Origin: Candidatus Eiseniibacteriota bacterium
Lineage (GTDB): Bacteria; Eisenbacteria; RBG-16-71-46; CAIMUX01; WJJG01
Length of the DNA stretch: 64,000 bases
Assembly: GCA_023129715.1 (NCBI GenBank)
Contig: JAGMBO010000003.1
Span: 1 to 64,000 of the forward strand
Reading direction: 5' to 3'
The notes under the pieces were generated by a model, which saw nothing but the letters and a program-made list of their open reading frames with translations, did no database searches and was not told the DNA's origin. Below are positions 1 through 64,000 of the stretch, in pieces. The position numbers were made by a program, and so were the translations under genes. How positions within the stretch are numbered: the stretch's first letter is position 1; each line of letters begins with the position of its first letter.

Positions 1-120
1 CGCCCCTTCTCGGACCGTCACGACGTCCCTTGTCGGACCATGATTGCCAGGCCGGCGGCTGCCTGCTAGCGTCGTTGGGCAGCTGGGTGTTGGTGAGCGA
101 TGAGGCCGGAGGAGGGGCGC

Positions 121-2352
121 ATGGAACCAGCCGTGCCGGCCGGGCAGCGCTGGGAGGCAGCGGCGCTGAGGCGCCTGCGTTTCGCACTGACGGGGCTTTT
201 CCTGCTTCAGGGCCTCGGGGGCTTCCTGCCCGGGTCGTTGCTCTGGGGACTGAACCATCTCGCCTACGCGCCCACGCCGATTCGCCTGGCCCTTCCCCTG
301 GCCGGACTGCTCCTGCTCTGGACGCCGCTCCATCGCCCCCTGGGACGTTGGCTGATACACATTGCGGCGCCGCTCCTGCTCGGCCGGCGATGGGTGGCGT
401 TCCTGCTGCTGCCGGGTCTCGCGATGGGGATCTTCTGGCTGCTGCGGTGCCGGCTGCACTTCCTGGGGGATGGGTGGCTGCTCGGTGAGCTTTTGCATCG
501 CGGCCTGCCCTTTCATGGATTCGACTTCCTCGACTACTACCTCCATGCGCGTCTCTATGCCTGGCTCGGACTGGAGAGCGAACCGGCCGCGTTCCGTCTC
601 TTCGCCGTCGTCAGTACCGTCGCCGGCGGGGGCTATGTCGCCGCAGTGGCCTGGAGCGCCCGGCGCCTGACCGCCGATCCGGGCGAGCGGCTGCTGCTCT
701 TCGGGCTGCTGCTTTGCTTCGCTCCCGTGCAGATGTTCGCGGGGTATGTCGAATGCTATGCGCTGCTGGCGGTGGCACTCCTCCTCGTGCTGACGCTCTT
801 CGTCCTCCACTACCGCGAGCGCCTGCCGTCGTACTGGCCGGCCGCGGTCTATGGGGTCGCCTTGGCGATCCATCTCGACGCGCTCTTCCTGGCTCCGCTG
901 CCCGCCGCCTTGATCTTGCGGCCGCCCGCGTGGAACCGGGCCTCGCTGGGGCGCCGCCTCGCGAGCGTCGTCGCTCCGGTCGTAGCGTGCCTGATCTTGG
1001 CGGGTGTTCTCTTGCTCTTGGGAGGCTACAGCGAACGTTGGTTCAACCACGACTTCATCGCCAATCGCGGGGATCATCCGCTGCTGGTGCCCCTGCTGGG
1101 CGAGCGGGGGCTGTTGCGCCTGACCCATGCGAAGGACATCCTCAATCTCCTGCTTCTCCTGGCGCCGGTTCCCCTGGCGCTGCTCGCCGCCGTCGGCCGG
1201 CGCGGAACCGCCGACGGCGAAGGGGGGTGGGACAGACGGAAGGACGAGCGGAAGGACGAGCGAAAGGGCCGGCGGAAGGACGAGCGAAAGGGCCGGCGGA
1301 AGGACCGGCGGAAGGACCGAACGGAGAATCGGCGTGGATCAGCGCGCATTGAGCGGCTGCTGCTGCTCACCGCCGCGTGGTTGCTGTTCTTGATGGTCGT
1401 TCTCCACATGCGTCTGGGGGTGGTGCGCGACTGGGATCTTTTCGCGGCACAGGCGCCGGTCTTCGTCTTTGCGGCGTTCTTTCTTTGGCACGGGCGCACG
1501 GCGGGTGATGCGCGGGCCGGGTTGGTGGCGATGGCGCTCTCGGCCGGCCTGCTCCTCGCGGGGCCCTGGTTCTGGCTCAATGCAGGGACCGACCGCTCGC
1601 TCGCGCGCTTCCGCGATGTGATCACCGACATTCCGCAATTCCCGCGGGCCTATGCCCACGAGGAAATCGCCAAGTACTTCCGCAAGTCGGGCAATCTCGA
1701 CGAGGCGATGCGGGAGTACGAAATCTGCGCAACGATCCATCCGACCAATGCGCGTTTCCACGCCCTGCGTGGGGCGTTGCTCTACAGCCGGGGGGATCAA
1801 GAGGCGGCTCAAGGGGTCTTCGAGCGGGTCTGCGAGCTCGACTCGCTGAACGTCACGGCGATCGGCACGCTGGCGCGCATCCATGCCGAGAAGCAGGAGT
1901 TCGCCGAGGCTCTGCCCTATGCCCGTCGCCTGGCGGGCCATCGGCAAGAACAGGCCGCCTCGGCGATGATCCATGGCTTAGTGGCGGCCCAGTTCGGGCT
2001 CCTCGACGAGGCGATCGGGGCCTATGATCGGGCGATCCGCAAGGCGCCCGATCAGCTCGAGCTGCGCGAGCGGCTCGGTGCGTTGTTGATCGCCCAGGGC
2101 GACTATGCCCGGGCCGAGCGAGTCCTGCGGGTTGTGGTGCGCCTAGGCCGTAGAACCGAGACGGCGCTGGCCGGACTCCTGGTCGCCCTCTGGATGCCCT
2201 GTCAGCAGGATCCCGAGAGCTGCCGCGGGCCCGATGGCGAAGTCCGGCTGCGCGAAGCGCTTGCGTTGATCGAGCAACTCGACGAGCGGGGCGCGACCAG
2301 CGAGCAGATCGAGGCTTGGCGGGCCGAGATTCGCGCGCGTCTAGGCAGTTGA
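121..2352 (+). CDS. Polytopic membrane protein with C-terminal TPR repeats
   Basis: The N-terminal ~500 residues hold many hydrophobic segments, as in large integral membrane proteins of the GT-C/DUF2723 type. I cannot assign a catalytic motif. A hydrophilic Lys/Arg/Asp/Glu stretch (KDER/KGRR units) interrupts the membrane region between two transmembrane blocks. The last ~230 residues form TPR-like helices (AHEEIAKYFRKSGNLDEAMREY; FGLLDEAIGAYDRAIRKAPD). The start at 121 is preferred over an in-frame ATG at 100 because GGAGGAGGGG sits just upstream of it. The protein is about 743 residues long. rseP follows 145 bp downstream on the same strand. A role in envelope glycan or protein assembly is possible but is only inferred from the architecture. 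Confidence 0.8.
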   Translation: MEPAVPAGQRWEAAALRRLRFALTGLFLLQGLGGFLPGSLLWGLNHLAYAPTPIRLALPLAGLLLLWTPLHRPLGRWLIHIAAPLLLGRRWVAFLLLPGLAMGIFWLLRCRLHFLGDGWLLGELLHRGLPFHGFDFLDYYLHARLYAWLGLESEPAAFRLFAVVSTVAGGGYVAAVAWSARRLTADPGERLLLFGLLLCFAPVQMFAGYVECYALLAVALLLVLTLFVLHYRERLPSYWPAAVYGVALAIHLDALFLAPLPAALILRPPAWNRASLGRRLASVVAPVVACLILAGVLLLLGGYSERWFNHDFIANRGDHPLLVPLLGERGLLRLTHAKDILNLLLLLAPVPLALLAAVGRRGTADGEGGWDRRKDERKDERKGRRKDERKGRRKDRRKDRTENRRGSARIERLLLLTAAWLLFLMVVLHMRLGVVRDWDLFAAQAPVFVFAAFFLWHGRTAGDARAGLVAMALSAGLLLAGPWFWLNAGTDRSLARFRDVITDIPQFPRAYAHEEIAKYFRKSGNLDEAMREYEICATIHPTNARFHALRGALLYSRGDQEAAQGVFERVCELDSLNVTAIGTLARIHAEKQEFAEALPYARRLAGHRQEQAASAMIHGLVAAQFGLLDEAIGAYDRAIRKAPDQLELRERLGALLIAQGDYARAERVLRVVVRLGRRTETALAGLLVALWMPCQQDPESCRGPDGEVRLREALALIEQLDERGATSEQIEAWRAEIRARLGS
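1238..1321 (+). repeat. Seven 12-bp tandem repeats inside the TPR membrane gene
   Basis: Seven consecutive 12-nt units are built from GGAAGGACGAGC, GAAAGGGCCGGC and GGAAGGACCGGC variants. They are in frame and encode four-residue blocks (KDER, KDER, KGRR, KDER, KGRR, KDRR, KDRT). The block lies in a cytoplasmic or periplasmic loop between hydrophobic segments. The unit length is a multiple of three, so copy number can vary without breaking the frame. Confidence 0.9.
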
Positions 2353-2497
2353 CCTCCGGGCCTCCTGCTGCGTAGGTTCGGCACCGCTGGGAAGTTGCTG
2401 GCGGAACCCGCCGCGTTCTCGTGGCGGCCGCGGTCGCTGTGCTGCAGCTTGCCTACTTCTTGTTGCGCGCCGGATTGCTGGGAGGAGGGGACGACTG

Positions 2498-3589
2498 ATG
2501 CTGACCATGCTGGCCTTCATTCTTGTCATCGGGATCATCATCTTCGTCCACGAATTGGGACACTTCCTGGCGGCGAAATCGGTCGGTATTCGGGTGGAGA
2601 CCTTCTCGCTCGGCTATCCGCCCAAGATGATCGGCAAGCAAGTTGGAGAGACCGAGTACCGCGTCGGCTGGATCCCCTTGGGCGGCTACGTGAAGATGGC
2701 GGGCATGATCGATGAGAGCATGGATGGGGGGCCATCGATTACCGGGGCGCCCTGGGAATTCCAGTCTAAGAACACCTGGCAGAAGCTGTGGGTTATCTGC
2801 GCGGGCGTGCTGATGAACTTGCTGCTCGGGGTTGTGCTCTACACCGGGATTGCCGTGGTCAAGGGATTGCCCGAGGCGAGTGGTGCCGCGGTGGTCGGTG
2901 GCCTCACGCCGGGGTGGCCGGCCGAGGCGGCGGGGCTCGCGCCGGGTGACCGGATCGTCGCCATCGCCGGCATGGCGATCGAGAACTGGGACGATCTCCT
3001 GGAACAGATCCATCCGCGCGCCGGCCAGGAGATCGAGCTCGTTTACGAGCGCGGCGAGGAACGGCACGAGGTCCTCTTGACGCCTGAGGCGCACAGCGTC
3101 GAGGTCGACGGGGTGTCCCAGGAACAGGGACTGATCGGCATCGGTCCCGAGATCGTCTTCCGCCGCGGCGATGTCGGGGAGGTGCTCTTCTCGGGCGTCT
3201 ACGGGACGACGAATGTCATCGTCCTGGTCGCGACGAATGTCTGGAAGTTGATCACCTTCAAGGTCTCGGTCCGTGAGCTCGGCGGGCCGCTGATTATTGC
3301 CAAGATGTCAGGCGAGAGTGCGCGCCGCGGGCTCGTCTATCTGGTCAGCTTCATCGCTCTGATCAGCATCAACATCGGCTGTCTCAACCTGCTGCCGATC
3401 CCCGCCCTCGATGGGGGACAGGCGCTGATCATCATCTGTGAGGGTGTCGCCCGCCGGCAGATGCCGCTGCGGGTGCGGATCGCGCTGCAGCAGGTCGGGA
3501 TGGTGCTGATCTTGGGACTCATCGTGCTGATCATCGTCAACGATGTTCAGCGAGTCGTCGACTTCGGCTGGCTGAAGAACCTCTTCTGA
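2498..3589 (+). CDS. rseP: RIP site-2 zinc metalloprotease RseP
   Basis: This is an intramembrane zinc metalloprotease of the M50 family, which cleaves anti-sigma factors and remnant signal peptides within the inner membrane. The HExxH zinc motif (HELGH, residues 18-22) lies in the first membrane segment. A conserved GGYVKMAGM loop follows. One PDZ domain spans roughly residues 125-200 (E. coli RseP has two). The second metal motif is the LDGGQ near residue 307. The last segments are hydrophobic. At 363 residues the length is normal for single-PDZ members. The start has a strong GGAGGAGGGG ribosome site. The usual neighbours dxr, bamA and uppS are not adjacent here. Confidence 0.95.
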   Translation: MLTMLAFILVIGIIIFVHELGHFLAAKSVGIRVETFSLGYPPKMIGKQVGETEYRVGWIPLGGYVKMAGMIDESMDGGPSITGAPWEFQSKNTWQKLWVICAGVLMNLLLGVVLYTGIAVVKGLPEASGAAVVGGLTPGWPAEAAGLAPGDRIVAIAGMAIENWDDLLEQIHPRAGQEIELVYERGEERHEVLLTPEAHSVEVDGVSQEQGLIGIGPEIVFRRGDVGEVLFSGVYGTTNVIVLVATNVWKLITFKVSVRELGGPLIIAKMSGESARRGLVYLVSFIALISINIGCLNLLPIPALDGGQALIIICEGVARRQMPLRVRIALQQVGMVLILGLIVLIIVNDVQRVVDFGWLKNLF

Positions 3590-3678
3590 TCTCCAGGTGC
3601 GCGCTCCTCAGTCCGTCCGTTCATGCCCTGTCTCTGCCTGAATGGCCTCGCCGGTCGGGCACGCAGCGAGATGCGGGG

Positions 3679-3701
3679 GCCGGGGTGGCGTCTACCCCGG
3701 C
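3679..3701 (+). terminator. GC hairpin downstream of rseP
   Basis: GCCGGGGT and ACCCCGGC form a perfect 8-bp stem with a 7-nt loop, about 90 bp after the rseP stop. No T-tract follows, so a terminator role is weakly supported. Confidence 0.25.
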
Positions 3702-3883
3702 GCGCGCCGGTCCCGAAGACCCCGCCCGGCCCCCCCCACTTCGCCATCTCCGGGAGTCCTGGGACTGACTTCCCCCTTGCGTCCCACGTGAGCTCGGCTA
3801 TCCTCTGGCCTTCAGCTGAGTCGCAGCCTGTTTCCCGAGGATGTCGACCCGGCCGGCAGGGAGCAGTTCGAGGTTCTGGGCTC

Positions 3884-4783
3884 TTGGAACAGTCCGGCAG
3901 GGAAGGTCATATCCTCGTCTGGATGCGGGATGCGATCCTCGCCGATCGCGTCCGCAGCACGTTTGGCGAGGCGCGCTATCGCACGACTTGGGCTGCGGCC
4001 CTGCCCGAGGCGATTGCCGCCGTCGACCGGGAATTCCCCTCTGCCGTGGCCTGCACTCTCCTGGGCAAGACGCCCTCCCTGATGGACCTCGAGACCCTGC
4101 TCGCCTACCGGGCGCTCGGCCGTCACTTCGCCAGTTTGCCGCCCTTGCCCATCTGGGCGCTCACCGAACACGCCGCAGAGCTGGCTCGGGAGATCGATCT
4201 CCTCGATCTGCCGGTGCGTCTCGTGCCGCTGGCGAGCGGCGCCGAAGAGCTCGTGCGGCAGGTGTGCGCCGCGCTGCGCGGTGAGCGGTGTGAACAGTGT
4301 GAGCGACGTACCGACCACGAGCTCGATTCGCGCGAGGTGCTCCTTCTGCTCGAGAAGCCCGAGCAAGCCCGCTTTCTTGCGCGGTACCTGGCCGCGCGGG
4401 GGATTCGCGCCCGGGTGGTGAGGGGCCCTGATGAGGCCCTCGGGCGGCTCCGTCGACGGGGGGCGGGGATCCTGGTCTGCGGGGACTTCACTCTGCGCCA
4501 GGGGGCCGGGAGCGCGCTGTGGGGTTGGCTCGAAAGACAGGGCCACCGACTGCCGGTGCTCCTGGTCGCCTCGGATGGCGAATGGCTGACCCATGTTTCC
4601 CCGCTCGCGCTGCCGCAGGGCATCGTCAACGTCCTCGCCCAGCCGATCCAGGTCGGGGCGCTCGAAGCCGCCTTGCGGCGGCTGTTGCGCCTGAGCACGG
4701 GGCCCGGCGCCGGCGGACCCATCTGCGGGAATGCTTTGGGCGGGCATGTTGCCCGGGGTGCCGGTGTGTTTACGAGGCACTGA
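3884..4783 (+). CDS. Tandem degenerate receiver (REC-like) protein
   Basis: Two response-regulator receiver-like folds can be recognised. The first covers about residues 8-130 and starts at GHILVWMRDA. The second covers about residues 150-270 and starts at EVLLLLEKPE. The first has no phosphoacceptor Asp in the expected place. The second keeps a possible Asp (ILVCGDF, residue 201) but has Gln253 where receivers have the invariant Lys (LAQPIQ in place of TKPF). No output domain follows. The frame is open upstream to 3623. I chose the TTG at 3884 because it leaves the first beta strand intact, with GAGG about 10 nt upstream. An ATG at 3923 would cut into the domain. The protein probably acts as a phosphorylation-independent scaffold, which is an inference. 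The start is uncertain. Confidence 0.65.
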   Translation: MEQSGREGHILVWMRDAILADRVRSTFGEARYRTTWAAALPEAIAAVDREFPSAVACTLLGKTPSLMDLETLLAYRALGRHFASLPPLPIWALTEHAAELAREIDLLDLPVRLVPLASGAEELVRQVCAALRGERCEQCERRTDHELDSREVLLLLEKPEQARFLARYLAARGIRARVVRGPDEALGRLRRRGAGILVCGDFTLRQGAGSALWGWLERQGHRLPVLLVASDGEWLTHVSPLALPQGIVNVLAQPIQVGALEAALRRLLRLSTGPGAGGPICGNALGGHVARGAGVFTRH

Positions 4784-4799
4784 GCGTGGAGGATCGATC

Positions 4800-5132
4800 G
4801 TGAGGGCTGCTTCTGGATTGCTGCTCTGCGGAGCCTGCCTGGCCTTCCTCGGCTACTGTTTGCGCGAGGGGGCGAAGGAGAGGGAGGATCCCGCTACCGC
4901 GCCGGCGGTCATGGGGTGGGAGGGAGCCGCCGTGCCGTCCGATTCGGCGAGCGAGGCCGACTTCGCGGGAGAGGTGATCATCACTGCCCTCGAGTCGGAG
5001 GCAGCAGCGTTACCGTGGGGCGGGGGACCCGCGCGTGTCCCGGGCATTCCAACAGGTAATCTGCAATCTGCCGCGGTCGTCCCATTCCGTCAAGACGCTG
5101 ACGAGACGCCCCGCCGCATCGCGAATCGCTAG
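4800..5132 (+). CDS. Small protein with N-terminal membrane segment
   Basis: This is a 110-residue protein of unknown function. A GTG start at 4800 has GGAGG 7 nt upstream and begins 16 bp after the degenerate receiver gene, so the two are probably co-transcribed. The N-terminus is a short hydrophobic helix (SGLLLCGACLAFLGYC), and the remainder is hydrophilic and low in complexity. The helix could be an anchor or an uncleaved signal. I recognise no family. The ribosome site and spacing support it as a real gene, but conservation is unknown. Confidence 0.5.
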   Translation: MRAASGLLLCGACLAFLGYCLREGAKEREDPATAPAVMGWEGAAVPSDSASEADFAGEVIITALESEAAALPWGGGPARVPGIPTGNLQSAAVVPFRQDADETPRRIANR

Positions 5133-5234
5133 ATGCCCACTCCATAACAGCCACAGGAACGGGCCGGATGGCCTCCGGCGCCGGCGGTCACGAGCACAGG
5201 CGTTGTACGATCGCCCGGGTCCCAGATGATGCCC

Positions 5235-7628
5235 TTATCTAATCAGCAAGATCCGTCGTACTTTCGCAAAGTCGTCGGCCCGGAGTTCAAGGAAGTAGAC
5301 GCCCGGTGCGACATCCAGGGCCGGACTCCAGGTTAGTTGCTGGTGCCCCGCTGGGCGAATGTCATTCACCAGCCGTGCCACCGCGCGACCACCAACATCG
5401 AGAACGCGCAGGGATACGTGCGCCTTCCGCTGCAGCGAGTACATGATACTGGTCTCATCAAAGAACGGGTTCGGGTTGCAGGGAGCCAAGCCCCAGGAGA
5501 ACGAAACTTGATCCGCAGGCGGCACATCCGAATAATCGACAACCGGGATGCGACTCTCGAATGTCAGGTAGTCGTGTGCCGTCACAACCAGTTCCAAGCT
5601 ATCCACCGCGCTGATCGATTGGGCAAAGGTCACTTCGGCATCCCCTGAGGGTGCGGCGAATGCCCGACCGTACAGGATCGTGTCTCGAGAGAGTGCGACA
5701 AGTGCACCCGGGACCCCAGTCTCGATCGTCACCGCGGTGGCACTCGTTTCAATGCTCCCGGGAGCAGAAACCGTCATCGTGCCGGGTGTGTCGGTCCAGA
5801 TATCCAGCGCGGGATCCCCCAGCACGTTGGTGGAGTAGAACTGCCAGCGATGAGCGCCCGGCTCATACTCATCCGGGAGGTCAATGAATGGAACCGTCTC
5901 ATCCTTGGATCTTGTGTTCGCGGCTCCAATTGTGGTGAACCCTTCCCCGAAAATCGCGTCCACGAATTCTCGATTGTAGTGTTGACCGGGTCCGTTGGTT
6001 GTTCCCTCGGTGAACCACCCATAGCGCGTGTTGGCAACCAGGCTGACACAGAAATGCTCATTCAAGTGCATCCTCTCGGCGATGCAGTCATAATCATGAT
6101 ACCAACTGCCGGAGGCAAAGTTATCAAATGCTGCTACGAGGCATCCTTGTGTGTAGAGAATGCAGTAGCTGTGCGATACACCGTCGTTCAGGAACGTTTC
6201 GTCGGTCACGTCAAAGTAACGGGTCTTCATGCAGTAGTAACCATTGGCATGACCGTTGTGACACACTAAATGCACGCCGGCATTGATCGCCGAGATCATT
6301 TCGGTGCTGTCCCATTCAGCCTCGCGGTCGTATAGCTTCTCGAGGGAGTAGCTGAGGGGGACCCCCTGGGTCGTAAAGCCGTTGCTACTACAGGAGCCAG
6401 TCAACTCATCCAGCATGTCCCCGCCCCAGGTGAGCGGGTCCTCATACAGATGTTCGCCCAAGAAGAGCGCACTCCGGATCTCGGTGGTCACCGGTGCTGT
6501 TTGATAGCGGATCGTCTTGGTGATGAAGGTGGCGATCTCGGCCTCCCTGTCCACTGGGAGACGACCCACGTGGACTTCGGCGTAGAAATCCTCCTCGCCA
6601 GACTCACCCCAAAGAGTGTCTCCATCCGCGTTCCAGCTTCCGTCGAGTCCCGCGAAGTAGCAGTCGGCCGGTATGTGGTGATCGACGACTGGCCAGCCGC
6701 CGGAAATCACGGTTGCAGAAAGCCCGCGGTAGGGAACGATTTGTCCAGGTTCATCGTGGGGACCGTCGGCATCGCCCCCCAGAAGGACCCAGGAAACGCT
6801 GTGATTCAGGTACTCATCTGCGATGCACATGCGGATCTCTTCGGGCGTGTCCGCACCCGAGTAGTTGGTCTCAATGAATTCTATAGTCTTGATCTTGGTT
6901 CGTATTCCTCGGCGGTTGTAGAAGTCGGCGAGAGGCTGGAAATCGTCGTGATAGGTCTCCCTGGTGATGATGAGATACTCGTATGCATCGTCCCGGGTGC
7001 TTGGGCGCGGCGCATAGCTTGCCAGCATCTCGGGGTTGTTCGTCCTGGAAGCTGCCGCCTCCATGACCTGGAACGAGGTGGGCAACATCGCAAGCGCGCG
7101 GCGGGATTCGTCGGTCACTTCAGTATGAAGGCGGATCGTCACCTCTCGGTAGTAGGTCACCGTCCCAGTGTGTGGAAGATAGACGAGCGGGGTGAATGCC
7201 CCCGTGGCGATCGCGAGGCCGTTGGCGTAGTTCGTGCGCACGGTGGGAGCTATCTGGCGCGGCCACGGTGTGTCGCTCGCATAGACCGCCTCGTTCACGA
7301 CCCAGGTTCCGGAAGGCTTCGATGACGTCGGGCGAACCGACTGCTGAGGGAGAAGACGGTAGGAGCCCTCGAGAGTCACGGGATTCTGCGGGCTCACTTC
7401 TATAGAAAACACCGCCTCTCCGGGCGGCAAGAGGATCTCCATGCCCCGGAAGGGAAGCGTGGGTGTGCCGATCTCCCCTGCAGAATAGGTGTCTTCGAAG
7501 ACGATGACGTGATAGTCGCGGAACGGTACCACGCGAGGTGCATCGAACTCGTACGTATACTCGACCACGGACGCCGCCGCAGCTGCGGTCAGGGAAAGCA
7601 GGAGGCCACAGGTTAGCACACTCCGCAT
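5235..7628 (-). CDS. Secreted gingipain-type C25 cysteine protease with FlgD-like C-terminal domain
   Basis: This is a 797-residue secreted protease of the peptidase C25 family. Its parts in order are a signal peptide (residues 1-19), a C25 propeptide-like region (~25-200), the catalytic domain (~215-610), an Ig-like linker (~615-700) and a FlgD-Ig/type-IX-like C-terminal domain (~715-797, starting PCNPNPF and ending GVYFLELRAD...ILLIR). The catalytic dyad candidates are His460 (CHNGHANG) and Cys496 (YTQGCLVAA). The start follows a GAGGAGGGAG ribosome site. Base composition is lower in GC than in the neighbours: positions 6121-6180 hold 27 G/C of 60, against 41 of 60 at 8221-8280 in the nitroreductase. 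That suggests recent acquisition or relaxed selection. In Bacteroidota, C25 enzymes are exported by the type IX system and process surface proteins. Whether that route exists here is not shown. Confidence 0.9.
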   Translation of the reverse strand: MRSVLTCGLLLSLTAAAAASVVEYTYEFDAPRVVPFRDYHVIVFEDTYSAGEIGTPTLPFRGMEILLPPGEAVFSIEVSPQNPVTLEGSYRLLPQQSVRPTSSKPSGTWVVNEAVYASDTPWPRQIAPTVRTNYANGLAIATGAFTPLVYLPHTGTVTYYREVTIRLHTEVTDESRRALAMLPTSFQVMEAAASRTNNPEMLASYAPRPSTRDDAYEYLIITRETYHDDFQPLADFYNRRGIRTKIKTIEFIETNYSGADTPEEIRMCIADEYLNHSVSWVLLGGDADGPHDEPGQIVPYRGLSATVISGGWPVVDHHIPADCYFAGLDGSWNADGDTLWGESGEEDFYAEVHVGRLPVDREAEIATFITKTIRYQTAPVTTEIRSALFLGEHLYEDPLTWGGDMLDELTGSCSSNGFTTQGVPLSYSLEKLYDREAEWDSTEMISAINAGVHLVCHNGHANGYYCMKTRYFDVTDETFLNDGVSHSYCILYTQGCLVAAFDNFASGSWYHDYDCIAERMHLNEHFCVSLVANTRYGWFTEGTTNGPGQHYNREFVDAIFGEGFTTIGAANTRSKDETVPFIDLPDEYEPGAHRWQFYSTNVLGDPALDIWTDTPGTMTVSAPGSIETSATAVTIETGVPGALVALSRDTILYGRAFAAPSGDAEVTFAQSISAVDSLELVVTAHDYLTFESRIPVVDYSDVPPADQVSFSWGLAPCNPNPFFDETSIMYSLQRKAHVSLRVLDVGGRAVARLVNDIRPAGHQQLTWSPALDVAPGVYFLELRADDFAKVRRILLIR

Positions 7629-7706
7629 AGCGAACTCCCTCCTCGGCGATGCTCGAAGACCGCGGCAGAGCGGGACTGCGAATTCCGATAACAGTCTTGC
7701 CTAAGG

Positions 7707-7735
7707 ACCATAACACTCGATATCTTGATGCTCAA
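7707..7735 (-). promoter_or_regulatory. Candidate sigma70-like promoter of the C25 protease gene
   Basis: Read on the minus strand, TTGAGC (-35) is followed by a 17-nt spacer and TATGGT (-10). Each box matches the consensus at four of six positions. It lies about 80 bp upstream of the protease start, in the most AT-rich part of the gap. Confidence 0.4.
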
Positions 7736-7845
7736 TCGCGATCCGTGACATTGACGGCGGTGCATCTGCAGACGCGCCGCCGGCGGAGCACGGTGGACGC
7801 GTCCGCCCCTTGAGTGGCGGGATCGATGTCGGTGCCCATGAGTAG

Positions 7846-8115
7846 GCCGCATCGGGTGCCGTCGAGGAAGGAAGTGCCGGGACGCACTACCGGCTGGCCC
7901 TTCCCGGGCAGGTCAAGATCGCCTGCTGCGATGTCGCCGGGCGGTGTCTCGAGCGGCGGCGGATGGGTTGACAGGCGGCTGGGGACGATTACATCGGCTG
8001 GCGCGCGAACGAGTCTGTCGAGGGCGTGCTATTCTTCCGCTTGCTGTGCGTGGAGAGACGGTCGGCCGAGGCGCGTGTCGCATCGTGCACTAGCGTGGAG
8101 AAGCTGGGAGGATGA
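7846..8115 (+). pseudogene. Decayed 3' end of a secreted-protein gene (FlgD-Ig-like C-terminal domain)
   Basis: One plus-strand frame stays open from 7846 to a stop at 8113-8115, except for a single TGA at 7969. Before that TGA it reads RLALPGQVKIACCDVAGR. This matches the first half of the FlgD-Ig/type-IX-like C-terminal domains seen elsewhere in the window (compare GAYDVAGRLVRTL at 19.8 kb). After the TGA it reads AAGDDYIGWRANES, then EGVLFFRLLCVERRSAEARV, matching the second half (GEHRIEWDG...GVDFYRLRADG). There is no start codon or upstream body, and a TAG lies just before 7846. I infer that this is the remnant of a deleted secreted-protein gene. It ends 2 bp before the nitroreductase start. 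Confidence 0.6.
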
Positions 8116-8116
8116 G

Positions 8117-8905
8117 ATGATTACCAATCCCGTTATCGATACACTGATGCGGCGTTCTTCGGTTCGCGCCTATCGGCAGGAGATGCCCTCCGAGGAAGTC
8201 ATCGAGACGATCGTGCGCGCCGGCCAGCAGGCGCCCTTTGCGATGCAGCTCTGCAGTGTGCTGCTGGAGCGCGGGGGAAAGATTCCCTGGGGGGCGCCGA
8301 TCAACTTCAGCATCTGTATCGATGTCGAACGCATCAGGCTGATCGCGGAAAAGCGGGGCTGGCAGGTTCGCTTGAACGATCTGCTCCTTCTGCTATTCGG
8401 CCTTCAAGACGCCGCCTACATGGCGCAGAACATGGTCATCGCGGCCGAGTCACTGGGGCTGGGTAGTTGCTTCATCGGGGCGGCGCCGATGATGGCGCCG
8501 CAGATCGTCGAGCGCTTCCACCTGCCGCCCAAGGTGTTCCCGCTTGTCATGCTGGTGATGGGATATCCCTCCGAGCGCCAGCCGCGACGCCCGCGCTATC
8601 CGCTGAGTTTCACGCTCTTCGAGGGCGAGTATCCCGAACTCAGCGACGAGGCGATTGAAGAGGCGATGCAGGTGATGGATGAGGGATACCTGGCACAGGA
8701 CTACTATCGCAAGCTCGGCGCAATGATTCCGATTCAGGGAGATCGGGCCGAGACCGAAACGCCTGAGACCTACTCCTGGACCGAGCACATCTCGCGCAAG
8801 CTACAGTGGCATCCCTCGGGCGAAGGGCTGCTGGAGAATCTCCGGCGCTGCGGGTTCGATCTATGCCCATCGGACGTCGCGCCGGACACCGGCAGCGATG
8901 CCTAG
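8117..8905 (+). CDS. Nitroreductase family protein
   Basis: This 262-residue protein is probably an FMN-dependent oxidoreductase of the nitroreductase superfamily. The N-terminal FMN phosphate-binding motif is present (RRSSVRAYRQEM), and so is the later GLGSCFIGA segment typical of the family. The chosen ATG at 8117 is preceded by GGGAGG, although the frame is open upstream to 7814. An extra ~60-residue C-terminal tail (YLAQDYYRKL...TWTEHISRKL region) is longer than in minimal nitroreductases. The substrate cannot be predicted. It stands alone between a pseudogene remnant and a convergent ABC operon. Confidence 0.88.
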   Translation: MITNPVIDTLMRRSSVRAYRQEMPSEEVIETIVRAGQQAPFAMQLCSVLLERGGKIPWGAPINFSICIDVERIRLIAEKRGWQVRLNDLLLLLFGLQDAAYMAQNMVIAAESLGLGSCFIGAAPMMAPQIVERFHLPPKVFPLVMLVMGYPSERQPRRPRYPLSFTLFEGEYPELSDEAIEEAMQVMDEGYLAQDYYRKLGAMIPIQGDRAETETPETYSWTEHISRKLQWHPSGEGLLENLRRCGFDLCPSDVAPDTGSDA

Positions 8906-8968
8906 ATCGCTCTGCACGAGTCTTGCCCAGGGATAGGTGTCCGGTCCCGACGGCTGCAAGAACCTCGA

Positions 8969-9964
8969 CTACTCTCCTTGCGGAGACGGCTCCGGCTCTG
9001 CCGGAGCCGGTGCGGGGGGCGCCGCGGGCGGCTCTTCCTTGAGCGTCTCGAAATCGCGGATCAGGGAGGAGAGACGCCCCTTGGTGAGCAGGAAGATCGT
9101 CGGGGCATCGTCCTTCTTGACATAGACGCGGGATTTCTCGGTCTCGTTGCCGATATTCAGGGCGCGGTACCCCCCATCTTCGAGCCGCACCTCGACGCGC
9201 TGCCGCGGAGGATCGAGCCCCGCGCGGGTCAGCGTCGGCACCGTGTCGGGGAAGGCGTCACTGCGCAGGCGGGCGAGCGCGCGCAGCGTCGATTCGACCA
9301 AGTTCTTCTTGGCGGGTACGCTGTCCGGGGAGCTGATCTGGTAGTTCCCCTGCAGGTCCTTGACGATCTCGACCGGCTCACCCTCGGCGGGCTCCATGTA
9401 GAGCCACTGGGCACGCTCCCATTCGAAGTTGAAGATTGCGCGATCGCGCCAGGTTGCCCGCCGGGCATCGAAGCTCGAGCGCAGATATTCCGGAATCAGG
9501 AAGACCTCGTTGCTGCCCACCGGTCGGATGTACTGGCTGCGGAAGTCGGGCCCGTTCTTGCCGACACGGAAGTGGGCGAGCGCTTCTCCCTGATCGTTGC
9601 TGAGCAGGACCTCGGTTCCGGAGGAGTCATCGACCTCGAAGGTCGCTTGCATCTCGGGGGAGGTCGAGCGCAGATGCCGCCGGTCGAAGGATTCCGCCTT
9701 CTCCAGCATGCCCCGGATCGCCGTCGTGTCCGCGGGGTAGTCGCCCTCGGTTCGCACCAACCAGCGTCTGCCCTGCTTGCGCAGGTGGACACTGTCCTCA
9801 CCAGCGATCAAGCGAATCTCGGCCGCGGACTCCCAGTAGGCTTCAGGGAAAATCGGGCCGGAATCGATCCGTTCCCGGGAACGCTCCGCCCGGCGGGAGG
9901 AAATCGCGATGATCACCAGAACCGCGGCGATGACAGCCAAGACAATCGTCGTTCTCGCTCTCAT
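8969..9964 (-). CDS. DUF4340 domain protein, last gene of the Gld-type ABC operon
   Basis: This is a 331-residue protein with one N-terminal membrane anchor (TTIVLAVIAAVLVIIAISSR) and a large extracytoplasmic part of the DUF4340 type. It contains repeated short beta-rich modules such as GRRWLVRTEGDYPADTTAIRGML. It ends in a Pro/Ala/Glu-rich tail (PPAAPPAPAPAEPEP). The start follows a near-perfect AGAAGGAGGT ribosome site. DUF4340 proteins commonly sit next to GldG-like components of ABC-2 exporters, and here the gene is the fourth in such a set, 96 bp after gldG. It probably works with that transporter at the membrane's outer face. The substrate is unknown. Confidence 0.85.
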   Translation of the reverse strand: MRARTTIVLAVIAAVLVIIAISSRRAERSRERIDSGPIFPEAYWESAAEIRLIAGEDSVHLRKQGRRWLVRTEGDYPADTTAIRGMLEKAESFDRRHLRSTSPEMQATFEVDDSSGTEVLLSNDQGEALAHFRVGKNGPDFRSQYIRPVGSNEVFLIPEYLRSSFDARRATWRDRAIFNFEWERAQWLYMEPAEGEPVEIVKDLQGNYQISSPDSVPAKKNLVESTLRALARLRSDAFPDTVPTLTRAGLDPPRQRVEVRLEDGGYRALNIGNETEKSRVYVKKDDAPTIFLLTKGRLSSLIRDFETLKEEPPAAPPAPAPAEPEPSPQGE

Positions 9965-10060
9965 CGTCAGGCAACCTCCTTCTGCAACGAGTCTCGCAGC
10001 CGGCCGGGCAACCCGGAGAAGCGTGCCCCGCCCGGCGCGGCCGGCCGATCCATGCCTTGA

Positions 10061-11932
10061 TCAGATCTCGCGGACGGCGACTTCCTGCGCGCTCGATGAA
10101 CGACGCCGCACGGTGAAGCGAATCAGCCCGAACGCGATGACCAATAACGGTGCGCCGAGGATACACAGCAGCTTGATCGTCGATTTGGTCGCATCCGAGA
10201 TCGGCTTCAGCGGACGATCGGTCGCGCCGCGCGAACGAATGCTGATCAGCTGATCCCCGACGGTCATCCAGTCGACGGCATTCTGTAAGAAAAGCGAGTT
10301 CTCCGGGAACTGACCGAGGAATCCGTCGGTGGCGAACTGCGCGTTGCCGACAACGAGCATGCGCGTGTCGGGGCTCTCGAAGATCGGCGTCTCGGTGGGT
10401 TCGGGTTCGATCGGCGTCGGTTTTTCATCGTCCCCGCTGATGGCTGCGCTCGGCACCGGAGGAATCTCGCGTCCTTGATAGTAGCTGGTGAATCTACCCG
10501 AGAGGGCCACGGCGAGAATCTGCGCCTTTGTCTCGCCGGGCAGGAAGTTCTGCTGGGGGTTCAGATCGTAGCGGCCGCTCACCGACCAGGAGCGGGGCGA
10601 GCTGCGCGCCAGGACCGTGGCGACGACGGGTGGGCCGGAGGCCCGATCCGCAGTCGTCTCGGACCCGCCCGCCTCCGTCCCGGGTTCGTCCGCACCCGCG
10701 GCCTGCTCCTGATCAGCAGCCGGATCGCGTTCGGCGCCGGCCGGTGTGCCGGCCTCCTCTTCGGGGGGCACGTCAAGACCCATGCGGCGGGCCATCTCCT
10801 TGCGCGCCTCACGCTCGGCGGCGGTTAGCTCCTCGATCCGCTCGAGCGGATCGCCCGGGGCGATCGGGACATCGAGCTCGAGCGGGGCGACCCAGGGGAA
10901 GACCAGCGACTCGAGCCGCTTGGTGATCGGGTGCTCGGCATTGAGCAGCTCCGGCACCGTTTTCGGCCAGTAGGGGTAGGGCAGAGTGTAGCGGACGAAG
11001 CCGCCCGAGAAGCTCGCCGGTGCGCAGAAGGGACTGCGGTCGAGAACCAGCGCCTTCTGTGGGCGCACGCCGTAGTGGGCGAGGAGGTCTTCGATGCCCG
11101 ACTCCACCGGGAGAGCCTGCAATCCGCCGCCCTCGGGGAGGCGGACCGCGTCGACCAGGACGATCATCCGTCCGCCGCGCATCAAGTACTGGTCGATCTG
11201 GTACTGCACGCGATCGGGCACCTGGGCGGGACCGACGACAAGCAGCAGGTCGATGCTTCCAGGCACCGCCTCGTCGCCTTCTCCAAGGTTGATCGACTGG
11301 ACGCGGAACTGCCTTGCGAGCAACTCCTGCAATCCGGTCAGGTTCGTCTGCGTGTCGTGCTCGGTCGGCCCGCTGAGGATTCCAACGACATACTCATCTT
11401 CCCGACTGACCTTGAGGATCGCCGAGGTGAGGTCGTACTCGAGGGTGTAGGTGTCCTGCACGACCGGGAGCACTTCCTGGCGATCGAGGTAGCTGACGAC
11501 CATGCCGAGGTAGATGTTGACCACCTGGAGCTGGTCGCGCTCGACCGTCTGGGCCATGATCTGGGGAATTCCGAGCGTGCGTAGCCGCTGCTCGATCTCG
11601 GGGCTCTCGGTGGGATCGACGAAGTCGATCTGCACGTGTCCCCGCCCATAGTTGCGGTATTCATCAAGGGTGTCGGAGATCTGTCGGCGCAGGGTCGAGA
11701 GCTGGGGGGGGAGATCCTCGGACATGTAGACGGTGATCGTCACCAAGTCCCGCAAGTTGCCGAGCATCTCCTTGGTGGCTGACGAGATCGTGAACTCCTG
11801 ACCCTCGGTCAAGTCGATCCGCACCAGCGTTCCGCTGAAGATCACATTGATCAGGATCAAGATCGCCGCCACCAGGATGATGCCGAGGATCGTGGTCGCC
11901 GATGAACGTCCCTTGCCCGTCATTGCAGCCAT
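10061..11932 (-). CDS. GldG-like ABC-2 transporter auxiliary subunit
   Basis: This is a 623-residue membrane-anchored protein of the GldG/ABC_transp_aux family. One transmembrane helix lies near the N-terminus (GIILVAAILILINVIFSG). A long extracytoplasmic domain follows, containing the family signature around RIDLTEGQEFTISSAT and VTITVYMSEDLPP. A second helix lies near the C-terminus (LLCILGAPLLVIAFGLIRF). An acidic low-complexity insert at about residues 375-425 (Glu/Ala/Gly/Thr-rich) interrupts the middle. The ATG at 11932 has GGAGGAG upstream, and an ATG at 11923 is possible. It lies between gldF and the DUF4340 gene in one operon. In Flavobacterium, GldA/F/G are needed for gliding, but homologues occur in many non-gliding bacteria, so the substrate stays open. 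Confidence 0.88.
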   Translation of the reverse strand: MAAMTGKGRSSATTILGIILVAAILILINVIFSGTLVRIDLTEGQEFTISSATKEMLGNLRDLVTITVYMSEDLPPQLSTLRRQISDTLDEYRNYGRGHVQIDFVDPTESPEIEQRLRTLGIPQIMAQTVERDQLQVVNIYLGMVVSYLDRQEVLPVVQDTYTLEYDLTSAILKVSREDEYVVGILSGPTEHDTQTNLTGLQELLARQFRVQSINLGEGDEAVPGSIDLLLVVGPAQVPDRVQYQIDQYLMRGGRMIVLVDAVRLPEGGGLQALPVESGIEDLLAHYGVRPQKALVLDRSPFCAPASFSGGFVRYTLPYPYWPKTVPELLNAEHPITKRLESLVFPWVAPLELDVPIAPGDPLERIEELTAAEREARKEMARRMGLDVPPEEEAGTPAGAERDPAADQEQAAGADEPGTEAGGSETTADRASGPPVVATVLARSSPRSWSVSGRYDLNPQQNFLPGETKAQILAVALSGRFTSYYQGREIPPVPSAAISGDDEKPTPIEPEPTETPIFESPDTRMLVVGNAQFATDGFLGQFPENSLFLQNAVDWMTVGDQLISIRSRGATDRPLKPISDATKSTIKLLCILGAPLLVIAFGLIRFTVRRRSSSAQEVAVREI

Positions 11933-12001
11933 CGCTTGTCTCTCCTCCCTCCAGTGATCACCCGGCATCCGCCGCCGGATCCGGCCCCACGCACGCCCCG
12001 G

Positions 12002-12724
12002 TTAGGCGCCCCGTCGTGCCTCCACCGAGCGCACGTTGAGGAACAGGAAGAAGCCGATAATCGAGAAGTAGTAGATGACGTCGCGCAAATCGATCACCCC
12101 GCGTTCGATCGAGTTGAAGTGGCTCCCCAGCGCGATGCCCTTCAAGAACGGGACCAGCCAGCGGGGAACGGCGGTCAGGAAGATGTCGACACCGATGATG
12201 AAGAGGATCAGGCAGGCGACCGCGGCGATGATGAAGGCGACGATCTGATTCTCGGTGAGACTCGAGACCCACAGCCCGATTGCCAGATAGGTTCCGCCGA
12301 GGAGGATCAGCCCGAGGTAGCCGCCGATGATTGCCCCGGGGTCGGGATGGCCGAGAGCGGTGACCATGACCGGCAGCAGGAAGGTCAGCGCCAGCGTGAG
12401 CAGCAGGAAGAAGAAGCTGGCCAGGAACTTCCCGACGACGACTTCCCAGTCGCGCACCGGCAGCGTCATCAGCATCTCGAGCGTGCCGAGCTTGCGCTCC
12501 TCCGCCCACATGCGCATGCTGATCGCCGGCACGAAGAAGAGGAAGATGATCGGCACCAAGCCGAAGAAGTCACGCAGCGTCGCCTGGCCGATGACGAAGA
12601 ACTTCTGCAATTCGAAGAAGAGCAGGGAGGTCAACACCAGGAAGACGACCATGAAGATGTAGGCGATCGTCGAGTTGAAGTAGCTGCGGAATTCCTTGCC
12701 GGCAATCGTGAAGACGTTGCTCAT
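12002..12724 (-). CDS. GldF-like ABC-2 permease
   Basis: This is a 240-residue integral membrane permease with six predicted hydrophobic segments. It has the ABC-2 hallmark near residue 75 (MRMWAEERKLGTLEMLMTLP), the conserved cytoplasmic coupling region of NosY/GldF-type subunits. The N-terminus (TIAGKEFRSYFNSTIAYIF) is typical of the family. The start has GAGGGG upstream. The gene sits between the ATPase gene (185 bp upstream) and gldG (69 bp downstream), so it should form the membrane channel of this exporter. Confidence 0.92.
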   Translation of the reverse strand: MSNVFTIAGKEFRSYFNSTIAYIFMVVFLVLTSLLFFELQKFFVIGQATLRDFFGLVPIIFLFFVPAISMRMWAEERKLGTLEMLMTLPVRDWEVVVGKFLASFFFLLLTLALTFLLPVMVTALGHPDPGAIIGGYLGLILLGGTYLAIGLWVSSLTENQIVAFIIAAVACLILFIIGVDIFLTAVPRWLVPFLKGIALGSHFNSIERGVIDLRDVIYYFSIIGFFLFLNVRSVEARRGA

Positions 12725-12909
12725 CTCGGGATTTCCCCTCTTGCGGAGTTTGCTCCTCGCGGAATCCTCTCTGCGCGGGGCCTCCTCTTCTCAGGATTGC
12801 CCCGGCCGGGGATTCCCCCTCTTCCGCCTTTTCCGCCTCTTCCGCGCCTCGCGTCCCCGAGCCTTCCTCGTGGCGCGCAGCCGCCTCGGCGGTCACGCGC
12901 CGTTGGCTC

Positions 12910-13851
12910 CTAAGGCGTGACGCTCTCCCGGGTGGTCAAGCGCGTGAAGACCTCCTCGAGGCTCAGCGATTCGCGCTGCAGTTCGGTCAGCGTCCAGCCG
13001 TTCTGCACCGCGAGGTGGAAGAGCTTCTCCTCCGGTTCTTCCTCGGCGCTACCGATCGCATAGCGCACGCGGCCGTCGTCGGTGTCGACTAGCCGTATGT
13101 CGGTCGCGATGCCACTGCGGCGCAGGACCGGCTCGACGCCCTCCGGCGTGCCTTTGACGGTCAGGAAAACGCGCGCCTCGCCCGGGGACTGGCTCGCCAG
13201 CTCAGCAGGTGTTCCGCTTGCAACGATCGTGCCTTCGTTGATGATCAGCACGCGGCTGCAGGTCGCCTCGACCTCGGGCAGGATATGGGTGCTCAGGACG
13301 ACCGTCTTCTCTCGCCCGATCTGTTTAATCAGGTCGCGGATCTCAACGATCTGATTGGGGTCGAGACCGCTGGTCGGCTCGTCGAGGATCAGGACCTCGG
13401 GGTCGTGGATCAGTGTCTGCGCCAGGCCAACCCGCTGACGGTAGCCCTTCGAGAGCGTGCCGATCGTGCGGTGTGCCATCCGCTGGAGGCCACAGACCCC
13501 GACCATTTCTCGCGCGCTCCGGCCCAGCTCCGGTTCTCTGAGCCCCCGGATCCGCCCGACGAAGCCGAGGTAGTCCATGACCCCCATGTCGTGGTAGAGC
13601 GGCGCACTCTCCGGCAAGTAGCCGATGCGCTGGCGCACCGCGACGCTATCCTTCTGCGTATCGAGGCCGCCGACGCGCACGCTACCGGCGTTGGGGGGGA
13701 AGTAGCAGGCGATGATGCGCATCGCGGTGGTCTTGCCGGCGCCGTTCGGTCCGAGGAGGCCCAGCACCTCGCCGCGGGCGACATCGAAACTGACGTCCTG
13801 GAGGGCGACCGTTGCCCCAAACCGCTTGGTTAGATTTCGTACCTCGATCAT
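12910..13851 (-). CDS. GldA-like ABC transporter ATPase
   Basis: This is a 313-residue ATP-binding subunit with Walker A GPNGAGKT (~residues 38-45), signature LSKGYRQR (~134-141), Walker B VLILDEPTSGLD (~154-165) and an H-loop at STHIL. A ~90-residue C-terminal extension of the DUF4162 kind follows. The ATG at 13851 is preferred over the upstream in-frame ATG at 13896 because MIEVRNLTKRFG is the normal family N-terminus and AGAGG lies just ahead of it. It is the first gene of the four-gene minus-strand operon and should power the GldF/GldG/DUF4340 machine. Confidence 0.93.
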   Translation of the reverse strand: MIEVRNLTKRFGATVALQDVSFDVARGEVLGLLGPNGAGKTTAMRIIACYFPPNAGSVRVGGLDTQKDSVAVRQRIGYLPESAPLYHDMGVMDYLGFVGRIRGLREPELGRSAREMVGVCGLQRMAHRTIGTLSKGYRQRVGLAQTLIHDPEVLILDEPTSGLDPNQIVEIRDLIKQIGREKTVVLSTHILPEVEATCSRVLIINEGTIVASGTPAELASQSPGEARVFLTVKGTPEGVEPVLRRSGIATDIRLVDTDDGRVRYAIGSAEEEPEEKLFHLAVQNGWTLTELQRESLSLEEVFTRLTTRESVTP

Positions 13852-13887
13852 GGGCAGACCTCTCAAGGAGAAGCGGCCAATACCTAC

Positions 13888-13904
13888 TGTGACCATAGGT
13901 TACA
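13888..13904. promoter_or_regulatory. Operator-like dyad upstream of the Gld-type operon
   Basis: TGTGACC and GGTTACA flank ATA. Six of seven positions are symmetric. The site is 37 bp upstream of the gldA start, in an AT-rich patch of otherwise GC-rich DNA. It could be a repressor or activator site, but no cognate regulator lies nearby. Confidence 0.3.
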
Positions 13905-14011
13905 AATATGACGAAGAGTAATTCTATTCGACTTGCCCCCGGTCGTCAAGACACGCCTTTGTCCTTCCGGGTTCCCGAGCAGACGGCGGGATTCTGCTGC
14001 CGGGCCGGTGT

Positions 14012-14040
14012 TTGACAGCCCCGGGGGCCTAGACTAGAGT
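14012..14040 (+). promoter_or_regulatory. Sigma70-like promoter of the TRAP transporter operon
   Basis: TTGACA at 14012-14017 is a perfect -35 box. A 17-nt spacer and TAGAGT at 14035-14040 (-10, four of six matches) follow. The predicted start of transcription near 14047 leaves a leader of about 55 nt before the TatT gene. Confidence 0.6.
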
Positions 14041-14101
14041 GCCCGGGCACAATGGAGGCGAGCGCTGCGTGGGCTGCGCGAGAGTGCCGAGGGGAGGTGC
14101 G

Positions 14102-14974
14102 ATGCCCAAGTTGATCTGGCTCCTGCTCGTGGTGATTTCCGTCGCCGTGGGGCCGGGATGCTCCCGCCAGAACCTCGCCGTCCACATGACCGCCCCCGTC
14201 ATCGAGGCGGCCCTGATCGAGTCCTTCGCCTCGCGGGATCGCGAGACGGTTCGTCAGGGCATTCCGGGTCAGCTGCTCCTGCTGCGCGGATTGTGCCGCT
14301 CAGATCCCGGGCACCTCGGCGTCTGGACGACCACCGTGCAGCTCTACGCGTCGCACGCGATGTTCTTCGTCGAGCCGGAAGATCCCGACTGGGCCGTGGC
14401 GCTCTATGGCGAGGGCAAGGATCTCGGCCTGCGCTTCCTGATGCGCAAGGACTGGTTCGCCGAGGCCTGGAACGCGGGACCCGACAGCCTGCGCGCCGAG
14501 ATCGAGCGCCGCCGCCCGGTCGATCTCGGGCCCCTGATGATGTGGACCGCCGCCTGTCTGGGCCAATACGTCCTCTACAACCAGGACCGTCCCCGGGTGA
14601 TGCTCGACCTGCCCTACGTGCATGTGCTCTTGGATGCCTCGATGGTGCTCTCCGAGAAGTACTTCTACGGCATGCCCTATGTCATCAAGGGCATCCTCCT
14701 GGCGCTGGTGCCCCAGGGCTATGGGGGGAACCTCGAGGAATCGGACCGGTATTTCCAGAAGGCAATGGCGATTGCGCACCGTCGCTTCCTGCTGCAGCAA
14801 GTGCTCTACGCGCGACATTGCTGTGCGGCGGCATTGGATGAGGAGTGCTTCGTGACCGCCTTGGAGGAAGTCCTCGCGGCACCCGAGGACCTGTTGCCCG
14901 AGATGCGCTTCGTCAATGTCGTCGCCCGCGAGCAGGCGAGAGAGATGCTCGAGCGTCGTGAGGAGTTCTTCTAG
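14102..14974 (+). CDS. TatT-like TRAP-associated lipoprotein (Tp0956 type)
   Basis: This 290-residue protein resembles TatT, the TPR-like trimeric T component of TRAP transporters described from Treponema pallidum (Tp0956). Family-type segments are visible, including LGVWTTTVQLYASHAMFF, GPLMMWTAACLGQYV and PYVIKGILLALVPQGYGGN. The N-terminus has a hydrophobic signal and a Cys at residue 20 (VGPGC), a slightly non-canonical lipobox. The ATG at 14102 follows GAGGGGAGG. The TRAP P subunit starts 75 bp downstream. In Treponema, TatT binds the P protein in the periplasm and may guide hydrophobic ligands, and the same role is likely here. Confidence 0.85.
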   Translation: MPKLIWLLLVVISVAVGPGCSRQNLAVHMTAPVIEAALIESFASRDRETVRQGIPGQLLLLRGLCRSDPGHLGVWTTTVQLYASHAMFFVEPEDPDWAVALYGEGKDLGLRFLMRKDWFAEAWNAGPDSLRAEIERRRPVDLGPLMMWTAACLGQYVLYNQDRPRVMLDLPYVHVLLDASMVLSEKYFYGMPYVIKGILLALVPQGYGGNLEESDRYFQKAMAIAHRRFLLQQVLYARHCCAAALDEECFVTALEEVLAAPEDLLPEMRFVNVVAREQAREMLERREEFF

Positions 14975-15049
14975 GAGGCTTCTCCGATACGACCAGCAGG
15001 CGGTAGGCGTACGCGGGGCAGGCATCTGCGGTCATTCAGTGGAGGACAC

Positions 15050-16105
15050 GTGCGGGGAGTGCGATCGAGACATCTGTTCCGGCTCACTGTGCTGAGTGCC
15101 GTCATCGTCCTGGGGATGGTCCTGCTTTCGCTCGGCCATCCCGCGGCGGCCAAACGCCCCCAGCACCTCTTCAAGGTCGCGACGATCGCGCCGCAAGGCT
15201 CCACCTGGATGAAGCTGATGGAGGAGATGGACACGCGCGTGCGCGAGGAGACCGGGGGCGAGGTCGGCTTCCGCTTCTACCCGGGGGGGCAGCAAGGCAG
15301 CGATCTCGATGTCCTGCGCAAGATCCGCAGCAATCAGATCCAGGGTGGGGGCATTGCCGGCGTTGGGCTCGGCCAGATCGAACCGGCGCTCCGGATCATG
15401 GAGTTGCCCTTCATGTTCCGCACCGTCGAGGAGGTGGAGGTCGGGCACGAGGCGCTCGATCCGATCTTCGAGCAGCGCCTGCGAGAGCGCGGTTTCCACC
15501 TGCTCGGGTGGGCGGAGATCGGCTTCGTCTACCTCTTCAGTCAACAGCCGGTGCGCACGGTGGCCGACCTGCAGGCCCAGCGGATGTGGCTTTGGGAAGG
15601 GGATCCCTTGGCCCAGGCATTGCTCGAGGAGATCGGCGTCTCCCCGATTCCGCTCAATATCATCGATGTGCTGACCAGCCTCCAGACGGGCATCGTCAAC
15701 ACCGTCTATGTCACGCCCTATGGCTGTCTCTCCCTGCAGTGGTTCACGCGGTTGCAGTACATGACCGATCTGCGGCTGACCCATTCGATCGGGGCGGTCG
15801 TGCTCAGCGCTTCTGCCTTCGACCGGGTCTCGCCCGAACACCAGGCGATGATCACGAGGATTGCGGATGACACCTTTGCGCGTCTCAACCAGGCCACCCG
15901 GCGCCAGAACGAGGAGTCGATCGCCGCGGTCGTCGAGGCGCGCATCGAGCGCGTGGAGCTGACCGCGAGCACGATCACCAATTTCAACGCCATCGGCCGT
16001 CGGGTGTGGCAATCACTGGCCGGGGAGCTCTACGAGCCGGAACTGCTCGACCGGCTGACCGCTGCGCTCGCCGAGGCCCGCGCAGAACAGGGCGCACCCC
16101 GGTGA
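15050..16105 (+). CDS. TRAP transporter substrate-binding protein (DctP/TatP family)
   Basis: This is a 351-residue periplasmic binding protein. A GTG start (GGAGG 4 nt upstream) is followed by an Arg-rich n-region and a hydrophobic signal (TVLSAVIVLGMVLLSLGHPAAA). The mature part begins FKVATIAPQGSTWMK, the usual start of DctP proteins, and contains FYPGGQQGSDLDVLRKI and the conserved ligand-arm region around QAQRMWLWEGDPLAQALL. It is preceded by the TatT gene and overlaps the DctQ gene by 4 bp, so the operon is T-P-Q-M. The ligand is unknown. TatT-linked P proteins tend to have hydrophobic pockets. Confidence 0.92.
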   Translation: MRGVRSRHLFRLTVLSAVIVLGMVLLSLGHPAAAKRPQHLFKVATIAPQGSTWMKLMEEMDTRVREETGGEVGFRFYPGGQQGSDLDVLRKIRSNQIQGGGIAGVGLGQIEPALRIMELPFMFRTVEEVEVGHEALDPIFEQRLRERGFHLLGWAEIGFVYLFSQQPVRTVADLQAQRMWLWEGDPLAQALLEEIGVSPIPLNIIDVLTSLQTGIVNTVYVTPYGCLSLQWFTRLQYMTDLRLTHSIGAVVLSASAFDRVSPEHQAMITRIADDTFARLNQATRRQNEESIAAVVEARIERVELTASTITNFNAIGRRVWQSLAGELYEPELLDRLTAALAEARAEQGAPR

Positions 16106-16884
16106 AGGAGATCTTCGCCGCGACCTCCTCCCCGGGGGTCTTCTATCCGCTGCTCGTTGCGCTGATGCTCCTCTGGCTGGGCCTGCGGGCGTTGCTGCGC
16201 CGCAAGCTGGGTGCGGAGCGTTGGGAGGCGCGAGTCGGGACGGCCGAGCAGGTCGTGCTGACCATTCTGATTCTCGGCATGATCGCCCTCTCGATGGCGC
16301 AGATTGTCTTGCGCAATTTCTTCCACACCGGATTGATCTGGATCGAACCGCTCTTGCGCCATCTCGTGCTCTGGATCGGATTCACTGCGGCGGTGGTGGC
16401 GACCGGACGATTGCGGCACATCCACATGGACGTCATCGGGCGCCTGCTTCCGCCGGGCCCCCGGCTATTCGTCACCCGAGCTACCTCGTTGGTCGCGGCA
16501 ACGGTTTGTGTGGTTCTCGCCCGCGCCGCCTGGCTCTTTCTGGCAGATGAACAGGCGTTCGGAACGACCGGACTGCTCGAGATTCCCGTCTGGATGCTGA
16601 CCTCCGTGCTCTTCCCCGGCTTCGCCCTGATGGCGGCGCGTTTCATCGCCCGGGCATTCGGCTCCACGGCCACCTTGCAGATGATCGCCGCGGAGCGGGA
16701 GCAGGGCGAGGAGGAGGCTGCGGAAGCCGAGGCGCCGGGGGGAGCCGGAAGAACGGGCGGAGCGGGAGAAGCGGGAGAGGCAGGAGAAGCGGGAGGAGCA
16801 GGCGGAGCGGGAGAGGCGGGAGAAGCGAGAGGAGCAGACGGAGCGGGAGAAGCGAGCAGGGAGGGGCAGCGGGATGGGGCCTAG
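16102..16884 (+). CDS. TRAP transporter small permease (DctQ family) with Gly/Ala/Glu repeat tail
   Basis: This is a 260-residue small membrane subunit. The GTG start overlaps the DctP stop (GTGA), which implies translational coupling. Four to five hydrophobic helices are visible, with the family pattern AQIVLRNFFHTGLIWIEPLLRHLVLW and RHIHMDVIGRLLP. Beyond about residue 200 the protein turns into a repetitive Gly-Ala-Glu-Arg tail (GEAG/GGAG units) not expected in DctQ. The gene end overlaps the DctM start by 11 bp. DctQ is needed together with DctM for sodium-driven uptake. Confidence 0.9.
   Translation: MKEIFAATSSPGVFYPLLVALMLLWLGLRALLRRKLGAERWEARVGTAEQVVLTILILGMIALSMAQIVLRNFFHTGLIWIEPLLRHLVLWIGFTAAVVATGRLRHIHMDVIGRLLPPGPRLFVTRATSLVAATVCVVLARAAWLFLADEQAFGTTGLLEIPVWMLTSVLFPGFALMAARFIARAFGSTATLQMIAAEREQGEEEAAEAEAPGGAGRTGGAGEAGEAGEAGGAGGAGEAGEARGADGAGEASREGQRDGA
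16761..16860 (+). repeat. Short tandem repeats coding the DctQ tail
   Basis: The DNA is a run of degenerate GCGGGAGAAGCG/GGAGGAGCAGGC-like units, mostly multiples of three, giving GEAG, GGAG and GEAR blocks. Purines dominate the plus strand. Slippage-driven expansion at a gene end is the simplest explanation. Confidence 0.7.
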
Positions 16885-18190
16885 CTTGCTTTGGTACTTG
16901 CTCGTTCCCTTGCTGGCGCTCCTCGGAACGCCGCTCTTCGCCGTCCTCGCCTTGGTTGCCCTGCTCGCCTTTGCCGCCGCAGGGATCTCACCCGTCGCGG
17001 TGGTGACCGAGATGGTCCGGCTGGCCGGCTCCCCGGTCCTGGTGGCGATTCCGCTCTTCACCTTCGCCGGCTATCTCTTCGCCGAATCGCAAATGCCCCG
17101 CCGACTGGTCCGCCTGACCCGTGCGGCGTTCGGCTGGATACCCGGGGGGCTGGCAATCGTGGCGCTGATCGTCTGCGCCGTCTTCACCGCCTTTACCGGC
17201 GCCAGCGGGGTGACGATCGTCGCGTTTGGCGGGCTGATGATGCCGGCGCTGCTGAAGGATGGTCTCGGCCGCCGTTTCTCCCTCGGGCTCCTGACCACCG
17301 GCGGGAGCCTCGGGATCCTCTTCCCCCCTTCGCTGGCGCTGATCATCTACAGCTACGTCGCCATGCAGACGGCGGGCTATACGCTCGCCGATCCGCTCGG
17401 CGGACCGACGGTCGACCGGCTCTTCCTCGCCGGAATTCTGCCGGGGATCTTGCTGATCGCCCTCCTGGCGATTCTCGCCGTCCGCCAGGGCCGGCGCGCG
17501 CCCAAGCAAGAGACGACGCGGTTCAGCTGGCACGAGTTGGGGGGGGCGATTCGGGATGGGGCCTGGGAACTCCCGTTGCCCTTCATTGTGCTGGGCGGCA
17601 TCTACGGTGGTGTGCTGACCGTCATGGAGGCAGCGGCGGTAACCGCCTTCTACGCGCTGGTCGTCGAGGTGTTCATCCACCGCGACATCTCGCTACGCTG
17701 CCTTCCCGCAATCACCAGTGAGAGCATGACCCTCGTCGGCGGCATTCTGATCATTCTCGCCTGCGCGATGGGGTTGACCAACTACCTGATCGATGCCGAG
17801 ATCCCGATGCAGATCCTGGCGGGGATCGAGGAACTGATCACCAGCCGCATCGGGTTCTTGCTGGTGCTCAATGGGTTCTTATTGATCGTCGGTTGCCTGA
17901 TGGATGTCTTCTCGGCCATGATCGTCGTCGTTCCCTTGATCATTCCGGTCGCCCAACGCTATGGGGTCGATCTGACGCATCTTGGGATCATTTTCCTCGC
18001 CAATCTGGAAATCGGCTACATGACGCCCCCGGTGGGGCTCAATCTCTTCATCGCCTCCTTCCGTTTCAAACGCCCGATCATCGAGGTCTACGCGGCGACG
18101 CTGCCGTTTCTCCTGGTGCTGTTGGTTGCGCTGCTGTTGATCACCTATCTTCCCGATCTCAGTCTGGTGTTGGTTCGCTGGTTGGGTTAG
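16874..18190 (+). CDS. TRAP transporter large permease (DctM family)
   Basis: This is a 438-residue membrane subunit with about twelve hydrophobic segments. DctM signatures are visible, including FTAFTGASGVTIVAFGGLMM, LLTTGGSLGILFPPSLALIIY and IGYMTPPVGLNLFI. These correspond to the paired re-entrant hairpins that form the sodium and substrate sites. The ATG lies inside the end of the DctQ gene. It completes the T-P-Q-M transporter. A GC hairpin without a T-tract follows the stop. Confidence 0.93.
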   Translation: MGPSLLWYLLVPLLALLGTPLFAVLALVALLAFAAAGISPVAVVTEMVRLAGSPVLVAIPLFTFAGYLFAESQMPRRLVRLTRAAFGWIPGGLAIVALIVCAVFTAFTGASGVTIVAFGGLMMPALLKDGLGRRFSLGLLTTGGSLGILFPPSLALIIYSYVAMQTAGYTLADPLGGPTVDRLFLAGILPGILLIALLAILAVRQGRRAPKQETTRFSWHELGGAIRDGAWELPLPFIVLGGIYGGVLTVMEAAAVTAFYALVVEVFIHRDISLRCLPAITSESMTLVGGILIILACAMGLTNYLIDAEIPMQILAGIEELITSRIGFLLVLNGFLLIVGCLMDVFSAMIVVVPLIIPVAQRYGVDLTHLGIIFLANLEIGYMTPPVGLNLFIASFRFKRPIIEVYAATLPFLLVLLVALLLITYLPDLSLVLVRWLG

Positions 18191-18214
18191 GCACTGAGGT
18201 TCCCCCCCTCGCAT

Positions 18215-19941
18215 TTGCGGGGGCGGGTCGGTTCGCGCGACGACGCCCGCGCGCCCGGAGCGGCTGTCGATGCGGTTCCGTCGGGGACGCTCGAGTCGCC
18301 GCAGATCCGCCTGACGCTCTGGCCCGACGAGCCGTTGGGCACCGACCCCGCCATCACCTGCTACTACGGTTCGACGGTCGAGGTGCTGCCGGTGACGCAT
18401 ATGCTGGCCGAGGGGTACTACTACGCAGACGTCGCCCTCGACCTCGATGATCTCGACTTCGACGGTAGCGGGCTCTTCGAGATCAGTCTCGAAGATTCCG
18501 TAGCGAATGCCGCCGAATACGTTGCCGACTTTACGCTCGGTTTCGCCGCCGCCGGGGAGCCGGCGCACTTGAGTCTCGGGGCGGCCGAATTCCACGTGGC
18601 CGGCTCCGATGTCGATGCCGATCAGTTCGACCTGATCACCAGTTGCAATGCCGTGCCCTACGAGCCGGAGGGCTTCACCTGGGCACCGCTGACGGTGCTC
18701 TTCTCCATGCACCTGGCGGCCGATGATGTTTTCGCCGCGGGGGCGGGACTCAATACCGCCTATGCCGACGAGGTTCTCACCGGCGTCGATGAGACCAGCG
18801 TCACTTTGTGCCGCTGGGATCCGGCGGGACGAATCTGGCTGGCCGCCGATAGCAGTCTTGTGGGGGTGGCAGCCAACGGCGTCTCCTCTCCCGCGGAGGC
18901 CGGCGGGCTCTACTGCCTCTTCGCCTCGGCCACCTCTTCCGATGAGACCCCGCCGTCGGCCATCGATGATCTCACCGCCATCCCCGGGGACGGCGGGCGG
19001 CAAGGAAACGGGGACCGCGTATCGCATCTACCGCAACATCCCTCCCGCTGTCGAGCCGGTCTATCTCGACAGCGTGCCGGCGGGGCATCGACTCGACTCA
19101 CGCCGAGTACGATTCGCTCTTCGATCTCGACACCGACGGTGAGATCTACATCCTCGATCTCGAGGTGCTTGCCGACCACTTCGCAGAAGGCGGGACTCCG
19201 TGGACCGATCCCGCCGGCCAGAATGCGGAGGCCTGGGTGTGGGTCAGCTACGAGCAAGGCGACGGACCGGAGGAGTGGCGCATCTGTCTCGGCATCGAGG
19301 TGGCCGTCGACCTGACCGGCTACAGCTTCGCCGTCGAGTACCCCGCCGCCACGCACAGCGTGCTGAGTGTTGCGGCCGACAGCGCTGGGGTCGTCGAGAA
19401 CTTCTTGGTGAGTGCCGGCGGCCTGACTCCACTGCTCATGCAAGGCTCCGCCGATGAAGGGTGTCTGTGGGTGGCGAACGCGATCAAGTCTCCGACCGCC
19501 GAGACAGCGCCCGACGGGGATGGTTTCCTCGCCGAGATCCTCATCTCGGGACCGAGCCTTGCAGGCATTGCCGTCACCGATATCGTCTTGATGGACGCGC
19601 TGGGGGGCCTGAACGATCTCGCCCAGCCGAGTGGGACGCGCATGGCTGCGCACGCGGCTGTCAATCGGCTGCTGCTCTTTGCCAATCGACCGAATCCCTT
19701 CTTCCGGACAACGACGATCGTCTTCCATATCCCCACGGCGACGGAGGTTCATCTTGGAGCCTACGATGTCGCCGGGCGCCTCGTCCGGACCCTCGTGGAT
19801 GGGCAGCGAATCGTGGGCGAGCACCGCATCGAGTGGGATGGTCGTGGAGCAGATGGCGTTCGACTGGCGAGTGGTGTCGATTTCTACCGCCTGCGGGCGG
19901 ACGGGTTCGAGGAGACGCGACGCGTGCTGATCCTGCACTGA
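18215..19941 (+). pseudogene. Broken secreted-protein gene (Fn3-like, dockerin-like and FlgD-Ig-like parts)
   Basis: The coding signal moves through all three plus frames. Frame one runs from 18215 to about 18998 and ends PPSAIDDLTAIPGDGG, the start of an Fn3-like domain. A second frame carries GTAYRIYRNIPPAVEPVYLD up to about 19080. The third runs on with YDSLFDLDTDGEIYILDLEV (EF-hand/dockerin-like) to a FlgD-Ig domain ending ETRRVLILH at 19941. The Fn3 unit is much shorter than normal, so material is missing as well as frame-shifted. There is no signal peptide at the 5' end. Either the gene is decayed or the assembly has indels in G-rich runs near 18998 and 19080. The intact parent would be an exported surface protein. 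Confidence 0.75.
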
Positions 19942-19967
19942 TCTGGAAAGACCCTCTCAAGGATCTC

Positions 19968-20003
19968 CGGCGGCCGTCTTCCCCGCGGGGGGGACGGCCG
20001 CCG
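19968..20003. terminator. Strong hairpin after the broken secreted-protein gene
   Basis: An 11-bp perfect stem (CGGCGGCCGTC with GACGGCCGCCG) encloses a 14-nt loop that is itself self-complementary (CCCC-GC-GGGG). It begins 27 bp after the stop. A TCTCTCTCTC tract follows about 20 nt later rather than a clean T-run. It probably separates this transcript from lexA. Confidence 0.5.
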
Positions 20004-20117
20004 CGATGTTCGGCCGTCTCTCTCTCTCCCCCCCCCCTGATCTCAACCAACAGATTGAAATAAAAACAGTTACAGCCCCGCCCCCGATCTGGGAGATGAG
20101 CAAAAAAGGACTGGCTG

Positions 20118-20135
20118 ACTGAACATTTGTTTAGT
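20118..20135. promoter_or_regulatory. LexA operator (Gram-positive-type SOS box)
   Basis: The 18-bp dyad reads ACT-GAAC-ATTT-GTTT-AGT, with six of seven positions symmetric in each arm. It fits the GAAC-N4-GTTC box known from Bacillus and Actinobacteria, not the CTGT-N8-ACAG box of gammaproteobacteria. It lies 128 bp upstream of lexA in the only AT-rich stretch of this 321-bp gap, as expected for LexA autoregulation. The rest of the gap (19942-20262) holds only the hairpin above and a T/C-rich tract. Confidence 0.65.
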
Positions 20136-20262
20136 AACCTCGAGGTGACGGTTATGCCAGCTCAGCGATCCAGACCAGGTGCCACGCAGTGCGTGCGCCG
20201 GCTCGCAAGTAGCGCATCACCTCGATGGAAGCGGTGAGCAAGATCGAATCGGAGATCTGGGG

Positions 20263-20976
20263 ATGAGCACTCGGACGCTTTCCGAACACCTTCCGGAAAA
20301 GGCCCGCCGGATTCTAGCCTTCATCGTCCGAGTCCAGGCGAGCCAGGGGGCACCCCCTACGTTGCGGGAGATCGGCCGCCGGTTCGGCATCCGTTCGACC
20401 AATGGCGTCCAATACTACCTCGACCTGCTCGAGCGCCGCGGCGCCATCCGGCGGCGGCCCGGACGCGCCCGGGGCATCTCCCTCGCGGCGTCGACATCTC
20501 GCAGTGCGCACGCCAAGAGCTTCCGTCGCCGAGGGGAACAGCGCACCGAGGAGTCTGCGTCTGCGCGGTGGCGGGTGCCGATCGTCGGGCGCATCGCCGC
20601 CGGTGAACCGGTGCTGGGAGGGGAGCATTTCGACGGCAGTCTCGATGTCGAGCGTCTCAGAGATCTCCGTTCCGATTTCGCCCTGCGGGTCAGCGGCGAC
20701 AGCATGCGCGATGCCGGCATTCTCGATGGGGATTTCGTCCTTGTCCGGCAAGACGCCACACCCCGCAATGGAGAGATCGTCGTCGCCTTGATCGGCGATG
20801 AGACGACCGTCAAGCGCTTCTTCCGCGCGCGCGGCGCCATCCGCCTGCAGCCCGAGAATCCCGCCTTCCAGGCGATCGAGGTGACGGCGCGGTCACCGGA
20901 GCTGCACATCCTCGGCCGGGTTGTCGGGGTCTACCGCGAAATGGAGCCCGCGCGTGCGGGAAGGCGAAACGGCTAG
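20263..20976 (+). CDS. lexA: SOS repressor LexA
   Basis: This 237-residue protein is the SOS transcriptional repressor and S24 self-cleaving protease. The N-terminal winged helix includes PTLREIGRRFGIRSTNGVQYY (about residues 32-52). The cleavage site is Ala113-Gly114 (VGRIAAGEP). The catalytic dyad is Ser147 (SGDSMRDAGI) and Lys184 (TTVKRF). A basic linker of ~30 residues joins the domains and is longer than in E. coli. The ATG at 20263 fits the family N-terminus. A LexA box lies upstream and dinB downstream, so the gene probably represses its own operon. Confidence 0.95.
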   Translation: MSTRTLSEHLPEKARRILAFIVRVQASQGAPPTLREIGRRFGIRSTNGVQYYLDLLERRGAIRRRPGRARGISLAASTSRSAHAKSFRRRGEQRTEESASARWRVPIVGRIAAGEPVLGGEHFDGSLDVERLRDLRSDFALRVSGDSMRDAGILDGDFVLVRQDATPRNGEIVVALIGDETTVKRFFRARGAIRLQPENPAFQAIEVTARSPELHILGRVVGVYREMEPARAGRRNG

Positions 20977-20992
20977 CAGGGGTGGCGAGGGC

Positions 20993-21120
20993 GCAGAGGC
21001 GGATCAGCCTAGCAGGGGACCTTGGGGGGCAGAGGCAGGTCAGCCTAGCAGGGACCTTGGGGGGGCAGAGGCAGGTCAGTCTAGCAGGGGCCTTGGGGGG
21101 CAGAGGAAAACAGCTAGCAG
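20993..21120 (+). repeat. 36-bp direct repeats between lexA and dinB
   Basis: The core CAGCCTAGCAGGGACCTTGG recurs with starts at 21005, 21041, 21077 and, truncated, 21111, giving a period of 36, 36 and 34 bp. The whole unit (GCAGAGGCAGGTCAGCCTAG then CAGGGACCTTGGGG) is repeated, not separated by unique spacers, so this is not CRISPR. The 36-bp period equals 12 codons. The frame continuous with dinB reads GGQRQVSLAGxL repeats with no stop. Confidence 0.9.
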
Positions 21121-21185
21121 TGACTCCGCGGACGCCGAGGCGGAATCTCAAGCGGCAGACAGAGGCAAGGGAAGGGTTCATCAGC

Positions 21186-22502
21186 ATGGCACGCGCGCGG
21201 AGAATCCTGCACATCGATATGGACGCCTACTTCGCCGCGCTGGAGGCACAGGCTTGTCCATCGCTGGCGGGGGTTCCGCTGGTCGTGGGCGCGTTGCCCG
21301 GAAGCCGTGGTGTGGTGGCATCGGCTTCCTATGAAGCGCGTGCATTCGGCATCCGGGCGGGCATGCCGGTCGCCCAGGCCCAGCGGATGGCGCCTCAGGT
21401 TCAGTTCGTGTCCTGTCATCCCTCGCTCTATATCCATACCTCGCGCCTGATCCTCAAACACCTGCTCGAAACGACCTCGCAGGTCGAGATGTTCAGCATC
21501 GATGAAGCCTACCTCGACATCACCGATCTGCTCAGCCGCGATCCCGCCGACCCCGCTTCCTGGAAACAGATCGAGGCGTTGGCCCACGAAATCAGCGGCT
21601 CGATCGAGCGGCGTTTTTGCCTGACCTGTTCCGTCGGTGCGGGACCGAACAAGTTGATCGCCAAGATGGCCTCGAAGGTGAAGAAGCCGCGAGGGGTGAC
21701 GCTTCTCGGCAACGATTGTTTCCGAAGACGTTTTTGGTCCAAGCCGGTGGAGGTCCTTTATGGCGTGGGGAAAAAAACCGCTTCTTCGTTGATGATCTTC
21801 GGGATCGAAACGATCGGAGAACTGGCCGAGGCTTCCGTGGAGTTCCTGCAGCGCCACTTCGGCCTCTATGGGACTGCTCTGCATGCGATGGCCTGGGGGC
21901 AGGACGAGTCGTCTATCGTGCCGAGCCACGCGGCGCCTCCGGCGAAATCCCTCGGTCATGAGCATACCCTGCAGTCCGATCTGCATTCGCCCGCAGAAGG
22001 GGAGGCCCTGCTCCTGGCCCTCGCCGACCGCGTCGGAGAAGATCTCCGGTGCGAAGGGTATGCGGGACGGCGCGTGGCGATTCGGGTCCGCCACAGCGAT
22101 TTCAGCAATCTCACTCGCCAGCGGATGCTCGAGGGCCCCACCCAGGAGACCCGCGATATTTACCGCGGCGCAAGGGATCTTTTTCGAGCCAACTACTGTG
22201 GCGATGGGATCCGTTTGCTGGGGATCACGGTGGGAGACCTGATCCCTACCCGGGGCCGCGAGCAACTCAAACTGTTCCCGGAGGACCGCCGTTACCGGGA
22301 CCTATTGGCGACGCTCGATCGCATCCGCGATCAATATGGACGCTGTAGCATTTTCCCGGCGGGAGCGCTGCGCCAAGTTCGCCACCGAGGGCAAGGGATA
22401 ACTCCGAGGGTTACTCGCCGCCATGGGGCTCACGTTCCAGCCCCACCACCGGCGGCTTCCATTCCAACAGGACGGAGAGATGATCATGCCCCGGAGGCCT
22501 GA
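21186..22502 (+). CDS. dinB: DNA polymerase IV (Y-family)
   Basis: This is a 438-residue Y-family translesion polymerase. The metal ligands are visible at HIDMDAYFAALE (Asp11) and SIDEAYLDIT (Asp106-Glu107). The steric-gate region and GVVASASYEARAFGI follow the family pattern, and the HhH region (YGVGKKTASSLMIFGIETIGEL) and the little-finger domain are present. A beta-clamp motif QLKLF occurs near the C-terminus. The ATG at 21186 has AGGGAAGGG upstream. The frame is open further upstream through the 36-bp repeats, so an N-terminally extended product cannot be excluded. Location after lexA implies SOS control. Confidence 0.94.
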   Translation: MARARRILHIDMDAYFAALEAQACPSLAGVPLVVGALPGSRGVVASASYEARAFGIRAGMPVAQAQRMAPQVQFVSCHPSLYIHTSRLILKHLLETTSQVEMFSIDEAYLDITDLLSRDPADPASWKQIEALAHEISGSIERRFCLTCSVGAGPNKLIAKMASKVKKPRGVTLLGNDCFRRRFWSKPVEVLYGVGKKTASSLMIFGIETIGELAEASVEFLQRHFGLYGTALHAMAWGQDESSIVPSHAAPPAKSLGHEHTLQSDLHSPAEGEALLLALADRVGEDLRCEGYAGRRVAIRVRHSDFSNLTRQRMLEGPTQETRDIYRGARDLFRANYCGDGIRLLGITVGDLIPTRGREQLKLFPEDRRYRDLLATLDRIRDQYGRCSIFPAGALRQVRHRGQGITPRVTRRHGAHVPAPPPAASIPTGRRDDHAPEA

Positions 22503-23334
22503 TGATTCCGCCGCGCCCGGCCGGGGGGCGCAACCCGACCTCTTTCTCGCCAGTCGCACGCCCGGCAAGATCCGCGTGGGCACCTCCGGCTTCAGCTTTC
22601 CCGATTGGGTCGGTCCCTTCTATCCGCCGGGCACGCGCCGCGGCGGGATGCTCGACTACTATCAGCGCGCCTTCAGTACCGTTGAGATCAATGCTACCTA
22701 CTACCGTCTGCCGCCCCCCAGCACGATGCGCCGCATGGCCGAACGCACGCCCGCCGACTTCCAGTTCATGGTCAAGCTTCCCGGCGCGACGACCCATCGA
22801 CGTGATCGGGATTCTGAGCCGGTCACCGGGTTCCGCCGCACGATCGCGCCGCTACAGGAAGCCGGCAAGTTCACCGGCGCCCTGGCCCAATTCCCCTTCT
22901 CCTTCCGGCGTTCCGCCGATGCCGAGGCCTATCTTGCCTGGGTGCGCGACGCGTTTCCCGGGATGCCGCTCTTCGTCGAGTTCCGACACAGCTCCTGGCA
23001 GGTACCCGAACTTGCCGATTTCCTTGCATCCCACGACCTCGGCTTCTGCTCGGTGGACGAACCCGACCTACCCGGGTTAATTCCCTGTTGGCCGATGCTG
23101 ACCGGCGACGTCGCTTATGTCCGCCTACACGGACGCAATGCGAGGGACTGGTGGCAGGGCGGCAGCGAACGCTATCACTATCGCTACAGCGACGAGGAGC
23201 TGGCGGAGTGGGCGGCGACGATTCGCAATCTAGCTGACGAGGCCCGTCAAACCTACGTCTTCTTCAACAACTGCCATGCCGGTCATGCGGTGGTCAACGC
23301 GCGCATGATGGAAGAACTGCTCAAGCTGGCCTGA
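22486..23334 (+). CDS. DUF72 (YecE-like) family protein
   Basis: This is a 282-residue TIM-barrel-like protein of the DUF72/YecE family. The hallmark N-terminus VGTSGFSFPDWVGPFYPPG is followed by YYQRAFSTVEINATYYRLP and, near the end, VYFRLHGR-type (YVRLHGRNARDWW) and YVFFNNCHAGHAVVNA. The last matches the conserved FNNxxxGxAxxNA motif. The ATG at 22486 has GGAG 8 nt upstream and overlaps the dinB stop by 17 bp, so it is likely the third gene of the lexA-dinB transcript. The family's biochemical role is not settled. Confidence 0.88.
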   Translation: MPRRPDDSAAPGRGAQPDLFLASRTPGKIRVGTSGFSFPDWVGPFYPPGTRRGGMLDYYQRAFSTVEINATYYRLPPPSTMRRMAERTPADFQFMVKLPGATTHRRDRDSEPVTGFRRTIAPLQEAGKFTGALAQFPFSFRRSADAEAYLAWVRDAFPGMPLFVEFRHSSWQVPELADFLASHDLGFCSVDEPDLPGLIPCWPMLTGDVAYVRLHGRNARDWWQGGSERYHYRYSDEELAEWAATIRNLADEARQTYVFFNNCHAGHAVVNARMMEELLKLA

Positions 23335-23471
23335 AGATTCCCCCGCAACGTCTGCCGCGGCCAGCTTTCACGCACCTCGGCACGACCGCGGCCTGCTCGG
23401 ATCGCCGGCGGACCCAAGTGGCTTTGTACGAATCTTGCCCCATTGGGCTGTTCCGAAGCGCGCGAAGTGAT

Positions 23472-24866
23472 CTAGCGGTCTGCCGACGGCAACCGGCGCT
23501 GCACACTGAGACGATAGCCCAACGCAAGCAGGAATCCGAGGATCGCCAGCGTCAAGATACTGTTGATGTTTGCCAGCCGGAACTCGAAGGAAGAGAGACA
23601 CCGTCCCAAAATGAAGTGGTAGAACTCCGAGGACCCCCCGATGTGGCGCAGGACATGGTTGCCTAGTTGGACATCATGGTTGGCCATGTTGATGAAGATG
23701 CTCAGACTGCCGATCAGACAGACTGCCAACCAGCGCGGCCCGCCGCCGGCCAGAATCATCAGGAAGGGCAAGGCGGTGAAGAGATGGTTCTCATGCATGT
23801 GGGTTGAGAAGGCGAAGAAGGCGTAAGCCACGAGGGCGGTGGCCAGGAACCAGTGGCGTTGTTGACTGAGGGGCAGGGGGCCGCGGCCGATCGGTGGGCG
23901 CCCGGCATGCTGCGAGCGTTCGCATAGCCAGAGGCGCCAGAGGATCAAAACGTAAACGACACCGAATAGAAAGAGCCCGATCATTGTTGGTGTGATCGGT
24001 CCCCACACCGGCACGTGCGCCTCGTGCCAGGGCGCCAGCAGCCACCAGAGGTTGTGGGCATTGACACTGGTGAAGGGCATCAGGTCCAGATCGGAGACGA
24101 GACGCTCGAGTACATCGCGGCCGCGACCGGTCACCAGGAAGGGGAGAAACCCGGCGACGATCGTGCCCGCGCCCGCAAGTCCTGCGGTCAAGAGCCGCCG
24201 CCATCCCGAGCCGACGAGGGTGGCAAGAGCCAGAAGCGGCAGGTAGGGGAGTGCCAGGGGTTTCATCAGGCACCCCAGCGCTGCAGATATCCCGCCTAGC
24301 TCAGGTTTCCCCACCAGGATCAGCGTGAGCGCCATAAGCAGCAAGAAGGTGTGAATCGAGTCGGGCTGGCCCCAGTAGGCCGAGTCGATGAGTACCGGGG
24401 GCAAGAAGAGGAAGAGCAGCGCGGGCAGCCATCCGCGCCAGCTGCCGCGGGGCCAGAGGCCGAAGCGGAAGGCGAGCAGGCCCAGCAACAAGGCGATCAG
24501 GAAATCACAGGCGATCGCCGGAAGCTTGACCAACAGGGAGAAGGTAGGCGAGTCGGCGTAGTGGGCCGTTGCGGAGGGTGGTTGCGGCTCCTGAGGGGAA
24601 GCGATCGTGCAGTAGAACTGTCCGATCGGGGCCAGCAGGTAGGCGTAGAGCGGAGGATAGTCATACTGGGGGTAGGGGGAGTTGGGCCGGTGGTCGTAGA
24701 TGGTATGGATGCCCTCGCCACCCGCGGTGAGCGCCCACTGCTTGTAGGTGAGCAGATCGATCTCATAGCCCGGCAGCGTTCCCAGGCACCAGCGCAGGAT
24801 GATCAAGAGGATCACCAAAGCCGGCAGGAAGCGCGGTTTCCTCTCTCCAGCCAACCCTCTCTCCAC
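23472..24866 (-). CDS. GT-C type membrane glycosyltransferase-like protein (GPI18/COG5542-like)
   Basis: This is a 464-residue polytopic protein with about ten hydrophobic helices. Acidic residues in the first loop (GYEIDLLTYKQWA) and the later DSAYWGQPDSIHTFLL segment resemble mannosyltransferases related to Gpi18, which use lipid-linked sugar donors. A late STHMHENHLF motif also fits that group. The start is unclear: GTG at 24866 gives the longest product, while a TTG a few codons later sits behind a GGAGAGAGGG run. It stands alone with 137 bp before the DUF72 gene (convergent). The donor and acceptor cannot be predicted. Confidence 0.75.
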   Translation of the reverse strand: MERGLAGERKPRFLPALVILLIILRWCLGTLPGYEIDLLTYKQWALTAGGEGIHTIYDHRPNSPYPQYDYPPLYAYLLAPIGQFYCTIASPQEPQPPSATAHYADSPTFSLLVKLPAIACDFLIALLLGLLAFRFGLWPRGSWRGWLPALLFLFLPPVLIDSAYWGQPDSIHTFLLLMALTLILVGKPELGGISAALGCLMKPLALPYLPLLALATLVGSGWRRLLTAGLAGAGTIVAGFLPFLVTGRGRDVLERLVSDLDLMPFTSVNAHNLWWLLAPWHEAHVPVWGPITPTMIGLFLFGVVYVLILWRLWLCERSQHAGRPPIGRGPLPLSQQRHWFLATALVAYAFFAFSTHMHENHLFTALPFLMILAGGGPRWLAVCLIGSLSIFINMANHDVQLGNHVLRHIGGSSEFYHFILGRCLSSFEFRLANINSILTLAILGFLLALGYRLSVQRRLPSADR

Positions 24867-25084
24867 AGCGGGGCAGGCAGCTCCCCGACGATGCCGACAG
24901 CTCCGGGGATCGCTGGTCCCGAGCCGTCGCGGCGATAGGCCAACATCTTCCAGCGCAAGAGCCTAGCAGCCTGCCAGGTCCGGCGTCAAGCCATCCGTCG
25001 TTCCCCCCCCCACCAAGCCATCCGCTGCCCCCCCCAAGAAGCGCTTGCAGACGCAGAGTCCCGATCCTAGACTTTCGGGCCGAG

Positions 25085-27265
25085 ATGGGGGGGGCCAGTA
25101 ACTTGGCGGGTTTCTGCATACAACCAGACCGCCCACAGGGGTGGTGTACGTTGCCCAGCACCGGGCCCGGCGCGCGCTTGCCGCATCGCGCGAGCGTCCG
25201 CCGCGCTTCCCGCCGGCCCTGGCTCCTCGTCTTGGTTTTCTCTCTTTCAGCCGCAACGCTGGGGGCGACCCTCGCGTCTGGAGACGCGCTGGCTTCCGAG
25301 GCCGCCCCGCGGGGTGGAGAAGGGGGAGGGCTCTCCGGGACGGCCGGCTCCGGTCGTCACTGGGTTTTTCAGCCTCTGGGTCCCGAGGGCGCCGAGATCG
25401 TCGAGTTGGCGACCCTCGGGGGGTGCTGCTGGGCGGCGCGGACCCGCGAGGGGGAGCTCTTTGTCTGGGAGTTGCCTGCCAAGGGTATTGGAACGGGGGC
25501 TTGGGAGCGCCGGCAGCTTCCGCGCGTCGGTGAAGATCGCGAGGCGAGGGCTCTACGGCTTGCTTCACAGGGAGGCACGCTTTTCGTGCTGACTTCCTCC
25601 GGCGATCTGCTCGCCTGGGAGGAGGGCAGCGACGGCTTCGCGATCCACGGGCGTGTGGCCCCCCAGGCCGCCGCCGGCGCAGTTGCCCTCCTTCCGCCGC
25701 AAGCTGACCGCGCATCCGGCCGTGCCCCTGGGTCCGGCGATGGGGCCGGTTTCATCCTGACGCGCGGCGGGACCATGATCCGTCTGCGTGACGGCCCGCA
25801 GGCCGCCTGGGAAGCCCGCTTTGCCGGTTTCGATGGCCCGCGCACGGCGCGCGACGCCGGTGCCAAGGACCGGCGCCCGGTACCGCGGACTGCTTGGCGA
25901 GTTGCCTGTGATTCCCGCAGTTTCTTGATCTTGACCGAGTGGGAGGGGCTCTTCGTCAGTCACGATGGGGGCAGGATCTTTGCGCCCGTTGGCGGGCTGC
26001 CCAAGGAGGTTCGCGCGCTGACAGCTTGTTCCGATGATCCGCGGCGATGGATCGCCGTTGCCGGTGACGGTCTCTACCGGAGCGAGGACTGCGGTCGGAG
26101 TTGGTTCCCGCAGGGGGGCGGGACGTTGCGTGAGGCGCTCGGAGACGTCGCCGAGGTGGTCGCCTTGGCCGCGCCGGCGGGTGCCGGAGAGGAACTGCTC
26201 GCCCTCACGCGCGGGGGTGTGCTCCTGCGCAGTTGGGATGGGGGCGTGAGCTGGGAGCGGCCCTTGGGGGAGATCCACTCGCGGGGCCACGTCCTGTTCG
26301 CCGGGGAGTCGGCGGTTCTGCTCGGCACGTCGCGCGGGGTGCTTTCTTCAGCCGATCGGGGGGCGAGTTGGTGCTGGCGCAATCGGGGATTGCGCAGCCT
26401 CTCGGTGCTCTCGATCGGGGTTGCCGCACCGGAAGAGTCGGTCGAGGGAAACGAGATTCCCACCCTCATTGTCGACACAGATCTGGGAACCTATCTCAGC
26501 CCCGATCGGGGCGTTCACTGGGATCCCGCCGCCGGCTCGGTCGAGGCGCCGGCACCTCAGACCGTGGCGCAAGCGTGTCTATTGGCGGGGGCGCCCTTTG
26601 CCGGAGAGCGCATCATCGAGACTGCCGAGGCGCCCCTCGGCGCCCACTGGGTTTTCGTGCGTACGGTCGACGGCCTCTTTGCCTCGGCCGATCAGGGCAC
26701 GACCTGGGAAGAAGTGCTTCTGCCGGGTGAATTGACGGTCACGAGCATGGCGCTCGATCTCTCTGCGGCGCAGCTCCTGGTCGGTACCGCCCGGTATGGC
26801 CTTTTCGCCGCGGGATTCCCTGAGCCCCGGGCGGCGAGCGACCTTCCACTTCCACTTCCGGTTCATGCGTCTCCGAATCCCTTTGGTGGGGCGGTGATGT
26901 TGCGCTGCGTTCTCCCCCCCGGCGCGCTCGATCTCGGTGAATCGCTTTCTGGCCAGGGGGATGCGGAGGGAGATCTCGGGGGGAGCAGCAACCCGCGGTC
27001 CGATGAGTCGCTGGGCAGGGCCGCAGTTGCGGATGGGGAAGCGGCCGCGATGCAGGCGGGCGTGGCGATCTTCAGCGTGCATGGACAACTGGTGCGGCGC
27101 CTGGAGGCCCCGACAGTCCTATCCGGCGTGGCTGGTGAGCGCAGCCTGCTCTGGGATTGGAATGGACTGGACGAGCGGGGCCAGCCGGTACCGAGTGGCA
27201 TGTATCTCGTCTCGGTGACCGCGGGAACGCAGCGTTTCATCGGCAAGATCATCAAGCTGCGCTGA
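25085..27265 (+). CDS. Secreted Asp-box (sortilin/BNR-like) propeller protein with FlgD-Ig-like C-terminus
   Basis: This is a secreted protein of up to 726 residues. A signal peptide lies about 45 residues into the longest frame (RRPWLLVLVFSLSAATLGATLA), so the real start may be the TTG at 25151. The body contains repeated Asp-box motifs of the S-x-D-x-G-x-x-W kind: VSHDGGRIF, RSEDCGRSW, RSWDGGVSW, SSADRGASW and ASADQGTTW. This indicates a beta-propeller like those of photosystem assembly (Ycf48), sialidases and sortilin. It ends with a FlgD-Ig-like domain (ASPNPFGGAV...SGMYLVSVTAG...KIIKLR) split by a ~50-residue Gly/Asp/Ser-rich insert. It probably acts outside the cell. The ligand is unknown. 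Confidence 0.82.
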   Translation: MGGASNLAGFCIQPDRPQGWCTLPSTGPGARLPHRASVRRASRRPWLLVLVFSLSAATLGATLASGDALASEAAPRGGEGGGLSGTAGSGRHWVFQPLGPEGAEIVELATLGGCCWAARTREGELFVWELPAKGIGTGAWERRQLPRVGEDREARALRLASQGGTLFVLTSSGDLLAWEEGSDGFAIHGRVAPQAAAGAVALLPPQADRASGRAPGSGDGAGFILTRGGTMIRLRDGPQAAWEARFAGFDGPRTARDAGAKDRRPVPRTAWRVACDSRSFLILTEWEGLFVSHDGGRIFAPVGGLPKEVRALTACSDDPRRWIAVAGDGLYRSEDCGRSWFPQGGGTLREALGDVAEVVALAAPAGAGEELLALTRGGVLLRSWDGGVSWERPLGEIHSRGHVLFAGESAVLLGTSRGVLSSADRGASWCWRNRGLRSLSVLSIGVAAPEESVEGNEIPTLIVDTDLGTYLSPDRGVHWDPAAGSVEAPAPQTVAQACLLAGAPFAGERIIETAEAPLGAHWVFVRTVDGLFASADQGTTWEEVLLPGELTVTSMALDLSAAQLLVGTARYGLFAAGFPEPRAASDLPLPLPVHASPNPFGGAVMLRCVLPPGALDLGESLSGQGDAEGDLGGSSNPRSDESLGRAAVADGEAAAMQAGVAIFSVHGQLVRRLEAPTVLSGVAGERSLLWDWNGLDERGQPVPSGMYLVSVTAGTQRFIGKIIKLR

Positions 27266-27317
27266 TATGGAACGACTGCAGCATCGGCGCAGCCGGAAGG
27301 CTTCAGGGAGAGACGCA

Positions 27318-28277
27318 ATGACCGGTAGCTGGCGGGTGGTCCCATGGTTTGCCGTGGTCTTGGCGCTGTTGGGGGCACCGAGCAGCGGGTGGGCAACGGA
27401 CCTGCGGGATGCCCCGTCTGGGAGTGAGGCCCATGTCGGCCAAGCCGGCGCGCCCGACGACGATCAAGCCCAGGCCCGGCTGATGGCCCTCTATGAGCAG
27501 ATGGTGCAGTTCAATCTGCAGGGCCCGCATGCCCTGGCCGTCTCGGCGATCGACTCGTTGATGGCGCAGTTCGGCGAGCGCGAGATCGGCCAGAAGATCG
27601 CTGCCTGGGCCGACTACTTCTATCGGCGCGGCGATGCGGCCTATCGCTTTGGTCTCGTCGAGGGCGGCTATGTCTCTGAGGGCCGGCTCGTCGATGACTT
27701 CCAGACCGATTGCATCCTCTTCTTCTATCGCGTTACGGAACTGGGACGCTCGAGCAGCGCGTTGGAGGCGGTCCAGTTCGCATTCGGCACGCGGTTCTAC
27801 GGTGCGGTGCTCGCAGACGTCGTCGACGCCGAGGGACGCGTCGACTACGGCAATTCCGTGCACCTCGACTATACGATCGACATGATCCGCTCCGGAATTT
27901 GGGGCCAGGAGATCACGGACGAGTTGGGTGAGGCGGTGAGCGATGCGGAGGGCTCGACACGCTATCCACCGGGAACGCTTCGCTATGTGAGCAAGAACGC
28001 CTGGTCGCCCGAGGCGTTGCGCGATGGCGACGTCGTCTACTTCGTCGTCGATCCCGCCACGGAGTATGGGCAGCGGTTGCGCAAGGATGGCGCCCTGATC
28101 GGTCATGTCGGAATCATCAAGATCGAGGAGGGTCGCCCCTTCCTGATCCATGCCGCGGCGCGGGGGTTGGGTGACGTCTACCCCGGCGGGAAGGTGGAGA
28201 AGGTGGCCCTCGAGACCTACCTCGGACGGGTCGAGAACTTCCGGGGCCTGCTGGCGACACGAATCGTTAGCTTCTAG
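27318..28277 (+). CDS. DUF1460-type NlpC/P60-like amidase, secreted
   Basis: This 319-residue protein has a cleavable signal peptide (VPWFAVVLALLGAPSSGWA). It fits the DUF1460 branch of the NlpC/P60 papain-like fold, which includes peptidoglycan amidases. The catalytic Cys candidate is in FQTDCILFFYRV, the His in GHVGIIKI, and a third polar residue in FLIHAAA. The C-terminus (LETYLGRVENFRGLLATRI) is also typical of the family. The ATG at 27318 has AGGGAGAG upstream. It starts 53 bp after the propeller gene and may share its transcript. A role in cell-wall turnover is inferred from the family. Confidence 0.75.
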   Translation: MTGSWRVVPWFAVVLALLGAPSSGWATDLRDAPSGSEAHVGQAGAPDDDQAQARLMALYEQMVQFNLQGPHALAVSAIDSLMAQFGEREIGQKIAAWADYFYRRGDAAYRFGLVEGGYVSEGRLVDDFQTDCILFFYRVTELGRSSSALEAVQFAFGTRFYGAVLADVVDAEGRVDYGNSVHLDYTIDMIRSGIWGQEITDELGEAVSDAEGSTRYPPGTLRYVSKNAWSPEALRDGDVVYFVVDPATEYGQRLRKDGALIGHVGIIKIEEGRPFLIHAAARGLGDVYPGGKVEKVALETYLGRVENFRGLLATRIVSF

Positions 28278-28364
28278 GAACGGCCGCTTCTACAGACTGC
28301 CGCATGTGGGGATTGCCATCCGGTCGGCTCGCCGTCGGCACACTTGAGTTTCGGGCAAGACCAT

Positions 28365-29171
28365 TCAGACGCCGCGGGCCTCGGCTTTCTTCGTTTCGCG
28401 AACTTCGCTCTTCGACGCCTTCACCCGCAGCAACGCGCTCAGACGACTTTTCAGATCACCGATCTGCAGGCCGCGTGTGAGTTGACCCTGCTCGGCGATC
28501 GAGATCTGCCGCGTTTCTTCGGAGACGACGATGACGATCGCATCGGTCTCCTCGCTTAGGCCCACCGCTGCCAGATGCCGCGTGCCGAGCGTACGCTCGA
28601 GGTCGGGATTCGCCGAGAGCGGCAGGATGCAACCAGCGGCGACGATCTGACTGCCCCGCAGGATGACCGCCCCATCGTGGAGGGGCGCGGGAGGTGTGAA
28701 AATCGTCTCGAGCAGTTCCGCACTGACCCCCGCATCGATCGGCGTGCCGGTCTCGATGTAGTTCTTCAGTCCGACGTTGCGTTCGAGCACCAAGAGCGCC
28801 CCGAGCCCCTTGCGACTCGTACGTTCAACAGCGTTCTGCACCTCGGCGAGAAAGCCGAACTCCTCGACACTGACGAACCGATTGAGAATGCGGCTCTGGC
28901 CGATCTGACCGAGGGCCTTGCGCAACTCGGGCTGGAAGATGATGATAAAGGCAATCAGCCAGACGGTGCGCAGACTGGTGAGCAACCAGTTGAGCGCCGA
29001 TAGCCGCAGCCACTCCGCCAGCACTGAGAGCAGCACCAGGGTCAACAACCCGGTGAACATCTGCGCCGCGCGCGTACCCCGCACAAGGATCAACAGACGG
29101 TAGAAGAGGAAAGCGACGACGAGGATATCGATCAGATCACGGAGCCATTCGTTCTGGATCGGTAGGGGCAT
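28365..29171 (-). CDS. cdaA: Diadenylate cyclase CdaA
   Basis: This is a 268-residue membrane enzyme that makes cyclic di-AMP from two ATP. Three N-terminal helices (residues ~12-80) precede the DAC domain. The DGA motif is at 166-168 (PPAPLHDGAVI). The second signature, normally RHR, reads RHL at 198-200 (LGTRHLAAVGLSE). I checked the codons, and the third residue is CTG (Leu). The ATG at 29171 has GGAGGAG directly upstream. It lies 16 bp after folP and is the last gene of the tilS-hpt-ftsH-folP-cdaA cluster. No ybbR/cdaR or glmM gene follows, unlike in Firmicutes. Confidence 0.9.
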   Translation of the reverse strand: MPLPIQNEWLRDLIDILVVAFLFYRLLILVRGTRAAQMFTGLLTLVLLSVLAEWLRLSALNWLLTSLRTVWLIAFIIIFQPELRKALGQIGQSRILNRFVSVEEFGFLAEVQNAVERTSRKGLGALLVLERNVGLKNYIETGTPIDAGVSAELLETIFTPPAPLHDGAVILRGSQIVAAGCILPLSANPDLERTLGTRHLAAVGLSEETDAIVIVVSEETRQISIAEQGQLTRGLQIGDLKSRLSALLRVKASKSEVRETKKAEARGV

Positions 29172-29187
29172 GGCTCCTCCCTCTCGC

Positions 29188-30074
29188 TCAGCCTCCGATG
29201 CCCGGATTGCCGGCGGCGAGGACCGCATCGACCAGCCGCAGCGCCCGCACGTGGGCCTGGACATCATGCACCCGCACGGCGTGCGCCCCACCCAGGACGG
29301 CGAGCGCATGCGCGGCCAGCGTGCCCTCCAGCCGTTCTCCGGCGGGGAGGTCGAGCACCGCGCCGATGAACCGCTTGCGCGAACATCCTATCAGGATGGG
29401 GCGCTCCAGCAAGGAGAACTCCTCGAGTCGCCGGAGGATCTCGAGGTTGTGGCGGGCCGTCTTGCCGAACCCGATCCCAGGATCGATGAGCAGTTGATCG
29501 TGTGCGACACCGCACGCCCGCGCCCGCTGGAGCGCGGCGGCCAGGTCGGCACGGATCTCGGTGACGACATCATCGTAGCGCGGGTCGGCCTGCATCGTTC
29601 GTGGGGCTCCCTGCATGTGCATGCAGACCAGAGCAGCCCCCGACTCGGCGGCGAGACCCCCCAGCGCGGGGTCGGCGCGCAGCGCACTGACATCGTTGAT
29701 CATCACCGCGCCATGGTCGAGAGCCCGCTGGGCGACTGCCGCCTTGGTCGTGTCGACCGACAGGGGCACGGGATGGCCCGCCCGCCGCGCCGCCTCGAGA
29801 ACGGGAGCGATGCGACGCCATTCTTCCTCGGCCGGGACCGGGTCCGCCCCGGGGCGCGTGCTCTCGCCGCCGACGTCGACCCAGTCGGCGCCCTCGGCGA
29901 CGATCTGGTGATAGCGGGCAATGGCCTGCTCGGCGACGGGATTGCGGCTGGCCTCATAGAAGGAGTCGGGCGTGCAATTGACGACGCCCATGACGGCAGT
30001 GCGCGCACCCAGCTCGATCGTGCGGTCCCGCAAGCGGAGCCGCCGGCTGGGGCGCATCGCCGCACGGGTGGCGG

Positions 30075-30078
<4 letters not shown>
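29188..30078 (-). CDS. folP: Dihydropteroate synthase
   Basis: This 296-residue enzyme joins p-aminobenzoate to dihydropterin pyrophosphate in folate synthesis. Family motifs are visible in order: [50 protein letters not shown] and GCSRKRFIG. All pterin and diphosphate contact regions appear intact. The start overlaps the ftsH stop by 4 bp (ATGA), indicating translational coupling. The gene belongs to the conserved tilS-hpt-ftsH-folP block. Confidence 0.95.
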
Positions 30079-32324
<2,246 letters not shown>

Positions 32325-32378
32325 CTCGGTCCTTTTGTGTCGCCCGCGGGCACTGGGCTTATGCGACCGTCCGAGGGG

Positions 32379-33011
32379 TCATCCCTCCGCGGTCGCATCG
32401 GCATTGGCGGTTTTCTTGGAGACGGCTGCGGCGCCGCCCCCGGTTGGGCTGAAGGTGGCGATAATCGGCAGGTTGCGATAGCGCTCCCGATAGTCGAGGC
32501 CACAGCCGACGACGAACTCGTTGCCGATGTCGAATCCCTTGTACTGGAGCGGCACCGAGTGGTTCCGCGCGCATTCGTGGCAGACCAGCGCGGCGAAGCG
32601 CAGCGTAGCTGGTTCGCGCAATTGGAGGAAAGTCTGGACGTACTCGATCTTCGTGCTGTCGGTACGGATGCCCTCGACCACGAGGACATCCCGCCCCCGG
32701 ATGTCGGAGCGCAGATCGTGGAGCACCTTGACCGCCGTCCGGCCCCGCTCCTGGGGATTGAAGCGGGAGACGGCGAGGAAGTCGAACTCCTGCGCCACCT
32801 CGATCGAGTGGGCCAGATCGCACTGGAAGATGAAGCCCCCGCGCAGGATCGCAACCAGAACGGGGACCGTGCCCTGATAGGCGGCTGTGATCTCACGCCC
32901 CAGTTCGGCCACCCGGACGGCGATCTCCTCGGCTCCGAAGAGAACTTTCCCATCCCCGTCGGACAGGCGTAGCTGGTCACCTTGTTTGAGGTTACGAACT
33001 GCCTCGATCAT
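32379..33011 (-). CDS. hpt: Hypoxanthine phosphoribosyltransferase homologue with altered PRPP loop
   Basis: This is a 210-residue type I phosphoribosyltransferase-fold protein. The position between tilS and ftsH is the classic one for hpt. The N-terminal half is typical (VLVAILRGGFIFQCDLAHSI). However, the PRPP-binding loop, normally E-D-I-x-D-T-G, reads VVEGIRTDSTKI. Only the Glu is kept and both Asp positions are changed. I verified the codons. C-terminal purine-contact features are recognisable (FDIGNEFVVGCGLDYRERYRNLP). The start is one of two adjacent ATGs (33014 or 33011), and the second has better spacing to GGAG. It may be an active variant, a regulatory relative or a non-catalytic homologue. 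Confidence 0.8.
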   Translation of the reverse strand: MIEAVRNLKQGDQLRLSDGDGKVLFGAEEIAVRVAELGREITAAYQGTVPVLVAILRGGFIFQCDLAHSIEVAQEFDFLAVSRFNPQERGRTAVKVLHDLRSDIRGRDVLVVEGIRTDSTKIEYVQTFLQLREPATLRFAALVCHECARNHSVPLQYKGFDIGNEFVVGCGLDYRERYRNLPIIATFSPTGGGAAAVSKKTANADATAEG

Positions 33012-33072
33012 CATCACTCCGCTGCGAAGGATACACACCGAACAACGAGTCTAGGTAGCTGACTCCCGACCA

Positions 33073-34257
33073 TCAAGCGGATTCTTGGTCGCCCTCCCGA
33101 AGAGGCCTCGGCGACTGCCTGCGATTGGGAATACCGGGGCGAGGTTGATGGAATTCGAGCACGATGCGCCCGCGCCGGTAGCGTGCCCGGATCGCCCCGG
33201 GCAGATGGACCTCTCCCGGGGGACCGTCCGGGACCCGCTGGAGGAGCTCGAGCAATCGGCTCATCTGGCGCCCGCTCAGCACCGCCTCGGGGCCCGCCAG
33301 ATCCTGATAGCTGAGCCAGAGGACCCGTGACACCAACGCTGGGGGCTTTCCGGCCAAGCCGCGGGCGTCGAGCACCAGGCAGTCATCTTCCGAGTTCCCT
33401 GCCGGGCCTTGCAGCAGCACCGCCTTCCTCAGCTCTCCGGCCGATGCCGTGACCACGCGATCTTCCAGACGCTGCCACTGGGCGAGCTGGGCGAGCGTCT
33501 CGACGATCCGCGGGTTGTAGCCGGCGAGGTGGGGCAGCAGTTCGTGACGCACCCGGTTGCGCAGGAAACGGGGGTCCTCGTTGGAGCGATCTTCGACCCA
33601 GCGCAATCCGAGCTGCCCGGCGATCGCGCGCAGCTCTGCTCGGCGGAAGCCGAGCAGGGGGCGCAGCACCTCGATCGGGGCGCCGTCGTCAGCGGCCCCC
33701 ACCTCGCCGTCGCCGGGGGCATCGGTCGCGCGGTCGGCCCCGGCGCGGCCCGCCCATTTGCGGCGTGGTTCCATGCCCCCCAACCCTCGCGGCCCGGTTC
33801 CCCGCAGGATTCGCATCAGGACCGTCTCGGCCTGATCGTCCAGGTGGTGGCCGAGCACGATCGACCGGCAGCCCGCCGCGCGGCCCAGCCGCACGAGCGC
33901 CTGCAGGCGTACCACGCGGGCCGCCTGCTCGAGAGACCAGCCTTCCTCGTCGGCACGTGCGGCGGCCGGGACCGGGTACTCCTCGAGGGGCAGGTCCCAG
34001 TCCGCGGCGAGTTGCCGGACGAAGGCGGCATCCTGGTCGGCTTCCGCGCGCAGACCGTGATGAATGTGGCCCAGGACGAGCCGTCCAGCATCGCGTTGCG
34101 CCGAGGTGCGCAGCAGGTAGGCGAGCAGCACCGAATCGGCGCCGCCCGAGACGGCCGCCAGCACCTGCCAACCCTGGGCGGGGAGCACCTCGTGCAGCGC
34201 CCGTTCCCAACGGGAGAAAAAGCGGTGCAGGCGAGGGTCGGTGTCGAAAGGGTCCAT
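33073..34257 (-). CDS. tilS: tRNA(Ile)-lysidine synthase
   Basis: This is a 394-residue N-type ATP pyrophosphatase that converts C34 of tRNA-Ile(CAU) to lysidine, an essential decoding modification. The PP-loop is SGGADS at residues 37-42. HIHHGLRAEAD and LGHHLDDQAET follow as expected for TilS. After the core come a C-terminal substrate-binding part and a basic tail. A ~20-residue Ala/Gly/Asp insert separates the GGMEPRRKW region from the next helix. The ATG at 34257 is the best fit to the family N-terminus. Next gene: hpt, 61 bp downstream. Confidence 0.93.
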   Translation of the reverse strand: MDPFDTDPRLHRFFSRWERALHEVLPAQGWQVLAAVSGGADSVLLAYLLRTSAQRDAGRLVLGHIHHGLRAEADQDAAFVRQLAADWDLPLEEYPVPAAARADEEGWSLEQAARVVRLQALVRLGRAAGCRSIVLGHHLDDQAETVLMRILRGTGPRGLGGMEPRRKWAGRAGADRATDAPGDGEVGAADDGAPIEVLRPLLGFRRAELRAIAGQLGLRWVEDRSNEDPRFLRNRVRHELLPHLAGYNPRIVETLAQLAQWQRLEDRVVTASAGELRKAVLLQGPAGNSEDDCLVLDARGLAGKPPALVSRVLWLSYQDLAGPEAVLSGRQMSRLLELLQRVPDGPPGEVHLPGAIRARYRRGRIVLEFHQPRPGIPNRRQSPRPLREGDQESA

Positions 34258-34371
34258 GAGCCCGATGGTACGCGGCGTCCGCCACCGGCGACAAGGGGTC
34301 CGGGTCGTTCTGCCAGATTCTGGGACCCCGAGGCTCGCGCCCCTGCACGGTCGAGATTCGTGCAAAGCCAT

Positions 34372-34986
34372 CTAGTTCGGCGGGGCACCCCGCTGGCCGC
34401 TGCCGGGGTCCGCGCGGAACTTCGCGCCGGCGACCGGCACCGGTTCGAGGTCGGGGAAACACTGGGTGACGTAGGCATAGAGCACGATACTGCAGCTGAC
34501 GTTGACGTTGAGACAGGGGATCAACCCGTACTGCGGGATCATCAGACGAACGGCGGAAGCCTCGCCGAGCTCGCGGCTGAGACCGCGCAACTCGCTGCCG
34601 AAGAGGAAGAGCGGCTTCGCCGGAAAGGTGAAGCGATGCAGCATCTCCGCCTTCCGGTCGATCTCGACGGCGATCAGCGTGTACCCCTCTTCGCGCACAT
34701 GGGCAAGCAACGCCTTCGCGTCGGGCAGGTGGCGCATGCGCTCGAAGCGGTGAATACCCCCGCTGCCGGCCTCATCGAAGACGTCACTGCCGACGAGGAG
34801 CAGCTCGCCGCAGAGGAAGGCATTGGCCGTGCGGATGAGATTGCCGAGGTTCCAGTCCTTGGTCAGGTTCTCGACGGCCACGCCGTAGGGGAGACGGCGC
34901 GCATCGAGGCGCTCGCGCAATGCGCGCCGGCGCGGGTTCTGCTCGCGCCAGAAGCGTTCGATTTCTTCGGGGTTCAGTTTCGTCAT
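34372..34986 (-). CDS. SpoU/TrmH-family RNA 2'-O-methyltransferase
   Basis: This is a 204-residue SPOUT methyltransferase. The three family motifs are present: N-x-GN-x2-RTA (DWNLGNLIRTANAF), LFLFGSELRGLSREL, and IPQYGLIPCLNVNVSCSIVLY, the last forming the SAM-binding trefoil knot. The N-terminus (PEEIERFWREQNPRRRALRERLDA) is a basic helix. The ATG at 34986 has AGGAAG upstream and overlaps the symporter stop by 4 bp. The target (tRNA or rRNA ribose) cannot be told from the sequence. Confidence 0.87.
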   Translation of the reverse strand: MTKLNPEEIERFWREQNPRRRALRERLDARRLPYGVAVENLTKDWNLGNLIRTANAFLCGELLLVGSDVFDEAGSGGIHRFERMRHLPDAKALLAHVREEGYTLIAVEIDRKAEMLHRFTFPAKPLFLFGSELRGLSRELGEASAVRLMIPQYGLIPCLNVNVSCSIVLYAYVTQCFPDLEPVPVAGAKFRADPGSGQRGAPPN

Positions 34987-36881
34987 CTTTCGCTTCCTGG
35001 CGTGCGACGACTGCTCCGTTCGCGTCGCGGTTGATCCACCGAGAAGTTGCCAGCCGCTGCGGGGCCGGGCCGTCCGCGGGCCGGCCCCGATCCCGTCCCG
35101 CGCAGGTTGACCATGATTCTCAGCGCCGCCAACAGCGCGAGTCCGGCGAGCAGCGCTCCACTCAGCCAGCGGGCGTAGAGTAGGTGTCCGATGCCGATCA
35201 TCGCGCTGTAGACGAGCACGATCGTCAGCAAGACACACTCACCGCGTCGGCGAGGCGCCCATCCGGAAGAAGGCGGATCCACCGGAGGGGAATCCGTCGC
35301 CGGTCGATCGCCCCTGCGCGGCGGGGGCGAAGAGGTCGCGCCAGGGTCGGCCAGGCTCGCCGCCGCCACCGGGTTCCAGAACCCCGGTGGGCGGACGCGG
35401 CGGTAGAAGGCTACCAGATGCGCCCGCTCGGTGGGGCGCGTCAGGAATGTCGCCGTCAGCCAGAGCACGCCCGAGCCGACGACATTGATCAGGATGATCT
35501 CCCAGGATGCGAATTGGTGCGCGAACCATCCGTGGCTGTTGGCCACATTGAGCAGGGAGGCGATCAGCAGGCTGGCGGCCATGGCGACGATCTCGCTCCA
35601 GGCATTGATCCGCCACCAGAACCAGCGCAGGAGGAAAACGACCCCCGCGCCGGCGACGAGTTGGAGCAGGAACTGGAATAGGTGCACGATGCTCGTATTG
35701 AAGACGGCGATCAGCGCCCCGACGCAGAGGAACAGCGGACTTGCCAGCCGGGCGATCAAGACGTAGTGGCGTTCGGTCGCTCGGCGGCGCAGAAAGCGGC
35801 GGTAGATGTCATTGACGAAGTAGGACGAGGCGAGGTTGATGTGGGTGTCGATCGTCGACATGAAGGCTGCCAGAATGGCCGCCATCATCAGGCCCAACCA
35901 CCCCGGCCCGAGGAAGCGCGTCATCATCTGCGGATAGGCAGCCTTGTGATCGGTCAGCTCGGGGAAGACGAAGAGCGAGATCAGGGCGACGGCGAACCAG
36001 GGCCAGGGGCGCAGAACGTAGTTGGCGAAGGTGAACCAGAGCATCGCCAGCACGGAGTGGCGTTCATCACGGGCTGCCGACATGCGCTGGATCAAGACCC
36101 CGCCGCCGTCGGAGTATTTCCATGACCACCACTGCACCCCAATGGCGACGAGAAACCCGCCGAGGACTCCGGTGGCGACGTTGGGCAGGATTTCCATCGC
36201 CGGGCGACCGTCGGCCGCCACCAGCGTCCGCAGCGTGGGGGCGAATCCGCTGACGCCTCCGACATGCTCGAAGGCCTTGATCATCAGGACAACCGAGCCG
36301 AGCATGGCGATGCCGAACTGCAACAGGTCGGTGACGACGACCCCCCAGAGGCCGGAGATCGTTGCGTAGAGCGTTGCCAGGACGATGCTCGCGCCGATCG
36401 TCACCAGCTTGGGCAGTCCCAGCACTTCCTCGCAAATCGTCGCCATCGCCAGGATGACCCAACCGAGCACGATGCTGTTGGTGACGAAAGCGAAGAGGGT
36501 TCCCTTGAAGAACCTCAGACCCCGGCCCCCAACCCCCGAGTAGCGGTGCTCACAGAGCTCGACATCGGTGATCACCCGTGCGCGGCGCCAGAGGGCCGCC
36601 AGGAAGAAGGTCGTCAGCGCGTGGCTGATGGCGAAGTTGAACCAGATCCAGTTTCCCGCAACCCCCTCGCTGCGCACGATCGAGGTCACTAGCAGCGGCG
36701 TGTCGGCCGCGAAGGTCGTGGCGACCATCGAGGTTCCGGCAACCCACCAGGGCAGCGAGCGGCCGGAGACGAAGAAGTCGGCCATCGAACGCGACGCCCG
36801 CCGCGAGAAGTAGGCGGCGGCAGAGAGCATGATCGCGCCATAGAACGCAATCAGGATCCAGTCCCAGGTGGCGAGCTTCAT
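34983..36881 (-). CDS. Sodium:solute symporter (SSS family)
   Basis: This is a 632-residue secondary transporter with about 13 hydrophobic helices in an LeuT-type fold. The N-terminus carries the family pattern ADFFVSGRSLPWWVAGTSMVATTFAADTP. A sodium-site-like segment occurs at AAILAAFMSTIDTHINLASSYFVND. The C-terminal ~90 residues hold a Pro/Ser-rich linker and two more helices, then a basic tail. It overlaps both neighbours by 4 bp (YceF upstream, SpoU methyltransferase downstream), so all three are translated from one message. The solute is unknown. Confidence 0.9.
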   Translation of the reverse strand: MKLATWDWILIAFYGAIMLSAAAYFSRRASRSMADFFVSGRSLPWWVAGTSMVATTFAADTPLLVTSIVRSEGVAGNWIWFNFAISHALTTFFLAALWRRARVITDVELCEHRYSGVGGRGLRFFKGTLFAFVTNSIVLGWVILAMATICEEVLGLPKLVTIGASIVLATLYATISGLWGVVVTDLLQFGIAMLGSVVLMIKAFEHVGGVSGFAPTLRTLVAADGRPAMEILPNVATGVLGGFLVAIGVQWWSWKYSDGGGVLIQRMSAARDERHSVLAMLWFTFANYVLRPWPWFAVALISLFVFPELTDHKAAYPQMMTRFLGPGWLGLMMAAILAAFMSTIDTHINLASSYFVNDIYRRFLRRRATERHYVLIARLASPLFLCVGALIAVFNTSIVHLFQFLLQLVAGAGVVFLLRWFWWRINAWSEIVAMAASLLIASLLNVANSHGWFAHQFASWEIILINVVGSGVLWLTATFLTRPTERAHLVAFYRRVRPPGFWNPVAAASLADPGATSSPPPRRGDRPATDSPPVDPPSSGWAPRRRGECVLLTIVLVYSAMIGIGHLLYARWLSGALLAGLALLAALRIMVNLRGTGSGPARGRPGPAAAGNFSVDQPRRERSSRRTPGSER

Positions 36882-37537
36882 GACGTCCGGTCCGCCGGCC
36901 GATCAGCGGATGGGTTCAGGGGATCAACGCCGAAGCCGCGCAACAGCCGCAGCAGGGCGATCAGCGGCAATCCGATAATCGCGGTCGGATCGTCTCCCCG
37001 CAGGTACTCGAAGAGGGCAATGCCGAGCGCTTCCGACTTGTAGGCGCCCGCGCAGTCGAGCGGCTGCTCGAGACGGACATACGTCTCGGCCTCATCGCGC
37101 GAAATGGCCCGCATGCGCAGCCGGTTGACGACCAGCGTGCTGCTCCCGGGGACATCCTCGAGGCTCTCCGGCGTCGTCTGCGCCTGCTTGCCCGGCGCAG
37201 ACGACGCGCGCACGACGGCGACGCCGGTGAGCAATTCGTGTTCGCGTCCGGCCAGGGCCAGAAGCTGCTCGACCGCCACTCGCGGGCTGCCCGGCTTGGT
37301 CAGGGTCCGCCCCTCGCAGCGCACGACCTGGTCGCTGCCGATCACCAGATGCCCCGGGTATTCGGCCAACAGGCTGAGGGCCTTGCCGAGGGCGTTGCCG
37401 ACCACGAGGCGAGCGGCATCGGTGTTGGGACCGGGCGCCGCCTCGACGAAACGGGGCGCGGCCGCCTGAAAGGGCAGCCCCAACCGGCTCATCTGCTGGC
37501 GCCGGTAGGGTGAGGTGCTGGCGAGAATCAGCTTCAT
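36878..37537 (-). CDS. yceF: Maf-family nucleotide pyrophosphatase, YceF (m7GTP) type
   Basis: This 219-residue enzyme hydrolyses non-canonical nucleoside triphosphates to monophosphates. The substrate loop ASTSPYRRQQMSRLGLPF and the catalytic Asp in IGSDQVV are present. The SDQ form and the C-terminal CAGAYKSEALGIALFEYL and GLPLIALLRLLR match E. coli YceF, the 7-methyl-GTP branch, rather than the ADT-type Maf/YhdE. The ATG at 37537 fits the family start. Its stop overlaps the symporter start by 4 bp. It is the first gene of the minus-strand group and faces the KaiC-like gene across a 267-bp gap. Confidence 0.9.
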   Translation of the reverse strand: MKLILASTSPYRRQQMSRLGLPFQAAAPRFVEAAPGPNTDAARLVVGNALGKALSLLAEYPGHLVIGSDQVVRCEGRTLTKPGSPRVAVEQLLALAGREHELLTGVAVVRASSAPGKQAQTTPESLEDVPGSSTLVVNRLRMRAISRDEAETYVRLEQPLDCAGAYKSEALGIALFEYLRGDDPTAIIGLPLIALLRLLRGFGVDPLNPSADRPADRTS

Positions 37538-37804
37538 TGTCCCGTGTCCTGCGATCCTTGCGGCCACACGGACTCAAGCGACGCGCGCGGGGGCGATCCC
37601 CGCCCGTCAATGCTCCCGGCATCCGTCTGGAGCCCGAGCAAGCATAGGAGTCGCCGGTCTGGCGGGCAAGTCGGCTCTTTGCCCAAGGGTAATCGCTCTG
37701 GGACGGTAACCACTTGTGCGCTTCGAGCTTGAGATCACCAACCTTGGCGCCGATAGGCCGGAGAGAGGCTTCGATCGACGTTCCGATGCCGGAGCAGGGG
37801 GCCG

Positions 37805-39481
37805 ATGCAGACACGACAGCAACCAGAGATCCCGGTGATCGAGAGAGCCGTGGGTGGGTTTCTGCCCGGGCATGCCTATCTCGTCCATGGCGCTCCCGGG
37901 GTGGGCAAGACGGTTCTCGGACTACAAGCCGCGCAAGCCTGGACGGCGGTGCAGCGTCCGGTGCTGTATCTGACGAATGATCCGCCCGCCTACGTTCTCC
38001 AGCAGGCCTCCCTGCTCGGACTTTCGCTCGAGACGGCCTGGCGCGACGAGCGCCTGATCCTGTGCGCCTACGCCCCCGATCTGCCGCGGCAGATCGGCCG
38101 GTGGGGCATGGCGGCCTTTCTGCAAAACCTGCGGGAGGTGGGAGCCGCCCACCGGATCGGGGCGTTGATCCTCGATCCGATGATCCCCCTCTTCCAAGCC
38201 TATGGGCGGCCCTCCGAGGCGCGCCGCAATGTCGGCTCGCTCGTCGGGTTCCTCCGTGAGTCGGAATGGAGCGCGCTCTTCCTGGCGTCGACCGAGCAGC
38301 TTCGACGCCAATCGGGCTTGCGGGAGTCGCTGCGCCAGCACTGCTGGGGCGTGCTCGAGCTGCGCCACGGGCGCGCGCCGGGGGAGCTGCGGTCGGGTCC
38401 CTACTACCTCAAGGTGGAGAAGGCGCGGCAGGTGTCCGTGGATGGCGCGGTCGTGCCCTATGCGATCGCCCTCGAAGCGGGACTGATTCCCACCGCGGCG
38501 GAGGGGGGCGGCGAGCAAGCCGGAGAGTTGGACTCGACCGAATCGCTCCCGCGGCGGCCACGTGTGCTGCTCGCCTGTCGCGAACACGACTTCGTGGAAC
38601 CGCTGAGCGAACTCCTGCGCCACGGCATGGATGTCGAGGTGACCGGGGAAGGGAGTGACGCGCTCTCGCGCGCGGCCACCTGGCAGCCCGACGTCCTCGT
38701 TGCGCAGCAGGACCTGCCGGGGATTTCCGGGCTGGGTCTCGCGCGCGCCTTGCGGCACGGCCACTATGCGATGCCGGTCATCTTGCTCTCCGTCGGCGGT
38801 CGCCGTCGTTCCGATCGCGTGCGGGCGCTGATCCACGGCGCCACCGATTTCGTCGAGGGGCCCTTCGATGTTCGCGAACTGGCGGCCAGAATCCAGATGG
38901 CGAGCCGGCTGAGGGTCAAGCGCCTGCCGACCGGGCCGGAAGAGAACTGGTGGGAGACGCTGCTCGGGCAAGGCCGGGGGCAGGGGCGGTCGCTCCCCCT
39001 CGCGGAGTTCCTTGAAGCGCTCACGCTCGCGCAACGCGGAGCGGCCCATTTCGCCAGCCCGGTCAGTGTGGCCGCCTTTCGTTTCACCGCCGGCGGGGAT
39101 CCGCGGCGTGACCGGGTGCTCTGGGATCGGTTCCGGCGGACGCTGCACCGGGGAATCCGCGAGGGGGATTTCCCCTGCTTTCCCGATCCGGACCGCGCGC
39201 TGGTGCTGCTCTGCCACGAGCACGCGGGGGGTGCTCAGGCGCTGATCTCCCGGATGCGCGAGGCAGCGCGGGACGAACTGCTGGCCCCCGAGATGGAAGG
39301 ACTCGCCTGGCGCATCGATGCCTCCAGCGTAACGCCGACGGCCCACATCGGTGAGCCAGTCGCTCCCATCGAGCTGCTGGCAGCCCTGGAGGAGAACTGG
39401 GAGCCCCTCCTGAAGGGCGCCGGAGACGAGACGGGCGCGGGCGCGGAAGAAGGCGGGCGCACCGGCACCGATGGTGGCTAG
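37805..39481 (+). CDS. KaiC/RAD55-like ATPase fused to a degenerate receiver and a degenerate GGDEF-like domain
   Basis: This is a 558-residue three-part protein. Residues ~10-225 form a RecA-like ATPase of the KaiC/RAD55 type, with Walker A GAPGVGKT (29-36), Walker B LILD (~121-124) and a STEQLRR sensor segment. Residues ~252-368 are a receiver fold that has lost its chemistry. Gln301 takes the place of the phosphoacceptor Asp (VLVAQQDLPG), and Gly352 that of the Lys (VEGPFD). Residues ~395-490 resemble a GGDEF fold (LHRGIREGD), but PDPDR stands where GGDEF should be. I infer an ATP-driven signalling scaffold. Upstream, 37538-37804 is a divergent promoter gap with no clear boxes. Confidence 0.78.
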   Translation: MQTRQQPEIPVIERAVGGFLPGHAYLVHGAPGVGKTVLGLQAAQAWTAVQRPVLYLTNDPPAYVLQQASLLGLSLETAWRDERLILCAYAPDLPRQIGRWGMAAFLQNLREVGAAHRIGALILDPMIPLFQAYGRPSEARRNVGSLVGFLRESEWSALFLASTEQLRRQSGLRESLRQHCWGVLELRHGRAPGELRSGPYYLKVEKARQVSVDGAVVPYAIALEAGLIPTAAEGGGEQAGELDSTESLPRRPRVLLACREHDFVEPLSELLRHGMDVEVTGEGSDALSRAATWQPDVLVAQQDLPGISGLGLARALRHGHYAMPVILLSVGGRRRSDRVRALIHGATDFVEGPFDVRELAARIQMASRLRVKRLPTGPEENWWETLLGQGRGQGRSLPLAEFLEALTLAQRGAAHFASPVSVAAFRFTAGGDPRRDRVLWDRFRRTLHRGIREGDFPCFPDPDRALVLLCHEHAGGAQALISRMREAARDELLAPEMEGLAWRIDASSVTPTAHIGEPVAPIELLAALEENWEPLLKGAGDETGAGAEEGGRTGTDGG

Positions 39482-39549
39482 ACCACGAGGAGTCCGCGGG
39501 GGCTATCCGGCGAGGGTCCCCCGGGGCCGACTGGGGAGGATTTGAATCG

Positions 39550-39741
39550 ATGCTGGAGACCGTCCTACTCGCCTTCCTGCTGGTCGCTGCAGTGGGGGTG
39601 ACCCGGATGCTGTTCGCGGCCAGAGACGAACGCCGGCGGGGTGAGCCGGGTGGTGATCGACCGCTCTTCTTCGTCCGTTATCTTCCGCCGGAAATCCTTC
39701 AGCCGACAGCGGAACCCTGGGCCGGCCGCGAAAAACATTGA
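39550..39741 (+). CDS. Small single-pass membrane protein
   Basis: This 63-residue protein has an N-terminal hydrophobic helix (TVLLAFLLVAAVGVTRMLF) followed by a short charged, Pro-containing tail. GGGGAGG lies 10 nt upstream of the ATG. It starts 68 bp after the KaiC-like gene on the same strand and might be its membrane partner, but that rests on position only. No family is recognised. Confidence 0.4.
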   Translation: MLETVLLAFLLVAAVGVTRMLFAARDERRRGEPGGDRPLFFVRYLPPEILQPTAEPWAGREKH

Positions 39742-39780
39742 AAACCCGGCCCGGGATGAGCGAAACTACTATTGAACGTG

Positions 39781-39803
39781 CTCGTTCCATACATGAGAAC
39801 GAG
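39781..39803. promoter_or_regulatory. Perfect 7-bp inverted repeat in the gap before the sigma factor gene
   Basis: CTCGTTC and GAACGAG flank 9 nt. A second overlapping dyad (GAACG-N4-CGTTC, 39774-39787) shares its left side. It lies in a locally AT-richer patch and could bind a dimeric regulator. It does not fit the LexA spacing seen at 20.1 kb. Confidence 0.3.
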
Positions 39804-39837
39804 ATCACATTCACCTTCCGGAGAAAGGCTACGACCA

Positions 39838-40046
39838 TGTTCGCGTTCAGCAAAGCCCTGACTCGACAGAAGCACTCGATCTATTTGGCCGGCTTCTGTG
39901 CGGGCTTGCTCCGCGGACCGGTTGCCATGGAGGTCACGGGGACTACCGTCGATGTAGCCCCGTGCCCGACGAGATCGGGGGATCGACTCCCCGGCCTCAA
40001 CCCCGGGCACCCGGACTCCGCGGGCTGGACGCCGGCATGCGCGTAG
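39838..40046 (+). CDS. Possible 69-residue ORF of unknown function
   Basis: GGAGAAAGG lies about 8 nt before an ATG that opens a short ORF starting MFAFSKALTRQKHSIYLAGF. The first half is mildly hydrophobic, and the second half is Pro/Gly-rich and looks non-coding. The gap from 39742 to 40239 otherwise contains only inverted repeats (39781-39803; CGGATC-N4-GATCCG near 40096). It may be a leader peptide or chance. Confidence 0.25.
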
Positions 40047-40239
40047 CTCCCGCCCCGCGACCATTCACCAACGCCGGACCTATCGACTGACGCGGATCTG
40101 CGGATCCGTACCCATCGGCGGGTGAACACGCGGCGGAGCCGCTTCCGACCGGAGGCGCGCACTCGGAACCGTTTCGATTCTGGGAGCACCCCGCACGTCG
40201 GCCTCGATCTTGGGCACTCACACCTATTCGAGGTTCGAC

Positions 40240-40857
40240 ATGAGCAGCGTAATCGTCAAAGAACAAGAATCCGCCGCCGCGGCTGATGATGGGCGACACC
40301 CCCGTGGGGAGTCCGTCGCGCTAGCGTCGTTGGCCTTGGCGCATCCGGTGCAGGCGTGCATACCCTACGCGTCGATCGAGGAGCTGCGGCCGGTATGGAT
40401 CCGCCGCGCCGTCAGGTCGGGCATCGCGCGAGAAGATGCCGAGGATCTCTTCCAGGAAGGTCTCCTCGCCGCGCTCGAGGGAATCGGGCGGCTGCGGGTC
40501 GCAGCTGGACAGAGCGTCGAGGATGCATTCCTCGCCTGGTTCTGGGGCATCCTGCGCCACAAGCTGGTCTCGGAACTCAGACGTCGCCGGCGCATCCGAC
40601 GGCACTTGGAGGAGCGCCGCGCGGAGAGCGTCGAGCGGGCAGGGGCCGGGAACCTGGCGACCCATGTCCAGTCATCGCTGGGTCTCCTCGAACGGTCGTC
40701 CCCCGAGGCGGCCCGGGTCCTGCGCCAGCGGTTCTTCGATGGGCGGGAACTGCGCGAGATGGCGGCAGACCTCGGCGTCAGCGTGCCCACCGCCTGCCGG
40801 CGGGTCCAGGCGGCCTTGGCGGAAATCCGTAGTTGCGTGGAGCTGGTGCTCTCGTGA
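40240..40857 (+). CDS. ECF-like sigma-70 family sigma factor
   Basis: This is a 205-residue sigma factor with only regions 2 and 4. Region 2 is seen at AREDAEDLFQEGLLAALEGI and FLAWFWGILRHKLVSELRRRRR. Region 4 is a helix-turn-helix at RQRFFDGRELREMAADLGVSVPTACRRVQAAL. The ~35-residue N-terminal extension before region 2 is not typical. The ATG at 40240 has GAGG 7 nt upstream, and the longer frame from 40210 lacks a good site. No anti-sigma gene is adjacent. It lies 10 bp before the aminotransferase gene, so the two may be co-transcribed. Confidence 0.85.
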   Translation: MSSVIVKEQESAAAADDGRHPRGESVALASLALAHPVQACIPYASIEELRPVWIRRAVRSGIAREDAEDLFQEGLLAALEGIGRLRVAAGQSVEDAFLAWFWGILRHKLVSELRRRRRIRRHLEERRAESVERAGAGNLATHVQSSLGLLERSSPEAARVLRQRFFDGRELREMAADLGVSVPTACRRVQAALAEIRSCVELVLS

Positions 40858-40867
40858 GAGTGGTCCC

Positions 40868-42076
40868 ATGCGTCCGGCAACTCGTGTACGAGAGACGGCT
40901 GCGCCGCCCCTCTCACCGCTCATGGAGCGGGCGGCGCAGCTGCGCGGCTTGGGGCGTGAGCTGATCGTCCTCGCGCAGGCGATGGTCGACTATGCTCCGC
41001 CCCCCTCCTTCCTCGGCGCTCTCGCCGAGGGGCTGCGCGATCCCCATGGACGTCTGCATCGCTATGCTCCCGATCCGGGGCTTCCTGAGCTGCGCGCCGC
41101 TCTGGGGGCCTATCTTGGATCCAACTTCGGGCTCAATGTCGATCCGCAGCGCGAGATCATCGTGACCCCCGGAGCCAACCATGCCGCCCACACCGCCTTC
41201 GCCACCCTGCTCGAGCCGGACGACGAGGCTCTACTGGTCTCACCCTGGTACTTCAACCACGAGATGAGCATTCGGCTCTTAGGTGCTTGCCCTAGAGCGA
41301 TTACGGCACTTCCCGGGAATGAGTTTGTTCCCACCTTGGCGGCCCTCGACGAGGCATGGACGCCGCGAACCCGGTTGCTCGTTCTCGTCACGCCCAACAA
41401 CCCGACCGGGGCTCGCTATCCCGATGCCTGGCTGCGCGAGCTGGGCCTCCACCTTGCCGAAGATCCGCGCTGGCGCGAAGTCGCTCTGCTCGTCGACCAG
41501 ACCTACCAGGAGATTTTCTTCACGGGCCGGCATCCGTTCTCGCTGGGCAGCCTCGAGGCGCTGCGGGATCGCACGATCACGGTTGGTTCATTCTCGAAGT
41601 GCTTCGCTCTGGCCGGCTGGCGCCTCGGCTTCCTGGCGACCGCGGCCGACCTGGTGACCGAGGCCTTGAAGATCCAGGACAGCACGGTCATCTGCGCTCC
41701 GCATGCGGCGCAGTGGGCTCTGGCCCGGACGCTGCAGGCGCATGGGGAGGCGGCCCGCTACTTGGATGAGAAGCGCGCCACCCTCCGCCTCCGCCGCGAC
41801 GCGCTGCTGGAGCCGTTTCTGCAAGCGGGCGGCCCGGTGCCCGTCACGCCTCAGGGGGCTTGCTTCGCCTTCCTGCCGCTGCCGGCGGATTGCGACGGTG
41901 CGCGGGTCGCGGCGACCTTGCTGGAGAGCGAAGGGGTTGTTACCGTTCCTGGAATCCATTTTGGCCCGCAGTGGGGCAGGTACCTGCGGCTGAGCTTCGG
42001 CACCGAGTCGGAAGCGCGGTTGCGGGAGGCTGGGGAGCGGATTTGCCGCTTCCTGACGGCAGGGGGGGATGGATGA
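40868..42076 (+). CDS. PLP-dependent aminotransferase, class I/II
   Basis: This is a 402-residue fold-type I PLP enzyme. Visible elements are the substrate loop YAPDPGLPELRAALGAYLG, VTPGANHAAHTAF (PLP phosphate), TPNNPTG, the Asp of LLVDQTYQEIFF, and the Schiff-base Lys in SFSKCFALAGWRLGF. The C-terminal Arg region RYLRLSFGTE is also present. The most similar well-known group is aspartate/aromatic-type aminotransferases, but the substrate is not predictable. The ATG at 40868 is the best-supported start, and the frame remains open upstream into the sigma gene. It overlaps the next gene by 4 bp. Confidence 0.9.
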   Translation: MRPATRVRETAAPPLSPLMERAAQLRGLGRELIVLAQAMVDYAPPPSFLGALAEGLRDPHGRLHRYAPDPGLPELRAALGAYLGSNFGLNVDPQREIIVTPGANHAAHTAFATLLEPDDEALLVSPWYFNHEMSIRLLGACPRAITALPGNEFVPTLAALDEAWTPRTRLLVLVTPNNPTGARYPDAWLRELGLHLAEDPRWREVALLVDQTYQEIFFTGRHPFSLGSLEALRDRTITVGSFSKCFALAGWRLGFLATAADLVTEALKIQDSTVICAPHAAQWALARTLQAHGEAARYLDEKRATLRLRRDALLEPFLQAGGPVPVTPQGACFAFLPLPADCDGARVAATLLESEGVVTVPGIHFGPQWGRYLRLSFGTESEARLREAGERICRFLTAGGDG

Positions 42077-43002
42077 GGACACGTTCGAGTCCGTCGTGGT
42101 TCCAGCCTTGGGTTCCCGGGCTTTGCCTCGGATTGGCCTGTCTACTTCTCGCGCCCGCCTCGGCACGGCGATCCGATCCCCAGGAGATCTCCTTCAGGAC
42201 CGAGGTCGGGGAGGTCGGGCTCGTTGTCCTTGAGGAGCATGTCGGCCCCGGCGGCGCGGAGATCCTCTGCCGCGTGCCGGATCGCCCCGGCATGTGGGCC
42301 GGACACGTCTTTCTCCACCACCGCGTGCAAGGCATGGGTTCTTATCAGCGGGTCGCGCTCGAACCCCGGGGGCTTTCCGATCGCCGGGCGGAGAGCGACA
42401 GCGCCTCCGGGCTGCGTTGGGGAGCGGTCATTCCGCATCAGCCCCGGGGCACGCGCGTCGAGTACTTCATCGAGCTCGCGATCGGTCCGGACGAGCGGAT
42501 TACCATTCCGCCCTTGGCCCCGGCCCGAGAAGCGTGGGATCCGCGGCCCTACACGCTCACCTTCAAGGGCCGCGTCTCGCGGCCGCTGCTGATTGCGCAC
42601 GTGCTCTGCATGGTGGGGGGGATGGTGCCCTTGGGCGTCGGTTTGGTCGCCGCGTTTGCTTATCTCTTCCGGCGCCGCGGTCTCGCGCTGATGCGCAGAA
42701 GTGTGCTGATCGCCTTCGTGCTGCTCTTCCTCGGGGGGGTGCCCCTCGGGATGCCGGTGGAATGGCAGGTGTTCGGGACCTACTGGGAGGGGTGGCCCTT
42801 CGGGCGTGATGTCACCGATAGCAAGACCGGTCTGCTCCTGCTCCTCTGGCTGGTTCTACTCCTCGTTCGCGGACGGGATCTATTCGGCCGGCGTCCCGCC
42901 TTCCGTCGGCCGACCGATCGGACCTGGGCGGGTTGGGTCATCGCGCTGGTGATCTTCACGGTGGCGCTCTATCTGATTCCGCACGAGAACATCAAGTTCT
43001 GA
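42073..43002 (+). CDS. Exported protein with C-terminal membrane helices, unknown function
   Basis: This is a 309-residue protein. A signal-like helix (LCLGLACLLLAPASA) precedes a ~150-residue extracytoplasmic beta-rich part (GEVGLVVLEEHVGPGGAEIL; GTRVEYFIELAIGPDERI), which could be an Ig-like fold. Four hydrophobic helices follow (starting HVLCMVGGMVPLGVGLVAAF) and the protein ends PHENIKF. The ATG overlaps the aminotransferase stop (ATGA), so translation is coupled. I do not recognise the family. Confidence 0.65.
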   Translation: MRTRSSPSWFQPWVPGLCLGLACLLLAPASARRSDPQEISFRTEVGEVGLVVLEEHVGPGGAEILCRVPDRPGMWAGHVFLHHRVQGMGSYQRVALEPRGLSDRRAESDSASGLRWGAVIPHQPRGTRVEYFIELAIGPDERITIPPLAPAREAWDPRPYTLTFKGRVSRPLLIAHVLCMVGGMVPLGVGLVAAFAYLFRRRGLALMRRSVLIAFVLLFLGGVPLGMPVEWQVFGTYWEGWPFGRDVTDSKTGLLLLLWLVLLLVRGRDLFGRRPAFRRPTDRTWAGWVIALVIFTVALYLIPHENIKF

Positions 43003-43032
43003 TTCGCCCGCGCAGACCGATTCCCCGACGGA

Positions 43033-44118
43033 TCAGCGGAAGAGAGCGCGGATGTTCCCCAGCGACGCCGTCCGCGCCGGTGTTTCCTGCTCCTCGACTG
43101 TGATCTTGGCGGCATTGAGCCCGAAGTCGCAGTTGTCGCTGTAGTCCACCCGGAAGGTCCCATCGCCGAAGGGACCGGTAGTTCCCCAGCTGTTCTTGAC
43201 GATCCAATAGTGACCGATGTCGTTGTAGCCGATCGCCAGTACGGCGTGGCCGCCGAGATAGGTTCCGCTCGTGTGACGGTAGGGGATCTCAGGATCCGGG
43301 TTGAAGAACCAGTAGTCGATGAAATCCTCATAGACGTAGAACCCGAGCCAGACGGGGCCATCCTGCAGGGCGGCCTTGATCTGCTCGGTGCCCGGGACAG
43401 GTTGGGGGGCGATCAACGACCAGCTCTGCACCCGCCAAACGGTGTTCGGGGGATAGGGCCACGGACAGGGAATCGTGTTCCAGGTGGGGCTGACCGCACA
43501 GTTGCGCGGTCCCGAGCCGTCGTAGTCCCCGTTGCCGTACGGGAAGGCGGCTTCGGAGATCGCCTCATTCTCCTTCAGGAATTCGAAGACCGTCACGGTT
43601 CCGCCGCAGCAACCCTCGTTGGCAACAGCGTACATCGGGCGGAACAGCGTATCGCACGAGAGCGGGAACTGCTCGGAGAGATCGAGCCCCGGATCGGCGC
43701 CCGCCGAGACGCTCATCGCCTCGAGGCAGGCGATGCCGGCAAAGGCCCAGCAGCCGCCACAGTCGAGTTGCGCCTTGGGTGGGGTGATGATGCCTGCATC
43801 GCGCCAGTCGAGCGCGCCGGGAAGCGTGCGGAAGCCGGGGCTGCCGCCGACCGGCTGCTCCAGGGCAATCGCCACCTCGCGCGGCAGTGGTTGGAAACCG
43901 AGCGGAGGCAGCTCGGCCGGGCCCGCGGCCGCGGCCGGCGCCGTCCAGGAGAGCGCGCAGGCGGCCAGCAACAGCCCCGCGACCCACGTGCCGTGCGAGC
44001 GGCACCTGGGACCTCCCCCCGTGGCTCGAGGCGAAATCCCCTCTTCCCCGCGGCCGGCGCCGGGGCGGGCGCCCCCGATGCGAATCCTCGATGTGATCTG
44101 GCGGAGGCTCTTGATCAT
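43033..44118 (-). CDS. Secreted papain-like (C1A) cysteine protease
   Basis: This is a 361-residue exported protease. A long basic n-region precedes the signal helix (WVAGLLLAACALSWTAPAAAA). The catalytic elements of family C1A are complete: oxyanion Gln117 (PKAQLDCGGCWAF), nucleophile Cys123, His in GGHAVLAIGY and Asn in YWIVKNSWG. The Cys loop reads CGGCW rather than CGSCW. Several Cys pairs suggest disulfides and action outside the cytoplasm. No inhibitory I29 prodomain is seen, only a ~40-residue linker. The ATG at 44118 has GGAGGG upstream. It is convergent with the membrane protein gene (30-bp gap). Confidence 0.92.
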   Translation of the reverse strand: MIKSLRQITSRIRIGGARPGAGRGEEGISPRATGGGPRCRSHGTWVAGLLLAACALSWTAPAAAAGPAELPPLGFQPLPREVAIALEQPVGGSPGFRTLPGALDWRDAGIITPPKAQLDCGGCWAFAGIACLEAMSVSAGADPGLDLSEQFPLSCDTLFRPMYAVANEGCCGGTVTVFEFLKENEAISEAAFPYGNGDYDGSGPRNCAVSPTWNTIPCPWPYPPNTVWRVQSWSLIAPQPVPGTEQIKAALQDGPVWLGFYVYEDFIDYWFFNPDPEIPYRHTSGTYLGGHAVLAIGYNDIGHYWIVKNSWGTTGPFGDGTFRVDYSDNCDFGLNAAKITVEEQETPARTASLGNIRALFR

Positions 44119-44224
44119 GTTCCCTCCAAATGACTTGTCGGGGTTCCCTGAAGCATTGCTCGAGATCTCTGCCATGCCTGCGGCGCAGCTTCCATCAGGA
44201 GAGTTATCGGTGCGCGGAGGGCGT

Positions 44225-45112
44225 CTATTGAGCGCCCGTGTGCAGTCCGGCCGCGGGCGCGGTGGCTTTCTGGAGCCGCTCCGCGGTCATGCGGAGGGCC
44301 TCGCGCGAAAGATCTCCCCCCACGGCCCGGCGCCCGCCCCGCAGCGCCGCGACCAGGGTCGTTCCCGATCCACAGAAGAAGTCGCCCACCCAATCGCCCG
44401 GGTCGGTGACCAGGGCCACGATGCGTTCGAGCAACGCCAGCGGCTTCTGGGTCGGGAAGGGGACCCGCTCGGGCATGTTTCCGCGCAGCGCGGGGATCTC
44501 CCAGACGTCGCGCATGACAGTCATTCGGTAGGGACCGCGCGCGTCGACCTGGACACCCGCATTGGCGAAGCCGTAGCGGTGCGCCAAGTCGGAGCGCTCC
44601 CGCAATCGGTGAAACTTGTAGCGTGGTGTGCGGGCATAGAAGAGGATCGTATCGTGCTTGCGGGCCAGCCGGCGGCGGGGCGCGCCGCCGGTACGGTAGG
44701 CCCAGGTAATCTCGTTGATGAAGAGCTGTGGGCCGAAGAGATGATCGAGTGCCAGCTTGACGGCGTGGACCGCATGCCAATCGAGATGGACGAAGAGACT
44801 GCCCGTTGGTGCGAGCAGCCGGCGCATCTCTGCCAGGCGCGGCGTGAGCCAGGCAACGTAGGCATCCCGTCCGCCGGGCCAACGATCGGAAAAAGAGGCT
44901 CCGCCGGCGGCGGCGAAATCCCGCCCGGTGAGAAAGGGCGGATCGGCGTAAATCATGTCGAAGCGTCCGGAGGGCAACGCGCGGGTGCAGGAGAGCGCAT
45001 CCCCTTCGAGCAGCAGCCATCCGTCGACCGCAGCGGCGAGCTCGCCGCGCCGGCCCCGATCACGTCGCGAACTCTCTCCGGATCTGCTCCCCGGCCGCGA
45101 TAACTCGTTCAC
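44225..45112 (-). CDS. Orphan site-specific DNA methyltransferase (N6-adenine/N4-cytosine, beta-type order)
   Basis: This is a 295-residue amino-methyltransferase of the N6_N4_Mtase family. The catalytic motif IV is DPPF (residues 57-60, YADPPFLTGRDF). The SAM motif FCGSGTT is near residue 247, after PTQKPLALLERIV. The IV-before-I order is that of the beta group. The target recognition part lies between (TGGAPRRRLARKHDTILFY). No restriction endonuclease gene is adjacent, so it may be a solitary regulatory or protective methylase. Its recognition site cannot be read from the sequence. Confidence 0.9.
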   Translation of the reverse strand: MNELSRPGSRSGESSRRDRGRRGELAAAVDGWLLLEGDALSCTRALPSGRFDMIYADPPFLTGRDFAAAGGASFSDRWPGGRDAYVAWLTPRLAEMRRLLAPTGSLFVHLDWHAVHAVKLALDHLFGPQLFINEITWAYRTGGAPRRRLARKHDTILFYARTPRYKFHRLRERSDLAHRYGFANAGVQVDARGPYRMTVMRDVWEIPALRGNMPERVPFPTQKPLALLERIVALVTDPGDWVGDFFCGSGTTLVAALRGGRRAVGGDLSREALRMTAERLQKATAPAAGLHTGAQ

Positions 45113-45170
45113 TCGCGTTCCTCCGCAGCGTAGACGGATGCGTTCCCGGGAAGGCTACGCGCTCATCCCC

Positions 45171-45196
45171 GGCCCCGCAACCGAGCTTGCGGGGCC
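45171..45196. other. 10-bp hairpin between divergent methyltransferase genes
   Basis: GGCCCCGCAA and TTGCGGGGCC form a perfect 10-bp stem with a 6-nt loop (CCGAGC). The two flanking genes point away from each other, so it cannot be a normal terminator for either. No T-tract is present. It could be an operator or a leader structure of the downstream gene, which starts 57 bp later. Confidence 0.4.
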
Positions 45197-45253
45197 CGTG
45201 GCGCTGTGCTATTGAAGCGATGTTCCATTGGCCTGGGGGAAGGGAGGTCTTCC

Positions 45254-46336
45254 ATGGCGCGTGACTCGAGTTCGAGCGGAATCCTTGAGTGGATCACCGG
45301 CAATGTGCGCCCCCGCGCGGTGGATTCGGCGCATCTGCGCTTCGAGCGCATGGAGTCGCAGTCCAGTGGCCGGCTTCCCGAAGTCTACGTTCCACTCGAT
45401 CCGCTCGATCCGGTCCATTGGCATCACCGCGGGATGATCTGGGACTATGTCCTCTCCCTCGAAGGTGCCCAACGCATACTCGACGTCGGCCCGGGCGATG
45501 GGTGGCCGTCGCTGCTGCTGGCGCCGCATTTCAAGGAAGTCGTCGGTATCGAGCCGGGGCCGCAGCGGATCGCGGTCTGCCGAGCGAACGCGGGCAGAAT
45601 GCGTCTGCGCAAGGTGCGCTTCGAGGAAATGTCGGTCTGCGCGATGGATTTTCCCGCCGGCAGCTTCGATGGTGTCGTGGCCGCCACAGCGATCGAACAG
45701 ACGCCCGATCCCAAGGCCGCCCTGCGGGAGATCCACCGGGTCCTTCGGCCGGGCGGTGTTTTACGCATGAGCTACGAGGCGCTCGAACAGCAGGCTGAGC
45801 CGGTGCGCGAGGCCGTCTCGATCCGCCAGGGCGAGGAGGGCCGCTATGCGATCGACTACGTGATCGCCTGGCGGGACAGCGCCGAAGAGCGAGGCTACTT
45901 GGTCGAAGTCGTCCCCGAGAATCAGGCGAGCCGCAAGCGGCTCGCCACCTGGGCGCGACGTTGTCTCGCCGACACGTTTCCCCATCGCGACCCGCGCCTC
46001 GAGCGCGGAATGGCCGAAACCGTCAAGAGTCTGCGCAAGGGGGAGATTCGTGCGGCACAGGCCTTCCGCATCCAGCACTTCAAGACCGCGCGCGTCATCC
46101 GGACGCTGGAGGAAGCCGGCTTCGGGGAGGTGCGCTTGATCGCCGGAGGCGGCTGGCCCGCATTCCAGATCGCCCGCGAGCTGAAGCGGTCCCGACGGCT
46201 GCCGGCGGCCGCTCCGCTGATGGAGGAGCTCTGCCGGGGAGCCGCCCGCCTGGGGCTGGTGCTCGAGACGACCCGCCCGGGGCAGGTGATCGCCCGCCGG
46301 CTGGAGCGAAAGGCGCGTAGGCGCTCTAAGCGCTAG
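45254..46336 (+). CDS. Class I SAM-dependent methyltransferase
   Basis: This is a 360-residue protein with a Rossmann methyltransferase core of the UbiE/Methyltransf_11 type. Motif I is ILDVGPGDGWPSLLLAPHF, the acidic motif II residue follows in VVGIEPG, and the motif after beta-5 is VLRPGGVLRMSYEAL. About 150 C-terminal residues extend beyond the usual fold, ending in a basic tail (RRLERKARRRSKR). The ATG at 45254 has GGGAGG upstream. The substrate is unknown. It precedes the spermidine-synthase-like gene by 14 bp, so the two are probably co-transcribed. Confidence 0.85.
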   Translation: MARDSSSSGILEWITGNVRPRAVDSAHLRFERMESQSSGRLPEVYVPLDPLDPVHWHHRGMIWDYVLSLEGAQRILDVGPGDGWPSLLLAPHFKEVVGIEPGPQRIAVCRANAGRMRLRKVRFEEMSVCAMDFPAGSFDGVVAATAIEQTPDPKAALREIHRVLRPGGVLRMSYEALEQQAEPVREAVSIRQGEEGRYAIDYVIAWRDSAEERGYLVEVVPENQASRKRLATWARRCLADTFPHRDPRLERGMAETVKSLRKGEIRAAQAFRIQHFKTARVIRTLEEAGFGEVRLIAGGGWPAFQIARELKRSRRLPAAAPLMEELCRGAARLGLVLETTRPGQVIARRLERKARRRSKR

Positions 46337-46350
46337 CGACAGGTTTGCAG

Positions 46351-48819
46351 ATGGCTGCCCAAGCCGACTGGGGCCAACGCCTGACTGGAGGGCTGCGCTT
46401 CTTCCTGCTCGGGGCGCTTTCCCTGATCTTGCAGACACTCCTCGTGCGCGAGTCGCTGTTCGCCTTCCACGGCGGAGAGATTGGGCTGGGAGTCTTCTTC
46501 GCTGTCTGGTTGGGCGGTATCGCCGCCGGGGCGCGCTGTGGCGCCGGCATCGTTGCCAGGGGGAGGACGGGGCCGATCGATCGCGGGGGGCTGTCCGGCG
46601 ACGCCGCCCGGCGCGCTGAGAGCCTCCCCGACGGGACCGGGATTCTGCTGGCGCTCGCCTGCTTGACCCTGTTGGGTCTCCTGCAACTGAGCATCTTCCG
46701 GGTGCATCGGGCGGTGATCCCTGTCGCGGCGGGAGGGTACCTGCCCGCGCTCGCCTATTTCCTGCTGCTCCTCGTGGTGGCGGCTCCGGCCGCATTCCTG
46801 ACCGGGTTGCTCTTTCCGCTCGGCCTGCGGTTGCGGATCCCGAGACCGGGGAATGCCTATGCGCTCGAAGCGCTCGGTTCGATGGCCGGTGGCGCGCTGG
46901 CTTCCTTGTACGCATTGCCGCGGATCCCCGCGGTGACCCTGATCCTGCTCGCGGGCTGCGCGCTCGGCTCGCTCTGGCTGGCCGAGGTCTCGCTGGCGCT
47001 CCGCTCGCAGGCACAGCGGGTGCCGACTGCCGTGGGTGCTCCGCTGCGGGCGCGAATCAAGCGTCTGGCCTGGGCCGCGATCCTGCTGGGGGTCTTCGTC
47101 TTCTTGGTGGCCGGCGGGAGCGGTCAAGACCTCGATCGTTGGCTGCGCGCGGCGCGCTGGCGGAACCTGGAGACGGGCACCGAGATGGTGATCGATGAGG
47201 CGACGCCCTACCACCAGGTGACGATCGCGGAACGTGAGGGGGAGGCTTCACTCTATCTCGATGGGCTCTATCAGGGCGCGCTCTCGGATCCCTTCGTCGA
47301 CAGTCTGGCCGCCGCCCTCGTTCTCACCCAGCATCCGGGGCCAGACCGGATCTTGCTGCTTGCCCCGGCGCTCTACGGCCCAGCGCAGGTGATCGCCGGA
47401 GTGCGGGGGGCGCGGATCACCCTCCTGCGGGCCGAAGAAGAGATCGACCGCCTCGTTGGCCGGCACACCGTCGGAGCTCGCGCCTCCGCGGAAGCGGGCG
47501 CAGCCGGATCTTGCGGAGCGGCCAGGTCCGCCGGTCTCAGGAGGCTGACGGCAGATCCGCGCTCTGGGGTCCGCGTGTTGGCCGGTGAGGTAGGCGGCCG
47601 GCAGCCATGGGGCCCCCCCTTCGATCTGATCGCCATGCTCCACGGAGGGCCCGCCGGTGGGGCGACCAATCGTCTCTACACGCAGGAGTTCTTCGCCGCC
47701 TGCGCCCGGGTGCTCGCCCCGGGCGGCGTTCTGGCGCTGCGCCTTGCCGGTGCGGCCAATGTCGCCAGTCCCGAGATCGAGCGCATGCGCGGTGCGGTCT
47801 TCTCCGCCCTGGAGCGGGAGTTTTCCGAAGTGCGGATCACTCCCGGCAGGACGCACTATCTTTTCGCCGCGCAATCATCCGCCGTCGGGCAGTCGCCCCT
47901 CTCCTGGAACCCCGACACACTCGCGGCCCGGCGCGCGCGCATGTGGCCCGGTCCGGCGCCCTGGACCGCGCAGTTCTTTGCCGTGCAACTGCCGGTCGAG
48001 CGCCTACGCGGCCTGCAGGCCCACATTGCGGCGCGAGTCGCGGAGGGCGTCGCACCCAATCGGGATCTGCGCCCGCATGTCTACTACGAGCAGATCCGTC
48101 GTTGGGACCGGTTCTCGGGCAGCCGCCTATCAACGCTCCTCGAAGGATGGCACGCGCGTCCCTGGCGCTGGAGCCTCGCGTTTCTCGGGCTGCTCGCCAT
48201 CGTCGCGTCCCTGCTGCATCGCCGGCATGGGCCCGCGCTGGTCAGCCTCGCCAGCACCGGCATGGCCGGCATGGGCGCAAACCTGATGATCCTGCTCCTC
48301 TACCAGACCCATCGCGGGACGCTCTACCTGGAAGTGGGGCTCATCATCGCCCTGTTCATGCTCGGTCTGGCCCTCGGCGCCCATCTGGCGGGGCGTGCGC
48401 GTCGCTGTGGCAAGCGCTGGGGCGCGCTCGCGGGGAGCGATCTGCTCTGGGTGGTCTTTCTCCTGGCGATGGTTCCGCTGCTTGGCTGCCTGCCCGGTGC
48501 GGGCTCCGGAGCGAGCCTCTTCCTTGGGATTGCCGCGCTGGTCTCGGGAGCTCTGACCGCGCTTCCCTTCCCCTGGGTCGTCGCGCGCTTGACCGAGACC
48601 TCAGGGGGGCGGTTGCGGCCCGGCGCGTCACGGTCGCCGGACGTCAGCCTGGCGGTTGCGGGAGGACTGGCCGACGCCGCCGATCATGCGGGGGCCCTGT
48701 GCGGCGCCCTGGTGACCGGCGTCTTTCTGGTTCCGCTGCTTGGTTTTCCCGGCACACTACTGACCCTGGCGGCGCTCAAGGCGCTCAGCGCCCTCAGCTG
48801 GCTCTGGCCGCGGCGCTGA
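46351..48819 (+). CDS. Membrane-embedded spermidine-synthase-like protein, SAM site degenerate
   Basis: This is an 822-residue fusion. Six to seven hydrophobic helices at the N-terminus and six at the C-terminus flank a soluble domain at about residues 270-570. The soluble part aligns by eye with spermidine synthases (TPYHQVTIAEREGEASLYLDG and, later, FFAACARVLAPGGVLALRLAG). The glycine-rich SAM/dcSAM motif (GGGDGG in real enzymes) is replaced by LLAPALYGPAQV, and the following acidic ligand is not evident. Catalysis in the usual way is doubtful. The ATG at 46351 is preferred over an upstream TTG. It is convergent with the AmmeMemoRadiSam operon (109-bp gap). Confidence 0.75.
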   Translation: MAAQADWGQRLTGGLRFFLLGALSLILQTLLVRESLFAFHGGEIGLGVFFAVWLGGIAAGARCGAGIVARGRTGPIDRGGLSGDAARRAESLPDGTGILLALACLTLLGLLQLSIFRVHRAVIPVAAGGYLPALAYFLLLLVVAAPAAFLTGLLFPLGLRLRIPRPGNAYALEALGSMAGGALASLYALPRIPAVTLILLAGCALGSLWLAEVSLALRSQAQRVPTAVGAPLRARIKRLAWAAILLGVFVFLVAGGSGQDLDRWLRAARWRNLETGTEMVIDEATPYHQVTIAEREGEASLYLDGLYQGALSDPFVDSLAAALVLTQHPGPDRILLLAPALYGPAQVIAGVRGARITLLRAEEEIDRLVGRHTVGARASAEAGAAGSCGAARSAGLRRLTADPRSGVRVLAGEVGGRQPWGPPFDLIAMLHGGPAGGATNRLYTQEFFAACARVLAPGGVLALRLAGAANVASPEIERMRGAVFSALEREFSEVRITPGRTHYLFAAQSSAVGQSPLSWNPDTLAARRARMWPGPAPWTAQFFAVQLPVERLRGLQAHIAARVAEGVAPNRDLRPHVYYEQIRRWDRFSGSRLSTLLEGWHARPWRWSLAFLGLLAIVASLLHRRHGPALVSLASTGMAGMGANLMILLLYQTHRGTLYLEVGLIIALFMLGLALGAHLAGRARRCGKRWGALAGSDLLWVVFLLAMVPLLGCLPGAGSGASLFLGIAALVSGALTALPFPWVVARLTETSGGRLRPGASRSPDVSLAVAGGLADAADHAGALCGALVTGVFLVPLLGFPGTLLTLAALKALSALSWLWPRR

Positions 48820-48928
48820 GGCGGCCCGGCGAGCGGCGTTGGATCATGGGGTCTGAGGCTGGAGTGGGTTGCAGGGATCTGTCGGCCGGGAAGACCTGGC
48901 GGGAAAGGCGGGCTCTTAGGCCGGGCCC

Positions 48929-50074
48929 CTAGCTCCAGACCCCCGGAATCGGCGTATTGCAGGAGGGGCAGCGGCCGTCTCGCAGGCGGAAGCTACCGAT
49001 GATGTAGCCGTAGCGCTCGATCACCCGCTCGCCGCAGACCGCGCAGTAAGTCGACTCGCTCGGATGGCCGGGCACATTGCCGAGGTAGACGTAGTGCAGT
49101 CCCGCCTCCTTGGCGAGCGCATGCAGCCGTTCAAGTGTCGCGACGGGCGTTCGGGGAAGGTTGCGGATCTTGTAGGTTGGATGGAAACGGGTCAGGTGCA
49201 GCGGCACATCCGGTCCCAGGTGTTCGCGGATCCAGGCGAACATCGCCCGGTTGCTCTCCGAGTCGTCGTTGAGCGTCGGGATGATCAAGACGACGATCTC
49301 GGTCCAGAGCCCCAGATCACGCAGCGTCTCCAGGGTCGCCAGCACCGGTGCCAGAGACGCACTGCACTGCCGGACGTAGAACTCCTCGGTGAAGGCCTTC
49401 AGATCGACCTTGTAGGCTGCCAGGTGGGGCGCCAGCTCGCGCAGCGGGCGTTCTTGGATGTACCCGTTGGAGATGACCACGTTGCGGATGCCCGCTGGAC
49501 TCGTCGCCCGGGCGGTCGCGAGCATGTATTCGTAGAAGACCGTCGGTTCGGTGTAGGTGTAGGCGATGGAAGTTGCCTGGTGACGGCGGGCGGTCTCGAG
49601 GAGCGCGTGGGGTGGGGCGGGTGTTGAGGCAACCTGTTCGGGGCGGAACTGGGAGATCTCCCAGTTCTGACAGAAGCGGCACTCCATGTTGCAGCCGGCA
49701 GTGGCCAGCGAGAGTGCCTGGGTGCCGGGGAGGAAGTGGAAGAGCGGCTTCTTCTCGATCGGATCGACATGGATCGCGCAGGCGCGGCCGTGCACGAGGG
49801 TGACGTACTCGCCGCCTTGGTTCTCCCGGACGCCGCAATAACCCCGCTCCCGATCGGCGACGCGGCATTCCCGCGGGCAGAGCCGGCAGAGTACGCGCTT
49901 GCCGGGGAGCACGTCGTAGTGGAGCGCGGGGGCGGTGGCGATTTCTGCTTTGCCCTGCGGCAGCGCGAAGTCGATCGCATCTTGCGCCGAGGCGGCGCCG
50001 CCGAGCAGATCTCCGGCGAGACGGCCGCCAAGCGCGCTCCCTCCCAGCCAGGCGATCAGGTCACGGCGCTGCAT
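48929..50074 (-). CDS. amrS: AmmeMemoRadiSam system radical SAM enzyme with Tat signal
   Basis: This is a 381-residue radical SAM protein of the AmmeMemoRadiSam type. The [4Fe-4S] motif CxxxCxxC is at Cys128, Cys132 and Cys135 (GCNMECRFCQNWEIS). Extra Cys clusters lie before it (CRLCPREC...GYCGVREN) and at the C-terminus (YCAVCGE and CPSCNTP), probably binding further metal. The N-terminus is a twin-arginine signal (MQRRDLIAWLGGSALGG), suggesting export of the folded, cofactor-loaded enzyme. Its reaction is unknown. It is the last gene of a minus-strand set with a DUF362 gene and the Memo-AMMECR1 fusion. The ATG at 50074 places the RR at residues 3-4. Confidence 0.92.
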   Translation of the reverse strand: MQRRDLIAWLGGSALGGRLAGDLLGGAASAQDAIDFALPQGKAEIATAPALHYDVLPGKRVLCRLCPRECRVADRERGYCGVRENQGGEYVTLVHGRACAIHVDPIEKKPLFHFLPGTQALSLATAGCNMECRFCQNWEISQFRPEQVASTPAPPHALLETARRHQATSIAYTYTEPTVFYEYMLATARATSPAGIRNVVISNGYIQERPLRELAPHLAAYKVDLKAFTEEFYVRQCSASLAPVLATLETLRDLGLWTEIVVLIIPTLNDDSESNRAMFAWIREHLGPDVPLHLTRFHPTYKIRNLPRTPVATLERLHALAKEAGLHYVYLGNVPGHPSESTYCAVCGERVIERYGYIIGSFRLRDGRCPSCNTPIPGVWS

Positions 50075-50148
50075 GGCGATGCTTCGCTCCCCACTCCGAG
50101 GCACGCCGCCGGCAATCCCCCGCATAGGGGGCTTGCCGCGACGGGCGC

Positions 50149-50222
50149 GTCAGCATTCCAACACCTCTGCCGGGTCGGCGCGGCGGCGGGTCAGCATTCC
50201 AACACTTCCACCGGATCGCAAC
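50149..50222. repeat. 41-bp imperfect tandem duplication of the DUF362 gene end
   Basis: GTCAGCATTCCAACAC occurs at 50149-50164 and again at 50190-50205, with similar flanks (CTCTGCCGGGTCG versus TTCCACCGGATCG). The second copy is the true 3' end of the DUF362 gene (minus strand, EVLEC plus stop). The first repeats those codons and the stop after it. Confidence 0.85.
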
Positions 50223-51243
50223 GCCCCAGTTCCAAGCGGGCGGCGGTCTCGATCCAGTGCGGCGCCCGGCCCGCCTCGCTCAGCGATGGCAGGCCGCGCC
50301 GGCTCCGCTCGCCCTCGATCCACTGCCAGGCGATCCTATCGCAGGCGACCGGGTCGACGGCCAGGAGGATCCGGTCACAGGGCCAGATCCAATCGGGAGC
50401 GAAGGCCGGCCCCTGCTCGGCCTGGGCGAGGATGGCGTCGATTACCGTCAGTCGCAGCCGGGCGCGGACCGCTGGCAGGGCGGTCACATGGGCGACGTAG
50501 GGGTCACACGTATGGTCATGATAACGGTTCGGATTGTGGATCACGCCGTAGAGGTTCTTCATGCCCGCCGAGACCCCGGCGAGATCGTGGTCCTTGAGCA
50601 CGCCGACATTGATCAGCACCGTGGCGTAATCGGTGAGGATGCGGCTCACCAAACTGCCGACCGGGCCTGAGGATTCGATCGTGCTGCCGTAGCCGCCGCC
50701 GCGGAGGGCGTCGGTGCCGTAGGCCCTCACGGCGTCATCCCCCGTCTGGCGCGGAAATCCGCTGCGTTCCACCTCTCGCGTCGTCCGGTCCCAGATCGTG
50801 ATCGCTCCCGCGGGAACCCCGGCGGCGCGGAGGCCGGCGACGATGGCGGCGATCAGTTCGGGGCGCGGCGAGAGGTTCCCCGAGGCGAGGGCGTTGATCT
50901 TGATGGCCACCCGGTCCTCGGGCGCGGCGAGCCGGGCCCAGGGCTCGGGGCCGAGCAGCGCCTGCATGCCGGCGGCCAGCCGCTCCGAGATCCGTGCCGC
51001 CGGCAGGGCGTCGCGGTTCGAGCGGGGGGCCTCACCCGGGGGAATCAGCTCTCCGACCGCCACGACGCGGCCGATGGTCTCGGCGGTCGGGATGGGGGCT
51101 CGCCCCGCGGGCTCGCGCGGTGCCTCACCTGCTCCCGCGTCGGTGTCCGCTCCGGCGCTCGCGGCGAGTGTCCCGGCCAGGGCGGCGGCGCCGCAGCAGA
51201 GGCCGCCGAGGCCGGCGTGCATGAAGCGACGCCGATCGATCAT
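50191..51243 (-). CDS. DUF362 domain protein with Tat signal
   Basis: This is a 350-residue protein of the DUF362 family. The N-terminus is a twin-arginine signal (MIDRRRFMHAGLGGLCCGAA). Family hallmarks are VAIKINALASGNLSPRPELI (the conserved K-x-N motif), GVPAGAITIWDRTTREVE and VLINVGVLKDHDLAGVSAGMK. Here the expected Fe-S cluster part is absent, leaving the core domain. It starts 6 bp after the Memo-AMMECR1 stop and lies just upstream of amrS, so it is embedded in the AmmeMemoRadiSam transcript. Function is unknown. The association suggests a partner or substrate handler of the radical SAM enzyme. Confidence 0.88.
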   Translation of the reverse strand: MIDRRRFMHAGLGGLCCGAAALAGTLAASAGADTDAGAGEAPREPAGRAPIPTAETIGRVVAVGELIPPGEAPRSNRDALPAARISERLAAGMQALLGPEPWARLAAPEDRVAIKINALASGNLSPRPELIAAIVAGLRAAGVPAGAITIWDRTTREVERSGFPRQTGDDAVRAYGTDALRGGGYGSTIESSGPVGSLVSRILTDYATVLINVGVLKDHDLAGVSAGMKNLYGVIHNPNRYHDHTCDPYVAHVTALPAVRARLRLTVIDAILAQAEQGPAFAPDWIWPCDRILLAVDPVACDRIAWQWIEGERSRRGLPSLSEAGRAPHWIETAARLELGRCDPVEVLEC

Positions 51244-51249
51244 GGTCTT

Positions 51250-52941
51250 TCAGTCCTTCATCTCTTTCTCGGAGAAGACGAGTGCCGAGAAGACTTGCAG
51301 GCGGGTCTTCTCTCGCCAGGCGTCACGCGGCAACCCGGCTTTTATCGCGAGATGTTCGAGCATCGTCTCGCGGTTCCAGCCTTGCTCGGGCGCCACCTGG
51401 GGCAGGAAGACCGCCCGGTGTCCGCTGCGTTCCAGCACGACACCATGGCGCCCGATCTCGATCTCTTCGGGAGCGGCGATGTCGACGAGCGGGGTGAGCA
51501 CGGAGATCTCGATCTCCAGTTCGTCGATCTCCTCCGCGGTCACCGGCGGGAAGCGCGGATCCCGCAGCGCGGCATTGCGCGCCTGCTCGCGCACAGCGTC
51601 GATGAGCGATTCGTTGCCGGTGATGTGTCCAATGCATCCCCGCAAGCGTCCCCGCCGGTGGAGGGTCACGAAGATCCCGCCATGCTGTGCGAGCTTCTCG
51701 CGGGAAACCGACGCGGGAAGCGGTCCGGCTGCCGGGAGGTTCTTTCCCGCGACGACCTCGCGAATCGTGCGGCGCGCGAGGCCGAGCAGGAAGCGCTTCT
51801 CATGAATGGTCAGTTCGAAGGTCTCTTCTGCAGGCTCTTCCTCGGTTTCTTTCTCTGTCTGCGCGGCCTCTCCCGGCACCTGCACGGCCTGGAGTCGTGG
51901 GGGAAACGCCGGACCCTCCCGCAGTGCGCCTCCCGGGAAGAAAGCCACGGCGGCATAGCTGACCGAGCCGTCGAAGTCCTGGATCAGGTCGGCCGAGCGG
52001 TAGTACTCGAGCACCCGTCCTTCCGGTCGCCTTTCCCCCCAGAGAGCCTGCAGGCTTGGTGACCGCAGCAACTCGATCAGCACGCCGATGGGATGGAAGC
52101 CGCAGACCGAGATGTCGGTCTCCTGCTTGTAGCGCGCGAAGGACTGGGCGTCGAGGCGCAGGATCGGGACCAAGGCGCCTTTATCGAGGCGACGCAGATT
52201 GGCGTCGACATCGTCCCGGAAGGGCAGGTATCCGAAGCGGGCTCCGTAGTGGGTGAAGTCCGAACTGATCAGCAGCAGTGTGTGCGCGTCGACAAAGGGG
52301 ATCAGCGCAGCAGCGAGCGCCGGCCAGTCGTCCGCTGCGAGCTGGGAGACCAGAATGGGCACGATCTGAAAGGGATGATCCAGGACCCGCTGCAGGAAGG
52401 GGAGCTGGATCTCCAGACAGTGCTCCTCGGCATGCGCCCTGGGCACCGTCTGGAAGAGCTCCTGCTCGCCGAGCAGGTCGGCGACGCGGCGGTCGAGAGG
52501 GACCTTGCCCAGGGGGGTCTCGTAGGCCTCGACATCGAGGATCGACGCGCCGCGGAATCCCAGACGATGGGCGGGACCGAGCAGGATCACGCGCCGGATC
52601 TCCTCACCGCCCGGGCCCTGCAGGAGCCGGTAGGCGCAGCCGGCAGCGTCTCCCGACCATTGGTGCCCGGCATGCGGTGCGATGAGGGCGATCGGGGGAC
52701 GGCGGGCGATCTCGGCCAAGGGGGTCCCGGCCGCCAGGTGATTGTCGATCGCGGCGGTGAGCTCTGTGGAATCCGCCGCATACCAGGCGCCGGCGAGGGC
52801 GCTGGGGCGCGTATCGGACATGGTTTCGGCCTCACTGTTGGGGTCCGTCCCGAGCAGGCACCAGGCGAAGGGGATCAGGAAGAGCAGGGCGTGCCGGCGG
52901 CTGAGGGTAGGGGCGGATAGACACTGGAAGCGTCGGTTCAT
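51250..52941 (-). CDS. AmmeMemoRadiSam Memo (AmrB) - AMMECR1 (AmrA) fusion, exported
   Basis: This is a 563-residue fusion. Residues ~45-340 are a Memo-like domain related to extradiol dioxygenases. Likely metal-site positions are kept: His90 (IAPHAGHQWSG), His125 (LGPAHRLG), Asp228-His231 (SSDFTHYG) and Cys280 (SVCGFHPIG). An acidic linker (~351-376) leads to an AMMECR1 domain with the family signature LRGCIGHI at 433-440. The N-terminus has Arg-Arg followed by a hydrophobic helix (SRRHALLFLIPFAWCLLG), so it may be exported or anchored. The ATG at 52941 has GGGAGAG upstream. The genes are usually separate in other genomes. With amrS it forms the complete three-part system. Confidence 0.92.
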   Translation of the reverse strand: MNRRFQCLSAPTLSRRHALLFLIPFAWCLLGTDPNSEAETMSDTRPSALAGAWYAADSTELTAAIDNHLAAGTPLAEIARRPPIALIAPHAGHQWSGDAAGCAYRLLQGPGGEEIRRVILLGPAHRLGFRGASILDVEAYETPLGKVPLDRRVADLLGEQELFQTVPRAHAEEHCLEIQLPFLQRVLDHPFQIVPILVSQLAADDWPALAAALIPFVDAHTLLLISSDFTHYGARFGYLPFRDDVDANLRRLDKGALVPILRLDAQSFARYKQETDISVCGFHPIGVLIELLRSPSLQALWGERRPEGRVLEYYRSADLIQDFDGSVSYAAVAFFPGGALREGPAFPPRLQAVQVPGEAAQTEKETEEEPAEETFELTIHEKRFLLGLARRTIREVVAGKNLPAAGPLPASVSREKLAQHGGIFVTLHRRGRLRGCIGHITGNESLIDAVREQARNAALRDPRFPPVTAEEIDELEIEISVLTPLVDIAAPEEIEIGRHGVVLERSGHRAVFLPQVAPEQGWNRETMLEHLAIKAGLPRDAWREKTRLQVFSALVFSEKEMKD

Positions 52942-53043
52942 GACATCTCTCCCGTCGGGATCTTGCCTGCCCATCGTAGGCAATCCGATCCAGGCGGGCA
53001 ATGCCTGCCGGGCTGGATCTGTCCGCCGCGCACGTCATGGTTT

Positions 53044-53141
53044 GGGGGAGGTCCAGAGAGGGCTCGGCGCTCAGGCACGTCCTCGCTCGCGCTGGCGCGC
53101 TCGCTGCGGAACGCGCGGCGAGCCCTCTCTGGACCTCCCCC
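53044..53141. repeat. Perfect 23-bp inverted repeat with structured 52-nt loop
   Basis: The left arm (53044-53066) begins GGGGGAGGTCCAGAGAGGGC. The right arm (53119-53141) is its exact 23-nt reverse complement. The loop is itself GC-rich and self-complementary (GCTCGCGCTGGCGCGC). It fills much of the 243-bp gap between the glycosyltransferase end and the Memo-AMMECR1 start. Neither end has a T-tract. It resembles a REP- or MITE-like palindromic unit more than a simple terminator. Confidence 0.85.
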
Positions 53142-53184
53142 CGGAAGATCTGGTGAGGAAGGCGGCCCAGCGGCCGAGCCGGTG

Positions 53185-54213
53185 TCAGTGCAGGCAGAGG
53201 AAGTCGCGGCCCTCTTGCCGGCCGAGGTCTGCGAGGCGCGCGCGGATCAGCGCCCGCGCGCCGCGGGTGCCGACCGCGACCAGCAGGAGGGTGCCGGTGC
53301 CGGCGGATTGCGTCGCCAGGGCCTCCGGGGCGAGCACCGGGCAGCCGAGCCGTCGCCGGCCGATCTTGCGCGGGTCGATGTCGATGAACGCGGAGGGCTC
53401 GAGGCGGCGCGCGCGCAAGGCGCGGGCGAGCCGCCGGCCGTCGCGCCCGGCGCCCCAGATGAGGAGACGATGCCTCTGGAGCCGGGGGGCGAGATGCTGG
53501 AGCTTGCAGGCGAGAAACGCCGCGGGCCGGTACCGCGGGTCGCGGAAGGTGAGGCGGCCGCCATGATGACGCCATTCATAGAGCGCCGCGGCCACCTTGG
53601 CGAAGCGCCAGCCCCTGTTGTGCAGGCGCAGCCAGAGATCGTAGTCCTCGGGCCAGGGGACCTCGCGATACCCGCCGCACGCGTCATAGGCTTCGCGGCG
53701 CATCAGCACCGCGGGGTGGGGCAGCGGGCTCTCGATCCAGAGGTCACGAGCGATCTCCTGCGGGGAGAGCGCCGCATTGAGCCATTCGGCGTAGACTCGC
53801 AGCCCGGCCCCGAGAGCCTCGGCGGGAAACAGCCGTACCTGCGAGGCGACCGCCCCCAGGCGGGCATCACTCTGCAACAGGGCGAGCGTGCGCGCGAGCC
53901 GTTGGGGGTGTGAGCGGTCATCGGCATCTTGGCGTGCCAGGACCGGGGCACGGGCTTCGGCGGCGGCATGGGTCAGCGCGCCCACGATGCCCTGGCGGCG
54001 GGCATGACGCAGCAGGCGCACCCGCCGATCCCGCCGGCTCCACGCCGCGGCCAGCTCGGGAGTGGCGTCGGTGGAGCCGTCGTCGACCAGCAGGCATTCC
54101 CACTCGGTCAGCGTTTGGGCGCTCAGGCTCGCCAGAGCCTCATCGAGCGTGTCGGCGGCGTTGTGGGCGGGAAGCAGGATGCTGATTTGCGGTCGAGCGG
54201 GCAAGACGCTCAT
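53185..54213 (-). CDS. Family 2 glycosyltransferase fused to a Rossmann-like domain
   Basis: This is a 342-residue protein. Residues ~8-230 are a GT-A family 2 transferase: ISILLPAHNAADTLDEALAS, the acidic LLVDDGSTDATPE, a second acidic RQDADD (DxD-like) and PWPEDYDLWLRLH (catalytic base region). From about residue 245 a second nucleotide-binding fold begins (RLLIWGAGRDGRRLARALRA), continuing to AFIDIDPRKIG. This is like the N-terminal part of sugar O-acyltransferases or CoA-binding domains. The ATG overlaps the stop of the upstream DUF362 gene (ATGA), so the two are coupled. The acceptor is unknown. Confidence 0.85.
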   Translation of the reverse strand: MSVLPARPQISILLPAHNAADTLDEALASLSAQTLTEWECLLVDDGSTDATPELAAAWSRRDRRVRLLRHARRQGIVGALTHAAAEARAPVLARQDADDRSHPQRLARTLALLQSDARLGAVASQVRLFPAEALGAGLRVYAEWLNAALSPQEIARDLWIESPLPHPAVLMRREAYDACGGYREVPWPEDYDLWLRLHNRGWRFAKVAAALYEWRHHGGRLTFRDPRYRPAAFLACKLQHLAPRLQRHRLLIWGAGRDGRRLARALRARRLEPSAFIDIDPRKIGRRRLGCPVLAPEALATQSAGTGTLLLVAVGTRGARALIRARLADLGRQEGRDFLCLH

Positions 54214-55589
54214 CGCACCCGCAGGATCCGCCGCGTGCGCTGCAACGACCCGGCGGCCAGCGTGGCGAAATAGACGCCCGCGGGCATCGCCCGCCCGCGC
54301 GCGTTGCGACCATCCCACGATACCGCGGAATAGCCGGCGGCATACTCCCGCTCACCGAGGTCGCGGACCAACCTTCCCGAGATGTCCCGGATCGACAGGT
54401 GGGCGCGCATCGTCTCGGGCAGGCGGAAACGCACCAGCGTGCCGTCCCGGAAGGGGTTGGGGACGTTGGGGACGAGGAAGATCCCGCGCGAGGCCTCCCA
54501 CGCCTCTCCCGGCAGTCCCGCCGGGTCGTAGTGGATGACGGTCATGGCGCCCGGATCGCTGATCCCCAGATAATGGGGATCGCCCGAGGCGGTCTCGATC
54601 CACGAGCAGGTCTTCGCCGACCAGCCATGCAGCGCCCGCTCGGCATTGATCATGTCGAGTCCCCAGTACTCGTTGGTCACCGGGTCGTTAGCGAAGAAGA
54701 GCGTGTTCGGCGTTTGGTCGGGATACATCTCCCAGATCTGCGGCCACTCGCTGGGCCCGCCATTGTAGGTGCCCCGCAGTCCGTCGGTGACGACCAGGGC
54801 CGTCTTCCCCTTGATGTTGGCGTCGGTGTTGAGATCGAGCATCTTGGGGACGTTGCCGGTCGCGCAGATGTTCGCGGGACTGCACGACCCATAGTGGTTC
54901 TTCAAGGCAATCGTGATCTCGTGGGTCGCCGAGTGGCTCTTCAACGCCGGAACATTGATCAGGTAGTCGCCGTCGATCAGATAGTCACAGAGCTTGTGGC
55001 CGGCGACGGGATAGTATCCGTGTTCGACGGTCAGCCCACTGGCGATTGTTGGTTGCACGCCGTCGAAATCGAAATTCGCCGCCGTATAGCCATGCCCGCC
55101 GATGTAGCGGTTGTCGTAGATCGTGACGTTGGTGATGTCGTAGGTGCCGCCGAGCATGAGACGCAATCCCGCCACGATCCCACGCACCGTTTCCCAACGG
55201 GTATCGGTGGGGCCGATGCAATTGACCTTGATGGCGATCTTGGTCGTCGTCGTCAGGATCGGGTCGGGGAAGAGGGACTCGAAGGCGGCGGCCGTGTCTC
55301 CGATTCCGGTCAGGAGGCGCACACCATGGGCAACGACCTCTTCGATGCGACCCGCATCGAAGACACTCTCGACGTACATCTGCGAGTCATGATAGAGAAC
55401 GATGCGCCCGGCCAGGGGATTGTCGCGCCCCAGTACTGCCCCGCGGAGCGTTGCGGACTGGGCAGCCCCGGCCGCAGCGCCGTGGCCGCCGGCCATCGAG
55501 GCGAGCGCCAGGGAGGAGAGTTTGAGAAACTCGCGGCGGGATGTGGACGGCAGGTGAGACTCGCTTGGATGAGATCGGTGTGTTGCCAA
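54210..55589 (-). CDS. DUF362 domain protein with Tat signal and FlgD-Ig-like C-terminus
   Basis: This is a 459-residue exported protein. The TTG at 55589 is the likely start: GAGAGGAAG lies 7 nt upstream, and it places a textbook Tat signal at residues ~18-45 (SRREFLKLSSLALASMAGG). The DUF362 core shows IAIKVNCIGPTDTRW, ITNVTIYDN and LINVPALKSHSATHEITIALK. These are the same motifs as in the DUF362 protein 3 kb away. The C-terminal ~85 residues are a FlgD-Ig/type-IX-like domain (PNVPNPFRDGT, SIRDISGRLVRDLGE, GVYFATLAAG, RRILRVR). It is coupled to the glycosyltransferase gene. Confidence 0.88.
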   Translation of the reverse strand: MATHRSHPSESHLPSTSRREFLKLSSLALASMAGGHGAAAGAAQSATLRGAVLGRDNPLAGRIVLYHDSQMYVESVFDAGRIEEVVAHGVRLLTGIGDTAAAFESLFPDPILTTTTKIAIKVNCIGPTDTRWETVRGIVAGLRLMLGGTYDITNVTIYDNRYIGGHGYTAANFDFDGVQPTIASGLTVEHGYYPVAGHKLCDYLIDGDYLINVPALKSHSATHEITIALKNHYGSCSPANICATGNVPKMLDLNTDANIKGKTALVVTDGLRGTYNGGPSEWPQIWEMYPDQTPNTLFFANDPVTNEYWGLDMINAERALHGWSAKTCSWIETASGDPHYLGISDPGAMTVIHYDPAGLPGEAWEASRGIFLVPNVPNPFRDGTLVRFRLPETMRAHLSIRDISGRLVRDLGEREYAAGYSAVSWDGRNARGRAMPAGVYFATLAAGSLQRTRRILRVR

Positions 55590-55789
55590 GGCTGCTTCCT
55601 CTCGTCTCCAAGGGCTGATCCGGTGGCCGAACCAACGCGGCAGGGGGCCGCACGCCGAGGGGGTTGCGATTTGAACCAATTATACCCCCCGGAGGAACCA
55701 GGATGGCAGGGGATTACTCGTGGCGGGCACAACCGGCGTTGCCTTGTATCGGCACTCGTGGAAAGATCCTTGAGGAGGGATTACCTGCA

Positions 55790-56449
55790 ATGGCTGACTT
55801 GCGCCAAGAATCGATTCCCTACGGCCTGAAGCTCTTCTTCGCCGATGGCACCGTGATCAACTGGTACCGGGATAGTCGGCGCAAGACGGTCTATGCGGAG
55901 AAGAATCCGCAGGGCCACGCCTTTCCCCGCTCGGCGGCCGCAATTGAAGAGCTCGTTGCGATCGTCGAGGGCGGGGGGACGCCTGCCCCGCAGATGATCG
56001 ACGACCAGGGGCGCCCGATCGGGGGCTTCGATGGGGGGGCGAGCCCCAATCCGGGGGCGGGCGGCTGGGGGGTGGTGCTACCGGATGGTCGGGAACTCTG
56101 TGGCGGCGCCACGCACACGACCAACAACCGGATGGAGCTGACCGGCGCGATTCGCCTCCTCGAGGAGACCTCCGGGCCGCTGCACGCGATCGGCGACAGC
56201 AACTATGTGATCGCGGGCATCGAGCGCTGGATCCACAGCTGGCGCCGGCGCGGCTGGATGACCGTAGCCAACAAGCCGGTCGAGAATCGCGATCTCTGGG
56301 AGCGGCTCTACGAGTTGACTCAGGGGCGAAAGATCGTCTGGGAGCGGGTCTCCGGTCATCGAGGCCACCCACTCAACGAACGCTGCGACGCGCTCTCCAT
56401 TCAGGGGCGTCGCGCCTACCAGAGGAAACCTGCGCGATCGGCCGACTGA
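55790..56449 (+). CDS. rnhA: Ribonuclease H with N-terminal extension
   Basis: This 219-residue enzyme cleaves RNA in RNA-DNA hybrids. The RNase HI acidic residues are visible: Asp in GGFDGGASPNPGAGGWG, Glu in NNRMELTGAI, Asp in IGDSNYVIAGI and Asp in NERCDALS. The His loop region (VSGHRGHPLNERCD) is intact. The ~70-residue N-terminal extension (YGLKLFFADGTVINWYRDSR) is not a canonical hybrid-binding domain. GAGGAGGG lies 9 nt before the ATG. The gene is divergent from the DUF362 gene and convergent with the EF-hand protein gene. Confidence 0.88.
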   Translation: MADLRQESIPYGLKLFFADGTVINWYRDSRRKTVYAEKNPQGHAFPRSAAAIEELVAIVEGGGTPAPQMIDDQGRPIGGFDGGASPNPGAGGWGVVLPDGRELCGGATHTTNNRMELTGAIRLLEETSGPLHAIGDSNYVIAGIERWIHSWRRRGWMTVANKPVENRDLWERLYELTQGRKIVWERVSGHRGHPLNERCDALSIQGRRAYQRKPARSAD

Positions 56450-56470
56450 ACCTAGATGGGCGGGGGCGGA

Positions 56471-56512
56471 AGAAAAGGAAATGCGACTCCGGCCGGATCG
56501 ACCGGAGTCGCA
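56471..56512 (-). terminator. Rho-independent terminator of the EF-hand protein gene
   Basis: A perfect 11-bp stem (TGCGACTCCGG with CCGGAGTCGCA) with a 9-nt loop is at 56482-56512. Read on the minus strand it is followed by TTTCCTTTTCT, a T-rich tract. It lies 56 bp after the minus-strand stop at 56568. It may also stall transcripts from the convergent rnhA. Confidence 0.7.
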
Positions 56513-56567
56513 CCGTCATGCTTATCGAACACCGGGACGGGATCGGTTCCCGATCGCGCCCCTTCGC

Positions 56568-57176
56568 CTAGGGCGCCAGCTCTTCACAGAGACGGCCATA
56601 GCATCTCGCGAAAACGCTGAAGTCCTCGAGCTCGGTCATGCCCGAACCCTTGTAGTCCGTGCAGGGATCGGTCGTCGAACCGTACGTTCCGGCGAAGAAG
56701 CTGAAATCTTCCAGGCTGACAATGCCGTCTGAGTCACCCGACCCAATCAGATCCGGGCTCTTGACCGCATCGTAGGTACGGATCGTAACCGAGTTCGCCA
56801 CGATCTGAACCGCAGCACCAGCCGCGATCGTGCAGCCACCCGCCGCGATGTTGAACACGGCATTGCCGGCACCGTCGGTGGTCGCCGTCAGCACAGCATC
56901 GTTGCACACATGGTGGTTTCCCGGGGTGCCCAAGACGGTCTGAACGAAGGCACCCGGGATCGGATCGTTACTGGCGTTGCGCACGTTGACGGTGAACTCG
57001 ATGTCCACAACCGGGTCAACCGCACCGGCAGAAATGCTGTAGTCCGGACAGACGAGCACCGCTCCATACGTGTCGCACGGAGTGACCGAGCAATACGTCG
57101 CGTCGGGCACCGTGGCGTGTGCCATACCGAACGAGAGCAACAAACCGGTCGCGACCAACAGAACTGCATACCTCAT
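56568..57176 (-). CDS. Small secreted protein with paired EF-hand/dockerin-like motifs
   Basis: This is a 202-residue exported protein. The signal peptide is MRYAVLLVATGLLLSFGMAHA. A ~120-residue beta-rich part contains several Cys (CSVTPCDTYG, CPDY, HHVCND, GGCTIA). At the C-terminus two dockerin-like repeats follow, SGDSDGIVSLEDFSFFAGTYG and YKGSGMTELEDFSVFARCYG. The first has a complete calcium-loop pattern and the second is poorer in acidic residues. A strong AAGGAGGAA ribosome site precedes the ATG. Function is unknown. Such modules occur in surface or matrix proteins of FCB bacteria. Confidence 0.8.
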   Translation of the reverse strand: MRYAVLLVATGLLLSFGMAHATVPDATYCSVTPCDTYGAVLVCPDYSISAGAVDPVVDIEFTVNVRNASNDPIPGAFVQTVLGTPGNHHVCNDAVLTATTDGAGNAVFNIAAGGCTIAAGAAVQIVANSVTIRTYDAVKSPDLIGSGDSDGIVSLEDFSFFAGTYGSTTDPCTDYKGSGMTELEDFSVFARCYGRLCEELAP

Positions 57177-57402
57177 GATGCCATTCCTCCTTTTCGCCCA
57201 GGAATCCGGGAGAAGCCACTCCCGCCGTCCTCCCCCGGCGTTACACTTTCGACAGCGGCAGTCGATCCCAGGGATCACTTCTCCCATCACGCATGCCATT
57301 TCCCTTTGGTCGCTGCTCTCTCTCTGCACCACTGGGAACCTGTCACCGCGAGGGATCCAGGCAGCTGCCCAACCGCTCCGGTTCAGGGATCTCACATCGA
57401 CG

Positions 57403-57432
57403 ATTATAGAGAAGGGGCCTACCAGGGGTCAA
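57403..57432 (-). promoter_or_regulatory. Strong sigma70-like promoter of the EF-hand protein gene
   Basis: On the minus strand TTGACC (-35, five of six) is separated by 18 nt from a perfect TATAAT (-10). The expected transcript start near 57396 leaves a leader of about 220 nt before the ATG at 57176. The 57177-57571 gap holds no other gene. The leader has no obvious named riboswitch. Confidence 0.7.
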
Positions 57433-57571
57433 GGCTCTTTCACCCTCAATCATGTAGGAGTTACAGCTTTCTGACCGCCGGGCGGACGAAATCCTCTGCT
57501 GAGTTGTACACCGGATGGGTCGGAAGCCTCCATCTGGAGTGTGGTTGGGAGCAGCCACCGGCAACGAATCC

Positions 57572-58891
57572 CTATTTCTCGGCGGCGGGTGTGCGACTGC
57601 CGGCGAAGCGGCCGAGCTGCCCCGTGTAGCCACTCTTGTGCGCCCGCAAGTAATCGAGTTGCTCCCTGGCTTCCGCTACACGGCCCCCCGTGGCGAGCAG
57701 AACACCGAGATTGTAGCGGGCTACGCCCAGCCGTGGCTCGAGGCGTAGTGCCTCGCGGAACGATTCCTCGGCGGGGCTTCGCTTGTTCTGCAGGAAGTAG
57801 ATGCCGCCGAGATTGACGTGCAGCCGGCTCCATTCCGGGTGCAGCGCCAGACCCCGCTCGTAGGTCTGTTGAGCTTGTAGGTAGAGGCCTTGCATGTGCA
57901 GGCAAGATCCCAGGTAGAGATGACCCAGCGGATGCGCGGGATGCGCCGCGAGAGCCTGGCGGTAAAGTTCCTCGGCCTGCTCGTGCTGTCCCTGCATCTG
58001 ATAGCACATGCCGAGTTCGAGCAGCGCGGCGGCCATGGTCGGCTCCGCTTCGAGCGCCCTGCGCAACAGTGGCACACCGTCGGCGAAGCGGCGGCCGCGG
58101 CAGTAGATCGCGCCGATGACCTGCGCGCCGGCGGGGGCCTCCGGCCGGGTCCAGGCCGCGGCCGGCACAGCGGCGAGGTCGAGCAAGGCACCGCCCGCTG
58201 CCGACTGGGCCAACATGCCCTCCAGACGCTCGATCGGGACGACACAGCTTGTCCGCGCGCCTCCCTGCTCCAGCGCCTCGATCATCCCGACCACCCGGCC
58301 GAGCGAGTCAGCCAGTGGCGCCCCCGTGGGCGCGCCGGGGGCGAGGGCATAGGCGCGTTCCAAGCCGGCCGCCAAGAACTGGCTGAACGTTTGGACGGAG
58401 TGCAAACGCGTCTCGCTCGAGGGGGGGAAGAGCACGAAGGCGTACTGGCCCATGGCGAATAGGCGACCGGTTGAGGTCTCCAGGCCGGCAACTCGCTGCT
58501 CGGCTTCGAGCACGATCAGGTCGGCCGCCGCATCAGCCGCGAGGTGGCGCTGGATCTCGATCGGGGCCCCGTCGGCGTGACGGGCGAGGATCCGCTCGGC
58601 GCCGTGGACGAGCCGATAGCTGGTCACGATGCCGGGAACCCCGGCAACGACGAAGCCAACGCCCTGCGCGGGCGTCTCGCTCTCCGGGCGATAGATCTCC
58701 AGGTCGACGACGGCGGCCCCGAGCGCATCCCAATTGGGAGTCTGCGCCCGCGGGGCGGCGTGAACGAGTCCCGCGAAGAGGAAGATTGCCGCCAGGAGGG
58801 CGATCCTGCGCGCTGCAGAGGCGCCCGCGGGCGCGTTGGCGCAACTCGTTCGCATTGTGCGGTTTGCCCGCTCCCTTGATCCAACCGGCAT
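57572..58891 (-). CDS. Protease-dead HtrA-like domain fused to TPR repeats, exported
   Basis: This is a 439-residue protein. After a signal helix (RIALLAAIFLFAGLVHAAP) comes a trypsin/HtrA-like fold (~55-235). The catalytic His is Arg93 (TSYRLVHGA, normally NYHVV). Asp124 is kept (AADLIVLEA). The nucleophile Ser is Thr189 (APTGAPLADSLGRVVGM, normally NSGGPL). No PDZ follows. Instead about five TPR units run to the end (AALLELGMCYQMQGQHEQAEE, LGHLYLGSCLHMQG, LHVNLGGIYFLQNK). The ATG at 58891 has AAGGAG 8 nt upstream. It is probably a periplasmic binding scaffold. It is divergent from the GAPDH genes. Confidence 0.8.
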   Translation of the reverse strand: MPVGSRERANRTMRTSCANAPAGASAARRIALLAAIFLFAGLVHAAPRAQTPNWDALGAAVVDLEIYRPESETPAQGVGFVVAGVPGIVTSYRLVHGAERILARHADGAPIEIQRHLAADAAADLIVLEAEQRVAGLETSTGRLFAMGQYAFVLFPPSSETRLHSVQTFSQFLAAGLERAYALAPGAPTGAPLADSLGRVVGMIEALEQGGARTSCVVPIERLEGMLAQSAAGGALLDLAAVPAAAWTRPEAPAGAQVIGAIYCRGRRFADGVPLLRRALEAEPTMAAALLELGMCYQMQGQHEQAEELYRQALAAHPAHPLGHLYLGSCLHMQGLYLQAQQTYERGLALHPEWSRLHVNLGGIYFLQNKRSPAEESFREALRLEPRLGVARYNLGVLLATGGRVAEAREQLDYLRAHKSGYTGQLGRFAGSRTPAAEK

Positions 58892-59073
58892 TCCCTCTCT
58901 CCTTTCCGGCTGCCGCATTCCCAGGGCCGGCAACCCGTGCTAGGATCCCCGCGGTCCCCCGGCGATCACCCGGTTGACCATCGGGGGGTTGCCAGGGATG
59001 GCACTTCCCATTATCGGAGGCCCTGCGGGCCATCGCAACATGGGAGAAAGCGCAAAGCGAGGGAGGTCGACAG

Positions 59074-60078
59074 ATGAGCGTCCGCGTTGGCCTGATGGGC
59101 TTCGGCCGCATCGGCCGCAATATCTTCCGCATTTCGCGGGGCATGCCCGAGATCGAGATCGTGGCGATCTGCGATGTCGCCGATCCGAGGGGGCTCGAGT
59201 ACCTGCTGCGCTTTGATACGGTCCATGGCCGCTTCAAGGAGCCCTTCAAGGTCTCCGACGGGTTCATGTACATCGCTGGGCGGCAGATTCGTATGCTCAA
59301 CGCACGCGAGCCCGGAGATGTGCCTTGGGCGGAGCTCGGGGCTCAGGTCGTTGTCGAGGCGACGGGCAAGTACCGCACGCGGGAATGGCTCCAGAAACAC
59401 CTCGACGCCGGGGCGCAGAAGGTCGTTCTCACCACGCCGCCCCGCGACCGCATCGACATGGTCGTGGTCACCGGGGTCAATGATGATTTGTTGCGTCCCG
59501 AGCATCGGATCATCTCGAACGGGTCGTGTACGTCGAATGCGGTAGCGCCGATCGTCAAGATCCTCCACGAGGGCGTCGGCGTGCGGCAGGCCTTCATGAC
59601 CACGGTGCATGCCTACACCAACGACCAGCGCCTGGCCGACGTGCCCCACAGCGAGCTGCGCCGGTCGCGCGCCGCGGCGGAGAACATCATTCCCGCCTCG
59701 ACCTGGTCGCCGATGGCGGTCGAACGCATCGTCCCCGAGATGAACGGGCGGATCAGTGGTCTGGCCATGAACGTTCCGGTGCCCGATGGCAGTGTCGTCG
59801 ATCTGGTGACCTTGATGGGGAAGGATACCTCGCGCGAGCAGATCAACGACCTCGTCTGGAGTGCCGCCGAGGGGCCCTACCGCGACGTCGTCGAGTATTG
59901 CGACCAACCAATCGTCTCGAGCGATGTGGTCGGCAATTCGCATTCAGCGGTCTTTGACTCGCTGGCGACTTTGGTGATCGGCGGCAACATGCTCAAGACG
60001 CTGACCTGGTATGACAATGGATGGGGCTATGCCGCCCGGGTTATCGAGCTGATCCGCAAGCTGGCGCAATGGTGGTAG
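59074..60078 (+). CDS. Glyceraldehyde-3-phosphate dehydrogenase paralogue 1 (divergent)
   Basis: This 334-residue enzyme of the GAPDH superfamily has an N-terminal NAD fold (VGLMGFGRIGRNIFRIS) and catalytic Cys152 in SNGSCTSNAVAP. The usual form is SNASCTTNCLAP, so the pocket differs at several positions. The His is in TVHAYTNDQ. The S-loop region reads AAENIIPASTWSPMAVERIV rather than the canonical PTTTGAAKAVGKVLP, which probably changes substrate or subunit contacts. Candidates are a gluconeogenic GAPDH or an erythrose-4-phosphate type enzyme. GGGAGG lies before the ATG. The canonical paralogue follows 59 bp later. Confidence 0.88.
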   Translation: MSVRVGLMGFGRIGRNIFRISRGMPEIEIVAICDVADPRGLEYLLRFDTVHGRFKEPFKVSDGFMYIAGRQIRMLNAREPGDVPWAELGAQVVVEATGKYRTREWLQKHLDAGAQKVVLTTPPRDRIDMVVVTGVNDDLLRPEHRIISNGSCTSNAVAPIVKILHEGVGVRQAFMTTVHAYTNDQRLADVPHSELRRSRAAAENIIPASTWSPMAVERIVPEMNGRISGLAMNVPVPDGSVVDLVTLMGKDTSREQINDLVWSAAEGPYRDVVEYCDQPIVSSDVVGNSHSAVFDSLATLVIGGNMLKTLTWYDNGWGYAARVIELIRKLAQWW

Positions 60079-60137
60079 TCGCAGGGGTCTCCCGGGCGCC
60101 GACCGCGCCGGGACAGGAATAGAGAGGAGAGTCGAGC

Positions 60138-61136
60138 ATGCGCGTGGCGCTCAACGGATTCGGCCGCATCGGCCGCACTCTGCTGCGGATCCTCAGTGAA
60201 CGGAAAGACATCGACGTGGTCGCGATCAACGACATCGCGGACAACAAGGGACTGGCCTACCTGTTCAAGTACGACACCGTGATGGGGACCTTCCGCGGGC
60301 AGATCGGTCTCGATGGAGACACCTTCAATGTCAATCATCATGCGATCAAGATGACCGCGATTCCGGAACTGGCGCGTCTGCCCTGGAAGGATCTGGGCGT
60401 TGATATCGTCGTCGAGGCGACCGGGCGCTTCCGGATGCGCGAGGAAATCGCCGTGCATCTCGAGGCCGGTGCCCGCAAGGTGATCCTGACAGTCCCCGCC
60501 AAGGATGAAATCGATGCCACGATCGTGCTCGGCGTCAATGACGATGTGCTCAAGCCCGAGCACCAGATCATCTCGAATGCTTCCTGCACGACGAACTGCC
60601 TGGCCCCGGTGGCCAAGGTGCTCGATGAGAGCTTCGGGATCGTCAAGGGGGTCATGACGACCGTGCATGCCTACACCAATGATCAGCGCCTGGCCGACGT
60701 GCCCCACAAGGATCTGCGGCGCTCGCGAGCGGCCGCCGAGAACATCATTCCGACGACGACCGGAGCGGCGAAGGCGGTCGGGAAGGTGCTGCCCAATCTC
60801 CAGGGCAAGCTCGACGGCATCGCCATGCGCGTGCCGGTGCCGGATGGATCGATCGTCGATCTGGTCACCGAGATGGCCCGGCCGGTGACGGTCGAGGAGG
60901 TCAACGCGGCGATTGCCTCTGCCGCGGAAGGGCCGCTGCGCACGATTCTCGAGTGCTGCACCGAGCCGATCGTCTCGAGCGATGTGATCGGCAACCCGCA
61001 CTCATCGATCTTCGATGCGCTCTCGACGGCCGTTCTGGGCGGGAACTTGCTCAAGACCATTTCCTGGTACGACAACGAGTGGGGGTATTCCTGCCGGGTC
61101 GTCGATCTGATGCAGCGGTTGGGCACCTACCTCTAG
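60138..61136 (+). CDS. gap: Glyceraldehyde-3-phosphate dehydrogenase (canonical)
   Basis: This 332-residue glycolytic enzyme oxidises glyceraldehyde-3-phosphate with NAD and phosphate. All family motifs are present: VALNGFGRIGRTLLRI, Asp in AINDIAD (NAD-type ribose binding), catalytic Cys150 in SNASCTTNCLAP, His in TVHAYTNDQ, and the S-loop AAENIIPTTTGAAKAVGKVLP. The ending (SWYDNEWGYSCRVVDLM) is standard. It is clearly a duplicate of the preceding gene, but conservative where that one has drifted. It lies 5 bp before the nucleotidyltransferase gene, so it may be co-transcribed with the heptose genes. Confidence 0.95.
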   Translation: MRVALNGFGRIGRTLLRILSERKDIDVVAINDIADNKGLAYLFKYDTVMGTFRGQIGLDGDTFNVNHHAIKMTAIPELARLPWKDLGVDIVVEATGRFRMREEIAVHLEAGARKVILTVPAKDEIDATIVLGVNDDVLKPEHQIISNASCTTNCLAPVAKVLDESFGIVKGVMTTVHAYTNDQRLADVPHKDLRRSRAAAENIIPTTTGAAKAVGKVLPNLQGKLDGIAMRVPVPDGSIVDLVTEMARPVTVEEVNAAIASAAEGPLRTILECCTEPIVSSDVIGNPHSSIFDALSTAVLGGNLLKTISWYDNEWGYSCRVVDLMQRLGTYL

Positions 61137-61141
61137 CGTGG

Positions 61142-61954
61142 ATGAGGACCGTGAATCGGGAATCGGGGGTTGCCGGAGTGCCGGTGTTCATCCTCGCCGG
61201 AGGGCGGGGGGAGCGCCTATCCGGAGTGACCGCGGTTCCCAAGGCCCTGCTCGATGTCGGGGGGCGACCTTTCATCACCTACATGTTGGCGGCGCTGGCC
61301 GCCGCCGGCCTGCGCCGGGTCTACCTGCTGACCGGGTACCGGGGCGAGCTCTTCCGGGAGTTGGCGAACGCCGGCGGGTCGGCGCGCGGGCGGAGCAGGG
61401 CCGCTGACGACCGCGAGCCGGTGGAGCCCTCGGGATATGCCGGGCTCGAGCTGCAGTGCCTTCAGGAGGCGGAGCCGCTCGGCACCGGGGGGGCGCTGCG
61501 CCGGGCCCTGCCGTTCGTTGCCGAGCGGGCCCTGGTCCTCAACGGGGATTCCTATTGCGGCCTCGATATCGCCGCGCTTCTGGGCTTCCAGGCCGCCCGC
61601 ACCGGGGGGCTCTGCCTGGCGGCCGCCCGGGTCGAAGAGGTGGCCGACTTCGGCTGCCTGGCGATCGAGGCGGATGATCGCCTGAGCGGGTTTCGCGAGA
61701 AGGGCGAGTCGGGTCCGGGGTGGATCAACGCCGGGATCTACGTCCTACCCCGCGCGTTCTTCGAGGAAGCGCTTCCCGCGGGCCGCGCGAGTCTCGAACA
61801 TGACATCCTGCCCCGCTGGGTGGCGCAGCGGGAGAGTTGGGCGTATCGTACCCGGGCCTACTTCTGCGACATCGGAACGCCACAGAGACTCGCGCAAGCC
61901 CGGGGCGCGCTTCCCGGGCAGGTGGCCGGGAGTGCCGGGGGAGGAGCTTCTTGA
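61142..61954 (+). CDS. Sugar-1-phosphate nucleotidyltransferase (HddC-like)
   Basis: This 270-residue protein activates a sugar phosphate with an NTP. The nucleotide-binding loop FILAGGRGERLSGVT and the following VPKALLDVGGRPFI are typical, as are LGTGGALRRALPF and the metal-binding LVLNGDSYCGLD. A ~25-residue Arg/Ala-rich insert (residues ~75-100) is not usual. The neighbouring HddA-type kinase suggests D-glycero-D-manno-heptose-1-phosphate guanylyl/adenylyl transfer, which is inferred from context. The ATG at 61142 lies 5 bp after gap. The stop overlaps the kinase start by 1 bp. Confidence 0.85.
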   Translation: MRTVNRESGVAGVPVFILAGGRGERLSGVTAVPKALLDVGGRPFITYMLAALAAAGLRRVYLLTGYRGELFRELANAGGSARGRSRAADDREPVEPSGYAGLELQCLQEAEPLGTGGALRRALPFVAERALVLNGDSYCGLDIAALLGFQAARTGGLCLAAARVEEVADFGCLAIEADDRLSGFREKGESGPGWINAGIYVLPRAFFEEALPAGRASLEHDILPRWVAQRESWAYRTRAYFCDIGTPQRLAQARGALPGQVAGSAGGGAS

Positions 61955-62970
61955 TGGTCTACCGGGCCAAGGCGCCGCTGCGGATCAGCTTCTGTGGGGG
62001 GGGGACCGACGTCTCCCCCTATCCGGAGGAGCGCGGCGGATGTGTGCTCTCGACGACGATCGACAAGTATGCCTGGGCGAGCCTCTACCCGCGCGAGGAG
62101 GCACGCATCGAGATCGCCTCGCGCGACTATGGCTTGCGCCGTTCCTATCCGCTTGGCGAGCTCACCTTCGATGGGGAGCTCGACCTCGCCAAGGGGGTGC
62201 TCAACCACTTCGCCGGGCCGGCGCAGGGGTTGCCCAGCGGCGCGGAGATCTTCACCCACAGTGATGCGCCCCCGGGCAGTGGATTGGGGTCCTCGTCGAC
62301 GATGGTGGCGACGCTGGTCGGAGTCACCGCCGAGTGGCTGCGGATCCCGCTGACCCACTACGAAATCGCCGAGACGACTTACAAGATCGAGCGCCTCGAC
62401 GTGCGTCTCAGCGGCGGGCGACAGGACCAGTACGCGGCCACCTTTGGGGGATTCAATTTCATCGAGTTCCATGCCGACCACACGATCGTCAATCCCCTGC
62501 GCGTTCCCCAGGAGACGACCAACGAATTGGAGTATCATCTGCTGCTCGTCTACACCGGTGCCACCCGGACCTCCGCGCACATCGTCGATACGCAGATGGA
62601 CCGCTATCGCCGGGGCGAGCGCAGTGCAGTCAGCGGACTCGACGAGTTGAAGCACCTGGCGGTAGAGTTGAAGAACCTGCTGCTGCGCGGCCGGCTCGAC
62701 GACTTCGGCCGCATGCTCCATCAGGCCTGGGAGGCCAAGAAGCAGCTGGCCGATGCGATTACCAACGGAACGATCGATGAGCTCTACGCGGCGGCCCGTG
62801 AATGCGGGGCGTTGGGCGGCAAGATCCTCGGTGCGGGCGGCGGCGGACACCTGCTGGTCTACTGTCCGATTGCCAAGAAGATGGACATCGCGGTGGAGAT
62901 GGAACGGCGGGGTGGCCGGGTGATCCCGTTTGCCTTCGAGGGGCGCGGCCTGCAGACCTGGCGCGTGTAA
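61954..62970 (+). CDS. hddA: GHMP kinase, D-glycero-alpha-D-manno-heptose-7-phosphate kinase-like (HddA)
   Basis: This is a 338-residue GHMP kinase. The start RAKAPLRISFCGGGTDVSPYP is diagnostic of HddA-type kinases. The ATP loop is PPGSGLGSSSTMVATLVG. The third motif is KILGAGGGGHLLVYCP. It should phosphorylate heptose-7-phosphate at C1 in the GDP/ADP-heptose route to surface glycans or LPS core. The start overlaps the nucleotidyltransferase stop (TGATG). gmhA and gmhB, needed for the rest of the pathway, are not in the window. Confidence 0.9.
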   Translation: MVYRAKAPLRISFCGGGTDVSPYPEERGGCVLSTTIDKYAWASLYPREEARIEIASRDYGLRRSYPLGELTFDGELDLAKGVLNHFAGPAQGLPSGAEIFTHSDAPPGSGLGSSSTMVATLVGVTAEWLRIPLTHYEIAETTYKIERLDVRLSGGRQDQYAATFGGFNFIEFHADHTIVNPLRVPQETTNELEYHLLLVYTGATRTSAHIVDTQMDRYRRGERSAVSGLDELKHLAVELKNLLLRGRLDDFGRMLHQAWEAKKQLADAITNGTIDELYAAARECGALGGKILGAGGGGHLLVYCPIAKKMDIAVEMERRGGRVIPFAFEGRGLQTWRV

Positions 62971-62979
62971 GTCTGATCG

Positions 62980-64000
62980 ATGAACATCGTCTACATCGGC
63001 ACGGCATACCCGATGCGGGGGGGCATTGCCCACTTCAACGCGATTCTCGCGCGGGAGCTGGCGCAACGGCACACCGTGCGTTTTCTCTCCTTCACCCGCC
63101 AATACCCGGGTCTGCTCTTTCCCGGAAAGACGCAGTACGTGGCCGATGCAGAGGCGGCCGCCTCCGTGCGCATGGAGGCTGAACCGGTGCTCGATTCGAT
63201 CGCCCCCTGGAGTTGGTGGCGGACGGCGCGGTGGGCGCTGGAGGCCGACCCCGATCTGCTCCTGTTCAAGTACTGGATGCCCTTCTTCGCGCCCGCCTTC
63301 GGTACGATTGCCCGTCTGGTGAGGCGGCGGCGGCCGGTGCGCGTCGTTTTCGTCTGCGACAACATCATTCCGCATGAGCGCTCGCCGATCGATCTTCCGC
63401 TCACCCGCTATGCGTTGCGGGCGGTCGATGGCTTCGTCGTCATGTCGGCATCGGTGCGCGATGATCTTCTGGCCCTGAGACCGCAAGCGCCCTGGAAGCT
63501 GGTGCCCCATCCGATCTACAACATCTTCGGTGAGCGCATCCCCAAGGCCGAGGCGCGCCGCCGGCTGGGACTGGAGCCGGGGCCGCTCTTGCTCTTCTTC
63601 GGCTACGTGCGGGCCTACAAGGGACTCGACCTGCTGCTGCGGGCCTTGCCTCGCATCCGCGCCCGTGTGCCCGCCCGGCTGCTGGTGGCAGGTGAGTTCT
63701 ACGAGGGCGAGGCCCGCTACCGGCGCCTGGCCGGTGAGTTGGGGATCACCGATGCGGTGCACTTCTGTTCCGACTACATCCCCGAGCAGGACGTGGCGGC
63801 CTACTTCTCGGCCGCCGATGTCACCGTGCTGCCCTACCGCTCGGCGACCCAGAGTGGAATCGTGCAGGTTGCCTACCAACTCGACACTCCCGTGATCTGC
63901 ACCGACGTCGGGGGGTTGGCCGAGGTCGTCCCCGATGGGAGCAGCGGGTTTGTCGTACCGCCCGATGATATCGAGGCCCTGGCGGACGCCGTGATCCGGT
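62980..64000 (+). CDS. Family 4-type glycosyltransferase, cut by the window end
   Basis: At least 340 residues are visible, and the gene continues past 64000. It is a GT-B glycosyltransferase. The N-terminal domain begins IVYIGTAYPMRGGIAHFNAIL. The C-terminal domain shows LLLFFGYVRAYKGLDLLLRAL, the donor-site region DVTVLPYRSATQSGIVQVAY and ICTDVGGLAEVVPDGSSGF (the E-x7-E-like segment of GT4). It starts 9 bp after hddA, so it likely adds a sugar to the glycan that uses the activated heptose. Donor and acceptor are unknown. Confidence 0.9.
   Translation, partial: MNIVYIGTAYPMRGGIAHFNAILARELAQRHTVRFLSFTRQYPGLLFPGKTQYVADAEAAASVRMEAEPVLDSIAPWSWWRTARWALEADPDLLLFKYWMPFFAPAFGTIARLVRRRRPVRVVFVCDNIIPHERSPIDLPLTRYALRAVDGFVVMSASVRDDLLALRPQAPWKLVPHPIYNIFGERIPKAEARRRLGLEPGPLLLFFGYVRAYKGLDLLLRALPRIRARVPARLLVAGEFYEGEARYRRLAGELGITDAVHFCSDYIPEQDVAAYFSAADVTVLPYRSATQSGIVQVAYQLDTPVICTDVGGLAEVVPDGSSGFVVPPDDIEALADAVIR

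Follow-up and report, generated by a model that had tools for sequence, protein, structure and literature searches.

A locus within a 64,000-nucleotide stretch of an Eisenbacteria-type genome (the window) probably encodes, judging from its sequence, a paralogous, extracytoplasmic AmmeMemoRadiSam system that acts on an envelope substrate together with a DUF362 protein and a membrane protein. AmmeMemoRadiSam is widely conserved and has the human homologues MEMO1 and AMMECR1, and we know of no reaction that has been established for it. Burroughs et al. (2019, JBC) are said to link Memo to base and isoprenoid modification. The open papers found to name the system mention it only in passing. An exported, fused version with defined extra partners would limit the candidate substrates to those of the cell envelope, and it offers genes, signals and a complex as experimental handles.

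Features of the AmmeMemoRadiSam locus and adjoining genes in the window
Feature	Coordinates	Strand	Evidence
Spermidine-synthase-like membrane protein	46345..48819	+	Convergent with amrS; weak MFS_1 and polyamine aminopropyltransferase matches
amrS (radical SAM)	48929..50074	-	TIGR04337, 380 bits; placed in the exported AmrS clade by tree
DUF362 partner	50191..51243	-	PF04015, 77 bits; partner-subfamily profile, 386 bits
Memo-AMMECR1 fusion	51250..52941	-	TIGR04336, 204 bits; TIGR04335, 174 bits
GT2 glycosyltransferase	53185..54213	-	PF00535, 104 bits
Second DUF362 protein	54210..55589	-	PF04015, 40 bits; PF13860, 34 bits

All three AmmeMemoRadiSam components in the window score above curated cut-offs (AmrS: 379.6 bits, cut-off 220), as does the DUF362 partner (77.4 bits, gathering cut-off 24). 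Memo and AMMECR1 form a single fusion gene two genes upstream of amrS. Start codons are inferred; that of amrS is taken as the ATG of MQRRDLIAWLGG at 50074, and the longest reading frame reaches 50125. Gaps of 6 bp (fusion to DUF362) and 116 bp (DUF362 to AmrS) agree with the 6-120 bp given by the first-pass annotation of this DNA, whose gene identities and positions, including a second DUF362 gene and a glycosyltransferase upstream on the same minus strand, are likewise correct. AmrS retains the radical SAM CxxxCxxC motif, whose cysteines are invariant, an N-terminal Cys4 and a C-terminal CxxC-CxxC.

The window version shares the CxxxCxxC motif, Memo metal ligands and LRGCIG motif with standard AmmeMemoRadiSam (TIGR04335, TIGR04336, TIGR04337), but it bears signals, fuses Memo to AMMECR1, has its AmrS in a separate clade, and adds DUF362 and the spermidine-synthase-like membrane protein. 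Among solved structures, AmrS is closest in sequence to glycyl-radical activases, pyruvate formate-lyase activating enzyme (PDB 3c8f) among them (E 2e-12). Unlike these, AmrS carries the extra N-terminal Cys4, the C-terminal CxxC-CxxC and an export signal. No glycyl-radical enzyme is found at the window locus.

In a tree of 163 AmrS proteins, a single branch (SH-aLRT 99) parts 105 exported-clade members from 58 signal-less ones. The window module represents one of these two paralogous clades. Both kinds co-occur in many genomes, and the genome of the window itself encodes a second, signal-less AmrS elsewhere; the exported module is therefore not 'the' system moved outside. It is a second, ancient version of AmmeMemoRadiSam with its own partner proteins. 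Forty-one alignment columns reach 95% conservation or more in each clade, the radical SAM and auxiliary cysteines among them. Almost all of the data come from metagenome-assembled genomes. Gene neighbourhoods were sampled by a similarity scan (80 loci ranked on likeness to the window AmrS), which over-represents its nearest kin, and by a separate family-search set, which gives lower frequencies.

The first-pass annotation proposed that the module works outside the cytoplasm, citing Tat signals on the radical SAM and both DUF362 proteins and an Arg-Arg plus hydrophobic N-terminus on the fusion. Twin-arginine motifs are present in AmrS (QRRDLIAWLGGSALGG; Tat signal MQRRDLIAWLGGSALGG), the DUF362 partner (DRRRFMHAGLGGLCCGAAALAG; Tat signal MIDRRRFMHAGLGG) and the second DUF362 protein (TSRREFLKLSSLALASMAG; Tat signal SRREFLKLSSLALAS), and the fusion begins MNRRFQCLSAPTLSRRHALLFLIPFAWCLLG, with the signal-like segment SRRHALLFLIPFAWCLLG. 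The three twin-arginine proteins are predicted Tat substrates, each combining the motif with a hydrophobic stretch near its start in a genome that encodes TatC. Signals were called by motif and hydropathy rules rather than by SignalP, using a relaxed Tat rule with a background of 92 calls in 1353 arbitrary reading frames. In all, 101 of the 105 exported-clade AmrS have a Tat or Sec-type signal at the N-terminus; L094, whose N-terminus is truncated by a contig end, and L113, a Memo-AMMECR1-AmrS tri-fusion with a single N-terminal signal, stand beyond this count. Three members lacking a rule call (L091, L122 and L145) were set to exported on inspection, and a weak call (PRRVAAT) in the signal-less clade (L187) to not exported. 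Absence of the N-terminal signals in orthologues had been named as a result that would count against the proposal; instead, they are conserved across the whole exported clade, which supports an extracytoplasmic site of action. Some members bear Sec/TM-type instead of Tat signals. One genome with no TatC match (G049) has an AmrS of this type.

DUF362 genes lie directly upstream of exported-clade amrS in about 12 phyla, at 39 of 72 loci in the similarity scan and 6 of 24 in the family search, versus 0 of 53 signal-less-clade loci (Fisher p 6e-4 for the family-search set, 6/24 vs 0/53). Enrichment thus extends beyond close relatives, as the neighbourhood test suggested with the original annotation demanded. 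The window's genome carries eight DUF362 genes in 4.8 Mb, and by chance one would be expected in the 1.5 kb upstream, in the same orientation, about once in 800 trials; such a gene is observed at 45 of 96 assessable exported-clade loci. In Aminicenantes and Zixibacteria, the DUF362, AmrS and membrane protein genes are contiguous or overlapping.

Memo shows a similar bias, being found near exported-clade AmrS at 21 of 43 loci (similarity scan) and 7 of 16 (family search) versus 1 of 38 signal-less loci (Fisher p 4e-4 for the family-search set). The fusion is the only AMMECR1 and the only full-strength Memo found in the window's genome, whose sole AMMECR1 is thus predicted to be the exported one. 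Human MEMO1 (PDB 7kq8) aligns to it at 125 bits with the iron/copper ligands H49, H81 and C244 (iron ligands from PMC11081632) kept, and the AMMECR1 LRGCIG motif is also retained. MEMO1 is cytosolic and stands alone, whereas Memo here is fused to AMMECR1 behind an N-terminal signal. Sec, lipoprotein or Tat-like N-termini occur on 48 of 53 neighbouring Memo fusions.

The module as first described omitted the convergent membrane protein, which recurs beside exported AmrS (19 of 43 loci in the similarity scan and 8 of 16 in the family search) and is found near none of 38 signal-less AmrS (Fisher p 1e-5 for the family-search set). Its spermidine-synthase-like domain sits between two transmembrane halves and is predicted by the positive-inside rule to lie outside the cytoplasm. 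One homologue (L086) matches PF01564 at 107 bits and the membrane or fused MFS-spermidine synthases PRK03612 and NF037959 at 175 and 75 bits, and its structural model aligns with spermidine synthases (TM 0.73 to target). Unlike PRK03612 and NF037959 proteins, the family falls under equivalog cut-offs (32.7 bits for the window copy against the aminopropyltransferase equivalog, cut-off 472), its domain is predicted to be extracytoplasmic, and the nucleotide loop of the window copy is degenerate (GGG to APA). The scores and the degenerate loop led us to reject a true spermidine synthase.

DUF362 and LarA share a clan, as stated in PMC11770544. The AF2 model of the DUF362 partner (pLDDT 90) predicts a fold like that of LarA (lactate racemase, a nickel-pincer racemase), and Foldseek matches it to LarA structures (E 3e-6, probability 1.00, TM about 0.4-0.46). 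Residues H219-x3-G-x5-K229 have the same spacing as the conserved LarA His-x3-Gly-x5-Lys, with His174 and Lys184 as its His/Lys pair. In a profile comparison with LarA, only the N-terminal part of the partner aligned. The partner differs from LarA in forming a distinct, mostly Tat-exported subfamily. Of the biosynthesis proteins of the nickel-pincer cofactor (LarB, LarC and LarE), LarC and LarE are present in the window's genome, without LarA, and both fall below cut-off in five partner-bearing genomes. Judged by these two proteins, dependence on the cofactor finds no support, and with the alignment only partial, an obligate nickel-pincer enzyme was rejected. An iron-sulfur electron carrier was rejected because no conserved cysteine set appears in a 43-row alignment. 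The modelled likeness to LarA is kept as a fold relationship only.

Clade-wide signals, retained catalytic residues and clade-specific gene association together give sequence-level support to the extracytoplasmic reading. AmrS would be folded and loaded with iron-sulfur clusters in the cytoplasm and then exported by Tat. The LarA-fold DUF362 would also leave by Tat and, where signal-less, might ride along on AmrS. The Memo-AMMECR1 fusion would leave chiefly through Sec, in many cases as a lipoprotein, and acquire its metal outside. These proteins would work with the multi-pass membrane protein, its SAM-nucleotide-type domain facing outward, on one lipid-, isoprenoid- or protein-linked envelope substrate. 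AmrS may perform a radical modification that is followed by an oxidation at Memo's iron site, with DUF362 adding a C-H or hydride-type step. The source of SAM is the least certain step; AmrS might be preloaded before export, or the membrane protein might both supply and recycle it. It is a tentative suggestion, on the improbable side, that SAM-type nucleosides are supplied to exported AmrS, or recycled, across the membrane by the membrane protein, and that AmrS, DUF362 and Memo-AMMECR1 then modify an envelope component by SAM-dependent radical chemistry outside the cytoplasm. We know of no SAM pool outside the cytoplasm, which makes an exported radical SAM enzyme biochemically awkward, and no exported radical SAM enzyme was found in the open literature on radical SAM and Tat. 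The missing GGG nucleotide loop in the window copy of the membrane protein also weighs against the extracytoplasmic reading. Such an enzyme at work outside would be very surprising and, if real, would challenge the view that SAM chemistry stays in the cytoplasm.

SAM is cytoplasmic and Tat exports folded, cofactor-loaded proteins, so that AmrS, with or without DUF362, might instead complete its chemistry inside with SAM and reductant, and Tat only export the finished holo-complex or product carrier, with AmrS then a passenger or structural subunit. The partner DUF362 lacks its own signal in about a quarter of loci, where it would need co-export or would work inside, as this alternative allows. 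It is unlikely, however, given the Sec-type signals on Memo-AMMECR1, which should therefore meet its partners outside, the Sec/TM-type signals of some exported-clade AmrS, and a Memo-AMMECR1-AmrS tri-fusion (L113) in which one N-terminal signal serves all three domains. Some signals are weak, and hydropathy rules do not separate cleaved signals from anchors; the N-terminal segments might then be membrane anchors or non-functional remnants of an ordinary AmmeMemoRadiSam system at the inner membrane face. This is quite improbable, since RRxF[LI]-type motifs are kept across the exported clade and absent from signal-less paralogues, several Memo fusions have lipobox signals, and three signal types (Tat, Sec and lipoprotein) are maintained across at least a dozen phyla.

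DUF362 could also be an unrelated family brought beside AmrS by shared envelope regulons, as its abundance (0-9 genes per genome), frequent Tat signals and nine changes of adjacency along the AmrS tree might suggest. Yet the partner is a subfamily of its own (374-413 bits against its profile, next best 177), and six of its seven members in 59 genomes lie beside AmrS, the seventh being at a contig end with the same gene order. An unrelated neighbour through shared regulons is a very improbable account of the partner, and DUF362 as an added component of the exported module is supported for the gene at 50191-51243.

This does not extend to the second DUF362 gene, which scores 99 bits against the partner profile (partner, 386 bits), belongs to a different subfamily and was rejected as a part of the module; its type was seen near amrS in only one same-family genome (L047). 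The GT2 gene, which overlaps it by 4 bp, is not among the recurrent neighbour clusters around amrS and was also rejected as part of the module. The second DUF362 protein begins at a TTG, in a frame open to 55679, and ends in a FlgD_ig (PF13860), T9SS-like tail.

All five minus-strand genes lie where the first-pass annotation had placed them, and its family memberships are borne out by NCBIfam and Pfam, with every family above its curated cut-off. Transcription runs from a FlgD_ig-tailed DUF362 protein through a GT2 glycosyltransferase and a Memo-AMMECR1 fusion to a second DUF362 protein (the DUF362 partner) and AmrS. Gaps of 6 bp (fusion to DUF362) and 116 bp (DUF362 to AmrS) separate the last three. 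The 243 bp between glycosyltransferase and fusion contain a strong hairpin, a near-perfect inverted repeat (GGAGGTCCAGAGAGGGCTCG, 53040-53145) with arms of at least 20 bp, a loop of about 50 bp and a z-score of -4.8 as RNA. It may be a terminator or a mobile repeat; no third copy was found in the window. Sequence from the 3' end of the DUF362 partner gene (GAAGTGTTGGAATGCTGACCCGCC) recurs in imperfect form some 45 bp downstream, making a short tandem duplication that spans the stop codon (50142-50215). A tandem pair of GAPDH-like genes occupies 59074-61136 on the plus strand.

Features of the AmrS locus in the window
Feature	Position	Strand	Remarks
DUF362 protein with FlgD_ig tail	54210-55589	-	TTG start
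GT2 glycosyltransferase	53185-54213	-	4-bp overlap with 54210-55589 DUF362 gene
Memo-AMMECR1 fusion	51250-52941	-	NCBIfam/Pfam above cut-off
DUF362 partner	50191-51243	-	NCBIfam/Pfam above cut-off
AmrS	48929-50074	-	NCBIfam/Pfam above cut-off
Membrane protein, spermidine-synthase-like domain	46345-48819	convergent with amrS	109 bp from amrS, downstream

AmrS neighbourhoods were drawn from relatives found by family search, from 80 loci in named genomes scanned with a Tat-type AmrS alignment, and from further AmrS copies in 40 of the scanned genomes. One locus from a same-family genome labelled Candidatus Eisenbacteria (L081) is the same contig as L045 of genome G002. In a tree of 163 AmrS proteins, a quick search whose inner branches call for caution, a single branch (SH-aLRT 99) divides 105 exported-side rows from 58 signal-less ones. 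Signals occur in all but four of the 105. Of the four, one is truncated by its contig (L094), one is a tri-fusion of Memo, AMMECR1 and AmrS that has only one signal, at its N-terminus, and in two (L125, L153) no signal was found. The tri-fusion (L113:4565-6868, Planctomycetota contig JACQXL010000054.1) joins all three in one polypeptide behind its lone signal anchor. Two genomes (L171, L191) each carry a tandem pair of Tat-signal AmrS genes.

A same-strand DUF362 gene lies no more than 1.5 kb from AmrS at 39 of 72 scan loci, 6 of 24 family-search loci and none of 53 in the signal-less clade. Within 6 kb, the corresponding counts are 21/43, 7/16 and 1/38 for Memo, and 19/43, 8/16 and 0/38 for the spermidine-synthase-like membrane protein. 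The scan is biased to kin of the window AmrS; the family-search set was selected independently of similarity to it, and its Fisher p values (DUF362 6e-4, Memo 4e-4, membrane protein 1e-5) are guides because rows are related. DUF362 adjacency spans Planctomycetota, Acidobacteriota, Aminicenantes, Poribacteria, Latescibacterota, Zixibacteria, Myxococcota, Calditrichota, KSB1, Thermodesulfobacteriota, Armatimonadota and the window's Eisenbacteria group. AmrS, DUF362 and the fusion very probably form a real module, a well supported reading.

None of the eleven structural and catalytic cysteines is lost in the exported AmrS proteins, which share 41 columns of at least 95% conservation with the signal-less clade; their radical SAM function thus seems to be maintained by selection. 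LRGCIG and the iron ligands of MEMO1 (PMC11081632) are retained in the fusion.

A profile of 43 DUF362 partners, run on 59 genomes (the window's and relatives), scores 374-413 bits in seven and at most 177.5 for everything else. Six of the seven matches adjoin exported AmrS; the seventh, with the same gene order, follows a Memo fusion at the end of a contig. The 54210-55589 protein scores 99 and is therefore not the AmrS partner. The partner's AF2 model (pLDDT 90) matches LarA-family racemases, and its invariant His219 and Lys229 share the spacing of a conserved LarA His-Lys pair, but the results do not support dependence on the nickel-pincer cofactor. Tat-like signals are present on about 30 of 43 full-length partners. 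About a dozen, mainly of Aminicenantes and Zixibacteria types, begin right at the domain and might be co-exported with AmrS.

AmrS, and perhaps DUF362, would receive cofactors in the cytoplasm and then take the Tat route, while the fusion, with mostly Sec or lipoprotein signals, could acquire its metal outside. This split in predicted signals is easiest to understand if the components come together outside the cytoplasm, and the predicted extracytoplasmic localisation is likely and well supported. The chemistry proposed for the module is a guess, and a doubtful one. Searches of the open literature turned up neither a radical SAM enzyme that is exported nor an exported form of AmmeMemoRadiSam; the locus is read as a variant of that known system.

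Recurrent-neighbour clustering places the membrane protein beside 38 of 95 Tat-type loci, in several phyla on the same strand as AmrS and tightly spaced or overlapping. An AF2 model (L086) has seven helices, then the domain, then a remainder, and matches spermidine synthases in Foldseek. Mean K+R per loop (2.0, 3.1, 1.8 and 3.0 for would-be inside loops; 0.1, 2.0 and 0.6 outside) predicts an outside domain. The window copy has APA in place of the GGG loop. NapG/NapH-type polyferredoxins near exported AmrS (L093, L120, L122, L131, L134, L136), paired with another DUF362 in L131 and L136, are a possible electron source.

The window's genome (4.83 Mb, 96% complete) encodes TatC, eight DUF362 genes and two full AmrS genes. 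The second AmrS (contig C109, L041; N-terminus MSPDPVVARWW) lacks a signal and has no Memo, AMMECR1 or DUF362 nearby. The window fusion is the genome's only AMMECR1, and its only other Memo-like match is weak (contig C126). This divergent gene lies about 13 kb from a LarC gene (G000:C126:118795 and 131888); LarC and LarE are present without a LarA match. Elsewhere, L209 (G007:C84:4000-20000) holds three DUF362 genes inside 13 kb, none of the AmrS-partner kind.
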